Shown: positions 1 to 64,000 of the stretch, piece by piece
Position numbering within the stretch: the first letter of the stretch is position 1
How the letters are laid out: each line of letters opens with the position of its first letter
Notes under the pieces: model-generated
The model's input: only the letters and a program-made list of their open reading frames with translations
Told to the model about the DNA's origin: nothing
The model's database searches: none
Made by a program: the position numbers and the translations under genes
Source of the DNA: Ornithinibacillus sp. 4-3
GTDB lineage: Bacteria > Bacillota > Bacilli > Bacillales > Amphibacillaceae
Reading direction: 5' to 3'
DNA length: 64,000 nt
Assembly (NCBI RefSeq): GCF_040958695.1
Contig: NZ_CP162599.1
Location: 3,568,001 to 3,632,000, forward strand

Positions 1-343
1 AAATAGCATCATCACTTTTTAAATGTAAATAAAAAATATCACTATATGCAGAGAACTCTTGCTGTTTAAATGAGAACTCCCCTTTTTCTAGTGCTTGGAT
101 TTGTTGATTAGCTTGATTCTTTACCCCATGTCTACTTTTTGTATCCCAAGTAAAGATCTTTTTACGGCTCAATTTTTTCCCAAAAATTAAATACAATATA
201 AAGCCAGCAATTGGTATAAAAAATAGAACCATTAACCAAGCCCATGTAGAGGGAGCATTTTTACGCTCAAGGAATATTACTGTAAATGCTAAGACAAAGT
301 TAAATATCATTATAGATCCTAAGAAAAATGTAATAAAACCCAA
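1..343 (-). CDS. cls: Cardiolipin synthase, N-terminal part (runs off the window)
   Basis: Partial gene; only about the first 114 codons lie inside the window. The translation opens with two hydrophobic segments separated by a short loop carrying ERKNAPSTWAW, followed by FGKKLSRKK. This is the PLDc_N membrane region that precedes the two HKD phospholipase D domains in bacterial cardiolipin synthases, which join two phosphatidylglycerols into cardiolipin at the membrane. The HKD motifs are beyond the left edge, so catalytic competence cannot be checked. I chose the TTG at 343 because AAGGGGTG sits six bases upstream; an in-frame GTG three codons earlier overlaps that ribosome site. Other PLDc_N proteins are possible but less likely. 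Confidence 0.8.
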   Translation of the reverse strand, partial: MGFITFFLGSIMIFNFVLAFTVIFLERKNAPSTWAWLMVLFFIPIAGFILYLIFGKKLSRKKIFTWDTKSRHGVKNQANQQIQALEKGEFSFKQQEFSAYSDIFYLHLKSDDAI

Positions 344-450
344 TTTAAACACCCCTTACACCCAAGAGCTTCCTATCACTCATCATAGCACAGAAATAAA
401 AATTTATATAAAAGATAACTGCTCTCTATAGGTTTTTATTTATTTTAGTA

Positions 451-510
451 TTGATTTTTACTTCTATTCAATGTAATATATAAATTACATTTGGTACATA
501 TATATTACAT
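451..510 (+). promoter_or_regulatory. Promoter with overlapping ATGTAAT/ATTACAT operator of the Xre gene
   Basis: A sigma-A-like promoter, TTGATT (451-456), 17-bp spacer, TAATAT (474-479), precedes the Xre regulator. The -10 lies inside a 20-bp dyad whose arms are ATGTAAT (471-477) and ATTACAT (484-490). A third ATTACAT half-site follows at 504-510, exactly 20 bp (two helical turns) after the second. The placement suggests repression, probably by the regulator on its own promoter. The autoregulation is inferred. Confidence 0.6.
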
Positions 511-525
511 GATACAGGTGAACTA

Positions 526-723
526 ATGAAAAACAATGTGAAGATCACAAGAATTAAAATGAATATTACACAGCAAGAATTAGCTCAAAGAGTAGGGGTT
601 GCAAGACAAACAATTGGCCTTATTGAGAAAGGTGAATATAATCCCAGTCTCCAGCTCTGTATTGCTATTGCCAAAGAACTTAATAAAACTTTAGACGATT
701 TATTTTGGAAGGTGGAGAGATAA
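526..723 (+). CDS. Small Xre-family helix-turn-helix regulator
   Basis: A 65-residue protein made almost entirely of one Cro/CI-type helix-turn-helix: QQELAQRVGVARQTIGLIEKG covers helices 2 and 3, followed by YNPSLQLCIAIAKELNKTLDDLF. It belongs to the minimal Xre regulators (YgzD/YozG-like), which often sit directly before a membrane-protein gene, as here. AGGTG lies five bases before the ATG. The stop codon abuts the next start with no gap, so the two genes form a translationally coupled pair. The dyad over the promoter at 451-510 is the likely operator. The regulated signal is unknown. Confidence 0.85.
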   Translation: MKNNVKITRIKMNITQQELAQRVGVARQTIGLIEKGEYNPSLQLCIAIAKELNKTLDDLFWKVER

Positions 724-1188
724 ATGAAATCTTGGATTGCTTTCTTATTACCAACGGATGAGTACAAAGAAAAAAGAATACTCTATTTTGTAGCAGAGGG
801 AACATTTATATTATTGTTTTCTCTTATAGCATTGTTAATTAGCAGTAAATATATTCCAATATTTAAAAATCAAATTGACACTATCCTTTTTCTACCGATT
901 GCAGTTTTTATCATCTATGTTCTAATTCGATATATTCTGTCTGGTATGGAATATACAGATGTTGTCTCAGAAACTTCCTTTAAAAAGGAACGTAATCATA
1001 TTACATTTAGAAGTGCTATATTTGCTAGTACATTTATATTGTTTTTACTTATTTTTGAGGGGTTACCTAATGAAATAAGCAAGTGGGCTGAAACCATTGT
1101 TCTTCCAATATTTGCTGGATTTTTCTGGTTCATCATAAATTATATCTCCTTGCAAAAATCTTATAAAAAGAATAAAGAATTAGCTTAA
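724..1188 (+). CDS. Four-helix membrane protein paired with the Xre regulator
   Basis: A 154-residue integral membrane protein with four predicted hydrophobic segments (about residues 22-42, 55-75, 99-117 and 125-144) and short charged ends. The ATG immediately follows the Xre stop codon, and GGTGGAGAG in the end of the Xre gene serves as ribosome site. Tiny Xre regulator plus small membrane protein is a common arrangement in Firmicutes; several such partners carry DUF names (DUF3278, DUF2178 and similar), but I cannot assign this one to a family. Function unknown. The context suggests that its level is controlled by the Xre protein. Confidence 0.7.
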   Translation: MKSWIAFLLPTDEYKEKRILYFVAEGTFILLFSLIALLISSKYIPIFKNQIDTILFLPIAVFIIYVLIRYILSGMEYTDVVSETSFKKERNHITFRSAIFASTFILFLLIFEGLPNEISKWAETIVLPIFAGFFWFIINYISLQKSYKKNKELA

Positions 1189-1291
1189 CTGGATTACGGG
1201 ATATGATTTTCTAAAAATCTCGTATACTTTGAAATAAACTAATAGAAATGGTATGTTTAACGAAAGAAAAACTCGGAAGGAAATGATCCAA

Positions 1292-1798
1292 ATGAAAAAA
1301 ACAATGGTAGTATTATTCTCTGTTTTCCTATTTCTAGTATGGGCTACACCTACTTTTGCTATGGATCTTTCCATTAGCAATACTTTCATATTTGCTTCAA
1401 CAAATTCTTTTTCCGCAGTCATCATTGTCGGGATAGTTGCTATTTTGGCTTTACTGGCTATTTTCATTCCATTAATGCGTTATGACAAGCACGCAGATGA
1501 CAGTCTAGAGCCTAAGAATCTAGATGCTTTAAACAAAGAAGATACAACAAAAAATGCGTATACGTACCATACAGTGCCATCAAAAGATCAAACGATTGAG
1601 TCTACGAGCACGCCATATAGCACTCATTCAGATCCACGTCCTATAGAAAATGGTCCAGTCCCTAGCTTGATTCGTAATGCTTCAAGAGGTGTAGTTGTTA
1701 CCGGTGCTCTATTATCCTATATGAACCATCAACGCAGACAAAAGAAGAAAATGAAAAAAAAGCTTAAGAAAATGAAAAAACAAACAAATTTAGCGTGA
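1292..1798 (+). CDS. Exported or membrane-anchored protein with lysine-rich tail, unknown function
   Basis: About 168 residues from the ATG at 1292, preceded by GGAAGGA; an in-frame ATG at 1253 has no ribosome site. The start MKKTMVVLFSVFLFLVWA ending in TFA-M looks like a signal peptide with a cleavage site near residue 23. A second strongly hydrophobic segment follows at about 40-62, then a polar region. The end is extremely basic (RRQKKKMKKKLKKMKKQ), suggesting a cytoplasmic tail near acidic phospholipid or nucleic acid. I recognise no family. It is followed directly by a strong terminator, so it ends its transcript. Confidence 0.6.
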   Translation: MKKTMVVLFSVFLFLVWATPTFAMDLSISNTFIFASTNSFSAVIIVGIVAILALLAIFIPLMRYDKHADDSLEPKNLDALNKEDTTKNAYTYHTVPSKDQTIESTSTPYSTHSDPRPIENGPVPSLIRNASRGVVVTGALLSYMNHQRRQKKKMKKKLKKMKKQTNLA

Positions 1799-1826
1799 GG
1801 AAATTAATTATTTCCCCACGCTTTTT
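1793..1826 (+). terminator. Rho-independent terminator
   Basis: GCGTGAGGAAAT pairs with ATTTCCCCACGC across a short loop and is followed by TTTTT. It ends the upstream plus-strand gene and lies just past the end of the convergent gene, for which it may also serve. Confidence 0.8.
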
Positions 1827-1831
1827 GATAG

Positions 1832-2200
1832 TTATTTATTTTTCCGAATGGTTAATATCGTTCCAACTGGAATAATAAGCTCCTTTGGCGACTGGATTTC
1901 AGAGAAAATTTTATCCACCCGCTCCTTCACCTGATAATCTTCTATATTGGAGCTTAGCAAATGTGCAATTTCAAAAACACATTGCTCCTTATCCTCTGCT
2001 TGAAAACGTAAGTAATTCATCAAGCTAATCGTTTCACTTTCACTATCTAGTCCATTGTAAATCTCATGTTGAAGAGGATAGTGTAGCGCCTTAGCAAAAT
2101 AACCTTCATCATCTTCGCTCGGCCATATTCCAATCGCATTACGATTATCTTCCCACGGCTTGAGAGTGACATCAGCACCAATAAAATAATAATACGTCAT
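1832..2200 (-). CDS. Hypothetical cytoplasmic protein
   Basis: A 122-residue soluble protein without signal peptide or membrane segment. It starts MTYYYFIGADVTLKPWEDN and ends in a hydrophobic beta-like stretch, LIIPVGTILTIRKN. GGAG lies eight bases before the ATG. It begins 29 bases after the gamma-lyase stop, so the two are probably co-transcribed. I do not recognise a family and see no catalytic motif. Confidence 0.6.
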   Translation of the reverse strand: MTYYYFIGADVTLKPWEDNRNAIGIWPSEDDEGYFAKALHYPLQHEIYNGLDSESETISLMNYLRFQAEDKEQCVFEIAHLLSSNIEDYQVKERVDKIFSEIQSPKELIIPVGTILTIRKNK

Positions 2201-2229
2201 AGTTCTGCTCCATTCCTATTACAAATACA

Positions 2230-3414
2230 TCAGATGACCTCTAATGCTTGCTCTAAATCCTCCCACAAGTCTTCCCATGCCTCTAGACCAATGGAAAGTC
2301 GAATCATTGTATCAGTAATTCCCATTTCTAAACGCTCTTTCTCTGGAACAATTTTATGTGTCATCGTTGCAGGATGTTGAATAAGGGAATCAATATCACC
2401 TAAACTAACTGCTAGCTTAATTACTTTTACTGCATTTAAAAACTTTTGCGCATCTTTCTTTGTACCAACAACTTCAAATGCAATCATTCCTCCTCCACTT
2501 TTCATTTGTTTCTTAAATATTTCATAATCTGGAGCATCAGCGTCTCCTGGATAATAAGCATTTGCTACTTTTGGATGTTCTTTTAAACGTTTAAAAATCT
2601 GTTCAGCATTTTCACAATGACGATCCATTCGAACAGGCAATGTCTTCAAACCACGTAACAGAAGCCAGGCATCAAATGGAGAAATAATCCCACCAATATC
2701 TTTAAACGTTGTCTTGCGAATTCGCTCAATTAGCTCTGCCTTTCCTGCTGCTAAACCAGCAACAACATCTCCGTGACCCCCAATATATTTTGTAGCACTA
2801 TGTACAACAATGTCACAGCCTAAATCTAATGGGCGTTGTAAATAAGGAGAACAGAATGTATTGTCTATTACTACAGGGATATCAAATTCTTTAGCCACAT
2901 CTGCTACCATTTTCAGATCAATTAACTGCATGGTTGGATTTACTGGTGTTTCCACAAAAATGCATGCCGTTTCTTTTCGAATCAATGAACGTATTTCTTC
3001 TGTAGATTTCATACTACAAGTTTCATGAGCAATATTGTATTTTTCCTCCATTAATTTCAATAAACCAAATGTATTCCCATATAAAGCTACAGAGCTAATG
3101 ATATGGTCATTAGCTTTCGTTAAGGAAAATAATACAGCGGAGATAGCAGCCATACCAGAACCAAATGCTAAACCTTTTTCACCATTTTCTATTGCAGCAA
3201 TCCTTTCTTCTAATATCGCTACAGTAGGATTACGTAATCGTGAATAGGTATAACCATCTGTTTCACCACTAAATCGTTGTTCTCCTTGCTCAGCAGAATC
3301 AAATACAAATGTAGATGATTGGAACAAAGGAGGAACAAGACTTCCTAATACTTCTTTTTCATCATATCCTTCATGAATAATAGCCGTTTCAAATCGTTGA
3401 TATTTTTTCGGCAT
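2230..3414 (-). CDS. PLP-dependent sulfur amino acid lyase (methionine/cystathionine gamma-lyase type)
   Basis: A 394-residue Cys/Met metabolism PLP enzyme, full family length. The Schiff-base lysine is K209 in SATKYIGGHGD. YSRLRNPT (57-64) supplies phosphate-binding residues from the partner subunit, and the active-site tyrosine is Y112 in LYGNTFGL. Methionine gamma-lyases of the Pseudomonas type have Cys in the YGCT motif; here it is YGNT, so the substrate cannot be settled: methionine gamma-lyase is my first choice, cystathionine gamma-lyase the second. Both release a thiol or cysteine, ammonia and a 2-oxo acid. It is divergent from the SAM-riboswitch-controlled sulfhydrylase gene, so one enzyme breaks down and the other builds sulfur amino acids. 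No riboswitch precedes this gene. Confidence 0.8.
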   Translation of the reverse strand: MPKKYQRFETAIIHEGYDEKEVLGSLVPPLFQSSTFVFDSAEQGEQRFSGETDGYTYSRLRNPTVAILEERIAAIENGEKGLAFGSGMAAISAVLFSLTKANDHIISSVALYGNTFGLLKLMEEKYNIAHETCSMKSTEEIRSLIRKETACIFVETPVNPTMQLIDLKMVADVAKEFDIPVVIDNTFCSPYLQRPLDLGCDIVVHSATKYIGGHGDVVAGLAAGKAELIERIRKTTFKDIGGIISPFDAWLLLRGLKTLPVRMDRHCENAEQIFKRLKEHPKVANAYYPGDADAPDYEIFKKQMKSGGGMIAFEVVGTKKDAQKFLNAVKVIKLAVSLGDIDSLIQHPATMTHKIVPEKERLEMGITDTMIRLSIGLEAWEDLWEDLEQALEVI

Positions 3415-3537
3415 ACAATCCCTCCATTCCTATGACTTTTATTGTACTGGATACAACTAGCATTGAAAAGCATTTATCATCTGAATTTTCAATCTAATTA
3501 TCTGAACAAAGAAAACAAAAACTAGTGTGAAAATTAC

Positions 3538-3566
3538 TTGCAATTAAAAAAATGGAATTATATAAT
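3538..3566 (+). promoter_or_regulatory. Promoter of the SAM-riboswitch transcript
   Basis: TTGCAA (3538-3543), 17-bp spacer, consensus TATAAT (3561-3566). Transcription would start near 3573, just ahead of the riboswitch at 3590. Confidence 0.75.
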
Positions 3567-3589
3567 ACTCGTTAAGTTATATGCTCAAT

Positions 3590-3768
3590 CTCTTATCAAG
3601 AGTGGTGGAGGGGATAGGCCCTATGAAGCCCAGCAACCTTGGAGTAAATAATTTTACTTTTAATGGTGCCAAATCCTACAGATTAATCGCATTAATCTGG
3701 AAGATAAGAGGAGGATTCGTGACCTTACCATACGACCTCTTCTTATTCAGAAGAGGTCTTTTCTTTTT
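3590..3768 (+). promoter_or_regulatory. SAM-I (S-box) riboswitch with terminator
   Basis: The leader holds the hallmark S-box blocks: CTCTTATC opening stem P1 (3590-3597), AGAGTGGTGGAGGGG, then GAAGCCCAGCAACC, GGTGCCAAATCC and the closing GATAAGAG (3703-3710). A rho-independent terminator follows, GACCTCTTCT pairing with AGAAGAGGTC (3734-3758) with a T-rich tail. When SAM is abundant the aptamer forms and transcription stops before the sulfhydrylase gene. A 63-codon open frame across this region is an artefact of the structured RNA. Confidence 0.95.
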
Positions 3769-3833
3769 CTGAATTTGAATCATCACATCTTTACAATATA
3801 AGCTTCTAAAAATTAAGAGGAGGATTATTAATT

Positions 3834-5501
3834 ATGTCAACATTTCATTTCCAAGATCAAGATACTATTCTACTTCATGGTGGGCAGGTCCCTGATCCAG
3901 TAACAGGATCTCGCGCAGTACCTATTCACCAAACAACATCCTATGTATTCCCGGATTCAGAGCATGCCCAAGGCGTATTCGCATTACAAAAAACTGGAAA
4001 TATTTATACTCGTATTACCAATCCAACGGTGGATGCATTTGAACAGCGTGTAAGTTTACTGGAAGACGGGGTTGCAGCTGTCGCAACTTCTTCTGGTATG
4101 GCGGCAATTACATTTGCCATTTTAAATATTGCAAGTGCTGGAGATGAAATTGTTACAGATAGTAACCTATACGGTGGAACATATAATTTATTCGTCCATA
4201 CCTTGCCTAGATATGGAATCAATGTAAAATTCGTTGATGGATCGGATCCTGAAAACTTTAGAGAAGCTATTACGGATAAAACAAAAGCAGTTTATGGGGA
4301 GACCATTACAAACCCAAGCTTGTATGTTTTTGACATTGAGGCTGTAGCTGATATTGCTCATGAGCATGGGATTCCTCTTATTATTGATAACACATTCGCA
4401 CCTGGAATCGCGCATCCATTAAAATGGGGTGCAGATATTGTTGTTCATTCTGCCACAAAATGGATTGGTGGACATGGGAATTCCATTGCTGGAGTTGTCG
4501 TTGATGGCGGAAAATTTGACTGGAGTAATGGAAAATTCCCAGGATTTACAGAGCCAGATGATAGCTATAATGGATTACGCTATGTAGATGTAGGTGCACC
4601 TGCATTTGCTATTAAACTACGAGTACAGTTATTGCGTGATATCGGCGCTTGCTTAAGTCCACATAACGCATTTTTATTGTTGCAAGGATTAGAAACTTTA
4701 CATTTACGAATGGAACGTCATGCGAAAAATACAGAAAAAGTTGTTAAGTTCTTAACAACACATCCTGCGGTAGATTGGGTGAACTACCCTGGCTTAAAAG
4801 ATCACCCATCACATGAGCTTGCACATAAGTACTTTACAGAAGGTTACGGTTCCATTGTTACATTTGGAATTAAAGGCGGTCGTGATGCTGGAAGAAAAGC
4901 AATCGACAATGTGAAGCTATGGTCACATGTTGCAAATGTTGGTGATGCGAAATCATTAATTATCCATCCTGCATCCACTACACATCAACAATTAAGTGCA
5001 GAGGATCTGGAGAAAAGTGGAGTAAATGAAGAATTAATTCGTCTATCTATTGGACTTGAATCTGTAAAAGATATTTTAGAAGACTTGGATCAAGCAATGT
5101 CTAAAGCGGTAGGTATTGAACCTTCGCTTACAAACACCGAAGATTCAGTTACAAAATGGCTAGTACATTCACCATTTGACCGCAGTGAAGGCTTACGCCA
5201 AAAGGTCATTGCAGTTGCTGATATCGACGAAACAAAAGTAGCAGCAGTTAAAAAGGCTGGTTATCAAATAATTGCAGTGGATGCCATCTCTTCTACAGAC
5301 CAAGTTGATGCACTATGGGTCAAAGATAATATCTCAAAAGCTCAACTGACTACATTTACAGAGAAGCAAGGAAAAATCATCTGGGTAGAAAATGAGCCAA
5401 CAGGAGATATCATAAGTGCATTGGGAAGTATACATGACGCTATCGTCTTCTTTAATAAAGATTTATTAGAAGAAATAGTAGAAGCAAGGACAAGTAAATA
5501 A
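3834..5501 (+). CDS. metY: O-acetylhomoserine sulfhydrylase with C-terminal extension
   Basis: A 555-residue protein. Residues 1-430 are a complete MetY-type enzyme: YTRITNPT (58-65), [16 protein letters not shown] with active-site tyrosine Y113, PLP lysine K209 in [12 protein letters not shown], and the large insert (about 226-262, [17 protein letters not shown]) that separates MetY from cystathionine synthases. It makes homocysteine from O-acetylhomoserine and sulfide. The usual family length is about 430. The extra 125 residues ([20 protein letters not shown] onwards) look like alternating beta strands and helices, perhaps a degenerate Rossmann-like fold, with no motif I can name. AGAGGAGG precedes the ATG. 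Control is by the SAM-I riboswitch just upstream. Confidence 0.9.
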
Positions 5502-5512
5502 TTCATAAAACA

Positions 5513-5690
5513 AAAAGCGAAAGTCGCGCCCTTACAGGCTAAAAGCGTGACGTGACTGAACTTAGTCGATAAAAGTGCGACTATGACTCTGTCTGCGCCT
5601 AACGCCTTGTCAATCGCCAAGTCTCCTTTATTATAGGATGGCTCGCGTTAGCTCTTAGTTTTTGGTGCTCAGAGCTAGACAGCGCTAACT
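5513..5690. repeat. Dispersed GCGC-rich repeat, long copy
   Basis: Begins AAAAGCGAAAGTCGCGC (5513-5529) and ends AGAGCTAGACAGCGC (5671-5685). The same two end modules, fused directly to each other, recur at 25777-25807. The interior contains several short stems (GCGTTAGC versus GCGCTAAC) and no plausible gene. It separates metY from its apparent terminator at 5745-5781, so it is probably transcribed as the metY 3' untranslated region. Confidence 0.6.
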
Positions 5691-5744
5691 TTGAATAAGC
5701 ATTAATTTGCGCAATTTTTATACTTTCTTTTCTCATGAAGAAAA

Positions 5745-5781
5745 ACCTGTTAGCTTCCTTATCGGCTAACAGGTTTTTTTC
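5745..5781 (+). terminator. Rho-independent terminator, possibly bidirectional
   Basis: AACCTGTTAGC pairs with GCTAACAGGTT around a ten-base loop and is followed by TTTTTT; on the opposite strand the stem is also followed by a T run. It is the first good terminator after metY, about 240 bases past the stop codon. Confidence 0.8.
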
Positions 5782-6222
5782 ACAGAAAATATAATTAATC
5801 ATACATATTTTATGGTTTCAAACTAATACTTTAAAGTACCAAGTTTATGGCTTTTCATTTCACTAACTCAAATCATTTTCCATTTGCATAAAATCTCATA
5901 TAACAAGAAAATTTCCTCTTTTCCCCCAATTCAAACAATTATTTTGTAAAAAAGATTTCGGTTTACATCGTACATGTAAAGTGTAAAATAATGAAAGACG
6001 GTCTTTTATTTTTATCTCCATTTAGAGGTAATTTTTCAGTAAAAGGAATATAAAATTCTCTTGGGAACTAAATTCTTATTAAGTGAGTATAAAACCTCTG
6101 ATAGATGTCACATTTTTTTATAGGCAGGCTATACAAAATATAATAGTTTTAGACTAGACTTCATTATGTAATGAACTTAAGAAAATTGGACATAATTGCT
6201 TTAAAAAGACCCTTTTAAATAA
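5782..6222. other. AT-rich intergenic region with a promoter-like dyad
   Basis: No gene is visible. At 5962-5980 TTTACAT and ATGTAAA form a perfect 7-bp dyad with a five-base centre. Its left arm supplies a -35 (TTTACA, 5962-5967), and a TAAAAT -10 follows at 5984-5989 with a 16-bp spacer. A small AAAGAC/GTCTTT stem and T-rich stretch lie just downstream (5994-6015). This could be a regulated promoter for ypmR or for a short RNA; the sequence does not decide. Confidence 0.4.
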
Positions 6223-7182
6223 GTGCATGATATAGGTGTGATTTCAATTATTAGGAAAATAATTTATGGGATAATAGGTATTTTAATTATTATTGGTGGC
6301 GTCAGCATTTATGCATATAGTAAACAACAATCCAACTTCGCAAAATTAAAAGAAGTTCCTCCTGTTACAGAAGATATTCTTGAGCAAATTGCGGAAGAAG
6401 AGATTGAGCCAGAAGAGTTTGTCGAAGAAGAAGTTCCTGCATCATCCACAAATGGCATCCGCGAGAGAATCAAAAGCGCGCTGAACTCCTTTTTACATCA
6501 GGATATAAAGATTGTTGGTATAGGAGATTCCCTAACTCAAGGAGTTGGTGATGAACATAATGCAGGAGGATACATTGGAATCTTAGATCGTACAATTAAT
6601 GCAGAAAATCAAATTGCGACCTTTGAAAACTTCGGAAAAAGAGGAAATCGTACAGATCAAATGCTTGTGCGCATGGAAGAAGAAGAAGAGATTTCGGAGT
6701 CTCTGAAGAGTGCAGATATTATTTTAATTACAATCGGTGCAAATGATATCATGAAAGTCGCAAGAGACAACTTTGTAGACCTTCATTATTTACAATTTGC
6801 TCGAGAACGTGTAAAGTACGAAGAACGTATAAATACGATTCTGACACAAATGAGAGAACTAAATAATAAAGCACATATTTTCCTATTAGGAATTTATAAT
6901 CCTTTTGCTCAATATTTCCCAGAGATAGAGGAATTAGGAACGATTGTAAATGACTGGAATCGAACAAGTAATTTTACGACGAGTCAATATGAAGATGTTA
7001 CATTTATTCCTATGCAAGATGTGTTTGATCAAGCAAGTGATAATCTATTTGCTGATGATCACTTTCATCCAAATTCACTAGGATATTATCATATGGCAGA
7101 ACGTGTTTTAGAGTTTTTAACAAATATAGAAGTTGAAGGTGGGAATGATGAAGAAGAAAACGGAACAACTACCGGGGAATAG
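6223..7182 (+). CDS. ypmR: Membrane-anchored SGNH/GDSL hydrolase, YpmR-like
   Basis: About 319 residues. An N-terminal membrane anchor (about residues 8-29) is followed by an acidic linker (EEEIEPEEFVEEE) and an SGNH-hydrolase domain from about residue 95. Block I is VGIGDSLTQGVGD with the nucleophilic serine, block II has GKRGNRTDQM, block III is ITIGANDI, and the Asp-His pair is in DDHFHPNSLGYYHMAE. Such enzymes cleave esters of lipids or cell-surface sugars outside the membrane. It overlaps a YpmS-like gene, the same pairing as ypmR-ypmS in Bacillus subtilis. The start is uncertain: GTG at 6223 or GTG at 6238, neither with a good ribosome site. Confidence 0.8.
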   Translation: MHDIGVISIIRKIIYGIIGILIIIGGVSIYAYSKQQSNFAKLKEVPPVTEDILEQIAEEEIEPEEFVEEEVPASSTNGIRERIKSALNSFLHQDIKIVGIGDSLTQGVGDEHNAGGYIGILDRTINAENQIATFENFGKRGNRTDQMLVRMEEEEEISESLKSADIILITIGANDIMKVARDNFVDLHYLQFARERVKYEERINTILTQMRELNNKAHIFLLGIYNPFAQYFPEIEELGTIVNDWNRTSNFTTSQYEDVTFIPMQDVFDQASDNLFADDHFHPNSLGYYHMAERVLEFLTNIEVEGGNDEEENGTTTGE

Positions 7183-7768
7183 ATGGAGAAATTACTTCGT
7201 CAATCTTCTCTACATCAACTTCGGTATACTATTTTTAATTGCATTACTCATATTTTGGCCTGTTTCAAGTTCCGAATATCCAACAACAAAGCCAGTTGAC
7301 TATCATGATAGTTCTGAATTTGTTGTCCGTACAACAAAACAAAACTTAAATGATTTAGTCAATGCATATATCAATAAATTCTTGGAAAAAACGAATCACC
7401 GATATTCGGTTTCTTTAGAAGAGGACGTACATCTGCAAGGCGATTTACCTGTCTTTTCAACAACTGTCCCGCTCTCAATCCATTTAGAGCCAATCGTCCA
7501 AGAGGATGGTAATGTCATCTTAAAACAACGCTCTATTTCTCTTGGTCTATTACAATTACCAAATAAGAAGATTATGGAGTATATGAAGAAATCCTTACCA
7601 ATGCCTGACTGGGTGGTTGTGAATCCTAAGGAAGAAGAAATTTATGTAGCAGTCACAGAAATGGATATAAAAAGTAATTTTCAAGTTGCTATCGAACAAT
7701 TCGATGTGGAAGCAAACCACTTTGCTTTCCGAATCCGAATTCCTTATAGCACACTTGGAATCGATTAA
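7148..7768 (+). CDS. ypmS: YpmS-like DUF2140 membrane-anchored protein
   Basis: About 206 residues: a short basic N-terminus, one membrane segment (about 17-38 from the chosen start), then an extracytoplasmic domain of the DUF2140/YpmS family. Function is not established. I chose ATG 7148 because GAAGGTGGG lies just upstream; ATG 7145 and TTG 7133 are alternatives. The gene overlaps the end of the GDSL hydrolase by about 35 bases, which implies translational coupling and a shared role at the cell surface. A terminator follows. Confidence 0.8.
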   Translation: MKKKTEQLPGNRWRNYFVNLLYINFGILFLIALLIFWPVSSSEYPTTKPVDYHDSSEFVVRTTKQNLNDLVNAYINKFLEKTNHRYSVSLEEDVHLQGDLPVFSTTVPLSIHLEPIVQEDGNVILKQRSISLGLLQLPNKKIMEYMKKSLPMPDWVVVNPKEEEIYVAVTEMDIKSNFQVAIEQFDVEANHFAFRIRIPYSTLGID

Positions 7769-7770
7769 AA

Positions 7771-7817
7771 AATCTCTACAACCTTTTTCTATGAAGAAAG
7801 GGCTGTAGAGATTCTTT
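7771..7817 (+). terminator. Rho-independent terminator
   Basis: AATCTCTACA pairs with TGTAGAGATT, with an inner CTTTTTC/GAAGAAAG extension and a short T-rich tail. It closes the ypmR-ypmS operon. Confidence 0.7.
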
Positions 7818-7888
7818 AAATATATGAATATATAAATGTATAATGGCTAAAATCAAATAACATTATAAATATACCTTACGCTTTTTCA

Positions 7889-8473
7889 TTAGATGGTAAT
7901 AACTTTCTTTTTTTCATCTATATGTGTTAAAGCTTCTGATTTATGCAAGCGACATGCAGCTGCATATTCTCCAAGTTTTCCTCGATAAATCAAATGCATC
8001 CCTTCACGATTGCGAATATCTGCTGGTGTTGCAAAGCATAATGGCTTTTCTATCGTCAATGATGCTATATCCCTAGTTACATATGCCACAAACTGCGAAC
8101 AGAAAAAAGCATATTGTCGGTTAATTTCGATGTTAAATAACACACCAAGTAAACCAATAAAATTATATCGATACAATGATTTGCTTTCTTCAATTAGTTT
8201 GATGTTTTTACGAATTTCTTCATATTCTTCATTAGATACATTAAAAGCATAAACAGCACAGTTTGCATTCCTCATTAAATCACCCCGTATATTCTCACGT
8301 ACAAATCCACCAAGAAATGGATTTTTAGGGCGGGTTCGACCAAAACTGTATACCTCATCTAAGCTTTCATCAAATGCAATCGAAGTATGATTCAATGATT
8401 CACTTACAAATAGTTTAATTGCACGAGATAACCATGTACCTGTATCGGAAAAAATAAAGTAAATTGTTTTCAT
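7889..8473 (-). CDS. Papain-like (NlpC/P60 superfamily, YiiX/YaeF-type) amidase
   Basis: About 194 residues from the ATG at 8473, which has AAGGGGGA nine bases upstream; a longer frame to 8545 lacks a ribosome site. The N-terminal half has SLNHTSIAFDE with a likely catalytic histidine, and the C-terminal half has YAFFCSQFVAYV with a likely catalytic cysteine. This His-before-Cys order is that of the permuted papain-like C92 group (YiiX/YaeF), which hydrolyses amide bonds. No signal peptide is visible, so it is probably cytoplasmic. Substrate unknown. It stands alone between convergent and divergent neighbours. Confidence 0.65.
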   Translation of the reverse strand: MKTIYFIFSDTGTWLSRAIKLFVSESLNHTSIAFDESLDEVYSFGRTRPKNPFLGGFVRENIRGDLMRNANCAVYAFNVSNEEYEEIRKNIKLIEESKSLYRYNFIGLLGVLFNIEINRQYAFFCSQFVAYVTRDIASLTIEKPLCFATPADIRNREGMHLIYRGKLGEYAAACRLHKSEALTHIDEKKKVITI

Positions 8474-8767
8474 TTCCTGTCTTCCCCCTTCGAAAGACAA
8501 ATTTGGTTTGCTTCTATTTATTTCGTGATGATGACATGGATGCAATCGAACGTAGAATACTTCGATTACGAAAACACTTATTTAAAATAATACATAAGAA
8601 ACTCTTTTTTTACAAGCTAATTTTCTAGCAGCCTTAGAAGAAAGCATCCATTCTATCGTGAATTTATTATATTCAAAAACAGCTATATTTAGCTCCATGA
8701 TTGACGTAATCCAATTATTTTTGTAAGCTTAGCAATTAGAGCATGTAATATTGGAGGGTACCTAACA

Positions 8768-10390
8768 ATGATAACAGTATCGAATGTTAGTTTACAATAT
8801 GGAGACAAAAAGTTATTTGAAGATGTAAATTTAAAATTTACACAAGGAAATTGCTACGGTGTTATTGGAGCAAACGGAGCTGGAAAATCTACATTTTTAA
8901 AAGTATTATCTGGCGAAGTAGAATCTCAAGCTGGAAATATTCATATTGAAAAAGGAAAAAGATTAGCTGTATTAAAACAGGACCATTTCGCTTATGAAGA
9001 GCACGGTGTCATTGATACCGTATTAATGGGTCATGAGCATTTGGCTGCTGTAAAGAAAGAAAAAGATGAGATTTATATGAAAGCAGATTTTAGTGAAGAA
9101 GATGGAATGCGTGCGGCAGAGCTAGAAGGAGAATTTGCTGAACTTGGTGGTTGGGAAGCAGAATCTGATGCTGCTATCTTATTAAAAGGCCTTGGCATTC
9201 CTGAGAAGCTTCATTCTTATAAAATGGCTGAATTAACTGGAGATCAAAAGGTTAAAGTTTTACTTGCGCAAGCTTTATTTGGTAATCCAGATATTCTATT
9301 ACTGGACGAGCCAACAAACGGCTTAGATGTACAAGCAATTCAATGGTTACAAGATTTCTTAATTAATTTTGAGAATACAGTTATCGTCGTTTCACATGAC
9401 CGTCACTTCTTAAATACGGTATGTACACATATTGCCGATGTAGACTTTGGGAAAATCCAAATTTATGTTGGTAACTACGACTTCTGGTATGAGTCTAGCC
9501 AGCTGGCATTAAAAATGAGACAAGAAGATAATAAGAAAAAAGAAGAAAAAATTAAAGAACTACAGGCATTTATCGCACGCTTTAGTGCCAATGCTGCTCG
9601 TTCCCGTCAAGCAACATCTCGCCAAAAATTACTAGATAACATCACATTAGACGATATTAAGCCATCTTCTCGTCGTTACCCATATGTTGCTTTCACTCCT
9701 GAAAGAGAAATGGGAAATGATTTACTTCGTGTAGAGGGCATTAGTAAAACAATTGACGGGAAAAAGGTTTTAGATAATGTTAGCTTTTTGTTAAATCGCA
9801 ATGATAAAGTCGCTTTTGTAGGTGCAAATGACATTGCTAAAACAACATTGTTCCAAATTTTAGCTGGAGAGCTTGAACCAGATGAAGGTAAATTCACTTG
9901 GGGTATTACAACAAGTCAAACTTACTTTCCAAAGGATAACTCTGCCTTCTTTGAAAATTCGGATTTAACATTAGTTGAATGGTTAAGACAATTCTCACCA
10001 GAAGATGAAACAGAAACATTTTTACGTGGGTTCCTTGGTAGAATGCTATTTTCCGGAGAAGAAGCGCTTAAGAAAGCGAGTGTATTATCTGGAGGAGAAA
10101 AGGTTCGTTGTATGCTATCAAAAATGATGCTAAGCAATGCGAATGTATTAATCTTAGATGAACCAACAAACCATTTAGATTTAGAGTCCATCACTGCATT
10201 AAACAATGGATTAATGAAATTTAAAGGATCTATTCTTTTTGCATCACATGACCATCAATTTATTAATAGTATTGCAAATCGACTTATTGATATTACGCCA
10301 AATGGTGTGATTGATAAGGAAATGAGCTATGATGAATATGTAAGAGATAAGAAGATCCAAAAACAAGTAGCTGAAATGTATAAAGGATAA
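8768..10390 (+). CDS. ykpA: ABC-F ATPase, YkpA type
   Basis: A 540-residue protein with two ABC ATPase domains in tandem and no membrane segments, the layout of ribosome-associated ABC-F proteins. First domain: Walker A GANGAGKST, a degenerate signature LTGDQ, Walker B ILLLDEPTN. The linker is strongly charged (KKKEEKIKELQAFIARF, then SANAARSRQATSRQK). Second domain: Walker A reads GANDIAKTT, with Ala where Gly is canonical, signature LSGGE, Walker B VLILDEPTN. Length and sequence match Bacillus YkpA closely. Family members act on the ribosomal E site in translation or antibiotic protection; the role of YkpA is not firmly known. GGAGG lies ten bases before the ATG. Confidence 0.9.
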   Translation: MITVSNVSLQYGDKKLFEDVNLKFTQGNCYGVIGANGAGKSTFLKVLSGEVESQAGNIHIEKGKRLAVLKQDHFAYEEHGVIDTVLMGHEHLAAVKKEKDEIYMKADFSEEDGMRAAELEGEFAELGGWEAESDAAILLKGLGIPEKLHSYKMAELTGDQKVKVLLAQALFGNPDILLLDEPTNGLDVQAIQWLQDFLINFENTVIVVSHDRHFLNTVCTHIADVDFGKIQIYVGNYDFWYESSQLALKMRQEDNKKKEEKIKELQAFIARFSANAARSRQATSRQKLLDNITLDDIKPSSRRYPYVAFTPEREMGNDLLRVEGISKTIDGKKVLDNVSFLLNRNDKVAFVGANDIAKTTLFQILAGELEPDEGKFTWGITTSQTYFPKDNSAFFENSDLTLVEWLRQFSPEDETETFLRGFLGRMLFSGEEALKKASVLSGGEKVRCMLSKMMLSNANVLILDEPTNHLDLESITALNNGLMKFKGSILFASHDHQFINSIANRLIDITPNGVIDKEMSYDEYVRDKKIQKQVAEMYKG

Positions 10391-10394
10391 ATTA

Positions 10395-10443
10395 AATAAG
10401 AGTTATTGGATCATCATATTAATCCAATAACTCTTATTTTTTA
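10395..10443 (+). terminator. Rho-independent terminator
   Basis: AATAAGAGTTATTGGAT pairs perfectly with ATCCAATAACTCTTATT and runs into T residues. It terminates ykpA. Confidence 0.85.
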
Positions 10444-10502
10444 CTCCTTGAAAAAACATAAGATGCCAAAGCATAAAGCTGTAACCCATACCTGAGCACA
10501 TA

Positions 10503-10540
10503 AAAAGCCAAAGATCTGCAATTAGATCTTTGGCTTTGAG
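10503..10540 (-). terminator. Rho-independent terminator of kbl-tdh
   Basis: Read on the minus strand, AAAGCCAAAGATCT pairs with AGATCTTTGGCTTT around AATTGC and is followed by T residues, just after the tdh stop. Confidence 0.85.
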
Positions 10541-10550
10541 TTATTTTCTA

Positions 10551-11489
10551 TTATAATTTTATACGTAAATTATCTAACATATCCTTTGTCATCATATCTA
10601 AATTATAAGTAGGCTGGAACCCCCAATCCTCCATAGCAGCGGTATAATCCAGTGAATTTGGCCAGCTTTCAGCAATTTGCTGCCGAACTGGATCTACCTC
10701 ATACTGAAGCGTAAATTCTGGAATATATGTCTGAATGGATTTTGCAAAGTCCTCTGGTGCAGCTGAGACGGCAGATATATTATAGGCATTACGATACTTT
10801 AATCTATTACCATCTGCCTCCATCATTTGAATAATTGCATCTAGAGCATCAGGCATATACATCATATCCATATGTGTATTTTCTCCAATAAAAGATGTAT
10901 AGGTTTGCTTTTTAACAGCTTCATAATACATCTCTACTGCATAATCCGTCGTCCCTCCTCCTGGAGGTGCAGCATACGAAATTAATCCTGGTAAGCGAAT
11001 ACCACGTGTATCTAAACCATAACGCAAATGATAATAATCGCAAAGCAATTCTCCAGCAAGTTTATTAATTCCATACATAGTGGTTGGACGTTGCACCGTT
11101 ATTTGTGGTGTTTGATCTAATGGTGTTGTCAAACCAAATGTGGCGATAGAGCTGGGTACAAATAATTTTACCTGCAATTCTTTCGCAGCCTCTAAAGCAT
11201 TTAATAAACCATTCATATTCAAATTCCAAGCAAGCTGTGGCGATGCTTCAGCCCGTGCAGATAATAGTGCTGCTAAATGAATAATCGTATCTACTTGATA
11301 TTTGTTTGCTACTTCATATATTTTCTTTTCGTTTGTAACGTCTATTGTTTCGTATAATCCATCTTGATTTTCATCATACTCATGTATATCTGAACTAATC
11401 ACATTTGTATTTCCATATACCTGGCGTAATTTTGTTGTTAACTCGGTACCAATTTGGCCAAGTGCACCTGTGACGAGTATTTTTTTCAT
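10551..11489 (-). CDS. tdh: L-threonine 3-dehydrogenase, short-chain (SDR) type
   Basis: About 312 residues from ATG 11489, preceded by GGAGGAG. An extended-SDR Rossmann protein: VTGALGQIGTEL is the NAD-binding glycine motif, DVTN and HLAALLSARAE follow, and YGINK holds the catalytic Tyr-x-x-x-Lys. The sequence fits the UDP-galactose-epimerase-like threonine dehydrogenases found in some bacteria, distinct from the zinc-dependent Tdh. It oxidises L-threonine to 2-amino-3-oxobutyrate with NAD. The upstream gene is kbl, which cleaves that product, strongly supporting the assignment over a sugar epimerase. Confidence 0.85.
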   Translation of the reverse strand: MKKILVTGALGQIGTELTTKLRQVYGNTNVISSDIHEYDENQDGLYETIDVTNEKKIYEVANKYQVDTIIHLAALLSARAEASPQLAWNLNMNGLLNALEAAKELQVKLFVPSSIATFGLTTPLDQTPQITVQRPTTMYGINKLAGELLCDYYHLRYGLDTRGIRLPGLISYAAPPGGGTTDYAVEMYYEAVKKQTYTSFIGENTHMDMMYMPDALDAIIQMMEADGNRLKYRNAYNISAVSAAPEDFAKSIQTYIPEFTLQYEVDPVRQQIAESWPNSLDYTAAMEDWGFQPTYNLDMMTKDMLDNLRIKL

Positions 11490-11588
11490 AGGAATCTCCT
11501 CCAAGTGATGTCCATCTGTCTAGTTTTGCTTCATAGGGTTATTGAAACAAAAGTATTTTAAGTTAGTTATTCAAGATTCGATCCTTCC

Positions 11589-12782
11589 CTATTTTAGCAA
11601 ATTCATTTCCTTACCGACTTTCTCATAAACTAATAGTGCATGATCTAGCATTTCTTTCGTATGCGCTGCTGTAGGCATATTACGAATTCTCCCTGTTCCT
11701 TTAGGTACAGTAGGGAACACAATTGCCTTTGCATAAACTCCCTCTTCGTATAAACGCTTACTAAATGCTTGAGCTGTCTTTTCCTCCCCAATAATACAAG
11801 GAGTAATCGGTGTTTCACTTTGACCAATATCATAGCCTAGCTTACGTAAGCCCTCTTTTAAATATCTACCGTTTTCCCATAACTGCTCTACCAAATGTCC
11901 ACTTTCAGATAAGAGCTCGATCGCTTTTAAACAAGCTGCAGTATCTGCTGGAGTTGTTGCTGTAGAGAATAAAAATGGGCGTGAACGTACTTTTAACCAA
12001 TCAATTAGGTTCTGTCTTCCTGCAACATAACCACCAACTACGCCAATTGCTTTTGATAATGTGCCCATTTGAAAATCTACATCGTCCTGCAAGCCAAAAT
12101 GTTTTACGGTACCTGCCCCATTACCTAATACACCTGAACCATGAGCATCATCTACATAAGTAATTAAATCATATGCTTTAGCAATTTCTACAATCTCTGG
12201 TAATTTTGCAATATCTCCATCCATTGAGAAAACACCATCTGTAATGACCATAATTTTCTTGTATGCTTTTGATTCTACTGCTTCTTTTGCTTTTTGACGT
12301 AAATCATCCATATTCGAATGTTCAAATGGAATAATTTTCGCACGGGATAAACGACAGCCATCAATGATAGAAGCATGATTTAATGCATCTGATAAAATAG
12401 CATCCCCACGGTCCATGACTGCAGAAATAGCTGCCATATTGCAATTGAAGCCAGACTGATACATCACAGCCGCTTCTGTACCCTTAAACGCTGCTAATTT
12501 TTTCTCTAAAGCAATGTGTACATCTAAGGTTCCATTAATGGTTCGAACTGCTCCAGCACCAACCCCATAATGATCAATTGCTTCTTTAGCTACTTGTTTT
12601 AAACGCTCATCTGTAGCTAGCCCTAAATAATTATTTGAGGATAGATTAATCATCGTTCTACCATCAATTTCAATCTCCGGACCATTAGCACCTGCAACAA
12701 CATCAATTTCGTTATACAGTCCTTTTCCTTGCAAATCCATAATGTTTTCATTTAAAAATGCATTAAGGATTTTATTCGACAT
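11589..12782 (-). CDS. kbl: Glycine C-acetyltransferase (2-amino-3-ketobutyrate CoA ligase)
   Basis: A 397-residue alpha-oxoamine synthase, fold-type I PLP enzyme. SSNNYLGLA near residue 50, [10 protein letters not shown] around 210, and the PLP lysine in [13 protein letters not shown] at about residue 244. It splits 2-amino-3-oxobutyrate with CoA into glycine and acetyl-CoA. Paired with tdh downstream it completes threonine-to-glycine catabolism. 8-amino-7-oxononanoate synthase (BioF) is the nearest alternative, but length, sequence and the tdh neighbour favour Kbl. GGAGG precedes the ATG. A CodY-like palindrome lies about 50 bases upstream. Confidence 0.92.
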
Positions 12783-12826
12783 GATATTGCCTCCTTTTTT
12801 ATTTTGTTAATACCGGAAAAACATTT

Positions 12827-12843
12827 GTCTTTTCTGAAAAGAC
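12827..12843. promoter_or_regulatory. CodY-like palindrome upstream of kbl-tdh
   Basis: A 17-bp palindrome centred on TTTTCTGAAAA. The eleven-base core matches the CodY consensus (TTTTCWGAAAA) exactly; the outer two bases on each side do not. Control of threonine breakdown by CodY would make sense, but a chance palindrome is possible. Confidence 0.4.
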
Positions 12844-12966
12844 ATTTTTAACCTTTAAAACTCTAATTAATAGGATTTTAACATAAAATAAATATTTTGT
12901 TTACTATAAAAGTACATTTTTGCAAAATTATTTTATATTCATTATTTCAGAATATATTTAAGCGTA

Positions 12967-13002
12967 CAAAAAAAGTATTGAGCAAATACTCAATACTTTT
13001 TG
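12967..13002 (-). terminator. Rho-independent terminator
   Basis: On the minus strand AAAGTATTGAG pairs with CTCAATACTTT followed by a T run, directly after the LysM-3D protein gene. Confidence 0.85.
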
Positions 13003-13007
13003 TTATA

Positions 13008-13817
13008 TTAGTCTAAAATTGTGACATTAACGTTTCTAACGCCCCATTGGTATGCTTCTGATTTTGTTGGAACATGGATATCAATACGATCTCCTTTAAT
13101 AGCGCCACCAATATCTCCAGCAATTGCTTCTCCATAACCTTCAACATGAACTTTTGTTCCTAATGGAATTACGTTTGGATCAACCGCAATTACTTTTGCA
13201 TTACGATCTTTATTTAAATCAATACCTGTTTTAGTAATACCTGAACAACCATCACATTCTGCAGTGTAGGCTGTTGCTTTCATTGTAAATGTCTTAGCAG
13301 ATTGTTTCTCCTCGTTTTTCGGAGCTTCTTCCTGTTTAGGCTCTACTTTTACTTGCTTAGGTGCTGGTTTCTCTTCTTTTTTAGCTTCCTGTTGTGCAGG
13401 TTTGCTTGGTTTCGCTGCTGGCTTAGCATCTGTACCATTTATACTCAAGTTTTGTCCTATTAAGATTAAATCAGAAGATAAGTTGTTCCAGTTTTTCAAC
13501 TGCCCAACTGTCACACTATACTGTTGAGCAATTTCGCTCAATGTATCACCTTTTACTACTTTATGGTTCCGCTTATCTCCGTTATTTACCGGTTTCTGTT
13601 TACCTTGTCCTTCATCCACCTGTAAAAGTTGTTTTGGATGAATAAGCGACGATTGTAAATTATTTATTTTCTTTAATCGATCAACTGTAGTATTGTGCTT
13701 TTTAGCTATTTTCCACAAAGTATCACCTTTTTGAATTTCATACTCTGCTGCTGAAACAGTCGTAGCTGCACTGAAAACGATGGTGCTAGCAAAAAGTATT
13801 GCTACAAGTTTTCTCAT
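13008..13817 (-). CDS. Secreted LysM-3D cell wall protein, YocH-like
   Basis: About 269 residues from ATG 13817, preceded by GGAGGA. A signal peptide ends at TVSA-AEYE (about residue 24). Two LysM peptidoglycan-binding modules follow (YEIQKGDTLWKIAKKHNTT and HKVVKGDTLSEIAQQYSVT), then a Lys/Pro/Glu-rich linker, then a C-terminal 3D domain with the three-aspartate signature (AGDIGGAIKGDRIDIHV). The 3D domain resembles lytic transglycosylase (MltA/RPF-like) folds, so the protein probably binds and remodels the wall. In Bacillus subtilis yocH belongs to the WalR regulon; I found no well-spaced WalR box here. Confidence 0.88.
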   Translation of the reverse strand: MRKLVAILFASTIVFSAATTVSAAEYEIQKGDTLWKIAKKHNTTVDRLKKINNLQSSLIHPKQLLQVDEGQGKQKPVNNGDKRNHKVVKGDTLSEIAQQYSVTVGQLKNWNNLSSDLILIGQNLSINGTDAKPAAKPSKPAQQEAKKEEKPAPKQVKVEPKQEEAPKNEEKQSAKTFTMKATAYTAECDGCSGITKTGIDLNKDRNAKVIAVDPNVIPLGTKVHVEGYGEAIAGDIGGAIKGDRIDIHVPTKSEAYQWGVRNVNVTILD

Positions 13818-13931
13818 ATTTTTATTCTCCTCCATTTCTGACAATGCCTATACTATCATAGAGCTTCAGACGAAGTCAGTAACAACAGAGTTAAGAATAG
13901 ATGACACAAATATCCTATTTCATTACAACCG

Positions 13932-15470
13932 TTACATTTTATCAGTCTTTTTTCGAAGAAGATAAAACCCTGATATAGCAACGATAAACGCCAAAATACT
14001 CGATGTAACGAACATTCGGTTATAACCGTTTTGTAACACTGCTGTAACATAACCCATAACTTGTACACGTAAATCCTCTGAAACAATTTGATCTACTTGC
14101 TCTGTTAACGTCAAATAATTCTCTGCATCCACCGCTTCAATGGTAATATCTTGCTCCATAAATTCATGTTTTACCATTGGTTCTACCTGAGCAAATGCTC
14201 CTGCTATAAAACCTGCAAAGATGGTTGGAAACAAAGTCATACCGATTTGTCTAGACAGAGAAAGGGTTCCAAGAGCAGATCCCTTCGCTTCCTTCCTAGC
14301 ACTTTTACCAGCTAGGACATTCAATGGTGCACCAAGCATCATACCTAAGCCGATTCCAGATAAAATACTTGCAAGTAAAAAGGTAGGAAAATCACTAACA
14401 AAAACAGAAAATAGGGAAAAGCCGATAATTCCAACAAAGCCTGCTGTAATAATTGTCCTCATCGAACCAATTCGATCTGTAAAAAATCCACCTAAACCAG
14501 AGCCGATTCCAGAGGCTAATGCTAGAGGTGTTACCCAAAATCCTGCACTTTCTACTGGAACATGCAAGACTTGCTGGACATAAGAAGGAATAAAGATAAT
14601 ACCTGCTAAAAATCCACCCGATAACATTCCTAATAATAAAGTGACTTGAAATAATCGATTTGATATTAATGTAAAAGCAACAATTGGATCGCCGCCTTTA
14701 TTTTCCAAATAACGCTCATATAAAATAAAACCAATCAGTAGAACAATACCTACAAATAAATAGGCAAATACATTCATCGTCAATAAGCTTTGGAAGAACT
14801 TTGTGCTATCTAAGTTCGTCATCCCATACATCAATGCTAAAATACCAGATGTCAATAAAGTAATTCCCCATATATCAAGTGGCTTCGCCTTAACAGTATT
14901 TGTTTTTCCTATCTTCAACCAACCAAAAATAAGCAAAAAGCATGCAATGGGAATATTGATGAAAAACATCCATTGCCATGAACCAGTTAGATGTAAAATA
15001 ACTGCACCTAAGTTGGGCCCTAAAACAGCAGATAGACCATGCATACTACCTAATAGCCCGAGTGCTTTTCCTTGTTTTGCTTTTGGCAATGTGGCTAAAA
15101 CATAGGAGCTCCCAATAATAAAGATTCCTCCACCGCCAATCGCCTGTATAAAACGGGCAATAAGTAGAAAGGTAAAGTTCGGACTGAGCGCCACCAATAG
15201 TGAACCAAGTCCAAATAAAAATATTTCTACTAAAAATAGCTTCCTTCTCCCAAAAATATCAGATAACTTACCGATAATCGGGACGCTAATCGCCATTCCT
15301 AATGTATATAAAGTAATGCTCCAAGCTCCCCAGCTCGCCGATACTTGATAGTAATCACCAATCGTTGATAATGCTGTACTGATAATCCCATTATCAAGCC
15401 CTGCCATAAAGACACCGATGGTAAATAAAGTAAGCGGCCATGCAGAAGAAGCTTGTTTTTGTTTCGACAT
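13932..15470 (-). CDS. MFS multidrug exporter, DHA2 (EmrB/QacA) family
   Basis: About 512 residues from ATG 15470, which has GGTGGTGA upstream; the frame extends to 15587 but that part crosses a hairpin. Fourteen membrane segments are expected for this family. Visible motifs: D1 (MAGLDNGIISTALSTIG), motif A (GKLSDIFGRRKLF) and motif C (GLSAVLGPNLGAVI). The insert before the last helix is a hydrophilic outer loop. It exports drugs or other hydrophobic compounds by proton antiport; the substrate is unknown and no regulator gene adjoins. Confidence 0.85.
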   Translation of the reverse strand: MSKQKQASSAWPLTLFTIGVFMAGLDNGIISTALSTIGDYYQVSASWGAWSITLYTLGMAISVPIIGKLSDIFGRRKLFLVEIFLFGLGSLLVALSPNFTFLLIARFIQAIGGGGIFIIGSSYVLATLPKAKQGKALGLLGSMHGLSAVLGPNLGAVILHLTGSWQWMFFINIPIACFLLIFGWLKIGKTNTVKAKPLDIWGITLLTSGILALMYGMTNLDSTKFFQSLLTMNVFAYLFVGIVLLIGFILYERYLENKGGDPIVAFTLISNRLFQVTLLLGMLSGGFLAGIIFIPSYVQQVLHVPVESAGFWVTPLALASGIGSGLGGFFTDRIGSMRTIITAGFVGIIGFSLFSVFVSDFPTFLLASILSGIGLGMMLGAPLNVLAGKSARKEAKGSALGTLSLSRQIGMTLFPTIFAGFIAGAFAQVEPMVKHEFMEQDITIEAVDAENYLTLTEQVDQIVSEDLRVQVMGYVTAVLQNGYNRMFVTSSILAFIVAISGFYLLRKKTDKM

Positions 15471-15567
15471 TGCTTCACCACCGTCAAATTTTTTTACCCT
15501 ATGTATTTCTGAATTCCTTCTAGACCTCTCGATACAAACCGTTTTATGTACTGTTTGAAGTATACAA

Positions 15568-15596
15568 AAGAGGTTACCTATTGGCAACCTCTTTCC
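15568..15596 (-). terminator. Hairpin, terminator-like, upstream of the MFS exporter
   Basis: On the minus strand AAAGAGGTTGCC and GGTAACCTCTTT form a stem followed by TTG. It lies between the small membrane protein gene (stop at 15653) and the MFS start at 15470, so it may end the former or attenuate the latter. Confidence 0.55.
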
Positions 15597-15652
15597 TATG
15601 AATTAACTATTGATTTATATGAACAATGAATCATAATATCTATACTTTCAGC

Positions 15653-15823
15653 CTACCTATCCTTCTCCACCTCAAGATCATTAACCCTTTTTTCAAGATT
15701 TGCAACCTCTTCTTTTAATTGATTCGTTGGCTCGTTCACTCTTTTTTTAACTCCTCTAATCAACACAAAGATAGAGAAGATCAAGATGATTGGAATTGCT
15801 ATAAAAATCAAGAGTACTTCCAT
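15653..15823 (-). CDS. Small single-pass membrane protein with coiled coil (56 residues)
   Basis: A 56-codon frame starting MEVLLIFIAIPIILIFSIF, a single membrane helix (about residues 3-22), then a basic stretch (RGVKKR) and a charged heptad-like segment (LKEEVANLEKRVNDLEVEK) typical of a short coiled coil. GAAGGGAG lies eight bases before the ATG and codon choice resembles the neighbours. It could be a small accessory or oligomerising membrane protein. No family is recognised. A terminator-like hairpin follows about 60 bases downstream. Confidence 0.65.
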   Translation of the reverse strand: MEVLLIFIAIPIILIFSIFVLIRGVKKRVNEPTNQLKEEVANLEKRVNDLEVEKDR

Positions 15824-15963
15824 AACTGTTCACTCCCTTCTACCTTGCCCATTTAGGTGTAGGTATCTTTTTTGTCTTCATGATTTCCATTAAGCCAAAA
15901 TAAGTTAGAGAGATTTGCTTTATATTGCTCTTGATGTATAGGCTGTAATTCGTATTGATTCAC

Positions 15964-16875
15964 CTAAAACCATGATGCAATTTTATTAAAGAGCTCCTTG
16001 AAGAAATTCATTACCTTTTCCCAGAATCCTTCATCTAAGCCTAATTCTTTTGCTTTGTCTTTAATTGTAGAAGTTAAGTCCTCCAATTGCCCCTTCACTT
16101 TGTCAAAGTCAATATTCAATTCACGCATTTTATCAAATAAATTAGCAAGCATTTGACGATCTGCTTCGTTTAAGGAAATTTCCAGCTTGCTTAATTGTTC
16201 TTGAATAATCTTCTCTATATCTTCTTTTGTTGCTGGATTTTGCTCTGCTATTGCCTTCTTAATTTCTGTTAGTAATTCACTGACCTTCTCTTGCGTCATG
16301 CCTTCTTTCTCGGCAAGATCTGTCGCAACCCCTAACTCTTCATTCGCAAGTTCCATTCTTTCTTTATCTAGAGTTTCGCCTTCTTCATCATACGCTTTAT
16401 AAATACCTGATAATGCCGAATGACCTGTTACTGGAATTGGAGAAGCAACATCAACGGTTGCATCCTCTACACCTGCTGTTAACAATGCATTGGCATACAT
16501 TTCACTAGTTACTTTTGTAATATTTTCTGGTGTAACGATACGGATCGTTAATCCATTTCCCTTTTCCTGACGAACAATTTTTGCGGAAGAAAACATTCTC
16601 GAATTAGGATCTCCATCAATATACTTGGAAATATCACTACCATCTACAGAAAATTCTCTTACTGTTTGTGTATCTGAAACCTTTAAAAGTTTTTTAACCT
16701 CTTCTTTTTGTTCAGCACTTAATGTTGCTCCATATACTACAATCGGATCTCCAAGTTTTTCATTTACAACCTCTTGATCTGTATCATTACTATCTGCTAG
16801 AACGGATGTTGTCACACTCATCACTAAAGCCATCATCAGCATCAACAATGTTGCTTTTTTCATCAAACGTTTCAT
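15964..16875 (-). CDS. Secreted DUF1002 protein, YpuA-like
   Basis: A 303-residue exported protein: the signal peptide MKRLMKKATLLMLMMALVM ends at SVLA-DSND. The body matches the DUF1002/YpuA family: VYGATLSAEQ near residue 48, then NPNSR-like and KAYDEEG segments, and a helical C-terminal third rich in Glu and Lys. The last 20 residues are aromatic (FWEKVMNFFKELFNKIASWF) and may contact the membrane. Function unknown. AAAGGAGA precedes the ATG. The promoter region has a TATAAT (minus strand, 16955-16960) and a perfect dyad at the expected transcript start. Confidence 0.8.
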   Translation of the reverse strand: MKRLMKKATLLMLMMALVMSVTTSVLADSNDTDQEVVNEKLGDPIVVYGATLSAEQKEEVKKLLKVSDTQTVREFSVDGSDISKYIDGDPNSRMFSSAKIVRQEKGNGLTIRIVTPENITKVTSEMYANALLTAGVEDATVDVASPIPVTGHSALSGIYKAYDEEGETLDKERMELANEELGVATDLAEKEGMTQEKVSELLTEIKKAIAEQNPATKEDIEKIIQEQLSKLEISLNEADRQMLANLFDKMRELNIDFDKVKGQLEDLTSTIKDKAKELGLDEGFWEKVMNFFKELFNKIASWF

Positions 16876-16926
16876 GCTCTTTAGTCTCCTTTAAATGAAT
16901 TACTGCTCCATACTTTTTATGGTGAC

Positions 16927-16946
16927 AGGAAAACGTCTGTTTTCCT
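16927..16946. promoter_or_regulatory. Perfect dyad at the start of the ypuA-like transcript
   Basis: AGGAAAAC and GTTTTCCT are perfect inverted arms around GTCT. On the minus strand a TATAAT -10 lies at 16955-16960, which places the dyad at about +1 to +20. It could be a repressor site or a 5' mRNA stem. It lacks the TG...CA ends of a catabolite-response element. Confidence 0.45.
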
Positions 16947-17129
16947 TACCAAACATTATAACTGTTTTTATGAACTGTGAATACAAAAATGGGAAAAAAT
17001 AGCTCGCTTCTCATAGGACATCCTGTTGTTGAGCATATTTTTTCATTTTTATGTTTGAAGGGCGTATAATTAGGGTAACGAAATAGTTGAGGGCTTTTTT
17101 CCTCAGAATATATTGTGCTTAAAGTGCGT

Positions 17130-17184
17130 GTTCAAGAAGGGTAGTAAAGATATGTCATTTTTGCTGGACTTTTTGAACAGCCTC
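17130..17184 (+). repeat. Dispersed inverted repeat, GTTCAAAAAG family, copy B
   Basis: GTTCAAGAAG (17130-17139) is inverted against CTTTTTGAAC (17169-17178), 49 bp in all, followed by the family tail AGCCTC. The right half (GTCATTTTTGCTGGACT) matches the copies at 30932 and 57576. It lies about 60 bp upstream of an MFS gene that lacks a clear ribosome site. Confidence 0.75.
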
Positions 17185-17245
17185 TTAAATGCGCATGTAA
17201 AAAACAGAAAGAAGTGTATTACCCATTCTTTATCAAAAACCGATT

Positions 17246-18469
17246 ATGAAACGCAACTTGTCTATCATGTGGTTTGCGAACTTTTTTATTTCTGCAAGTA
17301 TGACTATTATTCTTCCATTTATCTCTCTCTATATTGATTCCTTTGGTCAGTATTCTGAGAAATACGTACAAAGCTGGTCAGGGTGGATTTTCTCTATTAC
17401 CTTTTTAACTGCACTCATTTTCGCTCCTATTTGGGGACGTATTGGTGACAAATATGGTCGCAAAAAAATATTAATTATGTCAGCATCTGGTTTAGCCGTG
17501 TCTGTATTATTAATGGGCTTTGCTACATCTGTATGGGAATTATTTATTTTGCGAATGTTTATGGGGTTATTTACAGGATTTATTCCAATGTCTCAAGCCT
17601 TTATTTCAATCCAAACACCTAAAGAGTATGCTGGACGTGTGCTTGGAACCTTACAAACAGGAAGTATTACAGGAATGCTGATTGGTCCATTAATCGGCGG
17701 AGGTATTGCAGACATATTTGGATATGCAGCAACATTTAAATGGATGTCGATTACCCTATTTCTATCTGCACTTATTGTTGCCTTTGGAATTAAAGAAATT
17801 CAATTAAAAGTTACTAATATAAAAGACACGAAAGCATATTCGAGCAAGGAAGTATTAAAGCACATTATTAATAAACCAGTACTACTTATCGTGATGTTAA
17901 TTGCCGTATTTATACAAATTGCCCATTTCAGTATCCAGCCTATTCTTTCTTTGTATGTAGCTGAAATAAATGGACTGGAAAATATCGCGTTGATGTCAGG
18001 ATTAACCTTCTCTGTAGCCGGATTAGGAAATTTATTTATGGCAAAGCGCTGGGGAGCTTTAGGAGATAAAATAGGGCATATTAAAATATTGATTTTTCTC
18101 CTATTTTTAGCTGGGATTAGTTATTTCCCTGGAGCCTTTGTAACAAATATTTGGCAGCTTATTACTTTACGTTTCTTACTAGGAATCGCAATTGGTGGAA
18201 TGATTCCTGTACGAGTGGCATACATTCGTCAACAGGCACCACTTTCTATGCAGGGAGAAGTACTTGGATATAATTCAAGTTTACGATTCTTAGGAAATTT
18301 AATTGGTCCAGCTCTTGGTGGAGTTTTATCTGGATTTTTCGGATTTTCTTCTGTGTTCTTCTTTACAAGCGGTATATTAATTGTCTGCGGCTTCGCACTA
18401 CTCGTCGCATGGTATAAGCTTGAATATGAAGGAAGAGATATTCCTAACGCAAAAGTAAGTAAATTATAG
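17246..18469 (+). CDS. MFS exporter, DHA1 type
   Basis: A 407-residue major facilitator protein with twelve predicted membrane segments. Motif A is APIWGRIGDKYGRKKILI after helix 2, and the antiporter motif C region is GSITGMLIGPLIGGGIADI in helix 5. A second GDKIGHIKIL repeats motif A in the C-terminal half. These mark a DHA1 drug:proton antiporter, similar to uncharacterised Bacillus exporters such as YkuC. Substrate unknown. No Shine-Dalgarno sequence is evident before the ATG, and a dispersed repeat lies just upstream. Confidence 0.8.
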   Translation: MKRNLSIMWFANFFISASMTIILPFISLYIDSFGQYSEKYVQSWSGWIFSITFLTALIFAPIWGRIGDKYGRKKILIMSASGLAVSVLLMGFATSVWELFILRMFMGLFTGFIPMSQAFISIQTPKEYAGRVLGTLQTGSITGMLIGPLIGGGIADIFGYAATFKWMSITLFLSALIVAFGIKEIQLKVTNIKDTKAYSSKEVLKHIINKPVLLIVMLIAVFIQIAHFSIQPILSLYVAEINGLENIALMSGLTFSVAGLGNLFMAKRWGALGDKIGHIKILIFLLFLAGISYFPGAFVTNIWQLITLRFLLGIAIGGMIPVRVAYIRQQAPLSMQGEVLGYNSSLRFLGNLIGPALGGVLSGFFGFSSVFFFTSGILIVCGFALLVAWYKLEYEGRDIPNAKVSKL

Positions 18470-18471
18470 TA

Positions 18472-18514
18472 AAAAAGGGATTGCGGAATCTATGATTTCC
18501 AGCAATCCCTTTTT
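18472..18514 (+). terminator. Bidirectional terminator
   Basis: AAAAAGGGATTGC pairs with GCAATCCCTTTTT. Flanking A and T runs let it serve the convergent MFS and FAH-family genes. Confidence 0.85.
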
Positions 18515-18515
18515 A

Positions 18516-19397
18516 TTATTTATCAGCAATAAATGTATTAGTTAATGCACCTAATCCTTCAATGGTAATCGTCACTTCATCACCTGGTTTAATCCAGTTA
18601 CGCTCTCCCTTTGGATAACCCATAATTACTCCCTCAGGTGTTCCAGTAACTATAATATCTCCTGCTTCTAATGTCATAAACTTCGATACATAACTAATAA
18701 TTTCCTGACAATTAAAAACCATATCCTTTGTATTTGAATCTTGACGTCGCTCTCCATTTAAGTCACATGTCACATGTAAATAATTTGGATCTGCTATTTC
18801 ATCCTTCGTTACAAGCTCTGGCCCAATTGGAAGTAGTCCATCACTTGTTTTTCCAAGCAACCATTGACCAGAACGCATTTGCAAGTCACGAGCAGATAAA
18901 TCATTTGCTGTAAAATAACCAAATACATAATCTAATGCATCCGCTTCAGACACATCCTTAGCCGTTTTTCCGATTACTAATCCAAGCTCTGCTTCATAAT
19001 CTAGCTTCTCCGTTTGTTTCGAAATAACAACATCCTCTAAATGTCCTGCTAATGCATTATTAAACTTACTGAATAAAATTGGATACTCAGGAATCGGCAT
19101 ATTGGATTCCTCTGCATGCTTACGATAATTTAACCCAATACAAATGATTTTTCCTGGATTATTTACACAGGCTGAATAAGATAGCTTATCCTCTTCTATA
19201 TACACAAGCTGGTCTTGATTTGTCTGAAGTAGCTCAGCTATTCGCAATGTAGCCTTATCCCCTTGCACAATGACTTCCTTTGTAGATTGTGGTAAATCCG
19301 CTTCATTTGCAAAAGATGCTTGTACATCAACAATTCCTTGTTCTGTTTTTACACCAAGGCGCGTTTCATTATCTACTTGAAAATTAATAAATCTCAT
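18516..19397 (-). CDS. Fumarylacetoacetate hydrolase family protein
   Basis: A 293-residue FAH-superfamily enzyme. The small N-terminal domain is followed by the FAH catalytic domain from about residue 80: GKIICIGLNYRKHAEE, the metal-binding acidic residues in DYEAELGLVIGK, and GYFTANDLSARDLQ, and late TGTPEGVIMGYPKG. Members bind Mg or Mn and act on 2-oxo or acylpyruvate substrates by hydrolysis, decarboxylation (oxaloacetate decarboxylase) or hydration; the exact substrate is not decidable. It sits downstream of the tartrate/glycerate operon on the same strand but behind a separate plus-strand gene, so it is not part of it. GGGGAGTAAGGA precedes the ATG. Confidence 0.85.
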   Translation of the reverse strand: MRFINFQVDNETRLGVKTEQGIVDVQASFANEADLPQSTKEVIVQGDKATLRIAELLQTNQDQLVYIEEDKLSYSACVNNPGKIICIGLNYRKHAEESNMPIPEYPILFSKFNNALAGHLEDVVISKQTEKLDYEAELGLVIGKTAKDVSEADALDYVFGYFTANDLSARDLQMRSGQWLLGKTSDGLLPIGPELVTKDEIADPNYLHVTCDLNGERRQDSNTKDMVFNCQEIISYVSKFMTLEAGDIIVTGTPEGVIMGYPKGERNWIKPGDEVTITIEGLGALTNTFIADK

Positions 19398-19581
19398 TTA
19401 TCCTTACTCCCCTTCCCCATGCACTATTAAAATGTTCGATTCACTTACTACTTCTTATTCTAATGCTCCTAGACTATTTTGCCAAATATTCTAACAGATA
19501 TTGAATAATTTCCTAGCTATTAGAGTTATGCTACGATAGGGGTAGAAAATTGCCTGAAATGGATAGAAAGTAAGTGATAAT

Positions 19582-19824
19582 ATGAAATTTGTTATCGTTG
19601 AAGTATGTGATGCAAATATATTAAATGAATTAGATATCGAAGAGATTATTGAAGAGGAATTTCCTGAGGTAGCAGTAATTATTAATCAGTGCCTTTCCCT
19701 ATGCGGCCTCTGCCGCGCAGTTCCCTTCGCAATCGTAAATAATAAAAATGTCCATGGCAGAACACCTGAAGTATGCTTGGAGAACATCCGCATAGCTATT
19801 CGGGAAGAGCTGGGACAGTATTAG
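19582..19824 (+). CDS. DUF1450 (YuzB-like) small cysteine-rich protein
   Basis: An 80-residue protein with the family motif CLSLCGLCRAVPFAIVN in the middle and TPEVCLENI near the end. The DUF1450 group resembles thioredoxin-like ferredoxins with cysteines suited to a metal or iron-sulfur cluster; function is not established. No signal peptide. The ribosome site is AAAGTAAGTG, moderate. It lies alone between two minus-strand genes. Confidence 0.75.
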   Translation: MKFVIVEVCDANILNELDIEEIIEEEFPEVAVIINQCLSLCGLCRAVPFAIVNNKNVHGRTPEVCLENIRIAIREELGQY

Positions 19825-19883
19825 CATGCAATAAAGCTTTTATCTATTAAACCTGTTTCAAAAACACTTAAAAACATAATAGA

Positions 19884-19912
19884 AGCCCGCCGAACAATCT
19901 ATTCGACGAGCA
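19884..19912 (-). terminator. Terminator of the tartrate/glycerate operon
   Basis: On the minus strand GCTCGTCGAA pairs with TTCGGCGGGC around TAGATTG, then TTCTATT. It is eight bases past the ridA stop. Confidence 0.6.
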
Positions 19913-19920
19913 TACTTTAA

Positions 19921-20298
19921 TTATTCACCTAAATATACGATTGCTTCCATTTCTACTAAAAGGTTTTTAGGAAGGCAGCTAACTTCTACTGTAGAACGAG
20001 CTGGATATGGCTCTTGTAAATAGCTTCCGTAGATTTCGTTAACTGTAGCGAAATCATCCATGGAATCTAGGAAAATTGTAAATTTAACAACTTTAGAGAG
20101 ATCAGCACCTGCTTCTTCAAGTACTGCTTGTAGGTTAGCGAAAATTTGCTTCGTTTGATTTTCGATACCTTCTTGTACTTCTCCATCTTTATCTAGACCA
20201 ATTTGTCCTGATACATAAAGAAAGTCTCCTGCTTGAATTGCTTGTGAGTATGGCCCAAGTGCTGGTGGCGCATTATCTGTATGAACTTTTTTAATCAT
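19921..20298 (-). CDS. ridA: RidA-family enamine/imine deaminase
   Basis: A 125-residue YjgF/YER057c/UK114 protein. GPYSQAIQAGDFLYVSGQIG near the start and YPARSTVEVSCLP, whose arginine binds the carboxylate of the substrate, are the family signature. It hydrolyses reactive 2-aminoacrylate-type enamines to 2-oxo acids. It overlaps the glycerate kinase stop by eight bases, so it is the last gene of the operon. GGAGGAAAA precedes the ATG. Confidence 0.92.
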   Translation of the reverse strand: MIKKVHTDNAPPALGPYSQAIQAGDFLYVSGQIGLDKDGEVQEGIENQTKQIFANLQAVLEEAGADLSKVVKFTIFLDSMDDFATVNEIYGSYLQEPYPARSTVEVSCLPKNLLVEMEAIVYLGE

Positions 20299-21421
20299 GT
20301 GCTTTTCCTCCTAATATTTGTTTCATCTTCTCTAATAATACCATATTTGTCTGTTTTAATGCTTGTTGTAAGCTAATTTTTCCATCAACTAATGAAAAAA
20401 TTTCACTAAAATATTCCTGAAGTTTTCCGTCTTCATCCTCTACACTTCCGGATACAAGGTATACTTTCACCCCATGTTTTCGTGCTAATTCAGCAACATA
20501 TCCTGGCGCTTTTCCAAACAAGGTTTGTTCATCGCTCTTTCCTTCCCCTGTAAACACAAGATCCGCATCTGCTATTTCTTTTTCTAATTCAATTGTCTTT
20601 GCCACAAGCTTAGCCCCAGAAATAATTTCTGCCTGTAATAATAAAAAGGCAAAGCCTAACCCTCCAGCAGCGCCTGCACCAGGAAAATTCACAAGTGCTT
20701 CTTTTAAATCTAAAGCATTCTCTGCTAATTGACTATATTTGTTCATGGCTGTATCAAGCTTAGCCATTTGCTCTGATGTTGCACCTTTTTGAGGACCGAA
20801 AATATATGTCGCTCCATTCGGGCCATATAGTGGATTATCTACATCACTTGCAATCTGGATTTCGCAATCCCATATCCGTGAATCAATCGTATGAAAATCA
20901 ATGGTTTGAATGTCTAGCAAACCTTTTCCCTTCATAGATAAAGCTTTATTTTCTGATGCTTCTATCGTAACACCAAGTGCTGCTAGCATCCCGAAACCAC
21001 CATCATTTGTTGCACTTCCACCTAAGCCAATTACAAACTTTCGAATTCCACGATCCAGTACAATACCAATTGCTTCTCCAATACCATAGGTAGTTGTTTC
21101 CATTGGATTACGTAAAGCTTCTGGAACAAAAGGTAAACCTGCTATTGCTGCCACTTCTATGACAGCTGTATCCTCATTTACAACACCAATACTCGTATCT
21201 ATTTGTTCACCTAATGGGCCAGTTACCTGCACAGGAATACGTTCACCCTGATCTGCGGCATCTAATAATGCATCTAATGTTCCTTCTCCACCATCAGCCA
21301 TTGGTTTTGTAATCACTTTACTATTTGGATATCTATTTAAAATTGCCTGCTTCATTACTTGAGAAACATCCATTTGCGATAATGTTCCTTTATATGAATC
21401 AGGAGCTAAAACAAACTTCAT
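20291..21421 (-). CDS. glxK: Glycerate kinase (GlxK/GarK type)
   Basis: About 376 residues from ATG 21421, with CGGGGGAAG upstream; the family is usually 375-380. It begins MKFVLAPDSYKGTLS and has the glycine-rich GLGGSATNDGGFG and the late FTGEGKSDEQTLFGKAP, hallmarks of glycerate kinase type 1. It phosphorylates D-glycerate to 2-phosphoglycerate, feeding lower glycolysis. In this operon the glycerate would come from tartrate through the tartrate dehydrogenase encoded first. It overlaps the small membrane gene by four bases (ATGA). Confidence 0.92.
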   Translation of the reverse strand: MKFVLAPDSYKGTLSQMDVSQVMKQAILNRYPNSKVITKPMADGGEGTLDALLDAADQGERIPVQVTGPLGEQIDTSIGVVNEDTAVIEVAAIAGLPFVPEALRNPMETTTYGIGEAIGIVLDRGIRKFVIGLGGSATNDGGFGMLAALGVTIEASENKALSMKGKGLLDIQTIDFHTIDSRIWDCEIQIASDVDNPLYGPNGATYIFGPQKGATSEQMAKLDTAMNKYSQLAENALDLKEALVNFPGAGAAGGLGFAFLLLQAEIISGAKLVAKTIELEKEIADADLVFTGEGKSDEQTLFGKAPGYVAELARKHGVKVYLVSGSVEDEDGKLQEYFSEIFSLVDGKISLQQALKQTNMVLLEKMKQILGGKAHD

Positions 21422-21858
21422 GATTCTTCCCCCGAACTTTTTCGATATTGTCTGATTCCAAAACCTACAAGCAGACCATAAATTACATGACCTAATAACC
21501 AATACATAAATGCCCAAGCATCAGTAATTTCTGGTGTACGCGAGGAGAAAGCAGTTGTACCATATAAAAAAATTGCAATTAATACGTTTAACCATACACA
21601 GGTCCATACAATTCGCCTAATTTGATAACGCTGCATTCCATAATATAAGCAATAAACAACCGCAAGAGACACCAGCAAATGCAAGAGAAATTCCTGGAAT
21701 TCATTAAATGAAATATTTTTTATAATTGGAAAATAATCTATGTTTAATAGCAATACATACACTTCTTTTCCTGTGAAAGATTCTATTCCCTTCATGAATA
21801 AGCCAAATACGGTTCCGGCTAGTAGGGCTATGCTCCAAAGCATCATATGTTTTTTCAT
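21418..21858 (-). CDS. Small integral membrane protein of the tartrate/glycerate operon
   Basis: A 146-residue protein with four predicted membrane segments (about 6-22, 55-75, 83-103, 112-135) and a basic C-terminal tail. It lies two bases after the MATE transporter stop and overlaps glycerate kinase by four bases, so it is firmly within the operon. No family recognised. It could be an accessory subunit of the neighbouring carriers, but that is a guess from position. Confidence 0.65.
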   Translation of the reverse strand: MKKHMMLWSIALLAGTVFGLFMKGIESFTGKEVYVLLLNIDYFPIIKNISFNEFQEFLLHLLVSLAVVYCLYYGMQRYQIRRIVWTCVWLNVLIAIFLYGTTAFSSRTPEITDAWAFMYWLLGHVIYGLLVGFGIRQYRKSSGEES

Positions 21859-21860
21859 CT

Positions 21861-23210
21861 TTAGTGGCTCACCCGCTCTTTAAAAATATCCTTTTCACGC
21901 CATTTTCCAAAGAAATAATACAAGGATGCGAATAAACTACTCATCATGAAGCTTGCACCTATTCCCATTCCAATTCCTATCTCACCAAACAAATTAGAGA
22001 AAAGAGAAGTTAATGGGAAACGGAAGACCCAGAAAGAAATAATATTGAGAACAAGTACTTGGTACATGGCACCAGATGCTCTAACAACTCCGTTTAAAAT
22101 AAAACTTAGACCGAGAAACGGAAAACAAAAAGCTACAGTGCGTAAATAGTTTGTTCCAAATTCTACAGCCGCTTCCTCCTGAATGAATAAACGGACAGCA
22201 TGCTCTGCAAAAATGAAAATAAATAATCCAACAATTAGCATAAAGATTAAATTATAAAGCACACCATATTTAGTAATCTTTCGGACTCGAGCCCAATTAC
22301 GAATCCCAATATTTTGCCCTGCCATACTACTGACTGCTACCCCTAATGCTTGTGCTGGTAGCATTAAAATACTATCTAAGCGATGTGCTGCTCCAAAGCC
22401 AGCAACAACACTTTCTCCAAAATTAGTAATTACACTCATAATAGCGGCAGAACCTGCAAAAATTACAGCCATTTGTAGCCCAGAAGGAATTCCTAAATTT
22501 AAAATTAAACGTACTTCCTCACTTTTTGGTAGAAATGGAAGTGAAAATGGCACAATTCGCTTGCGATACACAAGCACTAGTCCATAGGTAAATGCAATTC
22601 CTTGAGCCGTAATCGTTGCAATGGCCGCACCTTCCATACCCCAACCAAAAACAGAGATAAATAGCGGCGAAAGCACTGCTTTCAAAATAACTGCAATAAT
22701 GACAAAGCGTAAGGGCGTTTTACTATCACCAACAGCTCGAAGCACTGTGCTAATAAAGTTATAGCCGAATAAAAAGATAATACCAAGATAATGAATTTGG
22801 AGATATACCTTCGCTGAATCTAACATTGACTCTGGCGTACCTAGTAATTTTAATAATGGGACTGCGGTAAAAAATCCAATAACACTTAATAAAATAGACA
22901 TGGTTGTTAAGATAACAACAAATGCGTTTAAATAACGTTTTAATCCTTCATGGTCTTTACGCCCTTTTTGCTGAGATAAAATAGTCAATGCAGCATTATT
23001 AATCCCGATGACAAAAGATAACACGGTTAATAAAATCACACTGGCTACAGCCACTGCTCCAAGTGCATTTGCACCGAGAAGATTTCCAACCCACAAGCTA
23101 TCAATTACATGAAAGGAAGCCTGTAATAAATCTGCTAACATGATTGGTCCTGAAAAAACGATCAACTGCTTTAAAATGGATCCTTGCGTAAAATCCTGTT
23201 TTTTCCGCAA
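21861..23210 (-). CDS. MATE-family efflux transporter
   Basis: A 449-residue MATE protein with twelve predicted membrane segments in two similar halves. SGPIMLADLLQASFHVIDSLW and GANALGAVAVAS are typical of the first half, and FGAAHRLDSILMLPAQALGVAVSSM style motifs mark the second. It exports cationic or hydrophobic compounds with Na or H exchange. The start is a TTG at 23210 lying very close to a GGTGGGGG ribosome site. Its place between a dicarboxylate carrier and glycerate kinase suggests export of an organic acid or by-product; this is inference. Confidence 0.85.
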   Translation of the reverse strand: MRKKQDFTQGSILKQLIVFSGPIMLADLLQASFHVIDSLWVGNLLGANALGAVAVASVILLTVLSFVIGINNAALTILSQQKGRKDHEGLKRYLNAFVVILTTMSILLSVIGFFTAVPLLKLLGTPESMLDSAKVYLQIHYLGIIFLFGYNFISTVLRAVGDSKTPLRFVIIAVILKAVLSPLFISVFGWGMEGAAIATITAQGIAFTYGLVLVYRKRIVPFSLPFLPKSEEVRLILNLGIPSGLQMAVIFAGSAAIMSVITNFGESVVAGFGAAHRLDSILMLPAQALGVAVSSMAGQNIGIRNWARVRKITKYGVLYNLIFMLIVGLFIFIFAEHAVRLFIQEEAAVEFGTNYLRTVAFCFPFLGLSFILNGVVRASGAMYQVLVLNIISFWVFRFPLTSLFSNLFGEIGIGMGIGASFMMSSLFASLYYFFGKWREKDIFKERVSH

Positions 23211-23257
23211 TCCCCCACCGCCTTGTTATATTCTATTTTCTTTTTGAACATCCTCTT

Positions 23258-24706
23258 TTAGTACAAACCAACCCACTGCCACCATGTTAATGCGATAATT
23301 ACAGTAATAACACTTGAAATAATGGTTAAATAAAAACCTGGTAAAATGAAGTCCTTCTGTGTCACTGCTCCTGTACTATGTATTAATAAATTTGGCATGG
23401 ATTCTACTGCCAGGATAAAGCCAAATAAGCAAGTGACTCCTACCACCATACTGATAAATAAAGGGTCAAAATTCGCTACAGTTGCTATGCTAAGCACAAT
23501 TGGTAATAGTGTAATAACAGCTGTTGACACATTCGAAATCATTTTATGGAAAATTTGTGTAAGAAAAATAATAATAAATAATCCTAAAACAGGATGCTGT
23601 AATAATTTTAAGAAGCCTTCTGTACTTACATAATTACTAATTAAATCGGTTGCTCCAGAATCAACGAATACATAACCTACAGATAAGGTTACACTAAGTA
23701 ATAAAATCGTATCGTAATTCATCTGCACCATCTTCTTCCAAGTTCCACAGCCAATCACTGGTAAAGCCATCAATGCTGCACCAATTAATGCAGAAATACT
23801 CGGATGCATACCATGAAGCGGCTCTGTTAACCAAAGTCCTACCGTTAATAAAAGAATAAAGGAGGCACGTTTTTCTGCGTTAGTTATTGGTCCAAGCTCT
23901 TCAATTTTTTGTTTCATTTCCTGTTTAATCTTCGGGTGATGCTGTTGTCCTGTTGGTACGGGATACATTTTAAGTAATAGAAAACCAACTGTAGGAATCA
24001 TCAAAAACCAAATTGGAAAAGTATATAAGAACCATTCAAAATAAGTAACATTAATATTGGCATAACGATTTAAAATTTCTACTGTTAATACATTACTTAC
24101 AGCCGCTGTCATAATTGCAACCCCACTTACCGTTCCGCCAAAAGCAAGTGTTAAAAATAAAATTCTTTGTAAATTACTCCCTGGTCTTGCACCAACTGTT
24201 TTCGCAATCATAGAAGTAATTGGAATCATTAATGTAGTTCGCACAGCTACTGCTGGAATAAAAATGGCTTGGATTTGTAAAATAATTAACAAGCTCCATA
24301 CTAGCCCCTTTGAAGTGCTACCGAATTTCGCAAGCATATTATATGTCATCCGACGTATAAGCGGCGTTTCATTTGTTGCGATAACAATCATTGTTCCTCC
24401 TATAATTAAGAAAATAGCAGGAGAAGCAAAACCACTAAGTGTAACGCTTGTGTCCGCAACACGAAAAACTAACATAAGTACTAAAACAATTAATCCTGTT
24501 GCTCCTAAAGGAATTGGCTCAAAAGCCCATAAAACAATAGCAAAGCAAACAAGTGCAGTCATTACTCTAGGTGCATATGTAAAATCTTCAGGTAATCCAA
24601 AATATAGTGAAATAAATACGATAATAGCAGCTATAATACTAGCTAGCTGTTTCCAGCCTAGCTGCCCCGAATTCCCGTTATGAGCAGCTTCTGTTGATTG
24701 TGTCAT
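23258..24706 (-). CDS. DASS-family anion:sodium symporter (di/tricarboxylate type)
   Basis: A 482-residue carrier with about twelve membrane segments. FEPIPLGATGLIVLVLM and the paired SNT-like elements (SNVLTVEIL near 205 and SNVSTAVITLLPIV near 395) match the SLC13/DASS group, in which Ser-Asn-Thr motifs bind Na and carboxylate. Likely substrates are dicarboxylates such as malate or tartrate, judged from the dehydrogenase gene upstream; sulfate is possible but less likely. GAAAGGAAG precedes the ATG. Confidence 0.82.
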   Translation of the reverse strand: MTQSTEAAHNGNSGQLGWKQLASIIAAIIVFISLYFGLPEDFTYAPRVMTALVCFAIVLWAFEPIPLGATGLIVLVLMLVFRVADTSVTLSGFASPAIFLIIGGTMIVIATNETPLIRRMTYNMLAKFGSTSKGLVWSLLIILQIQAIFIPAVAVRTTLMIPITSMIAKTVGARPGSNLQRILFLTLAFGGTVSGVAIMTAAVSNVLTVEILNRYANINVTYFEWFLYTFPIWFLMIPTVGFLLLKMYPVPTGQQHHPKIKQEMKQKIEELGPITNAEKRASFILLLTVGLWLTEPLHGMHPSISALIGAALMALPVIGCGTWKKMVQMNYDTILLLSVTLSVGYVFVDSGATDLISNYVSTEGFLKLLQHPVLGLFIIIFLTQIFHKMISNVSTAVITLLPIVLSIATVANFDPLFISMVVGVTCLFGFILAVESMPNLLIHSTGAVTQKDFILPGFYLTIISSVITVIIALTWWQWVGLY

Positions 24707-24769
24707 CTTGTTCTTCCTTTCTCGCTTATGAGACTATACTCCGTCTCTTCTCTCTCTGGGAAAAGGGCA

Positions 24770-25705
24770 TTAATTATTGCCTTCTTTATCAGGTATAGGA
24801 TATTTACGATTATATTTCCCTGCTTGAAGAACGCTACTTGCTAATTCATGTCCAACATCTCTTTGTAAAATCTTCGCTGCATCCAGCAATTGATCTAAAT
24901 CGATATTCGTTTGAAACCCCATACTTTCCAACATATGAACAACATCTTCTGTACTAATATTCCCTGTGGCTCCTGGTGCGAATGGACAACCACCTAATCC
25001 ACCTAATGCTGCATCAAAGCTCGTAGCCCCTGCTTCTATTGCTGCAAGCACATTAGCAAGCCCCATGCCTCGTGTATTATGAAAGTGTAAATTAAGTTGC
25101 TCGCTAGATATGAGCTTCCGAATCCTCGTTACTAGTTCATATACTTGGCGTGGATTAGCCATCCCTGTTGTATCGGCTAAGGTGATACGATGCACTTGAT
25201 TTTCCAACAGCTGCTCCGCAATCGACACTACACGCTCAACCGCTACCTCACCTTCAAATGGACAACCAAATGCAGTTGCAATAGAAACATCTAGCTTGAT
25301 ATCAGTCTCCTGACAATATTCCTTCATTGTCTTTAAGCTTGCTAGTGATTGTTCTGTTGTTTGACGCACATTTTGTAAATTATGTGTATTACTAGCTGAT
25401 AATACAAAGTTTACTGCAGGTACTCCATAGCTCGCTGCAAGCTCTACTCCTTTTAAATTTGGCACTAAAGCAACAAAATAAATATCAGATGAATTAGGGA
25501 GATGCTGAAATAACTCTCCACTATTTGCCATTTGTGGAACAAGCTTCAGATGAACAAAGGAGCCAAATTCTATTTGCTTTATATTCGCTTGAATAAGCAT
25601 ACTTGCTAATTGTAGTTTTTGTTCTACAGAAAGAACTTTTTCTTCCATTTGTAAACCATCGCGTAGCATAACATCATTGACACGAATCATTTGTGAAAAA
25701 TCCAT
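24770..25705 (-). CDS. HMG-CoA lyase-like (HMGL/DRE-TIM) enzyme
   Basis: About 311 residues from ATG 25705, with GAAGGTG upstream; the frame runs on to 25750 through a repeat. A TIM-barrel lyase: LRDGLQ with the catalytic Arg-Asp, LHFHNTRGMGLAN with two metal-binding histidines, and GGLGGCPFAPGATGN with the mobile-loop cysteine of HMG-CoA lyases. The family cleaves 3-hydroxy-3-methylglutaryl-CoA or related acyl-CoAs such as citramalyl-CoA. No CoA-transferase or ligase gene is near, so how its acyl-CoA is made is unclear. Its place in a tartrate/malate operon suggests a 2-hydroxy- or 3-hydroxyacid-derived thioester. Confidence 0.85.
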   Translation of the reverse strand: MDFSQMIRVNDVMLRDGLQMEEKVLSVEQKLQLASMLIQANIKQIEFGSFVHLKLVPQMANSGELFQHLPNSSDIYFVALVPNLKGVELAASYGVPAVNFVLSASNTHNLQNVRQTTEQSLASLKTMKEYCQETDIKLDVSIATAFGCPFEGEVAVERVVSIAEQLLENQVHRITLADTTGMANPRQVYELVTRIRKLISSEQLNLHFHNTRGMGLANVLAAIEAGATSFDAALGGLGGCPFAPGATGNISTEDVVHMLESMGFQTNIDLDQLLDAAKILQRDVGHELASSVLQAGKYNRKYPIPDKEGNN

Positions 25706-25720
25706 ATATTCACCTTCAGT

Positions 25721-25807
25721 AAAAAAGGATGAGGCTGTCACAAAAGGCAATGCTTACCTTTAGACAGCCTAGAACGAAAAGCGCAAGTCGCGCTCGGAGC
25801 TAGACAG
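25721..25807 (-). repeat. Composite repeat: GAGGCTGTC hairpin plus short GCGC module
   Basis: Two parts. GAGGCTGTC (25731-25739) is inverted against GACAGCCT (25763-25770); on the minus strand this hairpin is followed by TTTTTT (25726-25721) and looks like a terminator placed just before the HMGL-like gene. Next to it, AAAAGCGCAAGTCGCGC (25777-25793) is fused to GGAGCTAGACAG (25796-25807), the end modules of the repeat at 5513-5690 with the middle missing. Confidence 0.6.
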
Positions 25808-25872
25808 CTATATCTCTAGTCCCAGATTGTATTTTCGAAAAAAGCTATACTTTCTTGGCCTATACAAAACTC

Positions 25873-26937
25873 TTATTTTGCAAGTAATTCTATTTGCTTA
25901 CAGATCTCATCTGTTACTTCTTCCATCGTATAAGCACCACCTAAATCTGGTGTTTTAAAGCCTAGTTTAGTAGCTTCTTCAATCGCTTTAATTAGTAAAT
26001 CTCCTGCTTCTGTTTCTCCAAAATGATCTAGCATCATTTTTGCTGTCCAAATTTGTCCAACTGGATTTGCAATACCTTTGCCAACAATATCAGGAGCAGA
26101 GCCATGCACTGGCTCAAACATAGATGGAAATTCTCCAGTTGTATTAATATTTGCAGATGGTGCAATCCCAATGCTTCCCATGATTGCTCCACCAATATCA
26201 GATAAAATATCACCAAATAAATTACTAGCTACAATAACATCGTATAAGTGTGGATGTGTAACCATTTGAGCTGCTAATGCATCAATATGCCATTTTTTCG
26301 TTTCCACATCTGCATATTCTTTCTCTATATCTTCAAATACTTCATCCCAAAACGGCATAGAATGGAAAATACCATTTGACTTAGTAGCACTTGTTACATG
26401 CTGACGACGTTGTTTAGCTACTTCAAACGCATAACGCATGACTCTTTCTGTCCCTTTACGAGTGAAGATAGCATTTTGAATAGCTAGCTGATCTGCACCT
26501 TGATGCATCCTTCCGCCAACTTCACTATACTCTCCCTCACTATTTTCACGCACAATTAATAAATCAAAATCATTTGGTTGTGCAAGCGGTGTTGCTAAAC
26601 CAGCAAAGTAACGAGCTGGACGTATATTGATTGTCTGTTGGAACTCACGGCGAATTTTTAATAAAAGTCCCCATAAAGAAATATGGTCAGGAACTAAATT
26701 AGGATCGCCCACTGCCCCAAGAAATACCGCATCATGTGCTTTTAATGTTTCCATTCCGTCTTCTGGCATCATCTCACCATGTGCTACGTAATATTCACAG
26801 CTCCATGGATATTCTGTAAATTGCAATGCAATATCTCCACGCACTTCACAAACCTTCTCTAATACACGAATTGCTTCAGGTACTACTTCCTTTCCAATCC
26901 CATCTCCTGGAATCACTGCGATACTCCACTGCTTCAT
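25873..26937 (-). CDS. Tartrate dehydrogenase/decarboxylase or D-malate dehydrogenase (YcsA-like)
   Basis: A 354-residue beta-decarboxylating dehydrogenase of the isopropylmalate/isocitrate family. IPGDGIGKEV opens the Rossmann-like fold, RENSEGEYSEVGG is the substrate-loop signature of the TtuC/DmlA/YcsA group, and ASNLFGDILSDIGG carries the metal-binding aspartates. LeuB has a different loop. Characterised relatives oxidise D-malate to pyruvate and turn meso-tartrate into D-glycerate and CO2, with NAD and Mn. Glycerate kinase at the end of the same operon makes the tartrate-to-glycerate route attractive. GGAAGTGGAG precedes the ATG. Confidence 0.88.
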   Translation of the reverse strand: MKQWSIAVIPGDGIGKEVVPEAIRVLEKVCEVRGDIALQFTEYPWSCEYYVAHGEMMPEDGMETLKAHDAVFLGAVGDPNLVPDHISLWGLLLKIRREFQQTINIRPARYFAGLATPLAQPNDFDLLIVRENSEGEYSEVGGRMHQGADQLAIQNAIFTRKGTERVMRYAFEVAKQRRQHVTSATKSNGIFHSMPFWDEVFEDIEKEYADVETKKWHIDALAAQMVTHPHLYDVIVASNLFGDILSDIGGAIMGSIGIAPSANINTTGEFPSMFEPVHGSAPDIVGKGIANPVGQIWTAKMMLDHFGETEAGDLLIKAIEEATKLGFKTPDLGGAYTMEEVTDEICKQIELLAK

Positions 26938-27059
26938 CTACTCTCCACTTCCTTCTATAACAATCTATATCATTTATTTGAATATTCGTGAACTACTTCA
27001 ATCATACCAAAAATAATGAATAACTGCCTAGCATTGAAATTAGAAAAGTAGAGAAAAAT

Positions 27060-27106
27060 AAAGTGACATGTATTAATTCACTTTTGAAATACACGTCACT
27101 TTATAA
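27060..27106 (-). terminator. Rho-independent terminator
   Basis: AAAGTGACATGTATT pairs with AATACACGTCACTTT; on the minus strand it is followed by ATTTTTC. It ends the small membrane gene downstream of the SNF2 helicase. Confidence 0.75.
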
Positions 27107-27130
27107 ATTCTTTTTAATTCTATTAAACTC

Positions 27131-27640
27131 CTAACTGGATTGCTTATTCTCTTTTATTCTTTGTAATATTTGAAATTCCTCTGTTTTCTCTGTAGAAATA
27201 TTGTGCACATTCGCAAATCTCATCATGTCTGCATACATCACAACAGGTTCGAAATTTTTTAATGAGATACGGAAGCCTTTTTTCATGCTTACGACTGCAT
27301 TAATCATCATCCAATTCGACCGTTTGAAAGTTATTTTTGCAATTTGATGGGGCTTAACAGTTTTGCTATACAAAACAAGGTTAAAAAACTTAATAAAATA
27401 AATAAGTTGATTTTCCGTTATTTTCAATTGGTAAGTAACAAAGATAGAAAGTAGGAAAATAAGCAATACACCAAGCACGATATACCTAAGCACTACCTCA
27501 ACATTTTCCCAAAATAAAGCATCTGTTCTTAAATTTTCTTCCTTACGATTAGAAAAAAACATCGGCCAGATGGTGAGCACAGCTAGGATTAAAAAATAAA
27601 TGAATAACATCAATCTATTGATTTTAGCTTGGTAAAGCAT
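27131..27640 (-). CDS. Two-helix membrane protein with PH-like C-terminus, unknown
   Basis: About 169 residues from ATG 27640, which has AGGGGGA upstream; the frame extends to 27715 without a ribosome site. Two membrane segments (about 9-26 and 50-72) are followed by a soluble part that opens KITENQLIYFIKFFNLVLYSKTV, reminiscent of bacterial PH-like domains next to membrane hairpins. It lies 71 bases after the SNF2 helicase stop on the same strand. No function can be assigned. Confidence 0.6.
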   Translation of the reverse strand: MLYQAKINRLMLFIYFLILAVLTIWPMFFSNRKEENLRTDALFWENVEVVLRYIVLGVLLIFLLSIFVTYQLKITENQLIYFIKFFNLVLYSKTVKPHQIAKITFKRSNWMMINAVVSMKKGFRISLKNFEPVVMYADMMRFANVHNISTEKTEEFQILQRIKENKQSS

Positions 27641-27711
27641 GATAATCCCCCTAATTCGTGAAAAAAAGCAATACAAACAAAATTGCTGTCTGTACTGCTC
27701 TTCGTTGTCAA

Positions 27712-30700
27712 TCACATATTTAACAATTCGCGAATATCTTCTTCAGTCATACTGGATAGCATGGTTTCTCCTGGTTGGATGATTTGATCAATTAATTTAC
27801 GCTTTTTCTGCTGTAATTCATAAATCTTTTCCTCTATTGTTCCTTCTGTAATCAAGCGAATCACATGCACCACATTCTTCTGACCAAAGCGGTGTGCTCT
27901 TCCTGTTGCTTGATCTTCTACAGCCGGATTCCACCATAAATCGTATAAAATAACCGTGTCTGCACCAGTTAGGTTAAGTCCTGTTCCACCAGCACGTAAT
28001 GAGATTAAAAAGACGTCCTTTTCCCCTTGATTAAATTGTTCACTCATATCTACACGGTTTTCTGCGGGCGTTTGTCCATGTAAGTAGAAATACGAAATTC
28101 CTTCTTGTTCAAACCTTTCCGCAATAAGCTCATGCATGCTTGTGAACTGTGAGAAAATTAACATCCGCTTCCCGTTTTCAATCGAAGCTTTCACCGTCTC
28201 CATTAATTGCTCTAGCTTACTTGATGTTCCCTCATAGTTTTCAATAAACAAGGACGGATGACAACATATCTGTCTTAACCTTGTTAAGCCTGCTAATATC
28301 TTCATACGGCTTTTCTGAAAACCATCCTCTTGAAGGGATTGTGCTGTCTCCTGCTGTAATTGGCGTAAATAGCCGACATATAACTCCTTCTGCTCCTTCG
28401 TCAATTCAGATATATGAGTGGATTCTATTTTTTCTGGTAGCTCTGTTAATACATCAGTCTTTAAGCGACGTAAAATAAAGGGTTTCGTTAACTGAGAAAT
28501 TTTCTCTGGTTCTAGCTGGCGAAATTCCTTTAGAGCTGGCATTAACCCTGGTAGGACAACTTGGAAAATTGCCCATAACTCATCAATTGTATTTTCAATT
28601 GGTGTGCCACTTAATGCAAATTTTCGACTTGCAGTTAAGCTACGAATCGCTTTTGATGTTTTCGTTGCATAATTTTTAATATATTGCGCTTCATCTAGGA
28701 TCAATGTTTGAAAGGATAAATCCTCATAACGCTCCATATCTTGTCGTAAGGTTGCGTAAGAAGTAATCCAAACATCCATATGCTGCAAATCTGCAATCAT
28801 TTCCTCTCGTTCCATCGGAGTTCCCCGAATCACTGCAACTTTTAAGCTTGGTGCAAATTTTTCAAACTCTCTCTTCCAATTGTACAAAACGGATGATGGC
28901 GCAATGATTAAATGTGGACGTTCACTCGGCTCTGATAATAGATAGGTAATGCTTTGAATGGTTTTCCCTAGACCCATATCATCTGCCAAAATCCCGCCTA
29001 ATTGATAGGCACTTAATGATTTAAACCATTGATATCCCGTCTTCTGATAGTGGCGTAAATTGGCAGCTAATTGCTCAGGAATCTCGTATACCTGTTCCTC
29101 CGGTGAGCGAAGCTGATGCAATAATTTACGGAAGGATGGATCATAATTTTTCCTTGTATCCATCAATTCATCAATTTGTAATCCACGATACACAGGAACA
29201 GTCATTTGTCCTGCATCAATATCTGATTTCTTCACATGTAAATCTGTAAACAACTGCTGTATTGATGCGAAATGGTCGTTTTCTAAAGAAAGTAATGCTC
29301 CACTTCTTAAACGGTAAAAACGTTTACGCTCAATAACTGCATGCAGGAGATGATTGATTTCTTCTTCATCAATCCCATCCATTTCAAAGCCAATTTCCAA
29401 TAAATTAGAAGCACTCTCTACACGTACATTTGTGCTTGGCACTGGTTCATAATCAAGGATATAGTGACGCATTTCTGATGTTAGAAATAACTCAACATGC
29501 TTATCTAATAATGGAAGAATCTTATAGAAAAACTCATATAACTCTTCATCATCTGTCTCTAGATATAATTCCTTTCCATTATAATGAAAATTCGCATGCT
29601 CCATTAGACGCATAATTTGCTTTTCCTTCTCTGTGTCTCGAATGATAAGGATTTTTTCATCTGGCGATCCCTGAAATGGATTTAGATGAATATGGTCATA
29701 ATGATATTCTAGCTTCCCAATAATCAACTCATCACGAAACTCTAAATATAATTTTGCTCGAAGCGGAACTTGAATAATTTCTGATTTCACTTCATCAGAA
29801 ATTACCACTTCACCAACCTGTTTTAAAGATGGAAGCACTTCTGACAAGAATAAATCTGTCTGTTCTTGTTGAATAGGCAGTGTATCTGTCATTGTTCCAA
29901 AAGAAGCAATCTGTTCAACAATAGGAATTTGCTCCTTCGTCGGAAAATAAAATGTCCCATCAAAAAACAATAGCTGATATGCCCTCATATATACTGCATC
30001 TCTGACATCCTCCATTTGCAGAAGTAAATCAGATTGTTCATTTTTTGTTAACGCAAATTGAAAAGGTAATGTGTTTTCTATAATATCCACATGTGAATAT
30101 TCTTTCTCAGCCACTTCTACTACTGTGTGCCTGTGGATTAAACGTTCCAATAGCTGCCTGAGGTTTAACACAGGTATAACTAATGCACGCTTATCATTAC
30201 CATTATTTCTAGAAAAATAAAAATCAGTTGAACGGTAAATCTCCTCATTGCGAATCATCGCATGAAGCATTTCAAAAATCTCTAAATCCTGCGCGAGAAA
30301 ATAATGTAAATCTGGTGAATATGTAAATGTCTTCGTAAATACATGCTCTCTCCCAGAGAATACATTTTCTAAAAACTCTTGAAGATTACGCACAACAAAA
30401 CAGCGACCTTCACCTGTTTTTAGCTCAAGATACAAGTTTCGGTCATAGGAATATTTCACATAGTACTCTACATGCATTGGTGTTAATTCAGATAGAAACT
30501 CCTCGTCCTCTGTTTGCGACATCGTAATCGCCTGAAGAAAGCGATTTGTCATCTCGTAATCAACCATCTTCTGTTCTTTCTTCACCTTACGCTCTATACT
30601 TAACAGCACTGCTGCAATATGTTTGCATGTTCCATACGTATCGAATGCTGCGCAATCACAATAAGCACGAATCGAACCATTCTTTAAATTTTTCAAGTTC

Positions 30701-30867
30701 ACTTCTACAAAGTAAGTCTCTGTTCCGTGAACATTTGCCGTCCAAAGAGAATGATTCCGATCATACAATAAATCAGTAACTTTATTTTGATTAAAATATG
30801 CTAAGCCACGTTCATATACATCTGACTTGAACAGACCTTGAATATCCTTATTCGTAATCATTTCCAA
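27712..30867 (-). CDS. SNF2-family helicase with SWIM zinc finger
   Basis: A 1051-residue protein. An N-terminal SWIM finger has C70, C72, C81 and H83 (CDCAAF then GTCKH). A long middle section (about 100-590) corresponds to the SNF2-associated region of Bacillus proteins. The SNF2 motor follows: Walker A DDMGLGKTIQ near 631, ILDEAQYIKN near 726, ALSGTPIEN, and the helicase C-terminal motif GRAHRFGQ near 990. SNF2 proteins translocate on double-stranded DNA and remodel bound proteins, including stalled RNA polymerase; the bacterial SWIM-SNF2 role is not settled. The start is TTG 30867 or ATG 30861; AGGTAGG fits the TTG better. Confidence 0.9.
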   Translation of the reverse strand: MEMITNKDIQGLFKSDVYERGLAYFNQNKVTDLLYDRNHSLWTANVHGTETYFVEVNLKNLKNGSIRAYCDCAAFDTYGTCKHIAAVLLSIERKVKKEQKMVDYEMTNRFLQAITMSQTEDEEFLSELTPMHVEYYVKYSYDRNLYLELKTGEGRCFVVRNLQEFLENVFSGREHVFTKTFTYSPDLHYFLAQDLEIFEMLHAMIRNEEIYRSTDFYFSRNNGNDKRALVIPVLNLRQLLERLIHRHTVVEVAEKEYSHVDIIENTLPFQFALTKNEQSDLLLQMEDVRDAVYMRAYQLLFFDGTFYFPTKEQIPIVEQIASFGTMTDTLPIQQEQTDLFLSEVLPSLKQVGEVVISDEVKSEIIQVPLRAKLYLEFRDELIIGKLEYHYDHIHLNPFQGSPDEKILIIRDTEKEKQIMRLMEHANFHYNGKELYLETDDEELYEFFYKILPLLDKHVELFLTSEMRHYILDYEPVPSTNVRVESASNLLEIGFEMDGIDEEEINHLLHAVIERKRFYRLRSGALLSLENDHFASIQQLFTDLHVKKSDIDAGQMTVPVYRGLQIDELMDTRKNYDPSFRKLLHQLRSPEEQVYEIPEQLAANLRHYQKTGYQWFKSLSAYQLGGILADDMGLGKTIQSITYLLSEPSERPHLIIAPSSVLYNWKREFEKFAPSLKVAVIRGTPMEREEMIADLQHMDVWITSYATLRQDMERYEDLSFQTLILDEAQYIKNYATKTSKAIRSLTASRKFALSGTPIENTIDELWAIFQVVLPGLMPALKEFRQLEPEKISQLTKPFILRRLKTDVLTELPEKIESTHISELTKEQKELYVGYLRQLQQETAQSLQEDGFQKSRMKILAGLTRLRQICCHPSLFIENYEGTSSKLEQLMETVKASIENGKRMLIFSQFTSMHELIAERFEQEGISYFYLHGQTPAENRVDMSEQFNQGEKDVFLISLRAGGTGLNLTGADTVILYDLWWNPAVEDQATGRAHRFGQKNVVHVIRLITEGTIEEKIYELQQKKRKLIDQIIQPGETMLSSMTEEDIRELLNM

Positions 30868-30931
30868 AATAGATGGAACCTACCTTCCAGAATCATACTT
30901 TTATTTAAAGTCAATATTTCCATTATATCGA

Positions 30932-30990
30932 GTTCAAAAAGGACCGAGAAGTTCGATGCGTCACTTTCACCGGACTTTTTGAATAACCTC
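30932..30990 (+). repeat. Dispersed inverted repeat, GTTCAAAAAG family, copy A, with flanking direct repeat
   Basis: GTTCAAAAAG (30932-30941) is inverted against CTTTTTGAAT (30975-30984), followed by AACCTC. The 13-bp sequence TCCATTATATCGA occurs on both sides (30919-30931 and 30989-31001), as a target-site duplication would. It lies between an MFS gene end and the SNF2 helicase start. Confidence 0.75.
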
Positions 30991-31073
30991 CATTATATCG
31001 AACGTGAAAAAGACTGTCTATTTATCCATCTAGTATATCGTCTGTTAGAAACTCTTATACCTTTTTATTCCAT

Positions 31074-32282
31074 TTATAACACTCGTCGATTAATTTCTTG
31101 TTTTGCACGGTAATAGAAGTAAAAATAAAATAAAATGGATATAAATATTGAAATTGATGATGCAAAATAAATCGATTGGTAGCCAAACCAATAAGCCAGT
31201 TGCCCAAATGTCATCGCACCAATTCCGATCCCTAGGTCAAAAGCAGAGAAAAAAGTGGCGTTTGCCATTCCTTTACGATGCATGGCTGCCTTACTTACAG
31301 CCCAAGCCTGTAATGCTGGCTGAACACTACCGAAACCAATTCCATAAATCATCGCAGCAAGTAGCATCATCCATGTATTTGGAAGCCATGTTAATAAAAT
31401 CATTGCTAATAAAATAAGAAAGGCTCCTGGTGGAAAAACATAGAGATGGCCTTTGCGATCGTATAATTTACCGGAGAACGTTCGAGCTAGTAAAACCGAA
31501 ACAGCATATACTAAAAAGTAAAATTCAATTCCATCAATTGATTTCTCTGCTGCATATAGAGGTAAAAAGGAAGCGATTCCTCCAAAACATGCTGTGATAA
31601 ACATCAATAAAATAGATGGTTGTATTGCTGTTTTTTCAAAGAAATCGAATTTAATATTTGTTGATTGATGTGGTGATGCTTCCACTTTTTTATATCGAAT
31701 TTTTGAAGATAGTAATAATGTCGTTAGACCACAAGCTGCACAAATTAAAAAAAGACTTGCAAATGATATTTTATCTACTAACGTCAGTCCTAATGCTGGA
31801 CCAATAGCCATTGCTACGTTTCCTGACATTCCGTAGTAGCCCATACCTTCGCCACGACGACTTGGAGGAATTAAATCTGTCGCAATTGTTCCAGAAGCTG
31901 TTGTAGAAAATCCCCAGCCTGCCCCCTGAACAACTCGCAAAAGAAGCAATAAGACAATACTTGTTACAAAGGCGTATGTTCCAATCGATAAGATGAAAAT
32001 TCCAATCCCAAACATATAAACGAAACGACGCCCCTTTGTATCCAATGCCTTTCCTGCATAAGGGCGTAATACTAAAGCGGAAAATGTGAAAACTCCTACA
32101 ATAAGACCAATTAATTGATCACTACCTCCAAGCTCCTTTACAAATAATGGAAGTGTAGGTAATGTCATTTGAAATCCTAAAAAAATGAAAAAATTCGCTG
32201 CACAAATCAAGATGAAATCTCGTGTTAATATTTTCTCAGAAGTAGCTTCAGCCTGGGTATTTTTCTGTGTTTGCGTACTCAT
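31074..32282 (-). CDS. MFS transporter (drug/sugar efflux type)
   Basis: About 402 residues from ATG 32282, with GAAGGGAA upstream; a longer frame to 32372 has no ribosome site. Twelve membrane segments are expected. After a polar N-terminus (MSTQTQKNTQ) comes LPLFVKELGGSDQLIGLIVG, then motif A as RPYAGKALDTKGRRFVY and the helix-5 region AIGPALGLTL. This resembles Bacillus MFS exporters of the YfcJ/YwoG kind. Substrate unknown. No regulator is next to it. Confidence 0.8.
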   Translation of the reverse strand: MSTQTQKNTQAEATSEKILTRDFILICAANFFIFLGFQMTLPTLPLFVKELGGSDQLIGLIVGVFTFSALVLRPYAGKALDTKGRRFVYMFGIGIFILSIGTYAFVTSIVLLLLLRVVQGAGWGFSTTASGTIATDLIPPSRRGEGMGYYGMSGNVAMAIGPALGLTLVDKISFASLFLICAACGLTTLLLSSKIRYKKVEASPHQSTNIKFDFFEKTAIQPSILLMFITACFGGIASFLPLYAAEKSIDGIEFYFLVYAVSVLLARTFSGKLYDRKGHLYVFPPGAFLILLAMILLTWLPNTWMMLLAAMIYGIGFGSVQPALQAWAVSKAAMHRKGMANATFFSAFDLGIGIGAMTFGQLAYWFGYQSIYFASSISIFISILFYFYFYYRAKQEINRRVL

Positions 32283-32552
32283 ACTTATATTCCCTTCTTT
32301 CGATGCTCGAAATATATTATACCGTATTCTTATGATAAATGATATAAAGAAAATTCCGAATATATAATTCATTTATTTTTTGTATATAAATAGACCATCA
32401 TGCTTCCATTGATATACGGGGAAATACCCTTTAAATGAAAGAATAATGGTCTCTTCATCACATTTAATTAATTTTATAGCAGTTTAATGGAATATACGAT
32501 AAGGATGTAGGTTGAAAATAGAAGTTTTACTGGCTACCTGGAGAACAATAGT

Positions 32553-33671
32553 TTAGTTCACATAATACTCATATGCTCGAATAATCTGCTGTGGTACGCC
32601 TAATTCAAATTCGTGAAGCCAATAATAGCGTGATTTTTGATAACATTCGACAAGTTTATGCATATTGTTCATTTGGCCATAATGATGAAGTAATTGCTCT
32701 GTATAGTTGATATTAAATGGCTCTAGCTTAAGCATTCTTTCTAAGCATTGTTCCTTTATACGCTGTTGTTGAATATTTTGTTCCATGTCAGGTAAAAATT
32801 TCTCCATAAAATGTAAAAATTCTCTTCTAATATTAATTTTCCTTTCCCATGCCCAGTTATAAGCTTCATATTCTAAATATTCAGTCCCATATAATTCCTT
32901 TATTCTTACTACAGTAGTAGTGTCTGGCGAGGATTGACTCATTAATAGAAGAAGCTCATCTAAATCACTGCTTAATTGCAGCTGTAATATATACTGTGCA
33001 TTCTGTAATATAACTGCGTTTGGGAAACCTACTTTTTTTAATACTTGCCGCAGTTGATACAATGTTGTGTGCATTAATGTCTGTGCCCGTTCTGGCTCCA
33101 TATTTGGCCATAGTGATTCTAAAATGTTTTCTCGATATATTGGTTGATCTTGATGTTGATGTTGCCATAAAAAAGCAAGTAATTCTCTAGCCTTTTGTGT
33201 TCGCCATTTCACTTCGACATTATTTTTATCTAGCAAACGAAATCTGCCAAGTGTTTGTAGCCTTAGCCTTTCTTTTTTTCGCATCTTCTGTTCACTAGCT
33301 ATGCTCTGCAACTCTTGGTATTCCTTCACTCGATTAATCGTCTTAGTTAATCTTTCTAGCTGTACAGGCTTTTTCAAATAATCTTTTACATTTATTTCAA
33401 ATGCTTCTAGAGCAAACTCCGTATGTGCTGTGACAACTACAAGCTGAACATGAGGATATTTTTCCGTTAATTGTCTAGCAAAAGATAAGCCCTTCTGTCC
33501 TTCTATTGCCACATCTAAAAAAACAACATCTACTTCCTGTTGCTTTAACACTAACAATGCTTGATCAATCAAAGTAGATTTGCCTATTATTTTTATTCCA
33601 CCTATATGATTTAATGCTTCTTCCAAAATATTTAATGCTAGCATCTCGTCATCGATCAAAAGTACATTCAT
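32553..33671 (-). CDS. Orphan response regulator with winged-helix and BTAD domains (SARP-like)
   Basis: A 372-residue regulator. The receiver domain (1-120) has the acidic pair D7-D8, phospho-acceptor D53 in VVFLDVAIEG, T81 and K101 in YLKKPV, so it should be phosphorylated. A winged-helix DNA-binding domain follows (about 135-225: LQTLGRFRLLD, then KARELLAFLWQH and RENILESLWPNM). The C-terminal bacterial transcriptional activator domain is TPR-like (about 230-370, ending RAYEYYVN). This architecture is like SARP activators. No histidine kinase gene lies in the window, so it is an orphan. AGGGTGGGA precedes the ATG. Targets unknown. Confidence 0.85.
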   Translation of the reverse strand: MNVLLIDDEMLALNILEEALNHIGGIKIIGKSTLIDQALLVLKQQEVDVVFLDVAIEGQKGLSFARQLTEKYPHVQLVVVTAHTEFALEAFEINVKDYLKKPVQLERLTKTINRVKEYQELQSIASEQKMRKKERLRLQTLGRFRLLDKNNVEVKWRTQKARELLAFLWQHQHQDQPIYRENILESLWPNMEPERAQTLMHTTLYQLRQVLKKVGFPNAVILQNAQYILQLQLSSDLDELLLLMSQSSPDTTTVVRIKELYGTEYLEYEAYNWAWERKINIRREFLHFMEKFLPDMEQNIQQQRIKEQCLERMLKLEPFNINYTEQLLHHYGQMNNMHKLVECYQKSRYYWLHEFELGVPQQIIRAYEYYVN

Positions 33672-33784
33672 CTTGTCCCACCCTCGCTAATCCAAAACAT
33701 GCAAAAGCAAAGAAATCATCTAATTATTTTTTACCATTAAACATAAAAAAATACGAGTAATTAGACTTGATAAAGCAAGATGAA

Positions 33785-33956
33785 ATGAGCCTGTAACATA
33801 AGGATTTATTCCCTAAATTTCCCAGGTGTATAATATATAAGCGAATCCTTCGTAGGATTTAGGACATCACGCACTAAACCATACTACCTATATACTTCGC
33901 TTTATTTGTACATTATCCACTTTAAAATTAAGGTCCTCCTTTTATTTCAGGCTCAT
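33785..33956. repeat. MITE-like element with inverted ends ATGAGCCTG
   Basis: ATGAGCCTG (33785-33793) is inverted against CAGGCTCAT (33948-33956), enclosing 172 bp with further stems (AAGCGAA/TTCGCTT and AATCCT/AGGATT). The ends resemble those of the hairpin at 25729-25770 (ATGAGGCTGTCACAAAAGG), suggesting one repeat family. It fills most of the 295-bp gap between ilvE and the response regulator. No gene is visible in it. Confidence 0.5.
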
Positions 33957-33966
33957 CTTTGTCTAT

Positions 33967-35040
33967 TTATTCAACTTCTACAATCCAACCAAATGGATCT
34001 TCTAATTTTCCTAACTGAATTCCTGTAATATTATCATAAACTTTCTTAGATATTTCTCCTGTTTTTCTATCATTGATGATAATATTTTCTTCTTCCCATT
34101 TCATTTCGCCCACAGGTGTAATTACTGCGGCAGTTCCCGCACCAAATACTTCTTCTAAAGTGCCATTATCTGATGCTTGTTTCAGCTCTTCCATAGAAAT
34201 TCTACGTTCTGAAACAGGTACATCCCAATGTTTTAACAGTTTGAGAATGGAATCACGTGTAATCCCATGTAAAATACTTCCGTTTAACGCTGGAGTAACA
34301 ATCTCTCCATTGATTTTGAAGAAGATGTTCATGCTTCCTACCTCTTCCACATATTTCTTCTCCACCCCGTCAAGCCATAACACTTGCGAGTAGCCTAGCT
34401 CTGATGCTTGCTCTTGTGCTTTTAAGCTTGCTGCATAGTTACCAGCAGTCTTTGCTGTACCTGTTCCACCAAATACGGCACGAACATATTGATTTTCAAC
34501 TAGAATTTTTACTGGATCAATGCCTTCTTTATAATAGGATCCTACTGGAGATAAAATGATCATAAATTTATAAGATTTAGCTGCATCTACACTTAAAGTT
34601 GGCTCTGTAGCAATCATGAATGGACGAATATAAAGAGATGTCCCTTCTGCAGTAGGTACCCAGTCCTTTTCAATACGGAGTAATTCTTTTAAAGCTTCTA
34701 ATGCAAATTCTTCATCGATTTGAGGCATGCACATACGCTCTGCCGAACGATTTAGCCTGGCCATATTTTGCTCTGGTCTAAATAAACGTACTTTGCCATT
34801 GTCTCCCGCATAAGCCTTTAACCCTTCAAAAATCGTCTGTCCATAATGGAATACAACTGCTGCCGGATCAATAGTAAACGGTTGGTAAGGAACAATACGG
34901 GCATCATGCCAACCATGCCCTTCCGTATAATCCATAACAAACATATGGTCTGTATACACTTTACCAAATGCTAATTGATCAGCTGGTGGCTTTTCTTTCC
35001 TTTCATTTGTTAAATCAATTTGAATACTCTGACTTTTCAT
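33967..35040 (-). CDS. ilvE: Branched-chain amino acid aminotransferase
   Basis: A 357-residue fold-type IV PLP enzyme of the longer Firmicute/eukaryote-like BCAT subgroup. HYGQTIFEGLKAY near 66, the PLP lysine K197 in GTAKTAGNYAASL, and FGAGTAAVITPVGEM near 305, which binds the cofactor phosphate. It transfers the amino group of leucine, isoleucine or valine to 2-oxoglutarate, reversibly. A minus-strand promoter, TTCTGA-17-TATAAT, lies at 35109-35137, about 60 bp ahead. TAGGGGGA precedes the ATG. It stands outside any ilv biosynthetic cluster here, so a catabolic or dual role is possible. Confidence 0.95.
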   Translation of the reverse strand: MKSQSIQIDLTNERKEKPPADQLAFGKVYTDHMFVMDYTEGHGWHDARIVPYQPFTIDPAAVVFHYGQTIFEGLKAYAGDNGKVRLFRPEQNMARLNRSAERMCMPQIDEEFALEALKELLRIEKDWVPTAEGTSLYIRPFMIATEPTLSVDAAKSYKFMIILSPVGSYYKEGIDPVKILVENQYVRAVFGGTGTAKTAGNYAASLKAQEQASELGYSQVLWLDGVEKKYVEEVGSMNIFFKINGEIVTPALNGSILHGITRDSILKLLKHWDVPVSERRISMEELKQASDNGTLEEVFGAGTAAVITPVGEMKWEEENIIINDRKTGEISKKVYDNITGIQLGKLEDPFGWIVEVE

Positions 35041-35212
35041 GCCGTAGTCCCCCTATAATTGTTTAATTCCTAATTTAAATAACTAATAAATAAAATTGAA
35101 GTTCTTCTATTATACATGAAAATAGATAGAATCAGAATACAAATGCAACAAATTAACGAAAAGCTTTATTTACCTCCAAATTGCCTATCTAAACTAAATT
35201 TTATTAAATCAT

Positions 35213-35261
35213 TTGACATATTTTTGCCCAGTCAGATATACTGTGTATAATGATATACACA
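35213..35261 (+). promoter_or_regulatory. Promoter and YtrA-type operator of the ABC transporter operon
   Basis: TTGACA (35213-35218), 18-bp spacer, TATACT (35237-35242). Directly after the -10, over the expected transcript start, is the dyad TGTGTAT (35242-35248) / ATACACA (35255-35261) with a six-base centre. Its position suits repression by the GntR-family protein encoded second in the operon. Confidence 0.7.
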
Positions 35262-35285
35262 CATGATCACTATGGAGGTGGTTTG

Positions 35286-36008
35286 ATGGAACACTGGAGT
35301 CAAGCACTTCGTTTTGCACTATTTGAACTAAAAGCATCTAAATGGAAATTTATTTTTGTTGTTATTTTTTCTATTTTTATGGGTTTTTCCTTTGTCTTTT
35401 CCATGCCAGAATATTTAAAACGCCCTTTTTTTGTTAGTGATGTACTATTCATCCTTTTATTCTCAGCAATGACTGTTTGGCTAAGGGCTTCTGCTTTCCA
35501 ATTAAAAGGAAAGGGAGAAAATTTCTATTCACCTACTGTCGTTTTACTAAAGCAGCTTCCTATCACAAGCAGTGTTATTGCTAAAAGTAGGTTTATTGTC
35601 TATTTTGCATATGCTATTCCAATGCAGAGCATCATTTTAATCACTATGTATATTTTCACCCCAGCATTGCAAGACGTACTCCCAATGGAATCGTTTATTA
35701 ACTTTTGTATTATTTGGTTTGCATTTAGCGTTTATGTTGGCGGTATCTTCGCTGCTAGTGATGCTGGTACAAACGAAGCTTCACCTATGAAAACATTTAT
35801 ATACATAACTAGTATGATTATTATTGGAGCCATCATTCTCTACTTAATTTATGCAATTTTTAATACGGGAATCATCATGCTGACTATTAGATTTGCGAAT
35901 AATTGGCCTCTACTATCTATCATTATCTCTGTTCTATTAGCAGTCATTGGCTATTTCTATTGGTATAACGAAATGAAAAAAATGTTGCGGGGCACGGATT
36001 ATTATTAA
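35286..36008 (+). CDS. ABC-2-like membrane protein, first gene of the YtrA-controlled operon
   Basis: About 240 residues from ATG 35286, with GGAGGTGG just upstream; the frame begins earlier at 35250. Six hydrophobic segments are visible (about 21-39, 45-63, 102-122, 138-158, 169-195, 205-228), with little outside the membrane. That is the shape of an ABC-2-type permease subunit, and the ATPase at 36454 is its probable partner. No family signature is certain. It is transcribed from the promoter with the operator at 35242-35261. Confidence 0.7.
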   Translation: MEHWSQALRFALFELKASKWKFIFVVIFSIFMGFSFVFSMPEYLKRPFFVSDVLFILLFSAMTVWLRASAFQLKGKGENFYSPTVVLLKQLPITSSVIAKSRFIVYFAYAIPMQSIILITMYIFTPALQDVLPMESFINFCIIWFAFSVYVGGIFAASDAGTNEASPMKTFIYITSMIIIGAIILYLIYAIFNTGIIMLTIRFANNWPLLSIIISVLLAVIGYFYWYNEMKKMLRGTDYY

Positions 36009-36027
36009 ATAGTGGGGGTGAAATCGT

Positions 36028-36420
36028 ATGAAACTGCCAATTCATTTGTCCAAAAGCTCACATGAGCCAATTTATCATCAAATTGAAAAACAAATTCAGG
36101 CATTGATTGCAGGTGGAACACTACCTGCAAACACTCCCTTGCCGTCCATACGCGTGCTCGCTAAAGACTTAGAAATAAGTGCAATTACCATAAGAAGAGC
36201 CTATCAAAACTTAGAAATAGGCGGTTTTATTCGCACATCGCAAGGGAAGGGAACTTTTGTGAAAGAAATTGACGCAAATTTAAAGAGCAAAGTAAAGACT
36301 GAAACAGTAAATCGAATTATCGTTGAAGCTGTTGAAACGGCTTTTCAATACGATTATACATTAGAAGAAATTGAGGATATTTTTCATAAAGTAATAAAAG
36401 CTTATAACCAGAAAAATTAG
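36028..36420 (+). CDS. GntR-family repressor, YtrA subfamily
   Basis: A 130-residue regulator: a GntR winged helix (about 10-80: PIYHQIEKQIQALIAGG, LPSIRVLAKDLEISAITIRRAYQNLE, GFIRTSQGKGTFV) followed by only about 45 residues, the short helical tail that defines the YtrA group. These repressors control ABC transporter operons in which they are encoded, often in response to cell-wall-active compounds. The dyad at 35242-35261 is the expected operator. GTGGGGGTG precedes the ATG. Confidence 0.88.
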   Translation: MKLPIHLSKSSHEPIYHQIEKQIQALIAGGTLPANTPLPSIRVLAKDLEISAITIRRAYQNLEIGGFIRTSQGKGTFVKEIDANLKSKVKTETVNRIIVEAVETAFQYDYTLEEIEDIFHKVIKAYNQKN

Positions 36421-36453
36421 TTCAAGCTCATATAAAGAAAGGAGGAATTCACT

Positions 36454-37314
36454 ATGACATGGATAGAAATCAAACATGTATCAAAACAAATGTCTAATTT
36501 TATACTAGGTCCTATCCATTTAGACATTGAACCAGGAACCATTGCTGCATTTGTTGGAAATAACGGTTCAGGAAAAAGCACCTTATTAAAGATGATTATG
36601 GATTTTGTTCATCCAACAGATGGAGAAATTCGTATTTTGGGAGTTCCTGTGCAAGGAGATGATGAAGGCTGGAAGAAATATGTTGCTTATCAAGCACAAA
36701 CGCAGATCGGCTATGATCCCTTTACTGGAAAGGATTTAAAAAGCTTATTTGCTCAAACTTACATACGGTGGGATGATGAAATCTTTTACGAGCTCATCCA
36801 TTTATTAGAAGTCAATATGGACGAGAAATATAGTAAATTATCCCCTGGTGAACAACAGAAGCTCCAGATTGCCTTAACCATAGCAACTAATGCAAGCATT
36901 CTTATTTTAGACGAACCAACCTCTTTTATGGATATGTCCTCCAAAAATATTTTTATTGATTACTTAATAGACTGGGTAGAAAAAGGAGAGAAAATTGTTA
37001 TTATATCCAGCCATCAAGTAGATGAAGTTCGTAAGCTTGCAGATTATATTGCAGTTATGCACCAAGGAAATCTAATTGGTTACTTTGATAAAGAAGAACT
37101 AACAGAACGTTACCAGCAATTTTGGTTCTCAAGCCAACCTCCTGAAGCTCCTATTCCAGGCGAAGTCGCTCGAGGTGATTTGTATATTATCACCAATAAT
37201 ACACACATAACAGAAGCTTTCTTACATAGAGAGAGCATTCCTTACATGAAAAAGAACACACTCGAACTTGCGGAAATCATTGCTATTTTAATACCAAAAG
37301 AAAAGACGAATTAA
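36454..37314 (+). CDS. ABC transporter ATP-binding protein (YtrB-like)
   Basis: A 286-residue ABC ATPase: Walker A GNNGSGKST near 39, signature LSPGEQQKLQIAL near 128, Walker B ILILDEPTS near 148, and the switch histidine in ISSHQVDEV. The signature has Pro in place of the usual Gly (LSPGE), as in some YtrB/NatA relatives. It probably drives the membrane protein encoded at 35286. AAAGGAGG precedes the ATG. The regulator gene lies 33 bases upstream. Confidence 0.85.
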   Translation: MTWIEIKHVSKQMSNFILGPIHLDIEPGTIAAFVGNNGSGKSTLLKMIMDFVHPTDGEIRILGVPVQGDDEGWKKYVAYQAQTQIGYDPFTGKDLKSLFAQTYIRWDDEIFYELIHLLEVNMDEKYSKLSPGEQQKLQIALTIATNASILILDEPTSFMDMSSKNIFIDYLIDWVEKGEKIVIISSHQVDEVRKLADYIAVMHQGNLIGYFDKEELTERYQQFWFSSQPPEAPIPGEVARGDLYIITNNTHITEAFLHRESIPYMKKNTLELAEIIAILIPKEKTN

Positions 37315-37335
37315 CAGAAAGGTAGGAACGAATTT

Positions 37336-38262
37336 ATGACAAAAATTTTATCCGTTAATAATCTCGGTAAATCCTTCAAAGAAACCAAGGTGCTTCAAGA
37401 CATTTCCTTTGATGTACATGCAGGCGAGATTATGGCTATCTTAGGTCCAAACGGTGCTGGAAAATCAACAACTATTCGCAATATCATGGGTATCCTATAT
37501 CCAGATGAGGGATCTGTTACCTTTCATAATCATCATGAAGACGGAATCCCTCGCCATAAAATTGGATATTTACCAGAAGAACGTGGTTTATATAAAAATG
37601 TAAAAGTAATGGATATTTTACTTCATTTAGCTAATTTAAAGGATTATCCTATCCCAAAAGCTCGGGAAAGAGCACTTGCTTATCTAGAAAAATTTGATTT
37701 AAAAGGAAAAGATACTGCTTCTATTGAAGAACTCTCTAAAGGAATGGGACAGAAGGTACAGTTTATTGCCTCTATTATTCATGAACCTGAACTGCTAATT
37801 TTAGATGAACCATTCTCTGGACTTGACCCTGTGAGCCAGGAATTATTTAAAGCAGAAATTAAACAGCTAGCAGCTAACGGCACAGCTATTTTACTTTCTT
37901 CTCATCAAATGAATCTTGTCGAAGAAATGTGTGATCGTTTATTACTTATTTATAAAGGACAAAAGGTCATTGATGGATCCATGGATAAAATCAAAAGAGA
38001 TTTTGCCAACTTCAAATGTACAATTCATGGAGCTCATGATGCAAAATACTTCGAACAGCTACCACAGGTTGAACGTGTAGAATCAGAAGGAAATGCTTGT
38101 ACGATCTACTTAGAAAAAGATGCTCATATTGCTAGTTGGATTAAACATATTCCTGAAGATATTACGATTGAAGAACTATCTATTGATCGAATTTCCTTAC
38201 ATGAAATCTTCATTAATATTGCTTCTGGCAAACAACAAGTTATGCAGGCAGGTGAAAAATAA
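37336..38262 (+). CDS. yhaQ: ABC transporter ATPase, NatA/YhaQ-like
   Basis: A 308-residue ABC ATPase with Walker A GPNGAGKST near 38, signature LSKGMGQKVQFIASI near 136, Walker B LLILDEPFSGLDP and LSSHQMN. The C-terminal extension of about 80 residues is typical of NatA/YhaQ-type exporters. It overlaps by one base with the YhaP-like permease gene, and the two together match the sodium-efflux-type YhaQ-YhaP pair of Bacillus. AGGTAGGA precedes the ATG. Confidence 0.85.
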   Translation: MTKILSVNNLGKSFKETKVLQDISFDVHAGEIMAILGPNGAGKSTTIRNIMGILYPDEGSVTFHNHHEDGIPRHKIGYLPEERGLYKNVKVMDILLHLANLKDYPIPKARERALAYLEKFDLKGKDTASIEELSKGMGQKVQFIASIIHEPELLILDEPFSGLDPVSQELFKAEIKQLAANGTAILLSSHQMNLVEEMCDRLLLIYKGQKVIDGSMDKIKRDFANFKCTIHGAHDAKYFEQLPQVERVESEGNACTIYLEKDAHIASWIKHIPEDITIEELSIDRISLHEIFINIASGKQQVMQAGEK

Positions 38263-39509
38263 TGCGTAATTCTATGAAAATCGCAAATTGGGAAGTAAAA
38301 CGAAATTTAAAGAATAAGTCTTTTTTGATCGGACTATTTATTACTCCAGTTATTTTCTTATTCTTTATGATTGTTCCATCTTTATTTGGTGATTCGGATG
38401 AAGATTCAGCCGAGGTTACCGTCCTTGTTAAAGATGAATTAAATGTATTTGATCAGCTTCAAGAACAAGCAACACAAGAAACCTTTTCAGACTGGGATAT
38501 ACAACAAACTGACGATACAGATGAAGCCATTCAAGAACAGTTAAATGAAGCAGAAAACACAGCATATATTTCTATCACTGTAGAAGCTTTTGATTCAGGT
38601 GTTATTCCTGTCTACACTAGCGAGAACATGATAGATTATTTCGATGGTCAATTACAGGCGTTTATTGAGCCCTTACGTGTTCTACAATTGCAAAACCTTG
38701 ATTTAACGAAAGAACAATTAGCTACTATTGAACAAGGACTTCAACTACAATTTGAAAATGTAGAAGGTAGTGAATCAGAGGGTGGATTTAGCATCGGATT
38801 TTCTACAGATGATGAATCAGATGTTCTAGAGCGTGTTGTACCAGGCATCTTTGCTGGTGTAATCCTCTTTTCTATTGTGATATCAGGAATGATGATTTTC
38901 CAAAGTGCTTCACAAGAGAAAAAGGATAAAATTGCAGAAATCGTTCTTTCTTCTGTTACACCAAATGAATTAATGCAAGGGAAAATTATCGGATACTTTA
39001 TTTTAGGAATTGTGCAGGTATTTATATGGCTTGTGATGATTGTCCCTGTACTTATTTGGAGAACGGGATTACCTATCCTTGAATATATCTTCGTTCCTGA
39101 GTTAGCTATTTTATTATTAATTGCTTTACTCGGCTACTTAGTCTTTGCTTCTTTATTTGTTGGAGTTGGAGCTACAGTAGAGGATGCATCTACATCAGGG
39201 AATTTCCAGGGAATGCTGTTTATGCTACCATTTATACCGTTTTTCTTCATTGCACCAATTATTTCAAATCCGAGTGGAGTGGTTGCACAAATTCTGTCCT
39301 ATATTCCATTTACCTCTCCAGCAATCTTGCTCGTTCGCTTGACAATGCTTGAGGAATGGCCTTGGGTGGAAATCATTATCGCCATTGTGATTCTTATCTT
39401 TAGTGCATGGTTATTAATGAAGCTAGCAGGGAAAATCTTCAAAACAGGTATTCTACTATATGGAAAAAACGCAACACCAAAAGAAATATGGAAATGGCTA
39501 TGGATGTAA
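38262..39509 (+). CDS. yhaP: ABC-2 permease, NatB/YhaP-like
   Basis: A 415-residue permease with one N-terminal membrane segment (about 21-41), a large acidic extracellular domain (about 45-190, many Glu, Asp and Gln), then five or six segments from about 205 to 400. This matches NatB/YhaP, which exports Na or other small compounds with its ATPase partner. It begins within the end of yhaQ. A terminator follows at 39536. The extracellular region is strongly negative, in keeping with a salt-adapted host. Confidence 0.83.
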   Translation: MRNSMKIANWEVKRNLKNKSFLIGLFITPVIFLFFMIVPSLFGDSDEDSAEVTVLVKDELNVFDQLQEQATQETFSDWDIQQTDDTDEAIQEQLNEAENTAYISITVEAFDSGVIPVYTSENMIDYFDGQLQAFIEPLRVLQLQNLDLTKEQLATIEQGLQLQFENVEGSESEGGFSIGFSTDDESDVLERVVPGIFAGVILFSIVISGMMIFQSASQEKKDKIAEIVLSSVTPNELMQGKIIGYFILGIVQVFIWLVMIVPVLIWRTGLPILEYIFVPELAILLLIALLGYLVFASLFVGVGATVEDASTSGNFQGMLFMLPFIPFFFIAPIISNPSGVVAQILSYIPFTSPAILLVRLTMLEEWPWVEIIIAIVILIFSAWLLMKLAGKIFKTGILLYGKNATPKEIWKWLWM

Positions 39510-39535
39510 TTTTACAGTCCTAAAGTTTGCTTCCA

Positions 39536-39578
39536 AGTGTCCTATTATAATATCATTTTTATAATAGGATGTTTTTTT
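39536..39578 (+). terminator. Rho-independent terminator
   Basis: TCCTATTATAATAT pairs with TATAATAGGA and is followed by TTTTTTT. It closes the ABC transporter operon. Confidence 0.85.
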
Positions 39579-39651
39579 ATTTACTTAATATTGGAACATG
39601 GATGCAGCAAGCCGTGCTTAGCTGCTTATCATCACTCTAGGGGGTGGCATT

Positions 39652-40371
39652 TTGAAGGTTTCTCTTTTTATTACTTGTGTATGCGATATCTTTGCAAGTG
39701 ATGTTGGTAAAGATACAGTGGAATTATTAGAACATCTAGGCTGTGAGGTAGACTTTCCAGTAAATCAAACATGTTGTGGACAGCCTGCTTACAATAGCGG
39801 TTACTTATTAGAATCAAAGCAAGCCATGCAAAGTATGATAGAAGCTTTTAAAGATTCTACATACGTCGTTGGGCCTTCTGGCTCTTGTATCGGGATGCTA
39901 CGTGAATATCCAAAAATTTTCTCAGGAGATCCTATGTGGGAGAAAGCTGCACAAGATCTAGCAGCAAAATCATATGAACTAACACAATTTATTGTAGAAG
40001 TACTTGGTGTAACAGATGTAGGCTCAAGCTTTACTGGTAAAGTGACTTATCATCCATCTTGCCATATGACCAGGATTCTAGGCGTAAAACAAGCACCTCA
40101 GCAGTTGCTAAAACAAATACCTGGTGTAGAGTTTGTAGAGCTTCCGATTCGAGAGGACTGCTGTGGTTTCGGCGGAACATTTGCTGTTAAAAACGCTGAA
40201 ATTTCAACAGAAATGGTAAAGGAAAAATCACAGCATATTAGTGAAACAAAAGCAGATTATTTAGTTGGCGGAGATGTCTCCTGCTTAATGAATATTGGTG
40301 GACGCATGCAACGCGAAGGAAAAAATGTGAAAGTAATGCATATCGCACAAATTTTAAATCATCGCATCTAG
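39652..40371 (+). CDS. lutA: Lactate utilization protein A (CCG-domain iron-sulfur subunit)
   Basis: A 239-residue protein with two cysteine-rich CCG domains: [12 protein letters not shown] near 42 and [16 protein letters not shown] near 168, which bind an iron-sulfur cluster. With LutB and LutC it forms the complex that oxidises L-lactate to pyruvate at the membrane. The start is TTG at 39652, with GGGGGTGG about six bases upstream. A small GCAGC/GCTGC stem (39604-39625) precedes the ribosome site. No LutR or lactate permease gene is in the window. Confidence 0.92.
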
Positions 40372-40387
40372 GAGGTGTGAAGGAAGC

Positions 40388-41809
40388 ATGAGTATCCGAA
40401 TTGGGAACGAACCTTATAAAGAACGGATTCATGAAGGAATTGAAAATGATTTTATGCGACAAGCTGTTTCTTCTGCACAAATTCGCTTTCGAACGAGAAA
40501 AGCTGACGCTGCAGAAGAACTTGGTGATTGGGAGCAATGGCGGTCCTTAGGAGAAGAAATTCGAAAGCACACATTAGAAAATCTCGACTACTACTTACAG
40601 CAATTAACAGATAATGTTGCGAAACGTGGTGGAAATGTCTTCTTTGCTCAAACAGCAGAAGAAGCAAATGAATATATTAAGAACGTCGTTAAAAGCAAAA
40701 ATGGAAAAAAAGTAGCAAAATCAAAATCAATGGTAACAGAAGAAATTGGTTTGAATAAAGCATTAGAAGAGATAGGCACTGAAGTAATTGAAACAGACTT
40801 AGGAGAATGGATTTTGCAGCTAGATGAAGATCCGCCTTCACATATTGTTGCACCTGCCCTGCATATGGACAGTAAACAAATCCAAAAAACATTCACTGAA
40901 AAACGCGGTTATACGAAGTCAGCTGAACCAGAAGAATTAGGTTTATTTGCACGTGAACAATTGCGTAAGGATTTTCTTTCTGCAGATATTGGTATTACTG
41001 GCTGTAACTTCGCAGTTGCCGAATCTGGGACAACAACGCTTGTAACTAATGAAGGGAACGCACGCTTAGTTACCACTTTACCAGATACACAAATTACAGT
41101 AATGGGAATGGAACGTATTGTACCAAGCTGGGAAGAGCTTGATGTCTTAGTAAGTCTACTTACTCGCTCTGCTGTAGGGCAAAAGTTGACTAGCTATATT
41201 ACTTCTCTTACGGGCCCTCGTCTTGATGGAGAAATAGATGGCCCAAGTGATTATCACTTAGTCATTGTAGATAATGGACGCTCCGATATTCTAGGAACGG
41301 AATTCCAATCCATTCTTCATTGTATTCGTTGTGGTGCATGTATTAATATTTGTCCAATCTATCGTCAGGTTGGTGGACATGCATATGGATCAATTTATCC
41401 AGGGCCAATTGGTGCGGTATTAACCCCATTATTAGATGGATATGAGGATCATGGAGAACTTCCGTATGCTTCTACCCTTTGCGGTGCATGTACAGAAGCA
41501 TGCCCAGTGAAAATTCCACTTCACGAGCATTTAATTCGTCATCGACAGGTTATGGTGGAAAAAGGCATGTCAGATAAAGCAGAAGAATTTATGATGAAAG
41601 GCTTTGCGAAATGGGCATCCACTCCGGCGGCATATAAATTAAGCGCGAAAATGGCACGCACAGCATTAAAGCCTTGGTCCTCGAAGGAAACGATTAAAAA
41701 TGGACCAGGACCATTAAAAGAATGGACAAACACGAGAGACTTCCCAGCACCAAGTAAAACATCCTTCCGCTCTTGGTTTAAAAATCGAGAAAAGGATGTG
41801 AAGCGATAA
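40388..41809 (+). CDS. lutB: Lactate utilization protein B (ferredoxin-like subunit)
   Basis: A 473-residue protein: an N-terminal LUD domain (about 60-290, with [20 protein letters not shown]) and a C-terminal part with two 4Fe-4S motifs, [12 protein letters not shown] near 312 and CGACTEACP near 365. It passes electrons from lactate oxidation onward. It starts 16 bases after lutA with a GGAGGTG site and overlaps lutC by one base (TAATG). Confidence 0.94.
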
Positions 41810-42513
41810 TGACTATCCATCATCGAGAAGCATTTTTAGATAATATTGCACATAAATTACGTCGCCCTCGCCGAACAGAAGGTGTAGTTAAACCTGAATG
41901 GAGCTTACAGCCACAAAAGAAAGTACTTGCTGATGCTTCCACAGAAGAATTAATTAATGTACTAGAAGAGCAATGTAAGGTCATCCATACAGATTTTAAA
42001 CGGACCACAAAAGAAGGTCTAGCAGCTGTCTTACAAGAAACGATTGCCAACTATCAAGGAAAGTCAATTATTCTAGCAAATGATCCACGTCATGAAGCAT
42101 ATGATTTACATTCCTTTTATGATGCCTTAGAAATGAATGGTACAAAAGTTCACATTTGGGATGAAGCAATTGGAAAGAAAAACCAAGTTATTGCAGAAAG
42201 AGCTAATGTTGGAATTAACTTTAGTGACATTACATTAGCTGAATCTGGAACCGTTGGCTTATACAATGATAAAAATAACGGAAGATCCATTAGCTTATTA
42301 CCACAAACCTTTATTGCAATCATTCCAAAAGAAAGTATTGTGCCAAGGCTTACTCAAGCAACAAAACAGGTACATGAAGGACTGAAAACAGGAAAAGACG
42401 TACCATCCTGCTTAAGTCTTGTAACGGGGCCTAGTAACAGTGCTGATATTGAGATGAAGCTAATAGTAGGTGTGCACGGACCAATTAAAGCTACTTATAT
42501 TGTAGTGGATTAA
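41809..42513 (+). CDS. lutC: Lactate utilization protein C (LUD domain)
   Basis: A 234-residue LUD-domain protein (DUF162): ITLAESGTVGLYNDKNNGRS near 144 and SLVTGPSNSADIEMKLIVGVHG near 205. It is the third subunit of the LutABC L-lactate oxidation complex. The start codon overlaps the lutB stop, so translation is coupled. A strong terminator follows. Confidence 0.94.
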   Translation: MTIHHREAFLDNIAHKLRRPRRTEGVVKPEWSLQPQKKVLADASTEELINVLEEQCKVIHTDFKRTTKEGLAAVLQETIANYQGKSIILANDPRHEAYDLHSFYDALEMNGTKVHIWDEAIGKKNQVIAERANVGINFSDITLAESGTVGLYNDKNNGRSISLLPQTFIAIIPKESIVPRLTQATKQVHEGLKTGKDVPSCLSLVTGPSNSADIEMKLIVGVHGPIKATYIVVD

Positions 42514-42518
42514 ACTTA

Positions 42519-42566
42519 AAAACTAGCCTAGAGATAGATTTGCAAGTCTATTTCTAGGCTAGTTTT
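42519..42566 (+). terminator. Terminator of lutABC
   Basis: AAAACTAGCCTAGA pairs with TCTAGGCTAGTTTT, with an inner ATAGA/TCTAT stem. It lies right after the lutC stop. Confidence 0.85.
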
Positions 42567-42678
42567 AATTGAATAGTAGTAATGCAAGCAAGATTACTAA
42601 AATTGTATAGGAGTTTTTGATCAATAAATCCTTCCCGGCATTTTTAGGAAATAAAATTTTATAAAAACCAATTACCAT
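42565..42678 (-). CDS. Possible 37-residue membrane peptide
   Basis: A short minus-strand frame from ATG 42678: a basic start (YKILFPKNAGKDLLIKN) followed by a hydrophobic end (SYTILVILLALLLFN) that could form one membrane helix. No good ribosome site is seen, and the frame lies beyond the terminator of the giant surface protein gene and runs into the lut terminator. It may be a real small protein or chance. Confidence 0.25.
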   Translation of the reverse strand: MVIGFYKILFPKNAGKDLLIKNSYTILVILLALLLFN

Positions 42679-42689
42679 GATTTCTAAAA

Positions 42690-42757
42690 TAAAGCATGCT
42701 CCTTATTGAAGGAACAGATTTTAAATATCATCTGTCTATCAAATAAGGAGCATGCCT
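42690..42757 (-). terminator. Terminator of the giant surface protein gene
   Basis: On the minus strand GGCATGCTCCTTATT pairs with AATAAGGAGCATGC across a loop of about 35 bases, followed by TTTATTTT. It lies directly after the stop codon. Confidence 0.75.
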
Positions 42758-42773
42758 TTGATAAATCTAGTTA

Positions 42774-45700
42774 TTAATTATTCTTTCTTGCTCTTCTACT
42801 TGTCATATATAGAATCAAGCCAAGTAGTAAGATTCCTGCACCGATTAACATGATGTTAAATGTGTTTGTTGCTGTATCTGGTAAACTGCCAGATTTATCC
42901 TCATCTTTTGTTGAATCTCCATCTTCCTTCGAACCTTCTCCGCTTACTGGAGTATCATCTTTAGATGGATCAGAATCCCCTGGCTTACTTGGTTCTTCTG
43001 GTTTCTCAGGATCTGTTGGATCTGTTGGATCTGTTGGATCAGTCGGCTCCTCTGGTTTAGAAGGCTCTTCCGGATCTGTTGGATCTGTTGGATCAACTGG
43101 TTCAGTTGGAATGATGAATCCAAAGTCTAGCGTTGGATCATGCTCACCATCCTCTACTAAATGACGAGATACCGCAAACCATGTTGATGAATCAATAGAG
43201 TTGTCATCTCCAACTTCATGTAATGTTGGAATATACTTCTCTAAAACTTTTGCTGATGCTTCACGATCGATTCGTACAATATACGTTTTATCAGCTGGTA
43301 AGTTTTCGAAGATATAGTAGCCATTTTTATCTGTTGTTGTTGGACCTACTTTATTTCCATACACATCTGTTACTGGATTTCCTTCTTTGTCTTGAATTAT
43401 TAATACAACACCTGGAATTCCCTCTTCAGATTCATCTTGAATTCCATCTTTATTGTCATCAAACCATACATAGTCTCCTACACTTACTTTTGCAGGACTG
43501 TTCACAATGACAACATTGCTCGAATCTTTTACATCGACAGAGCTCACATAGCCTGGAACTTCTTCTTCAACAACGGTGTAAGTAATTTCTTTACCGTTAG
43601 CAAAGATGTCTAATTCAGTAAAATCAGCCTGCCAATTGTTCGATTCGTTCAATTTTGCAGAATCTACTTTTTCTCCATCTGCTAATAAATTAACAGTAAT
43701 AGAGTCTGGACGTACTTCTTTATAATTAGCATCGTTCCATTGCTTCACTACATTAATACTAGTTTGTTCTGGTGTATAACTGTTAGTGATATTCATGCCA
43801 TCAATTGCAGTTGAATAACCTTCTACGTTTTCTTCTTGAACGGTGTAAATAATTTCTTCGCCATTCTCAAGTTTTGGCTGATTAGTAAATTCAAATGTCC
43901 AATCTGTATCTGCTGTTACTTCAACAGAATCCACTTCTTTTCCATTTGCTAACAGGTTAACAGTAATGGAGTCTGGACGTTTACCATCTTGATTATCGGC
44001 ATCATCCCATGTTTTTGATCCTGATAGGTCAGTTACTACTCTAACAAAACCAAAATCTAGAGTTGGATCACGCTCTTCGTCTTCTGTTAAGTGACGAGAC
44101 GTTGCTTCCCATGTAGATGAATCTACGGTATTGTCTTCCCCAGCTCCTTCAAGCGTTGGTTCGTAATCTTGTAGAGCCTCTACTGATTTTTCACGATCAA
44201 TGCGAACCGTATACGTATGATCTGCTGGTAAATCATCAAATGTATACTTACCATTTTCGTCTGTTGTAGTTGGACCTACTGGCTCTCCATATACATTTGT
44301 TACTGGGTCACCATTTTCATCCACTAGTTCAAGAACAACACCTTCTAATGGAATGTCTGTATCATCTTGTAAACCATCTCTGTTTACGTCGATCCATACA
44401 TAATCTCCTACACTTACTTTCTTAGACTTCACAAAACCGAAGTCAAGTGTTGGGTCACGCTCTTCATCTTCTGTTAAATGACGAGATGTTGCTTCCCATG
44501 TAGATGAATCTACGGTCTTGTCGTCTCCAATTTCATGTAACGTTGGCTCGTAACCTCTTAATACTTCTTTTGATGCCTCACGATCAATTTTCACTACATA
44601 TGTGTTATCAATCGGTAGATTATCAAATGTATACCAACCATCTTCATCCGTTGTTGTTGGTCCTACTGGATTTCCGTATACATCTGTTACTGGGTTACCA
44701 TTCTCGTCTTCAAGTGTTAAAACAACACCTTCAACTGGAATATCTGTATCATCTTGTAATCCATCTCTATTTTCGTCGAACCATACATAGTCTCCTACAC
44801 TTACTTTTGCAGGACGGTTGGTGATGGTGAATCCATCTATTGCATTTCCGGTTACACTTTCTGTTACATAACCTTCTGTTGTTTCTTCTTGAATGGTATA
44901 AGTGATCTCTTCACCTGCTGCGAATTTTGGTACATCTGTAAATACAAATGTCCAGTCTGTTTCTGCTGTTACTTCAACAGAATCTACCTCTTCTCCATTT
45001 GCTAACAAGTTAACAGTGATGGAGTTTGGACGCTGATTATAGTGATTGTTACCGTCTTTCCAAACCTTTTCACCCTCAACATCAATGACTTCAGGCGTAT
45101 AGCTATTTGTTATATCGTAACCTTCATACGTGACATCATATCCGTCTACAGCTTCTTCTTGAATCGTGTATTCAATCTCTTCACCAGCTTCGTTCTTAGG
45201 TAAATCAGTAAATCCAAAGTTCCAGTCATCTTCTGCTGTTACTTCAATGGAATCTACTTTTGTTCCGTTAGCCATTAGGTTTACAATAATAGACTCTGGG
45301 CGAATACCATCCTGATTATCAGCATCTTCCCATGTTTTGCTTCCTGCAATATCTACCTGCTCTGGAGCATGGTGGTTAGTTAATATAATATTCCCATGAT
45401 CTTCATCATTAACAATGACTTCATAACCTTCAGGAACAGATACTTCTTTCACTGTGTAGTCAACTTCAACTCCGCCATCACGATACATATCTAGCTCTGT
45501 CCACGTATGCATCCAATCATTTTCTGCAGATAGAACAACAGCATCCTGGATGGGTTCATTATCAGCATACAATTGTACTTCAATCTGTTCTGGACGAATG
45601 CCATCTTGATTATCAGCATCGCTCCAACCTTTTGTCACTGTAACAGATGTCTCTTCAGGAGTGTATGCATTTGTAATAACTACATTCTCCACATCATTTC

Positions 45701-48700
45701 CTTCAATTGATGTTGAATATGCTGGAACTGATTTTTCTGTTACACGATAGCTAATTTCTTGACCTTCCGCACGGTTTCTTGGTAAATCTTCAAAAACATG
45801 CTGCCAATTATTTGCTTCATTCAATTCTTCTCTTGCAACAATCTCAGATCGATCATTAATAATCTGTACTGTTACACTTTCTGGACGGACACCATCTTGA
45901 TTGTCTGCATCTTCCCAGATTTTTTCAACAGGAATGTCTATTGTATCTGGTGTTCGGTTATTCGTAATCAATATGTTGCCATTGTTTTCTGTTACAGTTG
46001 GTTCATCATAACCTTCAGGAATTGATTCTTCTTCAACAGTATACTCAATTACTTCGGCGTCAGCGTAAACGTCTAGCTCTGACCATGTATAGCTCCAGTC
46101 ATTTTCTTCGGAAAGAAGAACAGGGTTACCTTTAGCTTCTCCATCAGCATATAACTGAACTGTTACATTATCCGGACGAATACCATCCTGGTTATTGCCA
46201 TCATTCCAGCCTTTAATAACTGTTAGCGACGTTTGTTCTGGTGTGTAACTGTTTGTGATGACAAATCCATCTGCTTGCTTCGTAATTTCTGTTGAATAGT
46301 CTTCAACGTTAGCCTCCACTATGCGATATTCAATCGGATTGCCTTCACGATTTTCTGGTACATCCTCAAATACATGAGACCAGTTTCCATCTTCATCTGC
46401 AGCTATTTCTTGCGTTGCTACAACTTGATTCAAATCATTAATTAAATGAACAATAATACTATCTGGTCGGTTACCATCTTGATTATTTCCATCATCCCAT
46501 GCTTTTTCTACTGGAATATCAATCGTATTTGTTTCACGGCTATTTGTAATTGTAATAGCTCCATGATTTTCATCATTTATAGTAGATTCATAGTCAGCTG
46601 GAACATCGACTTCCTCAACAGAATATACAATTGCTTCTCCACCATCACGGTTTGCATCTAGTTCAGTCCATGTATAAGACCAACCATCCGCAGCTGTGAC
46701 AATTACTTCGCTACCTTCTGGCTCTCCATCCGCTAATAACTGAACTCTAATGAAATCGGGACGTAAGCCATCTTGATTATTTCCATCATCCCAGAACTTA
46801 TTAACCGTTACTGATGTTTGTTCTGGCGTATGTTCATTCGTTACAGTAAATGTTCCATCACCATTGTTTGAAATAGAAGTGGAATAATCTTCTACCGTAT
46901 CCTCTGCTACGCTGTACACAATTTCTACGCCATCACGATATTTTGGTAGATTCTCAAAAACATATGACCAATTACCATCTTGATCAGCTGTGATTTCTAC
47001 AGTTTCTATCACATTTGATCGATCATCATAAAGATGAATAGTAATGCTATCTGGACGTACTCCATCTTGGTCGTTAGCGTCATCCCATACTTTTTCCACT
47101 ATAATATCCGTTACTTCTGGTGTGTAGCTGTTTGTGATGGTATAACCATCCTCGATATTTCCAGCAATATCACTTTCGTATTCTACTGGAACATTAGATT
47201 CTTCAACTGTATAGTCAATCTTACTTCCGTCTTGATATTCATCTAAATCGGTAAACGAAGCTTCCCAACTATTTGATTCATTCAAGACTTTAGATTGCCC
47301 AGTCGGTTCACCATCTGCCAATAGATTTACAGTAATGGAGTTTGGACGTTTGCCATCTTGGTTGTTTGCGTCTTCCCATACTTTTTCTACTGGAATATCT
47401 ATCTTGCTTGGAGTATAGCTATTTGTAATAACAAATCCTTCTTCTACATCCCCAGCAATATGACTCTCATAACCTTCTGGGGCATCGACTTCTTCAACTG
47501 TGTAGGTAATTTTACTTCCACTATTATCAAACTCTGGCAGATTAGTAAATTCACCTTGCCAATTACTTTCGTTATCTAAAATTATATTATCTACATCTGC
47601 TTCATTACTATTTGCAAATAGCGCAATTTCAATGGATGTAGGGCGGTTACCATCTTGATTATTCGCATCCTCCCAGATTTTTTCAACAGGGATATCAATG
47701 CGTGATGATGTAAATGTATTTGTTACTGTTAAACCATTCTCTGAAATAGATTTCTCAAAGTTCGTAGGAACTTCTACTTCATCAACAGTATATTCGTACG
47801 CATTGCCATCAATATCTGTTCTGTCTAAATCAGACCAAGTATATTCCGTTTCTCCATCTTCTAAAGTTACAGGATCTCCAATGGCTTCACCATCTCTATA
47901 TAATTGAAGCTCGATAGAGTCAGGTCTTTGATTTTCTCCACCCTGCCATTCTTTTGTTCCTGTGACATCGATTTTTTCTTTCGTATTTTCGAATCCGACT
48001 TCTACAATATTTCCATCATTGTTACTATAAGCTTTATCTACTACGATTTCTATTTCGTCTTCAGATAAAACATAACCTTCTGGCGATGCTTCTTCTTTTA
48101 GATAATACGTTCTAAGTGGTAAGTTTCCAATTTCAAGAACACCATTTTCAGTTATAAAAGCTTCTTCTTGCGTATATTGAACTCTTTCACCATTTAGGTC
48201 ATACCATAGAGTAAAGGTTGCTTCATTATTTTCGATTACTTCATCTTCTTCGGAATCGATTTTTGTAACTTTTAAAGCCCCTCTATTTGAAGCCCATTCT
48301 CCACCTGCACTAGAGAATTGTCTAGCACTTATTTCACTTGACTCTATAGATTCTTGATCAATAGCAGTTCCATCTAATGAGATGCGATTATTAATTTGAC
48401 CTTCTGTTGTTGTTACAACAGTTGTATATTTTAAAACTAAGGTGTCTTGTAAATCTTCTGTCATACTAATAGTTAAAATATTTTCACCGTTGTCTGTTGT
48501 GCTTACATCAAGTGTATAATCCGTTTCTTCTAGAGCATTATCTAAGTCCTGTGCTTTATAAACTTCGAGACTACCTTCTAAATAAACATGGCCCTCACTG
48601 ATAGTATCTGTAATCACAGCGTTTTTAATAATTGATAGACTTTCATTGACTGTAACTTCCCACTCAACTTCATCGCCGGTGAACACACGATTACCTTCTG

Positions 48701-51700
48701 CATTAACTGCTCGTTTAGCTAAGAAGTCATCATGCTCATTATAATCAACAGTTGCTGAATAACGATATTCTACACCTCCAGCTGTAACTATTGCGTTGTT
48801 CGTATAGCTTTCTGCTGAGATATCTGGTACAGAAGTTGTAAATTCAACCACATATCTTTCTGTTACCTCATTGTTAAAGATTATCGTGAACTCGTCACCA
48901 TCAACGACTAATGAATAATTACTTGGATCCAATACTGGTCCAGTAATTTCAGTTGTACCATTAGGATTTACGTTATAAACTGATACCTGGATACTATCTT
49001 CATCGATATTTCCAGCATAAGCTAACGTATCTGTTATAGTTACATTTGGTCCCAGGTTTTGTTCTTGATAGTTTGTGTATAACTGCCAAGCAATTTTTCT
49101 TTCGCTACCGCTCACCCAACCATTTACTGCATTACCTTCATCATTAAAATGAACTAATCTTCCTTCCTTTTTACCACTGTTCCAAGAGTCTAATCGTACT
49201 CTTTGGTTATCATTATCTTCTGTATCAATTGTATGTCCATTCTCAGTTGTCCCATCAAATTCAGCTTTGTTTCTGTAAATCTCAGCTTCATTATCATTAG
49301 AATGTGGAATCAATACATTGTCATCAATTTCTAATTGTGGATCATAGGAGGTTGTATAATTGACTACTAGTTCTCCGTTAGCTATCTCCCGGTTAAAGGT
49401 AATAGTAAATCCATTTTGATATCCTTCTTCAATTGGAGAAAGAGTATAATCTACTCCCTTTTCAAGTTCCTCTTCACCAAGTTTAATATTAACGCTATCT
49501 GGTAACAGGATTAACCCATCATTCGTGAAAGTATCTGTGATAACAAATCCAGAATTGATGTCTTCCCTTATTGGATTGACATTCAAACGCCAGTTCATTG
49601 TCTTTTTACTGTAGTCAATGTCTCCAACTGAACTCTTAGTATAGGTATTGCCATTTGGGTTTATGGTAACTTCTCTATCTTCTCCACCTTCACCAACGCC
49701 ATCACCAGACATTCCAACAGTATTTGTGAAAGCACTAGATGTGAAATTCTCAATACTTGTGGTATATCTAATAGTAATGGTTTCAGTACCTACATCTGTT
49801 AAGTTAATTGTCAATAAAGTTTTCCCATCTCCTGCATCTGTTATGCCAGGAGTTATACTAGAGAAGTCAGTGCCTTCATCACCTGTGATTTCAACATTTC
49901 CTGCCTCAAGGGATAGGCCAGCTGGTAACGTATCCGTTACAGTAACATTACCTAATGGATGTTTTGCTTTATTGACTGTGACTTCCCAAGTAACGGTTCT
50001 GTTTTCATAATCTACGTTGCCCGCTTCTACTTTTTCAAGAATAGGGTCTCTTTCAATATTAACCGTTGCGTCATCACTATTTAATTCATCTTCACCATCA
50101 TAAAGTGTTGCATCATTTTCGAAGCCATTATTTTCTAAGTATTCACCGCTATTTACTGCTTTCCAATCAACATCTGTATTAAATTTAATACGATAAGCGT
50201 CATTTTGTCCTAATGCACCTAAGTTTATTGGGAATGTCGTAAATGTATTCTCGTGAGCAGTATCTTCTATCCAGTTACCTCCACTTTGTATAATTCTAAC
50301 CACTTCGATACTGTCTGAATCTATTTCTAAGCCAGCAGGTAGAGTATCCTCTACAATAGCCTCGTTAATTAAACTTCCATTTTTATTCACATCAATTTGC
50401 CATTGAATAACATCGCTGTCCCCAACTTGCCAACCATTCTTTTCAATTGGATTACTTCTTGTCAATCCACCAACGGTAGCATCAGCAGGTAAGCTTGTGT
50501 CTCCATATTCAAAGGTTGCATCATTGTTAAAAGATTCTTGAGAGTAATTTTCAATAGTTGTCTTATATTGAATACGATAGCCATTAAAAGGTGCAATTAC
50601 CCCCAAATCAATTGGAAATTCAGAAGGATTTAGCGTTGATGTTACATTAGAACCTTCTCTTATATCTCCATCATAGCCAACACTAAGCTCATGGATAACA
50701 AAATCTCTAGCTTCACCTAATCCAGCAGGAATATTATCCGCTAATGTTGCTTCCGTTATTTCTTCATCATTTGTATTAATAACATCAATCGTCCAGGTAA
50801 TTTCTCTTGCATCATGTTGGCTATCTGGATTTCCTTCTTTATCAATACCACTATGATCTAGATTAGGGCGTGCAGTAACAGTAATGTTGTTTTCATCACC
50901 ATCGCTGAACGGAATCTCTTGTTTAATATTTTCTCTGAATTTATCCAGATTGAACTCTAAACCAAGATTAACAAATCCGTTTTGAACATCAGATGTTTCA
51001 ATACCCTCATTGAAGGCAAATTTTAAAACACCATTCTCAACATGGTAAGTACCTACATTTGTTCCTTCAACAATGAGATCTTGAGTTGGTGTTGTAACCA
51101 TCTTAAATGCATCAGAAAGAGCAACCTCTGCTGTATCTCCAGCCTGTGCACCTCTTCCTTCTGTATTCCAGTTAAATCTAAGGTTTGCAATAGTGCCTTC
51201 ATTTATGGAAATAACATCTCCGTCAGAGATAGTCTCCCCATCAATTGTAAGAGATTCAAATATAAAGATATTCCCCAAATCTCTTTGAGGTCCAACATTC
51301 TGAGCCTCAACTTCTACTTCTTCATCCTCTACATTCTCATCAGATGCTTCTACTGCATCCTCCTCTTCTACTGTAGTGTTCTCAGAATTAGATTTGTCTT
51401 CTTCCTCCGTTACAGCTTCATCTTCTGTAGCTGATTTTCCAGAGTCAGAACCCTCTTCCTCATCTACTTTCTCTTCTGTTGATCCTTTTCCAGTTTCCTT
51501 TCCTTCTTCTGGAGTTTCATCATCAACAGCTGGTTGGTCCTCTGCAGGAATTTCCTCTCCCTCAGTTCCATCCTCTTCACTTCCGTTATTCTCATCCTCT
51601 GCACCATTTTCCGATGCACTTCTTGCAGATGGATTTGTTTCAGAAGCGTCACTATCTCCCTGTTCTTTCACATTATCAAGCTCTTGGACTTGTTGATTTG

Positions 51701-51806
51701 TTTCATTCAGAGCTTGCGCTTGTGCAACAACCACACTAATTGGACTAAATATCGTTTGACTGAAAATCAGTATTACGATAAAAAAGGCGCTTAACTTCTT
51801 CAGCAT
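42774..51806 (-). CDS. Giant LPXTG-type surface adhesin with Cna-B and SdrD-B repeats (3010 residues)
   Basis: A sortase-anchored wall protein. A signal peptide (about 1-31, ending AQAQA) is followed by an acidic Glu/Asp/Ser-rich region (about 35-170) and an adhesin-like first domain (175-300). About six DUF11-like beta-sandwich repeats follow to about 1175, each with a form of ITDTLPAGL, then one SpaA-like domain (about 1180-1285). Thirteen Cna-B repeats, most with K-W-x-D-x-x-NQDG-x-RP and TVEE, span about 1287-2335 and 2595-2770. Three SdrD-B modules (SVGDYVWFDENRDG type) lie near 2335, 2465 and 2775. A Pro/Thr/Asp/Glu stalk leads to LPDTA (2975-2979), a membrane helix and RRARKNN. Lys, Glu and Asn/Asp placement suggests isopeptide bonds. 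The likely role is adhesion; the ligand and sortase are unknown. Confidence 0.92.
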   Translation of the reverse strand: MLKKLSAFFIVILIFSQTIFSPISVVVAQAQALNETNQQVQELDNVKEQGDSDASETNPSARSASENGAEDENNGSEEDGTEGEEIPAEDQPAVDDETPEEGKETGKGSTEEKVDEEEGSDSGKSATEDEAVTEEEDKSNSENTTVEEEDAVEASDENVEDEEVEVEAQNVGPQRDLGNIFIFESLTIDGETISDGDVISINEGTIANLRFNWNTEGRGAQAGDTAEVALSDAFKMVTTPTQDLIVEGTNVGTYHVENGVLKFAFNEGIETSDVQNGFVNLGLEFNLDKFRENIKQEIPFSDGDENNITVTARPNLDHSGIDKEGNPDSQHDAREITWTIDVINTNDEEITEATLADNIPAGLGEARDFVIHELSVGYDGDIREGSNVTSTLNPSEFPIDLGVIAPFNGYRIQYKTTIENYSQESFNNDATFEYGDTSLPADATVGGLTRSNPIEKNGWQVGDSDVIQWQIDVNKNGSLINEAIVEDTLPAGLEIDSDSIEVVRIIQSGGNWIEDTAHENTFTTFPINLGALGQNDAYRIKFNTDVDWKAVNSGEYLENNGFENDATLYDGEDELNSDDATVNIERDPILEKVEAGNVDYENRTVTWEVTVNKAKHPLGNVTVTDTLPAGLSLEAGNVEITGDEGTDFSSITPGITDAGDGKTLLTINLTDVGTETITIRYTTSIENFTSSAFTNTVGMSGDGVGEGGEDREVTINPNGNTYTKSSVGDIDYSKKTMNWRLNVNPIREDINSGFVITDTFTNDGLILLPDSVNIKLGEEELEKGVDYTLSPIEEGYQNGFTITFNREIANGELVVNYTTSYDPQLEIDDNVLIPHSNDNEAEIYRNKAEFDGTTENGHTIDTEDNDNQRVRLDSWNSGKKEGRLVHFNDEGNAVNGWVSGSERKIAWQLYTNYQEQNLGPNVTITDTLAYAGNIDEDSIQVSVYNVNPNGTTEITGPVLDPSNYSLVVDGDEFTIIFNNEVTERYVVEFTTSVPDISAESYTNNAIVTAGGVEYRYSATVDYNEHDDFLAKRAVNAEGNRVFTGDEVEWEVTVNESLSIIKNAVITDTISEGHVYLEGSLEVYKAQDLDNALEETDYTLDVSTTDNGENILTISMTEDLQDTLVLKYTTVVTTTEGQINNRISLDGTAIDQESIESSEISARQFSSAGGEWASNRGALKVTKIDSEEDEVIENNEATFTLWYDLNGERVQYTQEEAFITENGVLEIGNLPLRTYYLKEEASPEGYVLSEDEIEIVVDKAYSNNDGNIVEVGFENTKEKIDVTGTKEWQGGENQRPDSIELQLYRDGEAIGDPVTLEDGETEYTWSDLDRTDIDGNAYEYTVDEVEVPTNFEKSISENGLTVTNTFTSSRIDIPVEKIWEDANNQDGNRPTSIEIALFANSNEADVDNIILDNESNWQGEFTNLPEFDNSGSKITYTVEEVDAPEGYESHIAGDVEEGFVITNSYTPSKIDIPVEKVWEDANNQDGKRPNSITVNLLADGEPTGQSKVLNESNSWEASFTDLDEYQDGSKIDYTVEESNVPVEYESDIAGNIEDGYTITNSYTPEVTDIIVEKVWDDANDQDGVRPDSITIHLYDDRSNVIETVEITADQDGNWSYVFENLPKYRDGVEIVYSVAEDTVEDYSTSISNNGDGTFTVTNEHTPEQTSVTVNKFWDDGNNQDGLRPDFIRVQLLADGEPEGSEVIVTAADGWSYTWTELDANRDGGEAIVYSVEEVDVPADYESTINDENHGAITITNSRETNTIDIPVEKAWDDGNNQDGNRPDSIIVHLINDLNQVVATQEIAADEDGNWSHVFEDVPENREGNPIEYRIVEANVEDYSTEITKQADGFVITNSYTPEQTSLTVIKGWNDGNNQDGIRPDNVTVQLYADGEAKGNPVLLSEENDWSYTWSELDVYADAEVIEYTVEEESIPEGYDEPTVTENNGNILITNNRTPDTIDIPVEKIWEDADNQDGVRPESVTVQIINDRSEIVAREELNEANNWQHVFEDLPRNRAEGQEISYRVTEKSVPAYSTSIEGNDVENVVITNAYTPEETSVTVTKGWSDADNQDGIRPEQIEVQLYADNEPIQDAVVLSAENDWMHTWTELDMYRDGGVEVDYTVKEVSVPEGYEVIVNDEDHGNIILTNHHAPEQVDIAGSKTWEDADNQDGIRPESIIVNLMANGTKVDSIEVTAEDDWNFGFTDLPKNEAGEEIEYTIQEEAVDGYDVTYEGYDITNSYTPEVIDVEGEKVWKDGNNHYNQRPNSITVNLLANGEEVDSVEVTAETDWTFVFTDVPKFAAGEEITYTIQEETTEGYVTESVTGNAIDGFTITNRPAKVSVGDYVWFDENRDGLQDDTDIPVEGVVLTLEDENGNPVTDVYGNPVGPTTTDEDGWYTFDNLPIDNTYVVKIDREASKEVLRGYEPTLHEIGDDKTVDSSTWEATSRHLTEDEERDPTLDFGFVKSKKVSVGDYVWIDVNRDGLQDDTDIPLEGVVLELVDENGDPVTNVYGEPVGPTTTDENGKYTFDDLPADHTYTVRIDREKSVEALQDYEPTLEGAGEDNTVDSSTWEATSRHLTEDEERDPTLDFGFVRVVTDLSGSKTWDDADNQDGKRPDSITVNLLANGKEVDSVEVTADTDWTFEFTNQPKLENGEEIIYTVQEENVEGYSTAIDGMNITNSYTPEQTSINVVKQWNDANYKEVRPDSITVNLLADGEKVDSAKLNESNNWQADFTELDIFANGKEITYTVVEEEVPGYVSSVDVKDSSNVVIVNSPAKVSVGDYVWFDDNKDGIQDESEEGIPGVVLIIQDKEGNPVTDVYGNKVGPTTTDKNGYYIFENLPADKTYIVRIDREASAKVLEKYIPTLHEVGDDNSIDSSTWFAVSRHLVEDGEHDPTLDFGFIIPTEPVDPTDPTDPEEPSKPEEPTDPTDPTDPTDPEKPEEPSKPGDSDPSKDDTPVSGEGSKEDGDSTKDEDKSGSLPDTATNTFNIMLIGAGILLLGLILYMTSRRARKNN

Positions 51807-52184
51807 TTCTCCTTTTCTCCCTTCCTATGTATCTATTTTGCATGATACTCATCCACTATTTTTTTAAATAAGTACCAGAGCTTACTACTTTTCAAAGTCC
51901 CATTTGCATTTGGTAGAATACCCATGTTTTTTGCCAGTTTCCTGTGCCGAATTTCTGTTGCTATGTATAGACTTAAAATAAATAGTAATTATTAAATTAG
52001 AATGGGTATCAAAAAATGAAGCACGCAAATAAATGTATCAATCAAAGTATAAAGCAAATTCATACAATATTAGTTACGGTTCATTTTTTGTATAGAAAAG
52101 TATATTTTTTGTATATTTCTATACATCTAGTCTATCTGATTTCTTTTTGGCGTGGTCTTAAATTAACCTTAATTTTCCACACAC
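51807..52184. other. Upstream region and long leader of the giant adhesin gene
   Basis: About 380 bases without a gene. On the minus strand a possible promoter (TTGATA near 52012, then TACTAT near 51985, spacer about 19) would give a leader of roughly 150-170 bases before the ATG at 51806. The leader has small stems such as GGTA/TACC (near 51925) but matches no riboswitch I know. Further upstream, TGTATAGAAA (52089-52098) and TTTCTATACA (52116-52125) form a perfect 10-bp inverted repeat, a possible regulator site. Confidence 0.4.
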
Positions 52185-52222
52185 AAAAAAAGAACTTTCG
52201 AGTCAAATTGACTGAAAGTTCC
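52185..52222 (-). terminator. Terminator of the ribonucleotide reductase operon
   Basis: On the minus strand GAACTTTCAGTCA pairs with TGACTCGAAAGTTC around ATT and is followed by TTTTTTT, about 20 bases past the beta-subunit stop. Confidence 0.9.
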
Positions 52223-52241
52223 TTTATCTATTTCTTTATTT

Positions 52242-53285
52242 TTATAGATCGTCAAATCCGTTTAAATCACTTGTTTTTGTATAGTTTCTTGCTTTTTGTT
52301 CAAAGAAGTCTGTTTTAGTTCCATCAAAATTATCTACATAAGCGCGAATCCATTTCATTGGATTCTCTGTATATTCTGGGTAAATCTCGCTTAAGCCTAG
52401 CATGCGGAGCATTTTATTCGCGCGATATTTCACATAACCTGCCATCTCTACTAAATCGATACCGTCTACATCCTTTAATACGTAAGCAGACCATTCGATT
52501 TCGTTTTCTACAGATGTTTTAAATGTATCGTATACCCACTCTGTAAATTCTGGTGTGTTATATTCTGGATTCTCTGCTAATGTTGCGCGGAATAATTCAG
52601 AAATAAATCTTCCGTGCTCCAGTTCATCACGGTTAATATAACTAACCATCGTAGATGTACCAACCATTTTATTATGGCGTGCTAGGTTATAGAAAAATGC
52701 AAATCCAGAATAGAAGAACATACCTTCTAGCAACGCTGTAAATACCATTGTTTTTAAAATATTTTCAAGTGTTGGTTCTTCAACAAAGGCATTGTATTGA
52801 TTTGTCACATGCTCATTTCTTTTTTGTAACACAGGATCTTTTCTTCCTAGCTGGAAGGATTTATTTTGCTGATTTAGTGTTACAACAGAAGATAAAACAT
52901 AAGAATAAGATTCATTATGCACAGCTTCTTGTTGAGCAATAACTGCCATAATCGATTGCACAGATGCATCTGTTGCATAAAGTGATAATAATAAAGCTGT
53001 TCTTGTTTGTGGTGCATCTAATGTAGATAGAAGACCAATAATCTTTAAATAAGCTTCTTTTTCTGCATCCGTAAGTGTTTCAAATTGCTTTACATCAGAT
53101 TGCATATTAATTTCATCCGCTTGCCAGTAATTTCCGAGCAAGCGTTTATACATTTTATGCCAATGTGGATATGCAATATCATTCCAATTTAAAATCCCAC
53201 TAGATTTACCACCAAAGAGACCTGTTGATTTATTAGGAAATAACGGCTCTAAAGTTTTCGCACGTTCAAGCAAAAGTTTTGACAT
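52242..53285 (-). CDS. nrdB: Class I ribonucleotide reductase, beta (radical-generating) subunit
   Basis: A 347-residue R2 protein. All metal ligands are present: D90 (STLDAPQ), E120 and H123 (QQEAVHNESY), E187 (LLEGMFF), E221 and H224 (DELEHGRF). The radical tyrosine is Y127, four after H123, so this is a tyrosyl-radical enzyme and not a Phe, Leu or DOPA variant. It stores the radical that starts nucleotide reduction in the alpha subunit. AGAAGGAG precedes the ATG, and the start overlaps the flavodoxin gene end. The metal (Fe-Fe or Mn-Mn) cannot be read from sequence, but the neighbouring flavodoxin hints at Mn. Confidence 0.93.
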   Translation of the reverse strand: MSKLLLERAKTLEPLFPNKSTGLFGGKSSGILNWNDIAYPHWHKMYKRLLGNYWQADEINMQSDVKQFETLTDAEKEAYLKIIGLLSTLDAPQTRTALLLSLYATDASVQSIMAVIAQQEAVHNESYSYVLSSVVTLNQQNKSFQLGRKDPVLQKRNEHVTNQYNAFVEEPTLENILKTMVFTALLEGMFFYSGFAFFYNLARHNKMVGTSTMVSYINRDELEHGRFISELFRATLAENPEYNTPEFTEWVYDTFKTSVENEIEWSAYVLKDVDGIDLVEMAGYVKYRANKMLRMLGLSEIYPEYTENPMKWIRAYVDNFDGTKTDFFEQKARNYTKTSDLNGFDDL

Positions 53286-53700
53286 CTTCTAAAACTCCTT
53301 CTAGCCAGCTTTCAATATATGATTCCTGGTACCCTCTTGGAGATTGTTCGATTTTCAAGCCTTCCCATTTACTATTGTAAAAGTGAACAAGCTTATCTAC
53401 CGCTCTACAAAAATCTTGTTCTTCTCCAAATTGGGTATCTCCCGTTCCAAATACTGCTACATTTTCTGGTTTATAACCAATTTCTAAGATAAAATCCTTT
53501 ACTTCTTCTGGAGTACATCCATAATCCCATGTGAATGTTCCTAGAAAGATATAATCGTATTTCGAAGCATCCACATAGTGATCAATGCCAATTCGGTGTG
53601 TATCAACATCCATACCATCTTCTCTTAATTGCTCGGTAATGATTTCTGCTACTTCCTGTGTATTGCCACTATAAGATAAATACGCTACGATAGCCCTCAA
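53266..53700 (-). CDS. Flavodoxin encoded inside the ribonucleotide reductase operon
   Basis: About 144 residues. AYLSYSGNTQEVAE is the FMN-phosphate loop; LGTFTWDYGCTPEEV and FGTGDTQFGE are the two flavin-contacting loops of short-chain flavodoxins. I take TTG 53700, which overlaps the TGA stop of the alpha-subunit gene (TTGA); GTG 53712 is possible. Its place between alpha and beta genes is where class Ib operons carry nrdI, the flavodoxin-like Mn activator. A true flavodoxin here may reduce or activate the beta-subunit cofactor. Confidence 0.85.
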   Translation of the reverse strand: MRAIVAYLSYSGNTQEVAEIITEQLREDGMDVDTHRIGIDHYVDASKYDYIFLGTFTWDYGCTPEEVKDFILEIGYKPENVAVFGTGDTQFGEEQDFCRAVDKLVHFYNSKWEGLKIEQSPRGYQESYIESWLEGVLEDVKTFA

Positions 53701-55931
53701 CTTTGACACCACTCACATTCCTCAACATCATTTGAGGTTGATCTAACATAATAAGTTGTTTTTAATCCTTCATTCCAAGCTTGTAAGTGAAGATCTAAGA
53801 GAACAGATGCACGAATCGTATTTGGCACGTATAAATTAAAGGAAATACTTTGATCGATATGCTTCTGACGTGCTGCATTTTGTTTAACAGACCATCTTTG
53901 GTCTACGATATATGCAGAACGACGATAAATATCATACGTATTATGGTCTAAATCTGGTGCTGTTGTTGGGATACGGAAATCCTTCTTCTCTTCGCTGTAA
54001 AATGGCTTAAATACTGGGTCAATACTTGCTGTTGATCCAGCAATCATTGCTGTTGTAGAGTTCGGTGCAACTGCCATTAAATAAGCATTACGCATACCGT
54101 TCTCTGCTACGTCAGCTGCAAGCTCTTGCCATTCTGCTGAGTCATAATTTCTTTCTGTGAAGTAAGCTCCTGACTCCCATTTACTACCTGCATATGCTGG
54201 GTAGCTTCCTTTTTCCTTACTTAATTCCATGCTATTTTTAATCGTTAAATAAGCAATTTTTTCATATAGCTCATCTGCGTATGCGACAGCTTCATCTGAT
54301 TCCCAGCTAATGCCTTTTAGAGCTAATAGGTGGTGCCAACCAAATGTACCAAGTCCAATCGCACGATATTTATGGTTTGTTAATGTCGCTTGCTTGATTG
54401 GTAATGTATTAATATCAATAACATTATCTAGCATGCGAACCTGGATTTTAATTAAACGATCAAGTACTTCTGCTGTTACTGCTTTACCTAAGTTAATAGA
54501 ACTTAAGTTACATACAACATAATCACCTGATTTATATTTCTTCACAATCATATCTTCATTTTCAACATATTCTTCGATAAATTGGGATGGAGACTGATTT
54601 TGTGTAATTTCTGTACATAAGTTCGTGCAGTATATCATTCCTTTTTCAGGGTTACTGTTCTTACGATTTACTTCATCACGATAGAACATAAATGGTGTTC
54701 CTGACTCTAACTGTGAGCGTAAAATACGTTTCATGATATCGATTGCCGGAACAATTTTACGAGATAAAAATTCATTTGCGATACATGCTTCATATTTCTG
54801 ACGCCAAGAACCTGTGCCTTTTTCTTCATCATAAAAGTCTTCTAAGTCAAAGCCCATCACTTGTCTTACTTCATGTGGATCAAATAAATGCCAATCACCA
54901 CGAGCTTCCACTTGCTCCATGAAATAATCCGGTAAGCATACACCTGTGAAAATATCATGTGCACGCATACGTTCATCCCCATTATTAAGCTTCAAATCAA
55001 GGAATGCCTCAATATCACGATGCCAAATATCTAAGTAAACAGCGATAGCTCCTTTTCTCGTACCAAGCTGATCTACACTTACTGCAGTGTTATTTAACTG
55101 TTTGATCCAAGGTACAACCCCGCTTGACATGCCTTTAAACCCTTTAATCGAGCTTCCACGTCCACGGATTTTACCCATGTAAACACCGATACCTCCACCG
55201 TTTTTCGATAAGTTTGCGATATCTGTATTACTATCATAGATAGATTGTAAATTATCATCTACAGTATCGATGAAGCAGCTGGATAGTTGACCATGTGTTT
55301 TACCTGCATTTGTCATTGTTGGTGTTGCTACAGTCATATATAAGTTGCTCAATGCCCAGTAAGCTTCTTTTACAAGCTCACTACGCTTCTCTTTCTTTTC
55401 ATCCTGCATCAAGTACATTGCAATAATCATCCAACGTTCCTGTGGCAGCTCATATGTGTTTTTATCATGATCAATTGCTATATAGCGAGTTGCAATTGTA
55501 TAAAGTCCAAGGTAATCAAATAATAAATCACGTGCTGGATCAATTACAGTTTGAAGGTCACGAATTTCTTCTTCTGTGTATTTTTCTATAAATGCTGTTG
55601 TGTAAATGCCTTTTTTCGTTAATGTTGTAATTAATTCAAAAAAGTCTCCATATTTTTCGTCTGCATCATAACCGCGATGCTTTGCCGCTTCCTTATAAAG
55701 ACGTAATAAATAAATACGACTTGCAAAATAAGTCCAATCCGGATTTGCCTCATCAATGTTTTCTAAAGCATTCTTCACTAACGTATCTGTTACTTGATCG
55801 TCAGTTACTGTATCTGTAACCACACGTAGTGCTTTTTCTATGTAATCTTTCGTATCTATACGTAATCCCTCTGCTGCTTGGTTAATAATAGATGTAATGT
55901 GTTCCTTGCTTAAAACAGTCGCTGTAGTCAA
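53697..55931 (-). CDS. nrdA: Class I ribonucleotide reductase, alpha (catalytic) subunit
   Basis: About 744 residues. Active-site features: SSCFID (first redox cysteine, near 229), NLCTEI with the thiyl-radical cysteine plus essential Asn and Glu, VVCNLSSINLG with the second redox cysteine, TYYVRST with the paired radical-transfer tyrosines, and the C-terminal CEWC shuttle. It reduces ribonucleoside diphosphates. The usual ATP-cone opening (KRDG region) is missing, although the following helix (INQAAEGL) is kept, so dATP activity control may be lost. I prefer TTG 55931, which has GAGGGAG nine bases upstream; ATG 55949 has no ribosome site. Control is by an upstream NrdR-type promoter and cobalamin riboswitch. 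Confidence 0.93.
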   Translation of the reverse strand: MTTATVLSKEHITSIINQAAEGLRIDTKDYIEKALRVVTDTVTDDQVTDTLVKNALENIDEANPDWTYFASRIYLLRLYKEAAKHRGYDADEKYGDFFELITTLTKKGIYTTAFIEKYTEEEIRDLQTVIDPARDLLFDYLGLYTIATRYIAIDHDKNTYELPQERWMIIAMYLMQDEKKEKRSELVKEAYWALSNLYMTVATPTMTNAGKTHGQLSSCFIDTVDDNLQSIYDSNTDIANLSKNGGGIGVYMGKIRGRGSSIKGFKGMSSGVVPWIKQLNNTAVSVDQLGTRKGAIAVYLDIWHRDIEAFLDLKLNNGDERMRAHDIFTGVCLPDYFMEQVEARGDWHLFDPHEVRQVMGFDLEDFYDEEKGTGSWRQKYEACIANEFLSRKIVPAIDIMKRILRSQLESGTPFMFYRDEVNRKNSNPEKGMIYCTNLCTEITQNQSPSQFIEEYVENEDMIVKKYKSGDYVVCNLSSINLGKAVTAEVLDRLIKIQVRMLDNVIDINTLPIKQATLTNHKYRAIGLGTFGWHHLLALKGISWESDEAVAYADELYEKIAYLTIKNSMELSKEKGSYPAYAGSKWESGAYFTERNYDSAEWQELAADVAENGMRNAYLMAVAPNSTTAMIAGSTASIDPVFKPFYSEEKKDFRIPTTAPDLDHNTYDIYRRSAYIVDQRWSVKQNAARQKHIDQSISFNLYVPNTIRASVLLDLHLQAWNEGLKTTYYVRSTSNDVEECEWCQS

Positions 55932-55987
55932 CTGAGTCAACTCCCTCATTTAAAATAAATAGTATGAAACAATGATTTTTTTCCATG

Positions 55988-56020
55988 AAAAAAGCCGTTT
56001 ATCAGCTTAAAATAAACAGC
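55988..56020 (-). terminator. Expression-platform terminator of the cobalamin riboswitch
   Basis: On the minus strand GCTGTTTAT pairs with ATAAACGGC around TTTAAGCTG and runs into TTTTTT. It lies between the B12 aptamer and the alpha-subunit gene, so B12 binding probably favours this stop. Confidence 0.85.
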
Positions 56021-56103
56021 ATAAAACGACAGAAATATTCTAGTTTGCACATACCTATCTCCATCGTCTCATGTTCTTACGCCCCGAAGAAATGAAACCA
56101 AAA

Positions 56104-56270
56104 GTTATGGCAGGTCTCCTGACTCATGCTTCTCTTTACTAAGGTCCTTCCCATATCTTGATTGATACAGTGGATTTTTCCTTTTCATCAGCACTTACAG
56201 TTGCGGGGACAGTTCCAGATTTAGCTGGATTCCCTTTTAAGATGGCTTAACCATCACCTTAACTCATAAC
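56104..56270 (-). promoter_or_regulatory. Cobalamin (B12) riboswitch before the class I RNR operon
   Basis: Read on the minus strand: GTTATG (P1, 56270-56265), AAAAGGGAATCC, CCAGCTAAATCTGG, CTGTCCCCGCAACTG, then the B12 box AGCATGAGTCAGGAGACC (ending near 56110) and the closing CATAAC (56109-56104). These are the conserved blocks of the adenosylcobalamin aptamer in the right order and spacing. An intrinsic terminator follows at 55988-56020. It controls a reductase that does not itself use B12. Confidence 0.95.
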
Positions 56271-56316
56271 ACAATATATAGTATTTAATTTAGTCAACAT
56301 TCACAATATGTTGTAT
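56269..56316 (-). promoter_or_regulatory. Tandem NrdR boxes overlapping the nrd promoter
   Basis: Minus-strand promoter TTGTGA (56306-56301), 17-bp spacer, TACTAT (56283-56278); transcription would begin near 56270, the first base of the riboswitch. Two 16-bp near-palindromes overlap it: ACACAATATATAGTAT (56269-56284), one mismatch to the NrdR consensus, and TCACAATATGTTGTAT (56301-56316), three mismatches. Their centres are 32 bp apart, the usual NrdR spacing. Confidence 0.8.
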
Positions 56317-56598
56317 ATAAAGACTATCATAGACAGAATAGGATTGCAAGATTCTATTGTTAAAAAACTAATTTTCTAATAGCGGAAAATTAGTAAGTTT
56401 TCTCAAAACTTTTTCGTCTGAAATGAGGGTGTTTTGCTAAAGAAATCCACTTTATGCTCCAGTGCACTTGTCCTCAAGCGTTTTAAAAATTCTTTTTTCT
56501 TTATGCACTTAAAAGTTAAGATAGCTTTTCAAATCCCTACCAAGGAATTTTGGTTGTTTCACGTTCTTTTTTCGACTTTCAAATCATAACATAAATCA
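56317..56598. other. Intergenic region between the nrd promoter and the gltC gene end
   Basis: AT-rich, no gene seen. CTAATTTTC (56370-56378) and GAAAATTAG (56387-56395) form a stem with an eight-base loop, weakly terminator-like on either strand. A pyrimidine-rich stretch follows the end of the regulator gene. Confidence 0.4.
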
Positions 56599-57498
56599 CT
56601 AGAAATTTTCCAAATGAGCAAAATAATTTTGTAAAAAGTCATAAAATAATTTTTCTGTTGGAAGTAGCTGACGATTTGTTGGCACAACCATTCCTACAGT
56701 CCTTGTAAACTTTGGTTCTTTTATTGGAATCATAACTGTCTCCCGTGGCAGTGTGTCAACGAGTGTGATCTCTGGAATAATCGATACACCTAAGCCGGCT
56801 GAAACCAAGCCTTTAATAGTATCAATATCTTCTCCTTCAAAGGAGACTTTTGGTTCAAAGCCAATTTGCATACATGCTTTCACAACAAGCTCTCTCAAAA
56901 TAAATCCTTCAGGAAACAACACAAAGGAATCTTCTTTTAATTCATATAAAGCAATAGATGATTTATTTGCTAAAGGATGATTTGCTGGAAGTAATGCAAC
57001 CATATTTTCATTAAATAATACAGTACCTTCCATATCCTTTAAATTTGTTGGCACTGGACCAAGTAACGCAATATTTACATCTCCTGATGCCACCGCTTCT
57101 GTTAAACCTCGATAAGCATATTGACTTAAAGAGAACTGAACATCTGGGTACCTTTCACGAAATGCAGAAATAGCTGTTGGTAGAATATATGTTGTTAAAC
57201 TACTTGGGAATCCTATATGAATTACTCCTTTTTCAGGATCTAGATATTCATTAACTACTTGTGTTGCATTATCGATAACATTCATCGCATGTATCATGCG
57301 TTCTAAAAACACCTTACCAACAGGGGTTAGCTTGACGGTTCTTCCTTTGCGAATAAAGAGATCTACGCCTAGCTCCTCTTCTAAATTAAAAATCTGCCGG
57401 CTGACTGCTGATTGCGCCACATGCAATGCATCTGCCGCTTCTGTGACGTGCTCTCGTTTCGCCACTTCAATAAAATATTTAATTTGTCTTAATTCCAA
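56599..57498 (-). CDS. gltC: LysR-family regulator, GltC type
   Basis: A 299-residue LysR protein. It starts (M)ELRQIKYFIEVAKREHVTEA, the helix-turn-helix being ADALHVAQSAVSRQIFNLEEELG. The effector domain has IGFPSSLTTYILPTAISAFR and ALLGPVPTNLKDMEG, very close to GltC of Bacillus subtilis, which senses 2-oxoglutarate and glutamate and activates glutamate synthase. I take TTG 57498, with GGAGAGGTG upstream. The open frame runs on to 57648 only because it crosses a dispersed repeat. Here it is divergent from gdhA, so glutamate dehydrogenase is the probable target. Confidence 0.9.
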   Translation of the reverse strand: MELRQIKYFIEVAKREHVTEAADALHVAQSAVSRQIFNLEEELGVDLFIRKGRTVKLTPVGKVFLERMIHAMNVIDNATQVVNEYLDPEKGVIHIGFPSSLTTYILPTAISAFRERYPDVQFSLSQYAYRGLTEAVASGDVNIALLGPVPTNLKDMEGTVLFNENMVALLPANHPLANKSSIALYELKEDSFVLFPEGFILRELVVKACMQIGFEPKVSFEGEDIDTIKGLVSAGLGVSIIPEITLVDTLPRETVMIPIKEPKFTRTVGMVVPTNRQLLPTEKLFYDFLQNYFAHLENF

Positions 57499-57575
57499 AG
57501 TGAACACCTCTCCTTTATTTACAGATTGAATAAATCTTATTGGGAGTAGAACAAGGATTAAACCAATAGTGCGTT

Positions 57576-57652
57576 GTTCAAAAAGTGCGATAAAAAGGAC
57601 ATGGCGAATTTCTGCATTGACGTCATTTTTGTTGGACTTTTTGAACATCCTC
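57576..57652 (+). repeat. Dispersed inverted repeat, GTTCAAAAAG family, copy C
   Basis: GTTCAAAAAG (57576-57585) is inverted against CTTTTTGAAC (57637-57646), 71 bp in all, followed by ATCCTC. GACGTCATTTTTGTTGGACT in its right half matches copies A and B. It lies between gltC and gdhA. Confidence 0.75.
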
Positions 57653-57691
57653 TAACAGGAAAATTCCCAATGACTTGAAAATTCATTTTAT

Positions 57692-57722
57692 ATCTCATTT
57701 TGGCATTAAATTTATCTATAAT
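57692..57722 (+). promoter_or_regulatory. Candidate GltC-activated promoter of gdhA
   Basis: A TATAAT -10 (57717-57722) has no consensus -35. In its place upstream is ATCTCATTTTGGCAT (57692-57706), a LysR-type T-N11-A site similar to the GltC box as I recall it. A missing -35 with an activator site fits an activated promoter. Confidence 0.45.
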
Positions 57723-57780
57723 CAATATTGTTTAGATGAGGAAGAAACAGTAGAATAAATATATAGACAGATTCCTTTTT

Positions 57781-57822
57781 AAAATCGGCGAGGGGTTGTT
57801 CCTTTCTTTCCCCTCCGATTTT
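57781..57822 (+). terminator. Leader hairpin before gdhA
   Basis: AAAATCG-GC-GAGGGG pairs with CCCCTC-CGATTTT around a pyrimidine loop. It lies in the leader about 95 bases before gdhA. The T run is only four bases inside the stem, so it may be an attenuator, an mRNA-stabilising stem or a weak terminator. Confidence 0.5.
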
Positions 57823-57916
57823 AAACCTTCCTCTCTAAATAATAAATACTCCATGATAAACACTTTTCTATTAAATTAAAAATTTCATAATGCACAAATT
57901 ATAAGGAGGTCAGTGC

Positions 57917-59290
57917 ATGGTCATAAAAAATCACTCTAATCTTCAAACGACAACAGCATCTTATCTACAATCTATATATACTGATGTATTACAGCGTAGT
58001 CCCCATGAGGTTGAATTTCATCAAGCAGTAAAATCTTTACTTGATTCCATCGCTCCTATGTTATCCCAACATCCTAATTATATAAAGACAGGTGTCTTAG
58101 AAAGGCTTGTAGAACCTGAACGAATGATTACTTTTCGTGTACCATGGTTAGATGACCAGGGTAACGTACATGTGAACCGAGGTTTTCGTGTGCAATTCAA
58201 CAGTGCCATTGGCCCATATAAGGGTGGTTTACGTTTTCATCCATCTGTAAACAGTAGTATTATGAATTTCTTAGGCTTCACACAAACAATTAAAAATGCG
58301 TTAACTGGTCAAGCGATTGGTGGAGCAAAGGGTGGAGCAGATTTTGACCCTAAAGGAAAATCTGATTTAGAAATTATGCGTTTTTGCCAAAGCTATATGG
58401 CGGAGCTAGCCCACTATATTGGTGCAGATCTGGATATCCCTGCTGGAGATATTGGAGTTGGCGCACGTGAAATTGGTTATTTATTCGGTCAATATCGTCG
58501 TGTTCACCGTCAATTTGAAGCAGGTGTATTCACAGGTAAGGGTGTTGATTTCGGCGGTAGTCATGGTCGTACAGAAGCAACAGGATACGGCACAATTTAT
58601 TTCGTAAGACAAATGTTAAAACAACTTGGTGATTCTTTAAATCATAAAACGGTTATCGTCTCTGGTTCAGGAAATGTATCTATTTTCGCTATCGAAAAAG
58701 CAATTGAGCTTGGTGCTAATGTGGTTGCTTGTAGCGATTCAGATGGTTATATTTATGATAAAAATGGTTTACATCTTCCCACGATTAAACGCCTGAAATT
58801 AGATGAAGATCAGCGTATTTGTGAATATTTAACTGATCATCCGGAGGCAATCTATGTTGAAGGCTGCGATCGTATTTGGGGAATTCCTTGTGATATAGCT
58901 CTTCCTTGTGCTACACAAAATGAACTTGATGAATACGCCGCAGAACAGTTAATCGATAATGGTGTGACCATTGTAGCTGAAGGAGCCAATATGCCTTGTA
59001 CACAGGAAGCAATTAATCTTTTCTTAGATAAAGGCGTTTCATTTGGGCCTGCACAAGCCGCTAATGCTGGTGGGGTAGCTGTATCTGCATTAGAAATGGC
59101 TCAAAATAGTGCACGCGTTGCTTGGTCTTTTGAACAAGTTGATCAAATGCTACAAAAAATTATGAAAACCATCTATGAAAATAGCATGCGTGCTGCAAAA
59201 GATTATGATTTAGATGGAAATCTTGTAGCTGGTGCTAATATTGCTGGCTTTAAGCGTGTAGCAGACGCTATGGTTGCTCAAGGAATTTAA
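57917..59290 (+). CDS. gdhA: NADP-specific glutamate dehydrogenase
   Basis: A 457-residue hexameric-type GDH, longer than the catabolic RocG/GudB kind (about 425) and of the biosynthetic subfamily. FNSAIGPYKGGLRFHPSVN near 95 and GGAKGGADFDPKGKS near 134 carry the substrate-binding and catalytic lysines; SGSGNVSIFAIEKAIELG is the dinucleotide-binding motif, with an S-D-S-D turn suited to NADP. It makes glutamate from 2-oxoglutarate and ammonium. ATAAGGAGG precedes the ATG. The GltC-type gene is divergent from it. Confidence 0.95.
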   Translation: MVIKNHSNLQTTTASYLQSIYTDVLQRSPHEVEFHQAVKSLLDSIAPMLSQHPNYIKTGVLERLVEPERMITFRVPWLDDQGNVHVNRGFRVQFNSAIGPYKGGLRFHPSVNSSIMNFLGFTQTIKNALTGQAIGGAKGGADFDPKGKSDLEIMRFCQSYMAELAHYIGADLDIPAGDIGVGAREIGYLFGQYRRVHRQFEAGVFTGKGVDFGGSHGRTEATGYGTIYFVRQMLKQLGDSLNHKTVIVSGSGNVSIFAIEKAIELGANVVACSDSDGYIYDKNGLHLPTIKRLKLDEDQRICEYLTDHPEAIYVEGCDRIWGIPCDIALPCATQNELDEYAAEQLIDNGVTIVAEGANMPCTQEAINLFLDKGVSFGPAQAANAGGVAVSALEMAQNSARVAWSFEQVDQMLQKIMKTIYENSMRAAKDYDLDGNLVAGANIAGFKRVADAMVAQGI

Positions 59291-59379
59291 CATGTTTTAT
59301 GATAATCAATACCTCCTTTTACTATCAAATCCTTGCAAGTTTTTTTACATCATAGGATAGTAGAAGGGGGTGTTTTTTT

Positions 59380-60105
59380 ATGGAGCAATTGGCAAGAGAT
59401 ATACTTACTGCAAAACATGTGGTGCTTTTTACAGGTGCTGGCATGTCAACAGAGAGTGGTTTACCTGACTTCCGCTCTAAATCACGCGGACTATGGGAGA
59501 AGTTTAACCCAGACGAATTGGCGAATGTTCAAGCATTAGAAAAGAACACAGAGGAATTCACCGCATTTTATCGTTATCGTCTCAGTGAAATAACCAAACA
59601 CCAAGCCCATCAGGGACATCATATTTTAGCCAAATGGGAAGCAAACGGACTCATACAAGGAATTATCACACAAAATGTCGATGGCTTTCACCATGATGCA
59701 GGAAGTAAACATGTGATGGAATTACACGGTACATTCCGATCCTTTCACTGTCATTATTGTAAGAAAGAAAAAGCTCGTAAAGCCTATCTTGCAGGTGATA
59801 CAACCTGTGACGCTTGTGGATCAATTACACGTCCTGGTATTGTTTTATTTGGAGAAATGTTGCCAGAAGACATCTTTGCAATGGCTGAACAAGAAAGTCT
59901 AAAAGCCGATTTGTTTATTGTTCTTGGTTCATCCTTATCTGTTTCTCCTGCTAATATGTTTCCAATGTTAGCGAAGCAGCAGGGTGCCAAGCTCGTTATT
60001 ATTAATCGTGAGCCAACTGATTTAGATATGTATGCTGATTACTGTGTCCATCATCGTAATATTAAAGAAATTTTAACCGAGACAGATGGTTATCTTAATA
60101 AATAA
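59380..60105 (+). CDS. NAD-dependent protein deacylase (sirtuin)
   Basis: A 241-residue Sir2 protein. GAGMSTESGLPDFRS binds NAD, TQNVDGFHHDAGS holds catalytic residues, ELHGT has the active-site histidine, and zinc is bound by CHYC and CDAC (about 127-150). GSSLSVSPA and INREPT complete the family. It removes acyl groups from protein lysines, releasing nicotinamide. GAAGGGGGTG lies eight bases before the ATG. It is followed by a YktB-like gene 24 bases on, likely co-transcribed. Confidence 0.93.
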   Translation: MEQLARDILTAKHVVLFTGAGMSTESGLPDFRSKSRGLWEKFNPDELANVQALEKNTEEFTAFYRYRLSEITKHQAHQGHHILAKWEANGLIQGIITQNVDGFHHDAGSKHVMELHGTFRSFHCHYCKKEKARKAYLAGDTTCDACGSITRPGIVLFGEMLPEDIFAMAEQESLKADLFIVLGSSLSVSPANMFPMLAKQQGAKLVIINREPTDLDMYADYCVHHRNIKEILTETDGYLNK

Positions 60106-60129
60106 ACCTTATTAAAGGAGAGATAATAA

Positions 60130-60747
60130 ATGACATTTACTGGCTTTACACAAGAGGATTTTGATACTTTTCTTATTTCTGGACTCGAGGAACGTATGGA
60201 AGCAATCGAAGAGAGAATTCGTCCTAAATTTCGAATCATTGGACAAGCTGTAACAGATGATTTATCTATGGAACTAAATCAAGAAATGTTCCTACATATT
60301 GCTAGACATGCACGACGTACCGTTAATCCACCACAGGATACATGGCTAGCTGTAGCTAATAATAAGCGAGGTTATAAAAAGCATCCACACTTTCAAATTG
60401 GCTTATTTGACGATCACTTGTTTATTTGGCTTGCTTTCATTTATGAATTACCAAATAAAGCTCAAATTGCTCAAAACTTTCTAGATCACATAGATACACT
60501 CGAAGAAAAAATTCCTGCTGATTATGTTATTTCTGGAGATCATATGAAGAAGCCTGCAACTTCCATGAAAGAGATTGATTTAGAAAAAGCACTTACTCGA
60601 TTTCGTGATGTTAAAAAGGCTGAATTTCTGGTTGGCCGCCATATTGCAACAGATGATCCAATTTTACAAAATCCAGAAGCTTTTATGGAAACGGTTAAGG
60701 AAACATTCCATACATTAATTCCTTTATATCAACTAGCATATCAATAA
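60130..60747 (+). CDS. yktB: YktB-like DUF1054 protein
   Basis: A 205-residue soluble protein of the UPF0637/DUF1054 family, matching YktB throughout: FTQEDFDTFLISGLEERMEAI at the start, ARHARRTVNPPQDTWLAVANN in the middle and FRDVKKAEFLVGRHI late. Its biochemical role is unknown. AAAGGAGA precedes the ATG. A strong terminator follows. Confidence 0.88.
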   Translation: MTFTGFTQEDFDTFLISGLEERMEAIEERIRPKFRIIGQAVTDDLSMELNQEMFLHIARHARRTVNPPQDTWLAVANNKRGYKKHPHFQIGLFDDHLFIWLAFIYELPNKAQIAQNFLDHIDTLEEKIPADYVISGDHMKKPATSMKEIDLEKALTRFRDVKKAEFLVGRHIATDDPILQNPEAFMETVKETFHTLIPLYQLAYQ

Positions 60748-60758
60748 AATTTTGTGAC

Positions 60759-60799
60759 AACATCTGGATCCTTACGAGGGTTCGGATGTTATTTTTTTC
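60759..60799 (+). terminator. Rho-independent terminator
   Basis: AACATCTGGATCC pairs with GGTTCGGATGTT around a short loop and is followed by ATTTTTTT. It closes the sirtuin-yktB unit. Confidence 0.85.
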
Positions 60800-60948
60800 A
60801 CTCTGATGGAAGCCCCTTATCTAGAATTATTCACTATATTCTGCTATCATTTACATTGAGAACATTTATCAAAAAAGTATACAGTACCTATACTTTTGCA
60901 TAGAAATAGAATAACTCATTGAAAATAAAATCCATGGAGGGATATACA

Positions 60949-63300
60949 ATGGGGAAAACAAAGCATTCAGGTCCTATTAAATTGCCTAAAGCTCCTAAAC
61001 CTAGCTTATGGGCAAGTAAGGTTCCTTTTGGTCTAGGCAAAGTGAAGCCACATCATATTCGCGACACGCTTAAAGTAGTCTGGGAGAATCGTGATAACCT
61101 GCCTTATGCAACTAGAATCATTACTCAAGGAGTATGTGATGGTTGTGCACTTGGTGTTCAAGGACTAAAAGATCAAACATTAACTGGACCACATTTATGT
61201 ACAACCAGATTGAATGTATTAAGACTTAATACGATGCCAGCAATGAAGGAAGAGTATCTTCATGCGGATATAGATGAACTTCGCAAAATGAGTAGTGCTG
61301 AATTAAGAGAGCTTGGAAGAATTCCTTACCCACTTATTCGTCGCCCTGGAGAAAATAAATTTAGCCGGCTTCCTTGGGATGATGCGATGGATATGATTGC
61401 AGATAAAATGAAAACGCTTAATCCAAAGCAATATGCCTTTTATTTAACTGCACGAGGAATTACCAATGAAGCCTACTATGTAGCAGCTAAAGTAGCACGT
61501 TTTCTAGGTACAAATAATATCGATAACGCATCAAGAATTTGCCATTCACCATCCAAAACAGCGCTTCATCGTTCTGTAGGAATTGGTGCATCTAGCTGTA
61601 ATTATAAAGATTGGATTGGAACAGATGTCCTGTTATTTTGGGGTTCTGTTGCAGCAAATAACCAACCTGTTTCTACAAAATATATGTATGCCGCTAAACG
61701 AAGAGGAACGAAAATCATTATTATTAACCCTTATTATGAGCCTGCTATGGAAAAATATTGGATTCCTTCTGTTGCAGAATCTGCGCTTTTTGGAACGAAA
61801 ATTGCAGATGATGTATACCAGGTGAATATTGGCGGAGATATTGCTTTCATGCACGGTATTATGAAGCATTGGTTTGAAATGGAAGCGCAGGAATACGGAT
61901 CTGCGATTGATCATGAATTTGTAAATAATCATGTAAATAATTTAGAAGCATTAAAAGAAAAGGTAACATCCTTTAGCTGGGAGCAATTAGAAAAGTCTTC
62001 TGGCATTAGTAAAGAGCGCATGTATGAATTAGCAGAGTTGCTTGCGAAATCTAAATCAGGTGTGTTCGTTTGGTCTATGGGCTTAACTATGCACCGTTTT
62101 GCGACAGACAATATCTCTCAAGTAGCTAACCTAGCTTTACTTCGTGGCTTCTTAGGTCGTGAGCATTGTGGACTTATGCCAATTCGAGGACACTCTGGGG
62201 TACAGGGATCTGGAGAAATGGGTGCAGATCCGTTTTCCTTACCTGGTGGACCAATGGATGAAGAAAATCGTGCTCGTTTAGAGCAAGTTTGGAACTTTGA
62301 TATCCCTACATGGCAAGGGGATATCGTTGGGGTGACATTGGAAAATGCTTTATTACCAGAAGAACATGAACGGAAGCTAAAGCTATACTATATGTCTGGT
62401 GGGAACTTCTTAGAAACAATGCCTGACCCAACATTGATCAAGGAATCGCTAGAGAGCTTAGAAATTCGTGTCCATCAAGATATTATCTTCAATACTTCTA
62501 CTCTAGTAGATGCGAAGGAAGCAGTTATTGTTTTACCAGTGATGACACGTTATGAGCAGCCTGGTGGAGGAACATCGACATCAACAGAGCGTATGGTGTA
62601 CTTCTCTCCAGAAATTAAAGGGCCACGTATAGGAGAGGCTAGATCAGAATGGGAAATTTATTTAGATTTAGCTAAGCGCGTGAAGCCTGAAAGCTATGAG
62701 ACCATACACATGGAGGATGCTTATGCTATTCGTGATGAAATTGCAAAAGCAGCTCCAAATTATGATGGTATTCAGCACCTGAAAGAAAAAGGTGATGTCT
62801 TTCAATGGGGTGGCGCATGGCTCTGTGAAGATGGTGAATGTCCAACACCAGATGGAAAAGGGAATTTAATCCCTGTTGAATTACCGGAGCTGCGTAAACC
62901 AGAAGGACATTTTTATGTGACGACCCGACGAGGTAAACAATTTAACTCGATGGTTTATAGTGATAAGGATCCCTTTAATAATGCAGATCGTTATGATGTC
63001 TTAATTAGTGAAGAAGACTGTAAAGAATTAAATATTGCTGAAGGGGAAGCAATTGTTGTTTACAATAAATATGGTACATTCCATGGACGTGCAAAATTCA
63101 CACCAATAAAATCAGGGAATATTGAATTACATTTCCCTGAAGGTAATGCACTCATCCCAATGAGCGTTTATGAACAATATGCCGGAATCCCAGAATACCA
63201 GGCAGCAGTAATTGTAGAAAAAGCAGAAACATTCTATACGCAAAAAGATAAAAAATACTTGGAAAAACGTGTGGATGAGTTAGAAATGGAACCGAGCTAA
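60949..63300 (+). CDS. Molybdopterin oxidoreductase, FdhF/YdeP type
   Basis: About 783 residues from ATG 60949, with TGGAGGG upstream. A molybdopterin enzyme of the FdhF/YdeP (formate dehydrogenase alpha-like) group. GVCDGCALGVQG plus PHLC near 63-85 give only three obvious cluster cysteines, so the N-terminal iron-sulfur centre is not a classical ferredoxin-like set. RICHSPSKTALHRSVG near 200 lies where formate dehydrogenases have the Mo-ligand Cys or Sec, and the C-terminal molydop-binding domain (YDVLISEEDCKELNIAEGE) is complete. The true substrate may not be formate; acid-resistance roles are known for YdeP. fdhD follows directly. Confidence 0.85.
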   Translation: MGKTKHSGPIKLPKAPKPSLWASKVPFGLGKVKPHHIRDTLKVVWENRDNLPYATRIITQGVCDGCALGVQGLKDQTLTGPHLCTTRLNVLRLNTMPAMKEEYLHADIDELRKMSSAELRELGRIPYPLIRRPGENKFSRLPWDDAMDMIADKMKTLNPKQYAFYLTARGITNEAYYVAAKVARFLGTNNIDNASRICHSPSKTALHRSVGIGASSCNYKDWIGTDVLLFWGSVAANNQPVSTKYMYAAKRRGTKIIIINPYYEPAMEKYWIPSVAESALFGTKIADDVYQVNIGGDIAFMHGIMKHWFEMEAQEYGSAIDHEFVNNHVNNLEALKEKVTSFSWEQLEKSSGISKERMYELAELLAKSKSGVFVWSMGLTMHRFATDNISQVANLALLRGFLGREHCGLMPIRGHSGVQGSGEMGADPFSLPGGPMDEENRARLEQVWNFDIPTWQGDIVGVTLENALLPEEHERKLKLYYMSGGNFLETMPDPTLIKESLESLEIRVHQDIIFNTSTLVDAKEAVIVLPVMTRYEQPGGGTSTSTERMVYFSPEIKGPRIGEARSEWEIYLDLAKRVKPESYETIHMEDAYAIRDEIAKAAPNYDGIQHLKEKGDVFQWGGAWLCEDGECPTPDGKGNLIPVELPELRKPEGHFYVTTRRGKQFNSMVYSDKDPFNNADRYDVLISEEDCKELNIAEGEAIVVYNKYGTFHGRAKFTPIKSGNIELHFPEGNALIPMSVYEQYAGIPEYQAAVIVEKAETFYTQKDKKYLEKRVDELEMEPS

Positions 63301-63301
63301 A

Positions 63302-64000
63302 ATGGATAACAAAGATCGTGTCATTGAAAATGGCTGGGAAACTGTACGATTCCATGGAGAGGATTTTTCAATAGAGGAAGAAACGATTGCGATTGAGTTT
63401 CCAATAACGGTGATGTTAAATGGGGAAGAATTTGCTACCATGGTTTGCTCACCAATAGATGTAAGAGAACTGATTATCGGGTTTCTTGCTTCTGAAGGTA
63501 TTATTCGCACCTTTAAGGAAATAGATCAACTATCGATTGATCAGGATCGTGGATTTGCTTATATCGAAATTAGCAAGCCCTTAGACCATCTACAACATGA
63601 TCATTCAAAACGCTTTATTGGTTCCTGCTGTGGTAAGAGCCGTCAGTTTTATTTTAAAAGCGATGTGCAAACTGCTAAAACCATTAGGAGTAAATTGTCC
63701 ATGACCGCCCAACAATGCATGGCATTAATGCAGCAATTACAAAGTCAGTCAGAGCATTTCCAGCAAACAGGCGGTGTGCATAATGCAGCACTCTGTACAG
63801 TAGATGAGCTGCTGGCTATCCGCACAGATATTGGACGACATAATGCATTAGATAAAATATATGGATATATTTTAGAACAACGAATTCCCCTTGCAGATAA
63901 AGTGATTGCCTTTAGTGGACGAATTTCATCAGAAGTGCTATTGAAAATTTCCAAAATGGGAATTGGGATTATTATTTCTAAGTCTGCACCTACTGATTTA
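63302..64000 (+). CDS. fdhD: FdhD sulfur carrier for formate dehydrogenase, partial
   Basis: The first 233 codons; the gene runs off the right edge. FdhD passes sulfur to the molybdopterin cofactor so that formate dehydrogenase-type enzymes become active. Visible family motifs: CSPIDVRELIIGFLASEGII near 40, IGSCCGKSR with the persulfide-carrying cysteine pair near 108, TGGVHNAALC, DIGRHNALDKI and FSGRISSEVLLKI. The ATG begins one base after the stop of the molybdoenzyme gene, so the two are one operon, consistent with enzyme and maturation factor. Confidence 0.92.
   Translation, partial: MDNKDRVIENGWETVRFHGEDFSIEEETIAIEFPITVMLNGEEFATMVCSPIDVRELIIGFLASEGIIRTFKEIDQLSIDQDRGFAYIEISKPLDHLQHDHSKRFIGSCCGKSRQFYFKSDVQTAKTIRSKLSMTAQQCMALMQQLQSQSEHFQQTGGVHNAALCTVDELLAIRTDIGRHNALDKIYGYILEQRIPLADKVIAFSGRISSEVLLKISKMGIGIIISKSAPTDL

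Follow-up and report, generated by a model that had tools for sequence, protein, structure and literature searches.

We conclude, with a probability of about 0.9, that a transcription-terminating AdoCbl riboswitch shuts off the class I ribonucleotide reductase (RNR) operon of Ornithinibacillus sp. 4-3 when coenzyme B12 is available, and that the B12-dependent reductase NrdJ then supplies the DNA precursors. The window, i.e. the whole stretch of 64,000 nucleotides that was analysed (positions 3,568,001 to 3,632,000 of NZ_CP162599.1), carries the riboswitch and the operon on its minus strand, and nrdJ lies elsewhere in the genome. We infer from the sequence that the riboswitch binds cobalamin and changes expression, and that B12 represses the class I operon from the anatomy of leader and operon together with published relatives.

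A sequence-only reading of the window had placed a B12 riboswitch at 56104..56270, followed by a terminator and by the alpha, flavodoxin and beta genes of a class I enzyme, and had proposed the Rfam Cobalamin covariance model as a check. A cmscan search of the window returned a match to this model (RF00174) at 56276-56092 on the minus strand, directed toward the reductase genes, with 116.4 bits (gathering score 31.5, E 1.6e-28), and the proposed feature lies inside it. The terminator was found at 56020-55994, and the downstream genes were borne out by NCBIfam and Pfam models. The main features are as follows.

56092..56276, minus strand: cobalamin riboswitch aptamer (RF00174), cmscan 116.4 bits, model positions 1-189 of 189
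55988..56020, minus strand: intrinsic terminator and T tract, from a terminator search
53697..55949, minus strand: class I ribonucleotide reductase alpha (nrdE; PRK09209 family), NF006665 1310.8 bits (cut-off 1057)
53266..53712, minus strand: RNR-associated flavodoxin (TIGR01754), 179.4 bits (cut-off 163.8)
52242..53285, minus strand: class I ribonucleotide reductase beta (NF007184), 429.5 bits (cut-off 310)

The ends of the alpha, flavodoxin and beta genes overlap, and the next long minus-strand open frame starts at 51806, 435 bases beyond beta. Alpha also matches TIGR02506 (579.3 bits, cut-off 341), and beta is also above the PF00268 cut-off. The nearest solved chain to beta by sequence is 2rcc_A (328.8 bits), and the two have in common in the alignment an E-x-x-H-x-x-x-Y stretch, which we take to be the motif of metal ligands and radical tyrosine. 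Alpha together with a ferritin-like beta makes this a class I RNR, in which beta is predicted to bear the radical. A class Ib operon (NrdEF with NrdI) was considered and rejected, the scores being 396.5 of the 750 bits required for TIGR04170 and 166.2 of 355 for TIGR04171, as was the flavodoxin as an NrdI (PF07972, only 21.3 bits, cut-off 27). As the class Ib models fall below their cut-offs, plain class I, with no Ib label, is the most fitting name for the enzyme. The true start of nrdE may be the TTG at 55931. By eye, the first ATG (55949) is without a ribosome site, and GGGAG followed by this TTG fits better; several of the relatives' alpha matches start at residue 7 and others earlier.

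The host genome is a single contig of 3,694,176 bases in which two RNR large-subunit genes were found, the alpha gene of the window and a gene at C1:2003175-2005727. The product of the second, 853 residues long, matches PRK08115 (vitamin-B12-dependent reductase) with 1638 bits (cut-off 854) and also NrdJ_Z (TIGR02504) with 589 bits, and the nrdJ gene that had been predicted to lie elsewhere in the genome is thus present. A transposase-like gene pair, recognized by eye, lies directly downstream of it (L047 5533-7091). The genome also includes one PduO-type cobalamin adenosyltransferase (175.8 bits) and two cobalamin riboswitches, the second of which (87.6 bits) precedes genes for a DUF4430 lipoprotein and an ECF transporter S component. 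For the latter, the nearest NCBIfam S-component model is that of the folate family, far below its cut-off, and the two proteins are plausibly a B12 uptake pair. In G009, a relative with a different class II enzyme (RTPR), the RTPR gene is likewise followed by a lipoprotein of similar features and an S component. The sequence-only reading had also suggested a search for cobalamin uptake or synthesis genes; an adenosyltransferase and a putative uptake pair under the second riboswitch were found, and the synthesis marker cobI/cbiL was not found in the genome with the one model used. Because no cobI/cbiL was found and the putative uptake pair stands under a riboswitch, the organism probably scavenges B12 rather than making it. 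The switch proposed in that reading was to depend on O2 as well as B12, and no feature of the leader relates to oxygen. NrdDG is the class III (anaerobic) reductase, and the sole observation that touches on oxygen is that no NrdD was found in the genome with one model; NrdJ would therefore be the one reductase here that is not known to need oxygen.

The co-occurrence of riboswitch and class II enzyme was surveyed in the host and 80 relatives, 81 genomes in all. PRK08115 was above its cut-off in 61/81 genomes and in pieces in two more (G029 and G079). A further two (G007 and G008) have another class II enzyme above the TIGR02504 cut-off, and RTPR was above the TIGR02505 cut-off in G009 and G061 when searched for in the 18 genomes without PRK08115. 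Splits or interruptions at recurring model positions (~190, 265, 481 and 652) were seen in the NrdJ matches of about 20 of the 81 genomes, a pattern expected of inteins or introns (for example in G013, G016, G028, G029, G030, G032, G046, G056 and G079). Full-length class I alpha was present, among the matches listed, in 75/81 genomes at 76 loci, and the six genomes for which no full-length class I barrel match was listed (G020, G026, G052, G055, G064 and G079) do not enter the co-occurrence counts; in G026 the class I alpha match is interrupted. Riboswitch counts come from the stretches upstream of the 75 alpha loci outside the window, which were scanned with Rfam, and a cobalamin riboswitch lies upstream in the direction of the operon at 52 of them.

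Among these 75 genomes, a riboswitch precedes class I alpha in 52/61 of those with a class II enzyme compared with 0/14 of those in which none was found (Fisher p 1.5e-9, a test that ignores kinship). Hence, no class I operon in the survey was seen with the riboswitch unless its genome had also yielded a class II enzyme. The nine of the 61 genomes that have a class II enzyme and no class I riboswitch (G080, G044, G014, G069, G021, G047, G007, G008 and G061) mean that the pairing is not obligatory. In one of these, G080, which has NrdJ, alpha is followed directly by a short beta frame of 265 residues with no flavodoxin gene between (L159). No cobalamin riboswitch at all was found, among the matches listed, in seven of the 81 genomes, six of them with no class II enzyme found (G003, G004, G010, G012, G018 and G025) and the seventh, G061, with RTPR. 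G009 was considered as a case of a riboswitch lacking a class II partner and this was ruled out by the AdoCbl-dependent RTPR found there. In G009 and G036, a class I operon of a different type (NrdH-like, NrdI-like, NrdE) likewise stands under a cobalamin riboswitch (L099 and L077), and G036 has two class I alpha genes with a riboswitch upstream of each. Near the nrd riboswitch of two loci, a second cobalamin riboswitch was noticed upstream on the opposite strand (L256 717-893, minus; L274 106-356, minus).

Public genome contigs yielded 67 loci with the alpha protein, which overlap with the 81-genome survey and are not independent of it. In the 20 that were scanned, a riboswitch was upstream in 14, including those of Ornithinibacillus gellani, Virgibacillus halodenitrificans, Lentibacillus halodurans and Heyndrickxia coagulans, and none was found among the scanned loci of Oceanobacillus manasiensis, O. 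sojae, O. neutriphilus, O. profundus, Virgibacillus proomii and V. alimentarius.

The pairing of riboswitch and operon could simply reflect descent within the Bacillales and be uninformative on isozyme exchange, and there is something to be said for this, as the genomes come from one family (49/81) or one order, the Bacillales, and few independent pairs on the tree are well supported. A quick maximum-likelihood tree was built from 69 of the 76 class I alpha loci (leaving out G016, G040, G057, G078, G028, G058 and the second locus of G036), in which 17/66 inner branches were well supported and for which the program gave long-branch warnings. On this tree at least 11 changes are required for riboswitch status and at least 9 for class II status. 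The 4-5 independent pairs on well-supported branches never run in opposite directions, though so few pairs cannot attain significance (median sign-test p 0.25). The repeated changes, the absence of the riboswitch in 14/14 genomes in which no class II enzyme was found, and G009, where a class I operon of a different type is paired with a different class II enzyme, RTPR, all argue against descent as the whole explanation, and we consider it improbable.

The other alternatives concern how the riboswitch works and what it binds, and here the details of the leader become relevant. The window leader was compared with those of 52 relatives (53 leaders in all), and the following further elements were distinguished.

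56204..56208, minus strand: CCCCG loop of the aptamer, complementary to the downstream CGGGG, read from the sequence
56082..56086, minus strand: CGGGG loop of a hairpin after the aptamer, proposed kissing partner of CCCCG, from CGGG conservation
56066..56098, minus strand: P13-like hairpin presenting the CGGGG loop, arms GUUUCAU / AUGAGAC, read by eye with a putative role
56021..56072, minus strand: alternative hairpin B (AUGAGACGAUGGAGAUA / UAUUUCUGUCGUUUUAU), from minimum-energy folds

The terminator-like hairpin at 56020-55994 consists of 10 pairs followed by TTTTTT and lies 72 bases past the aptamer. Three terminator-like sites were found in an 801-base region, for which shuffles gave 0.3 on average; two of the sites overlap each other at this position, and the third is on the plus strand inside the aptamer. 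In the strict, shuffle-controlled search from which the count is taken, a terminator above one score threshold is present in 47/53 leaders, the window included, compared with 11/530 shuffles, and the remaining six leaders fall below the threshold; a looser, uncontrolled search gave 52/52. The end of the stem is ~45 and ~63 bases ahead of the two candidate nrdE start codons, so the ribosome site is not obviously covered by the hairpin. Were the riboswitch to act mainly on nrdE translation initiation or on RNA decay, the terminator-like hairpin would be incidental. Some cobalamin riboswitches do act on translation and, in the parts of the published work that were available, reporters carrying the Caulobacter btuB and metE leaders show translational shutoff. 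Nevertheless, the recurrence of a hairpin and T tract between aptamer and gene, and the distance of the stem from both start codons, make this quite unlikely, and termination is the preferred reading.

As to how termination might be controlled, L5 and L13 kiss in cobalamin riboswitches, and we take the CCCCG loop to be L5 and the CGGGG loop to be L13. CCCG was matched in the aptamer of 52/53 leaders, the sole exception (L068) having a C run without the G, and CGGG is found within 100 bases past the aptamer in 53/53 leaders compared with 215/1060 shuffles. Binding of AdoCbl would stabilize the pairing of the CCCCG loop in the aptamer with the CGGGG loop, which is presented by the hairpin that follows the aptamer; with ligand, the CGGGG-loop hairpin would stay closed and the terminator ahead of nrdE would halt transcription. 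Without ligand, this hairpin would open, its 3′ arm would join alternative hairpin B, and read-through would follow. The 3′ arm of the L13 hairpin is common to hairpin B, the partner strand of which sits just before the terminator. In 46/53 leaders the native arms of hairpin B form a stronger pairing than the median swapped arm does (mean -16.7 vs -11.1 kcal/mol). A clean antiterminator made of the CGGGG strand and the 5′ arm of the terminator was considered and rejected, as it beats the median swapped partner in only 32/53 leaders; in the window this pairing is weak (-5.2 kcal/mol). The P13-like hairpin is missing from the minimum-energy folds of the window leader, where other pairings occur in its place; folding the leader in full gives hairpin B and the terminator in one structure. 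Prevention of the terminator by hairpin B is therefore a tentative last step of the proposed scheme, and the antiterminator a putative one.

A degenerate aptamer, or one that responds chiefly to a different form of cobalamin, with control of the class I operon by coenzyme B12 lost or altered, is very improbable given that all 189 model positions are matched with few non-standard pairs and that 116.4 bits lies inside the span of the 52 relatives' leaders (93.6-129.8 bits), though a score cannot decide ligand class.

The leader appears to include a second input. NrdR senses dNTP/ATP levels, and one NrdR match was found in the genome (TIGR00244, 211 bits). Using an NrdR box consensus of 16 positions, two NrdR-like boxes were recognized, 32 bases apart, and the second overlaps the first bases of the RF00174 match.

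56301..56316, minus strand: NrdR-like box 1, 13/16 to the consensus
56269..56284, minus strand: NrdR-like box 2, 15/16 to the consensus

The host nrdJ is likewise preceded by two NrdR-like boxes, scoring 13/16 and 14/16, with the same 32-base spacing. A pair of boxes 30-33 bases apart is found at the start of the aptamer in 50/52 leaders of riboswitch-bearing relatives (16/1040 single-base shuffles), in 23/23 class I stretches without a riboswitch when the whole 1.4-1.6 kb was searched (36/460 shuffles), and upstream of nrdJ in 20/20 sampled NrdJ genomes (20/400 shuffles); the background is 12/424 window tiles of 600 bases. Because box pairs precede both the class I operon and nrdJ, it is likely that NrdR acts on the two alike and that B12 acts on the class I operon alone. 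NrdR would act earlier than the riboswitch, on the promoters of both operons and through the tandem boxes. No consensus promoter matching at 9 of 12 positions or better was found at the boxes, and a weak TTGTGA-17-TACTAT pair (56306-56278) was noticed only on visual inspection. The available parts of PMC4428469 give a 32-base spacing for tandem NrdR sites in mycobacteria and do not describe the pairing of NrdR with a B12 riboswitch before one gene. Our search of the literature, largely of sources outside the subscription journals, found no description of NrdR boxes directly before a B12 aptamer.

Elsewhere in the window, the only other Rfam match above its gathering score is a SAM riboswitch at 3590-3710 on the plus strand (79.5 bits). 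Downstream of it is encoded a protein of 555 residues (3834-5501), similar by eye to O-acetylhomoserine sulfhydrylase, and a similar-looking enzyme is encoded on the opposite strand (3414-2230). After the nrd operon and on the same strand, 42774-51806 (minus) encodes a protein of 3010 residues that has collagen-binding, 13 Cna_B and SdrD-like stretches and, by eye, an LPDTA-like sorting motif at the C-terminus.

The basic isozyme logic is already in print. Streptomyces belongs to a different phylum from the host, and a B12 riboswitch of the Streptomyces coelicolor nrdABS operon was reportedly described by Borovok et al. in 2006. In the accessible portions of PMC4991794, control of Streptomyces nrdABS by AdoCbl is covered, and it is cited also in PMC5962746; as far as these portions go, S. 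coelicolor resembles the host in having a cobalamin riboswitch before a class I RNR operon and an AdoCbl-dependent NrdJ in the genome, and differs in that the operon includes the nrdS regulator, whereas here there is a flavodoxin gene. Priestia megaterium, according to the available text of PMC8390425, is a bacillus that likewise has NrdJ and a cobalamin riboswitch on nrdEF, as well as one on metE; unlike the host, for which two cobalamin riboswitches and no cobI/cbiL match were found, it makes B12 and is reported to have eight. For Bacillus methanolicus, the same riboswitch class was found before an RNR operon (nrdAB) from RNA-seq leaders (PMC4342826); the available part of that account does not include NrdR boxes or co-occurrence with NrdJ, both of which are given for the host here. 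In the delta-proteobacteria, B12 elements were placed on nrdDG in 2004, with B12 repressing the B12-independent reductase if NrdJ is present (PMC545781); in the sections available, the isozyme logic is the same, but the repressed enzyme is NrdDG and not class I. Since these cases are published, the locus is a further case of a known arrangement, in one more bacterium and many of its relatives. The survey adds three points: all 14 genomes in which a class II enzyme was not found lack the riboswitch on the class I operon, G009 offers a case with RTPR, and the NrdR-like boxes hold a nearly constant position directly before the aptamer.

Taken together, these features suggest, tentatively and at somewhat short of even odds, a two-input RNR module in the Bacillales. 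In it, NrdR boxes would stand on the operons of both isozymes and the B12 riboswitch directly after the second class I box only, to be gained or lost with any AdoCbl-dependent reductase (NrdJ or RTPR), and the loop that docks on ligand binding would also feed the hairpin that decides termination. The rule in the survey runs one way: where no class II enzyme was found there is no riboswitch (0/14), and the nine exceptions are of the other kind. For Ornithinibacillus sp. 4-3, given that the search for NrdD found none, B12 might be a requirement of anaerobic growth. With cbiL likewise not found, it would be B12 from outside the cell that determines which of the reductases provides the DNA precursors, and the choice of an essential enzyme would thus be tied to a vitamin from the environment.
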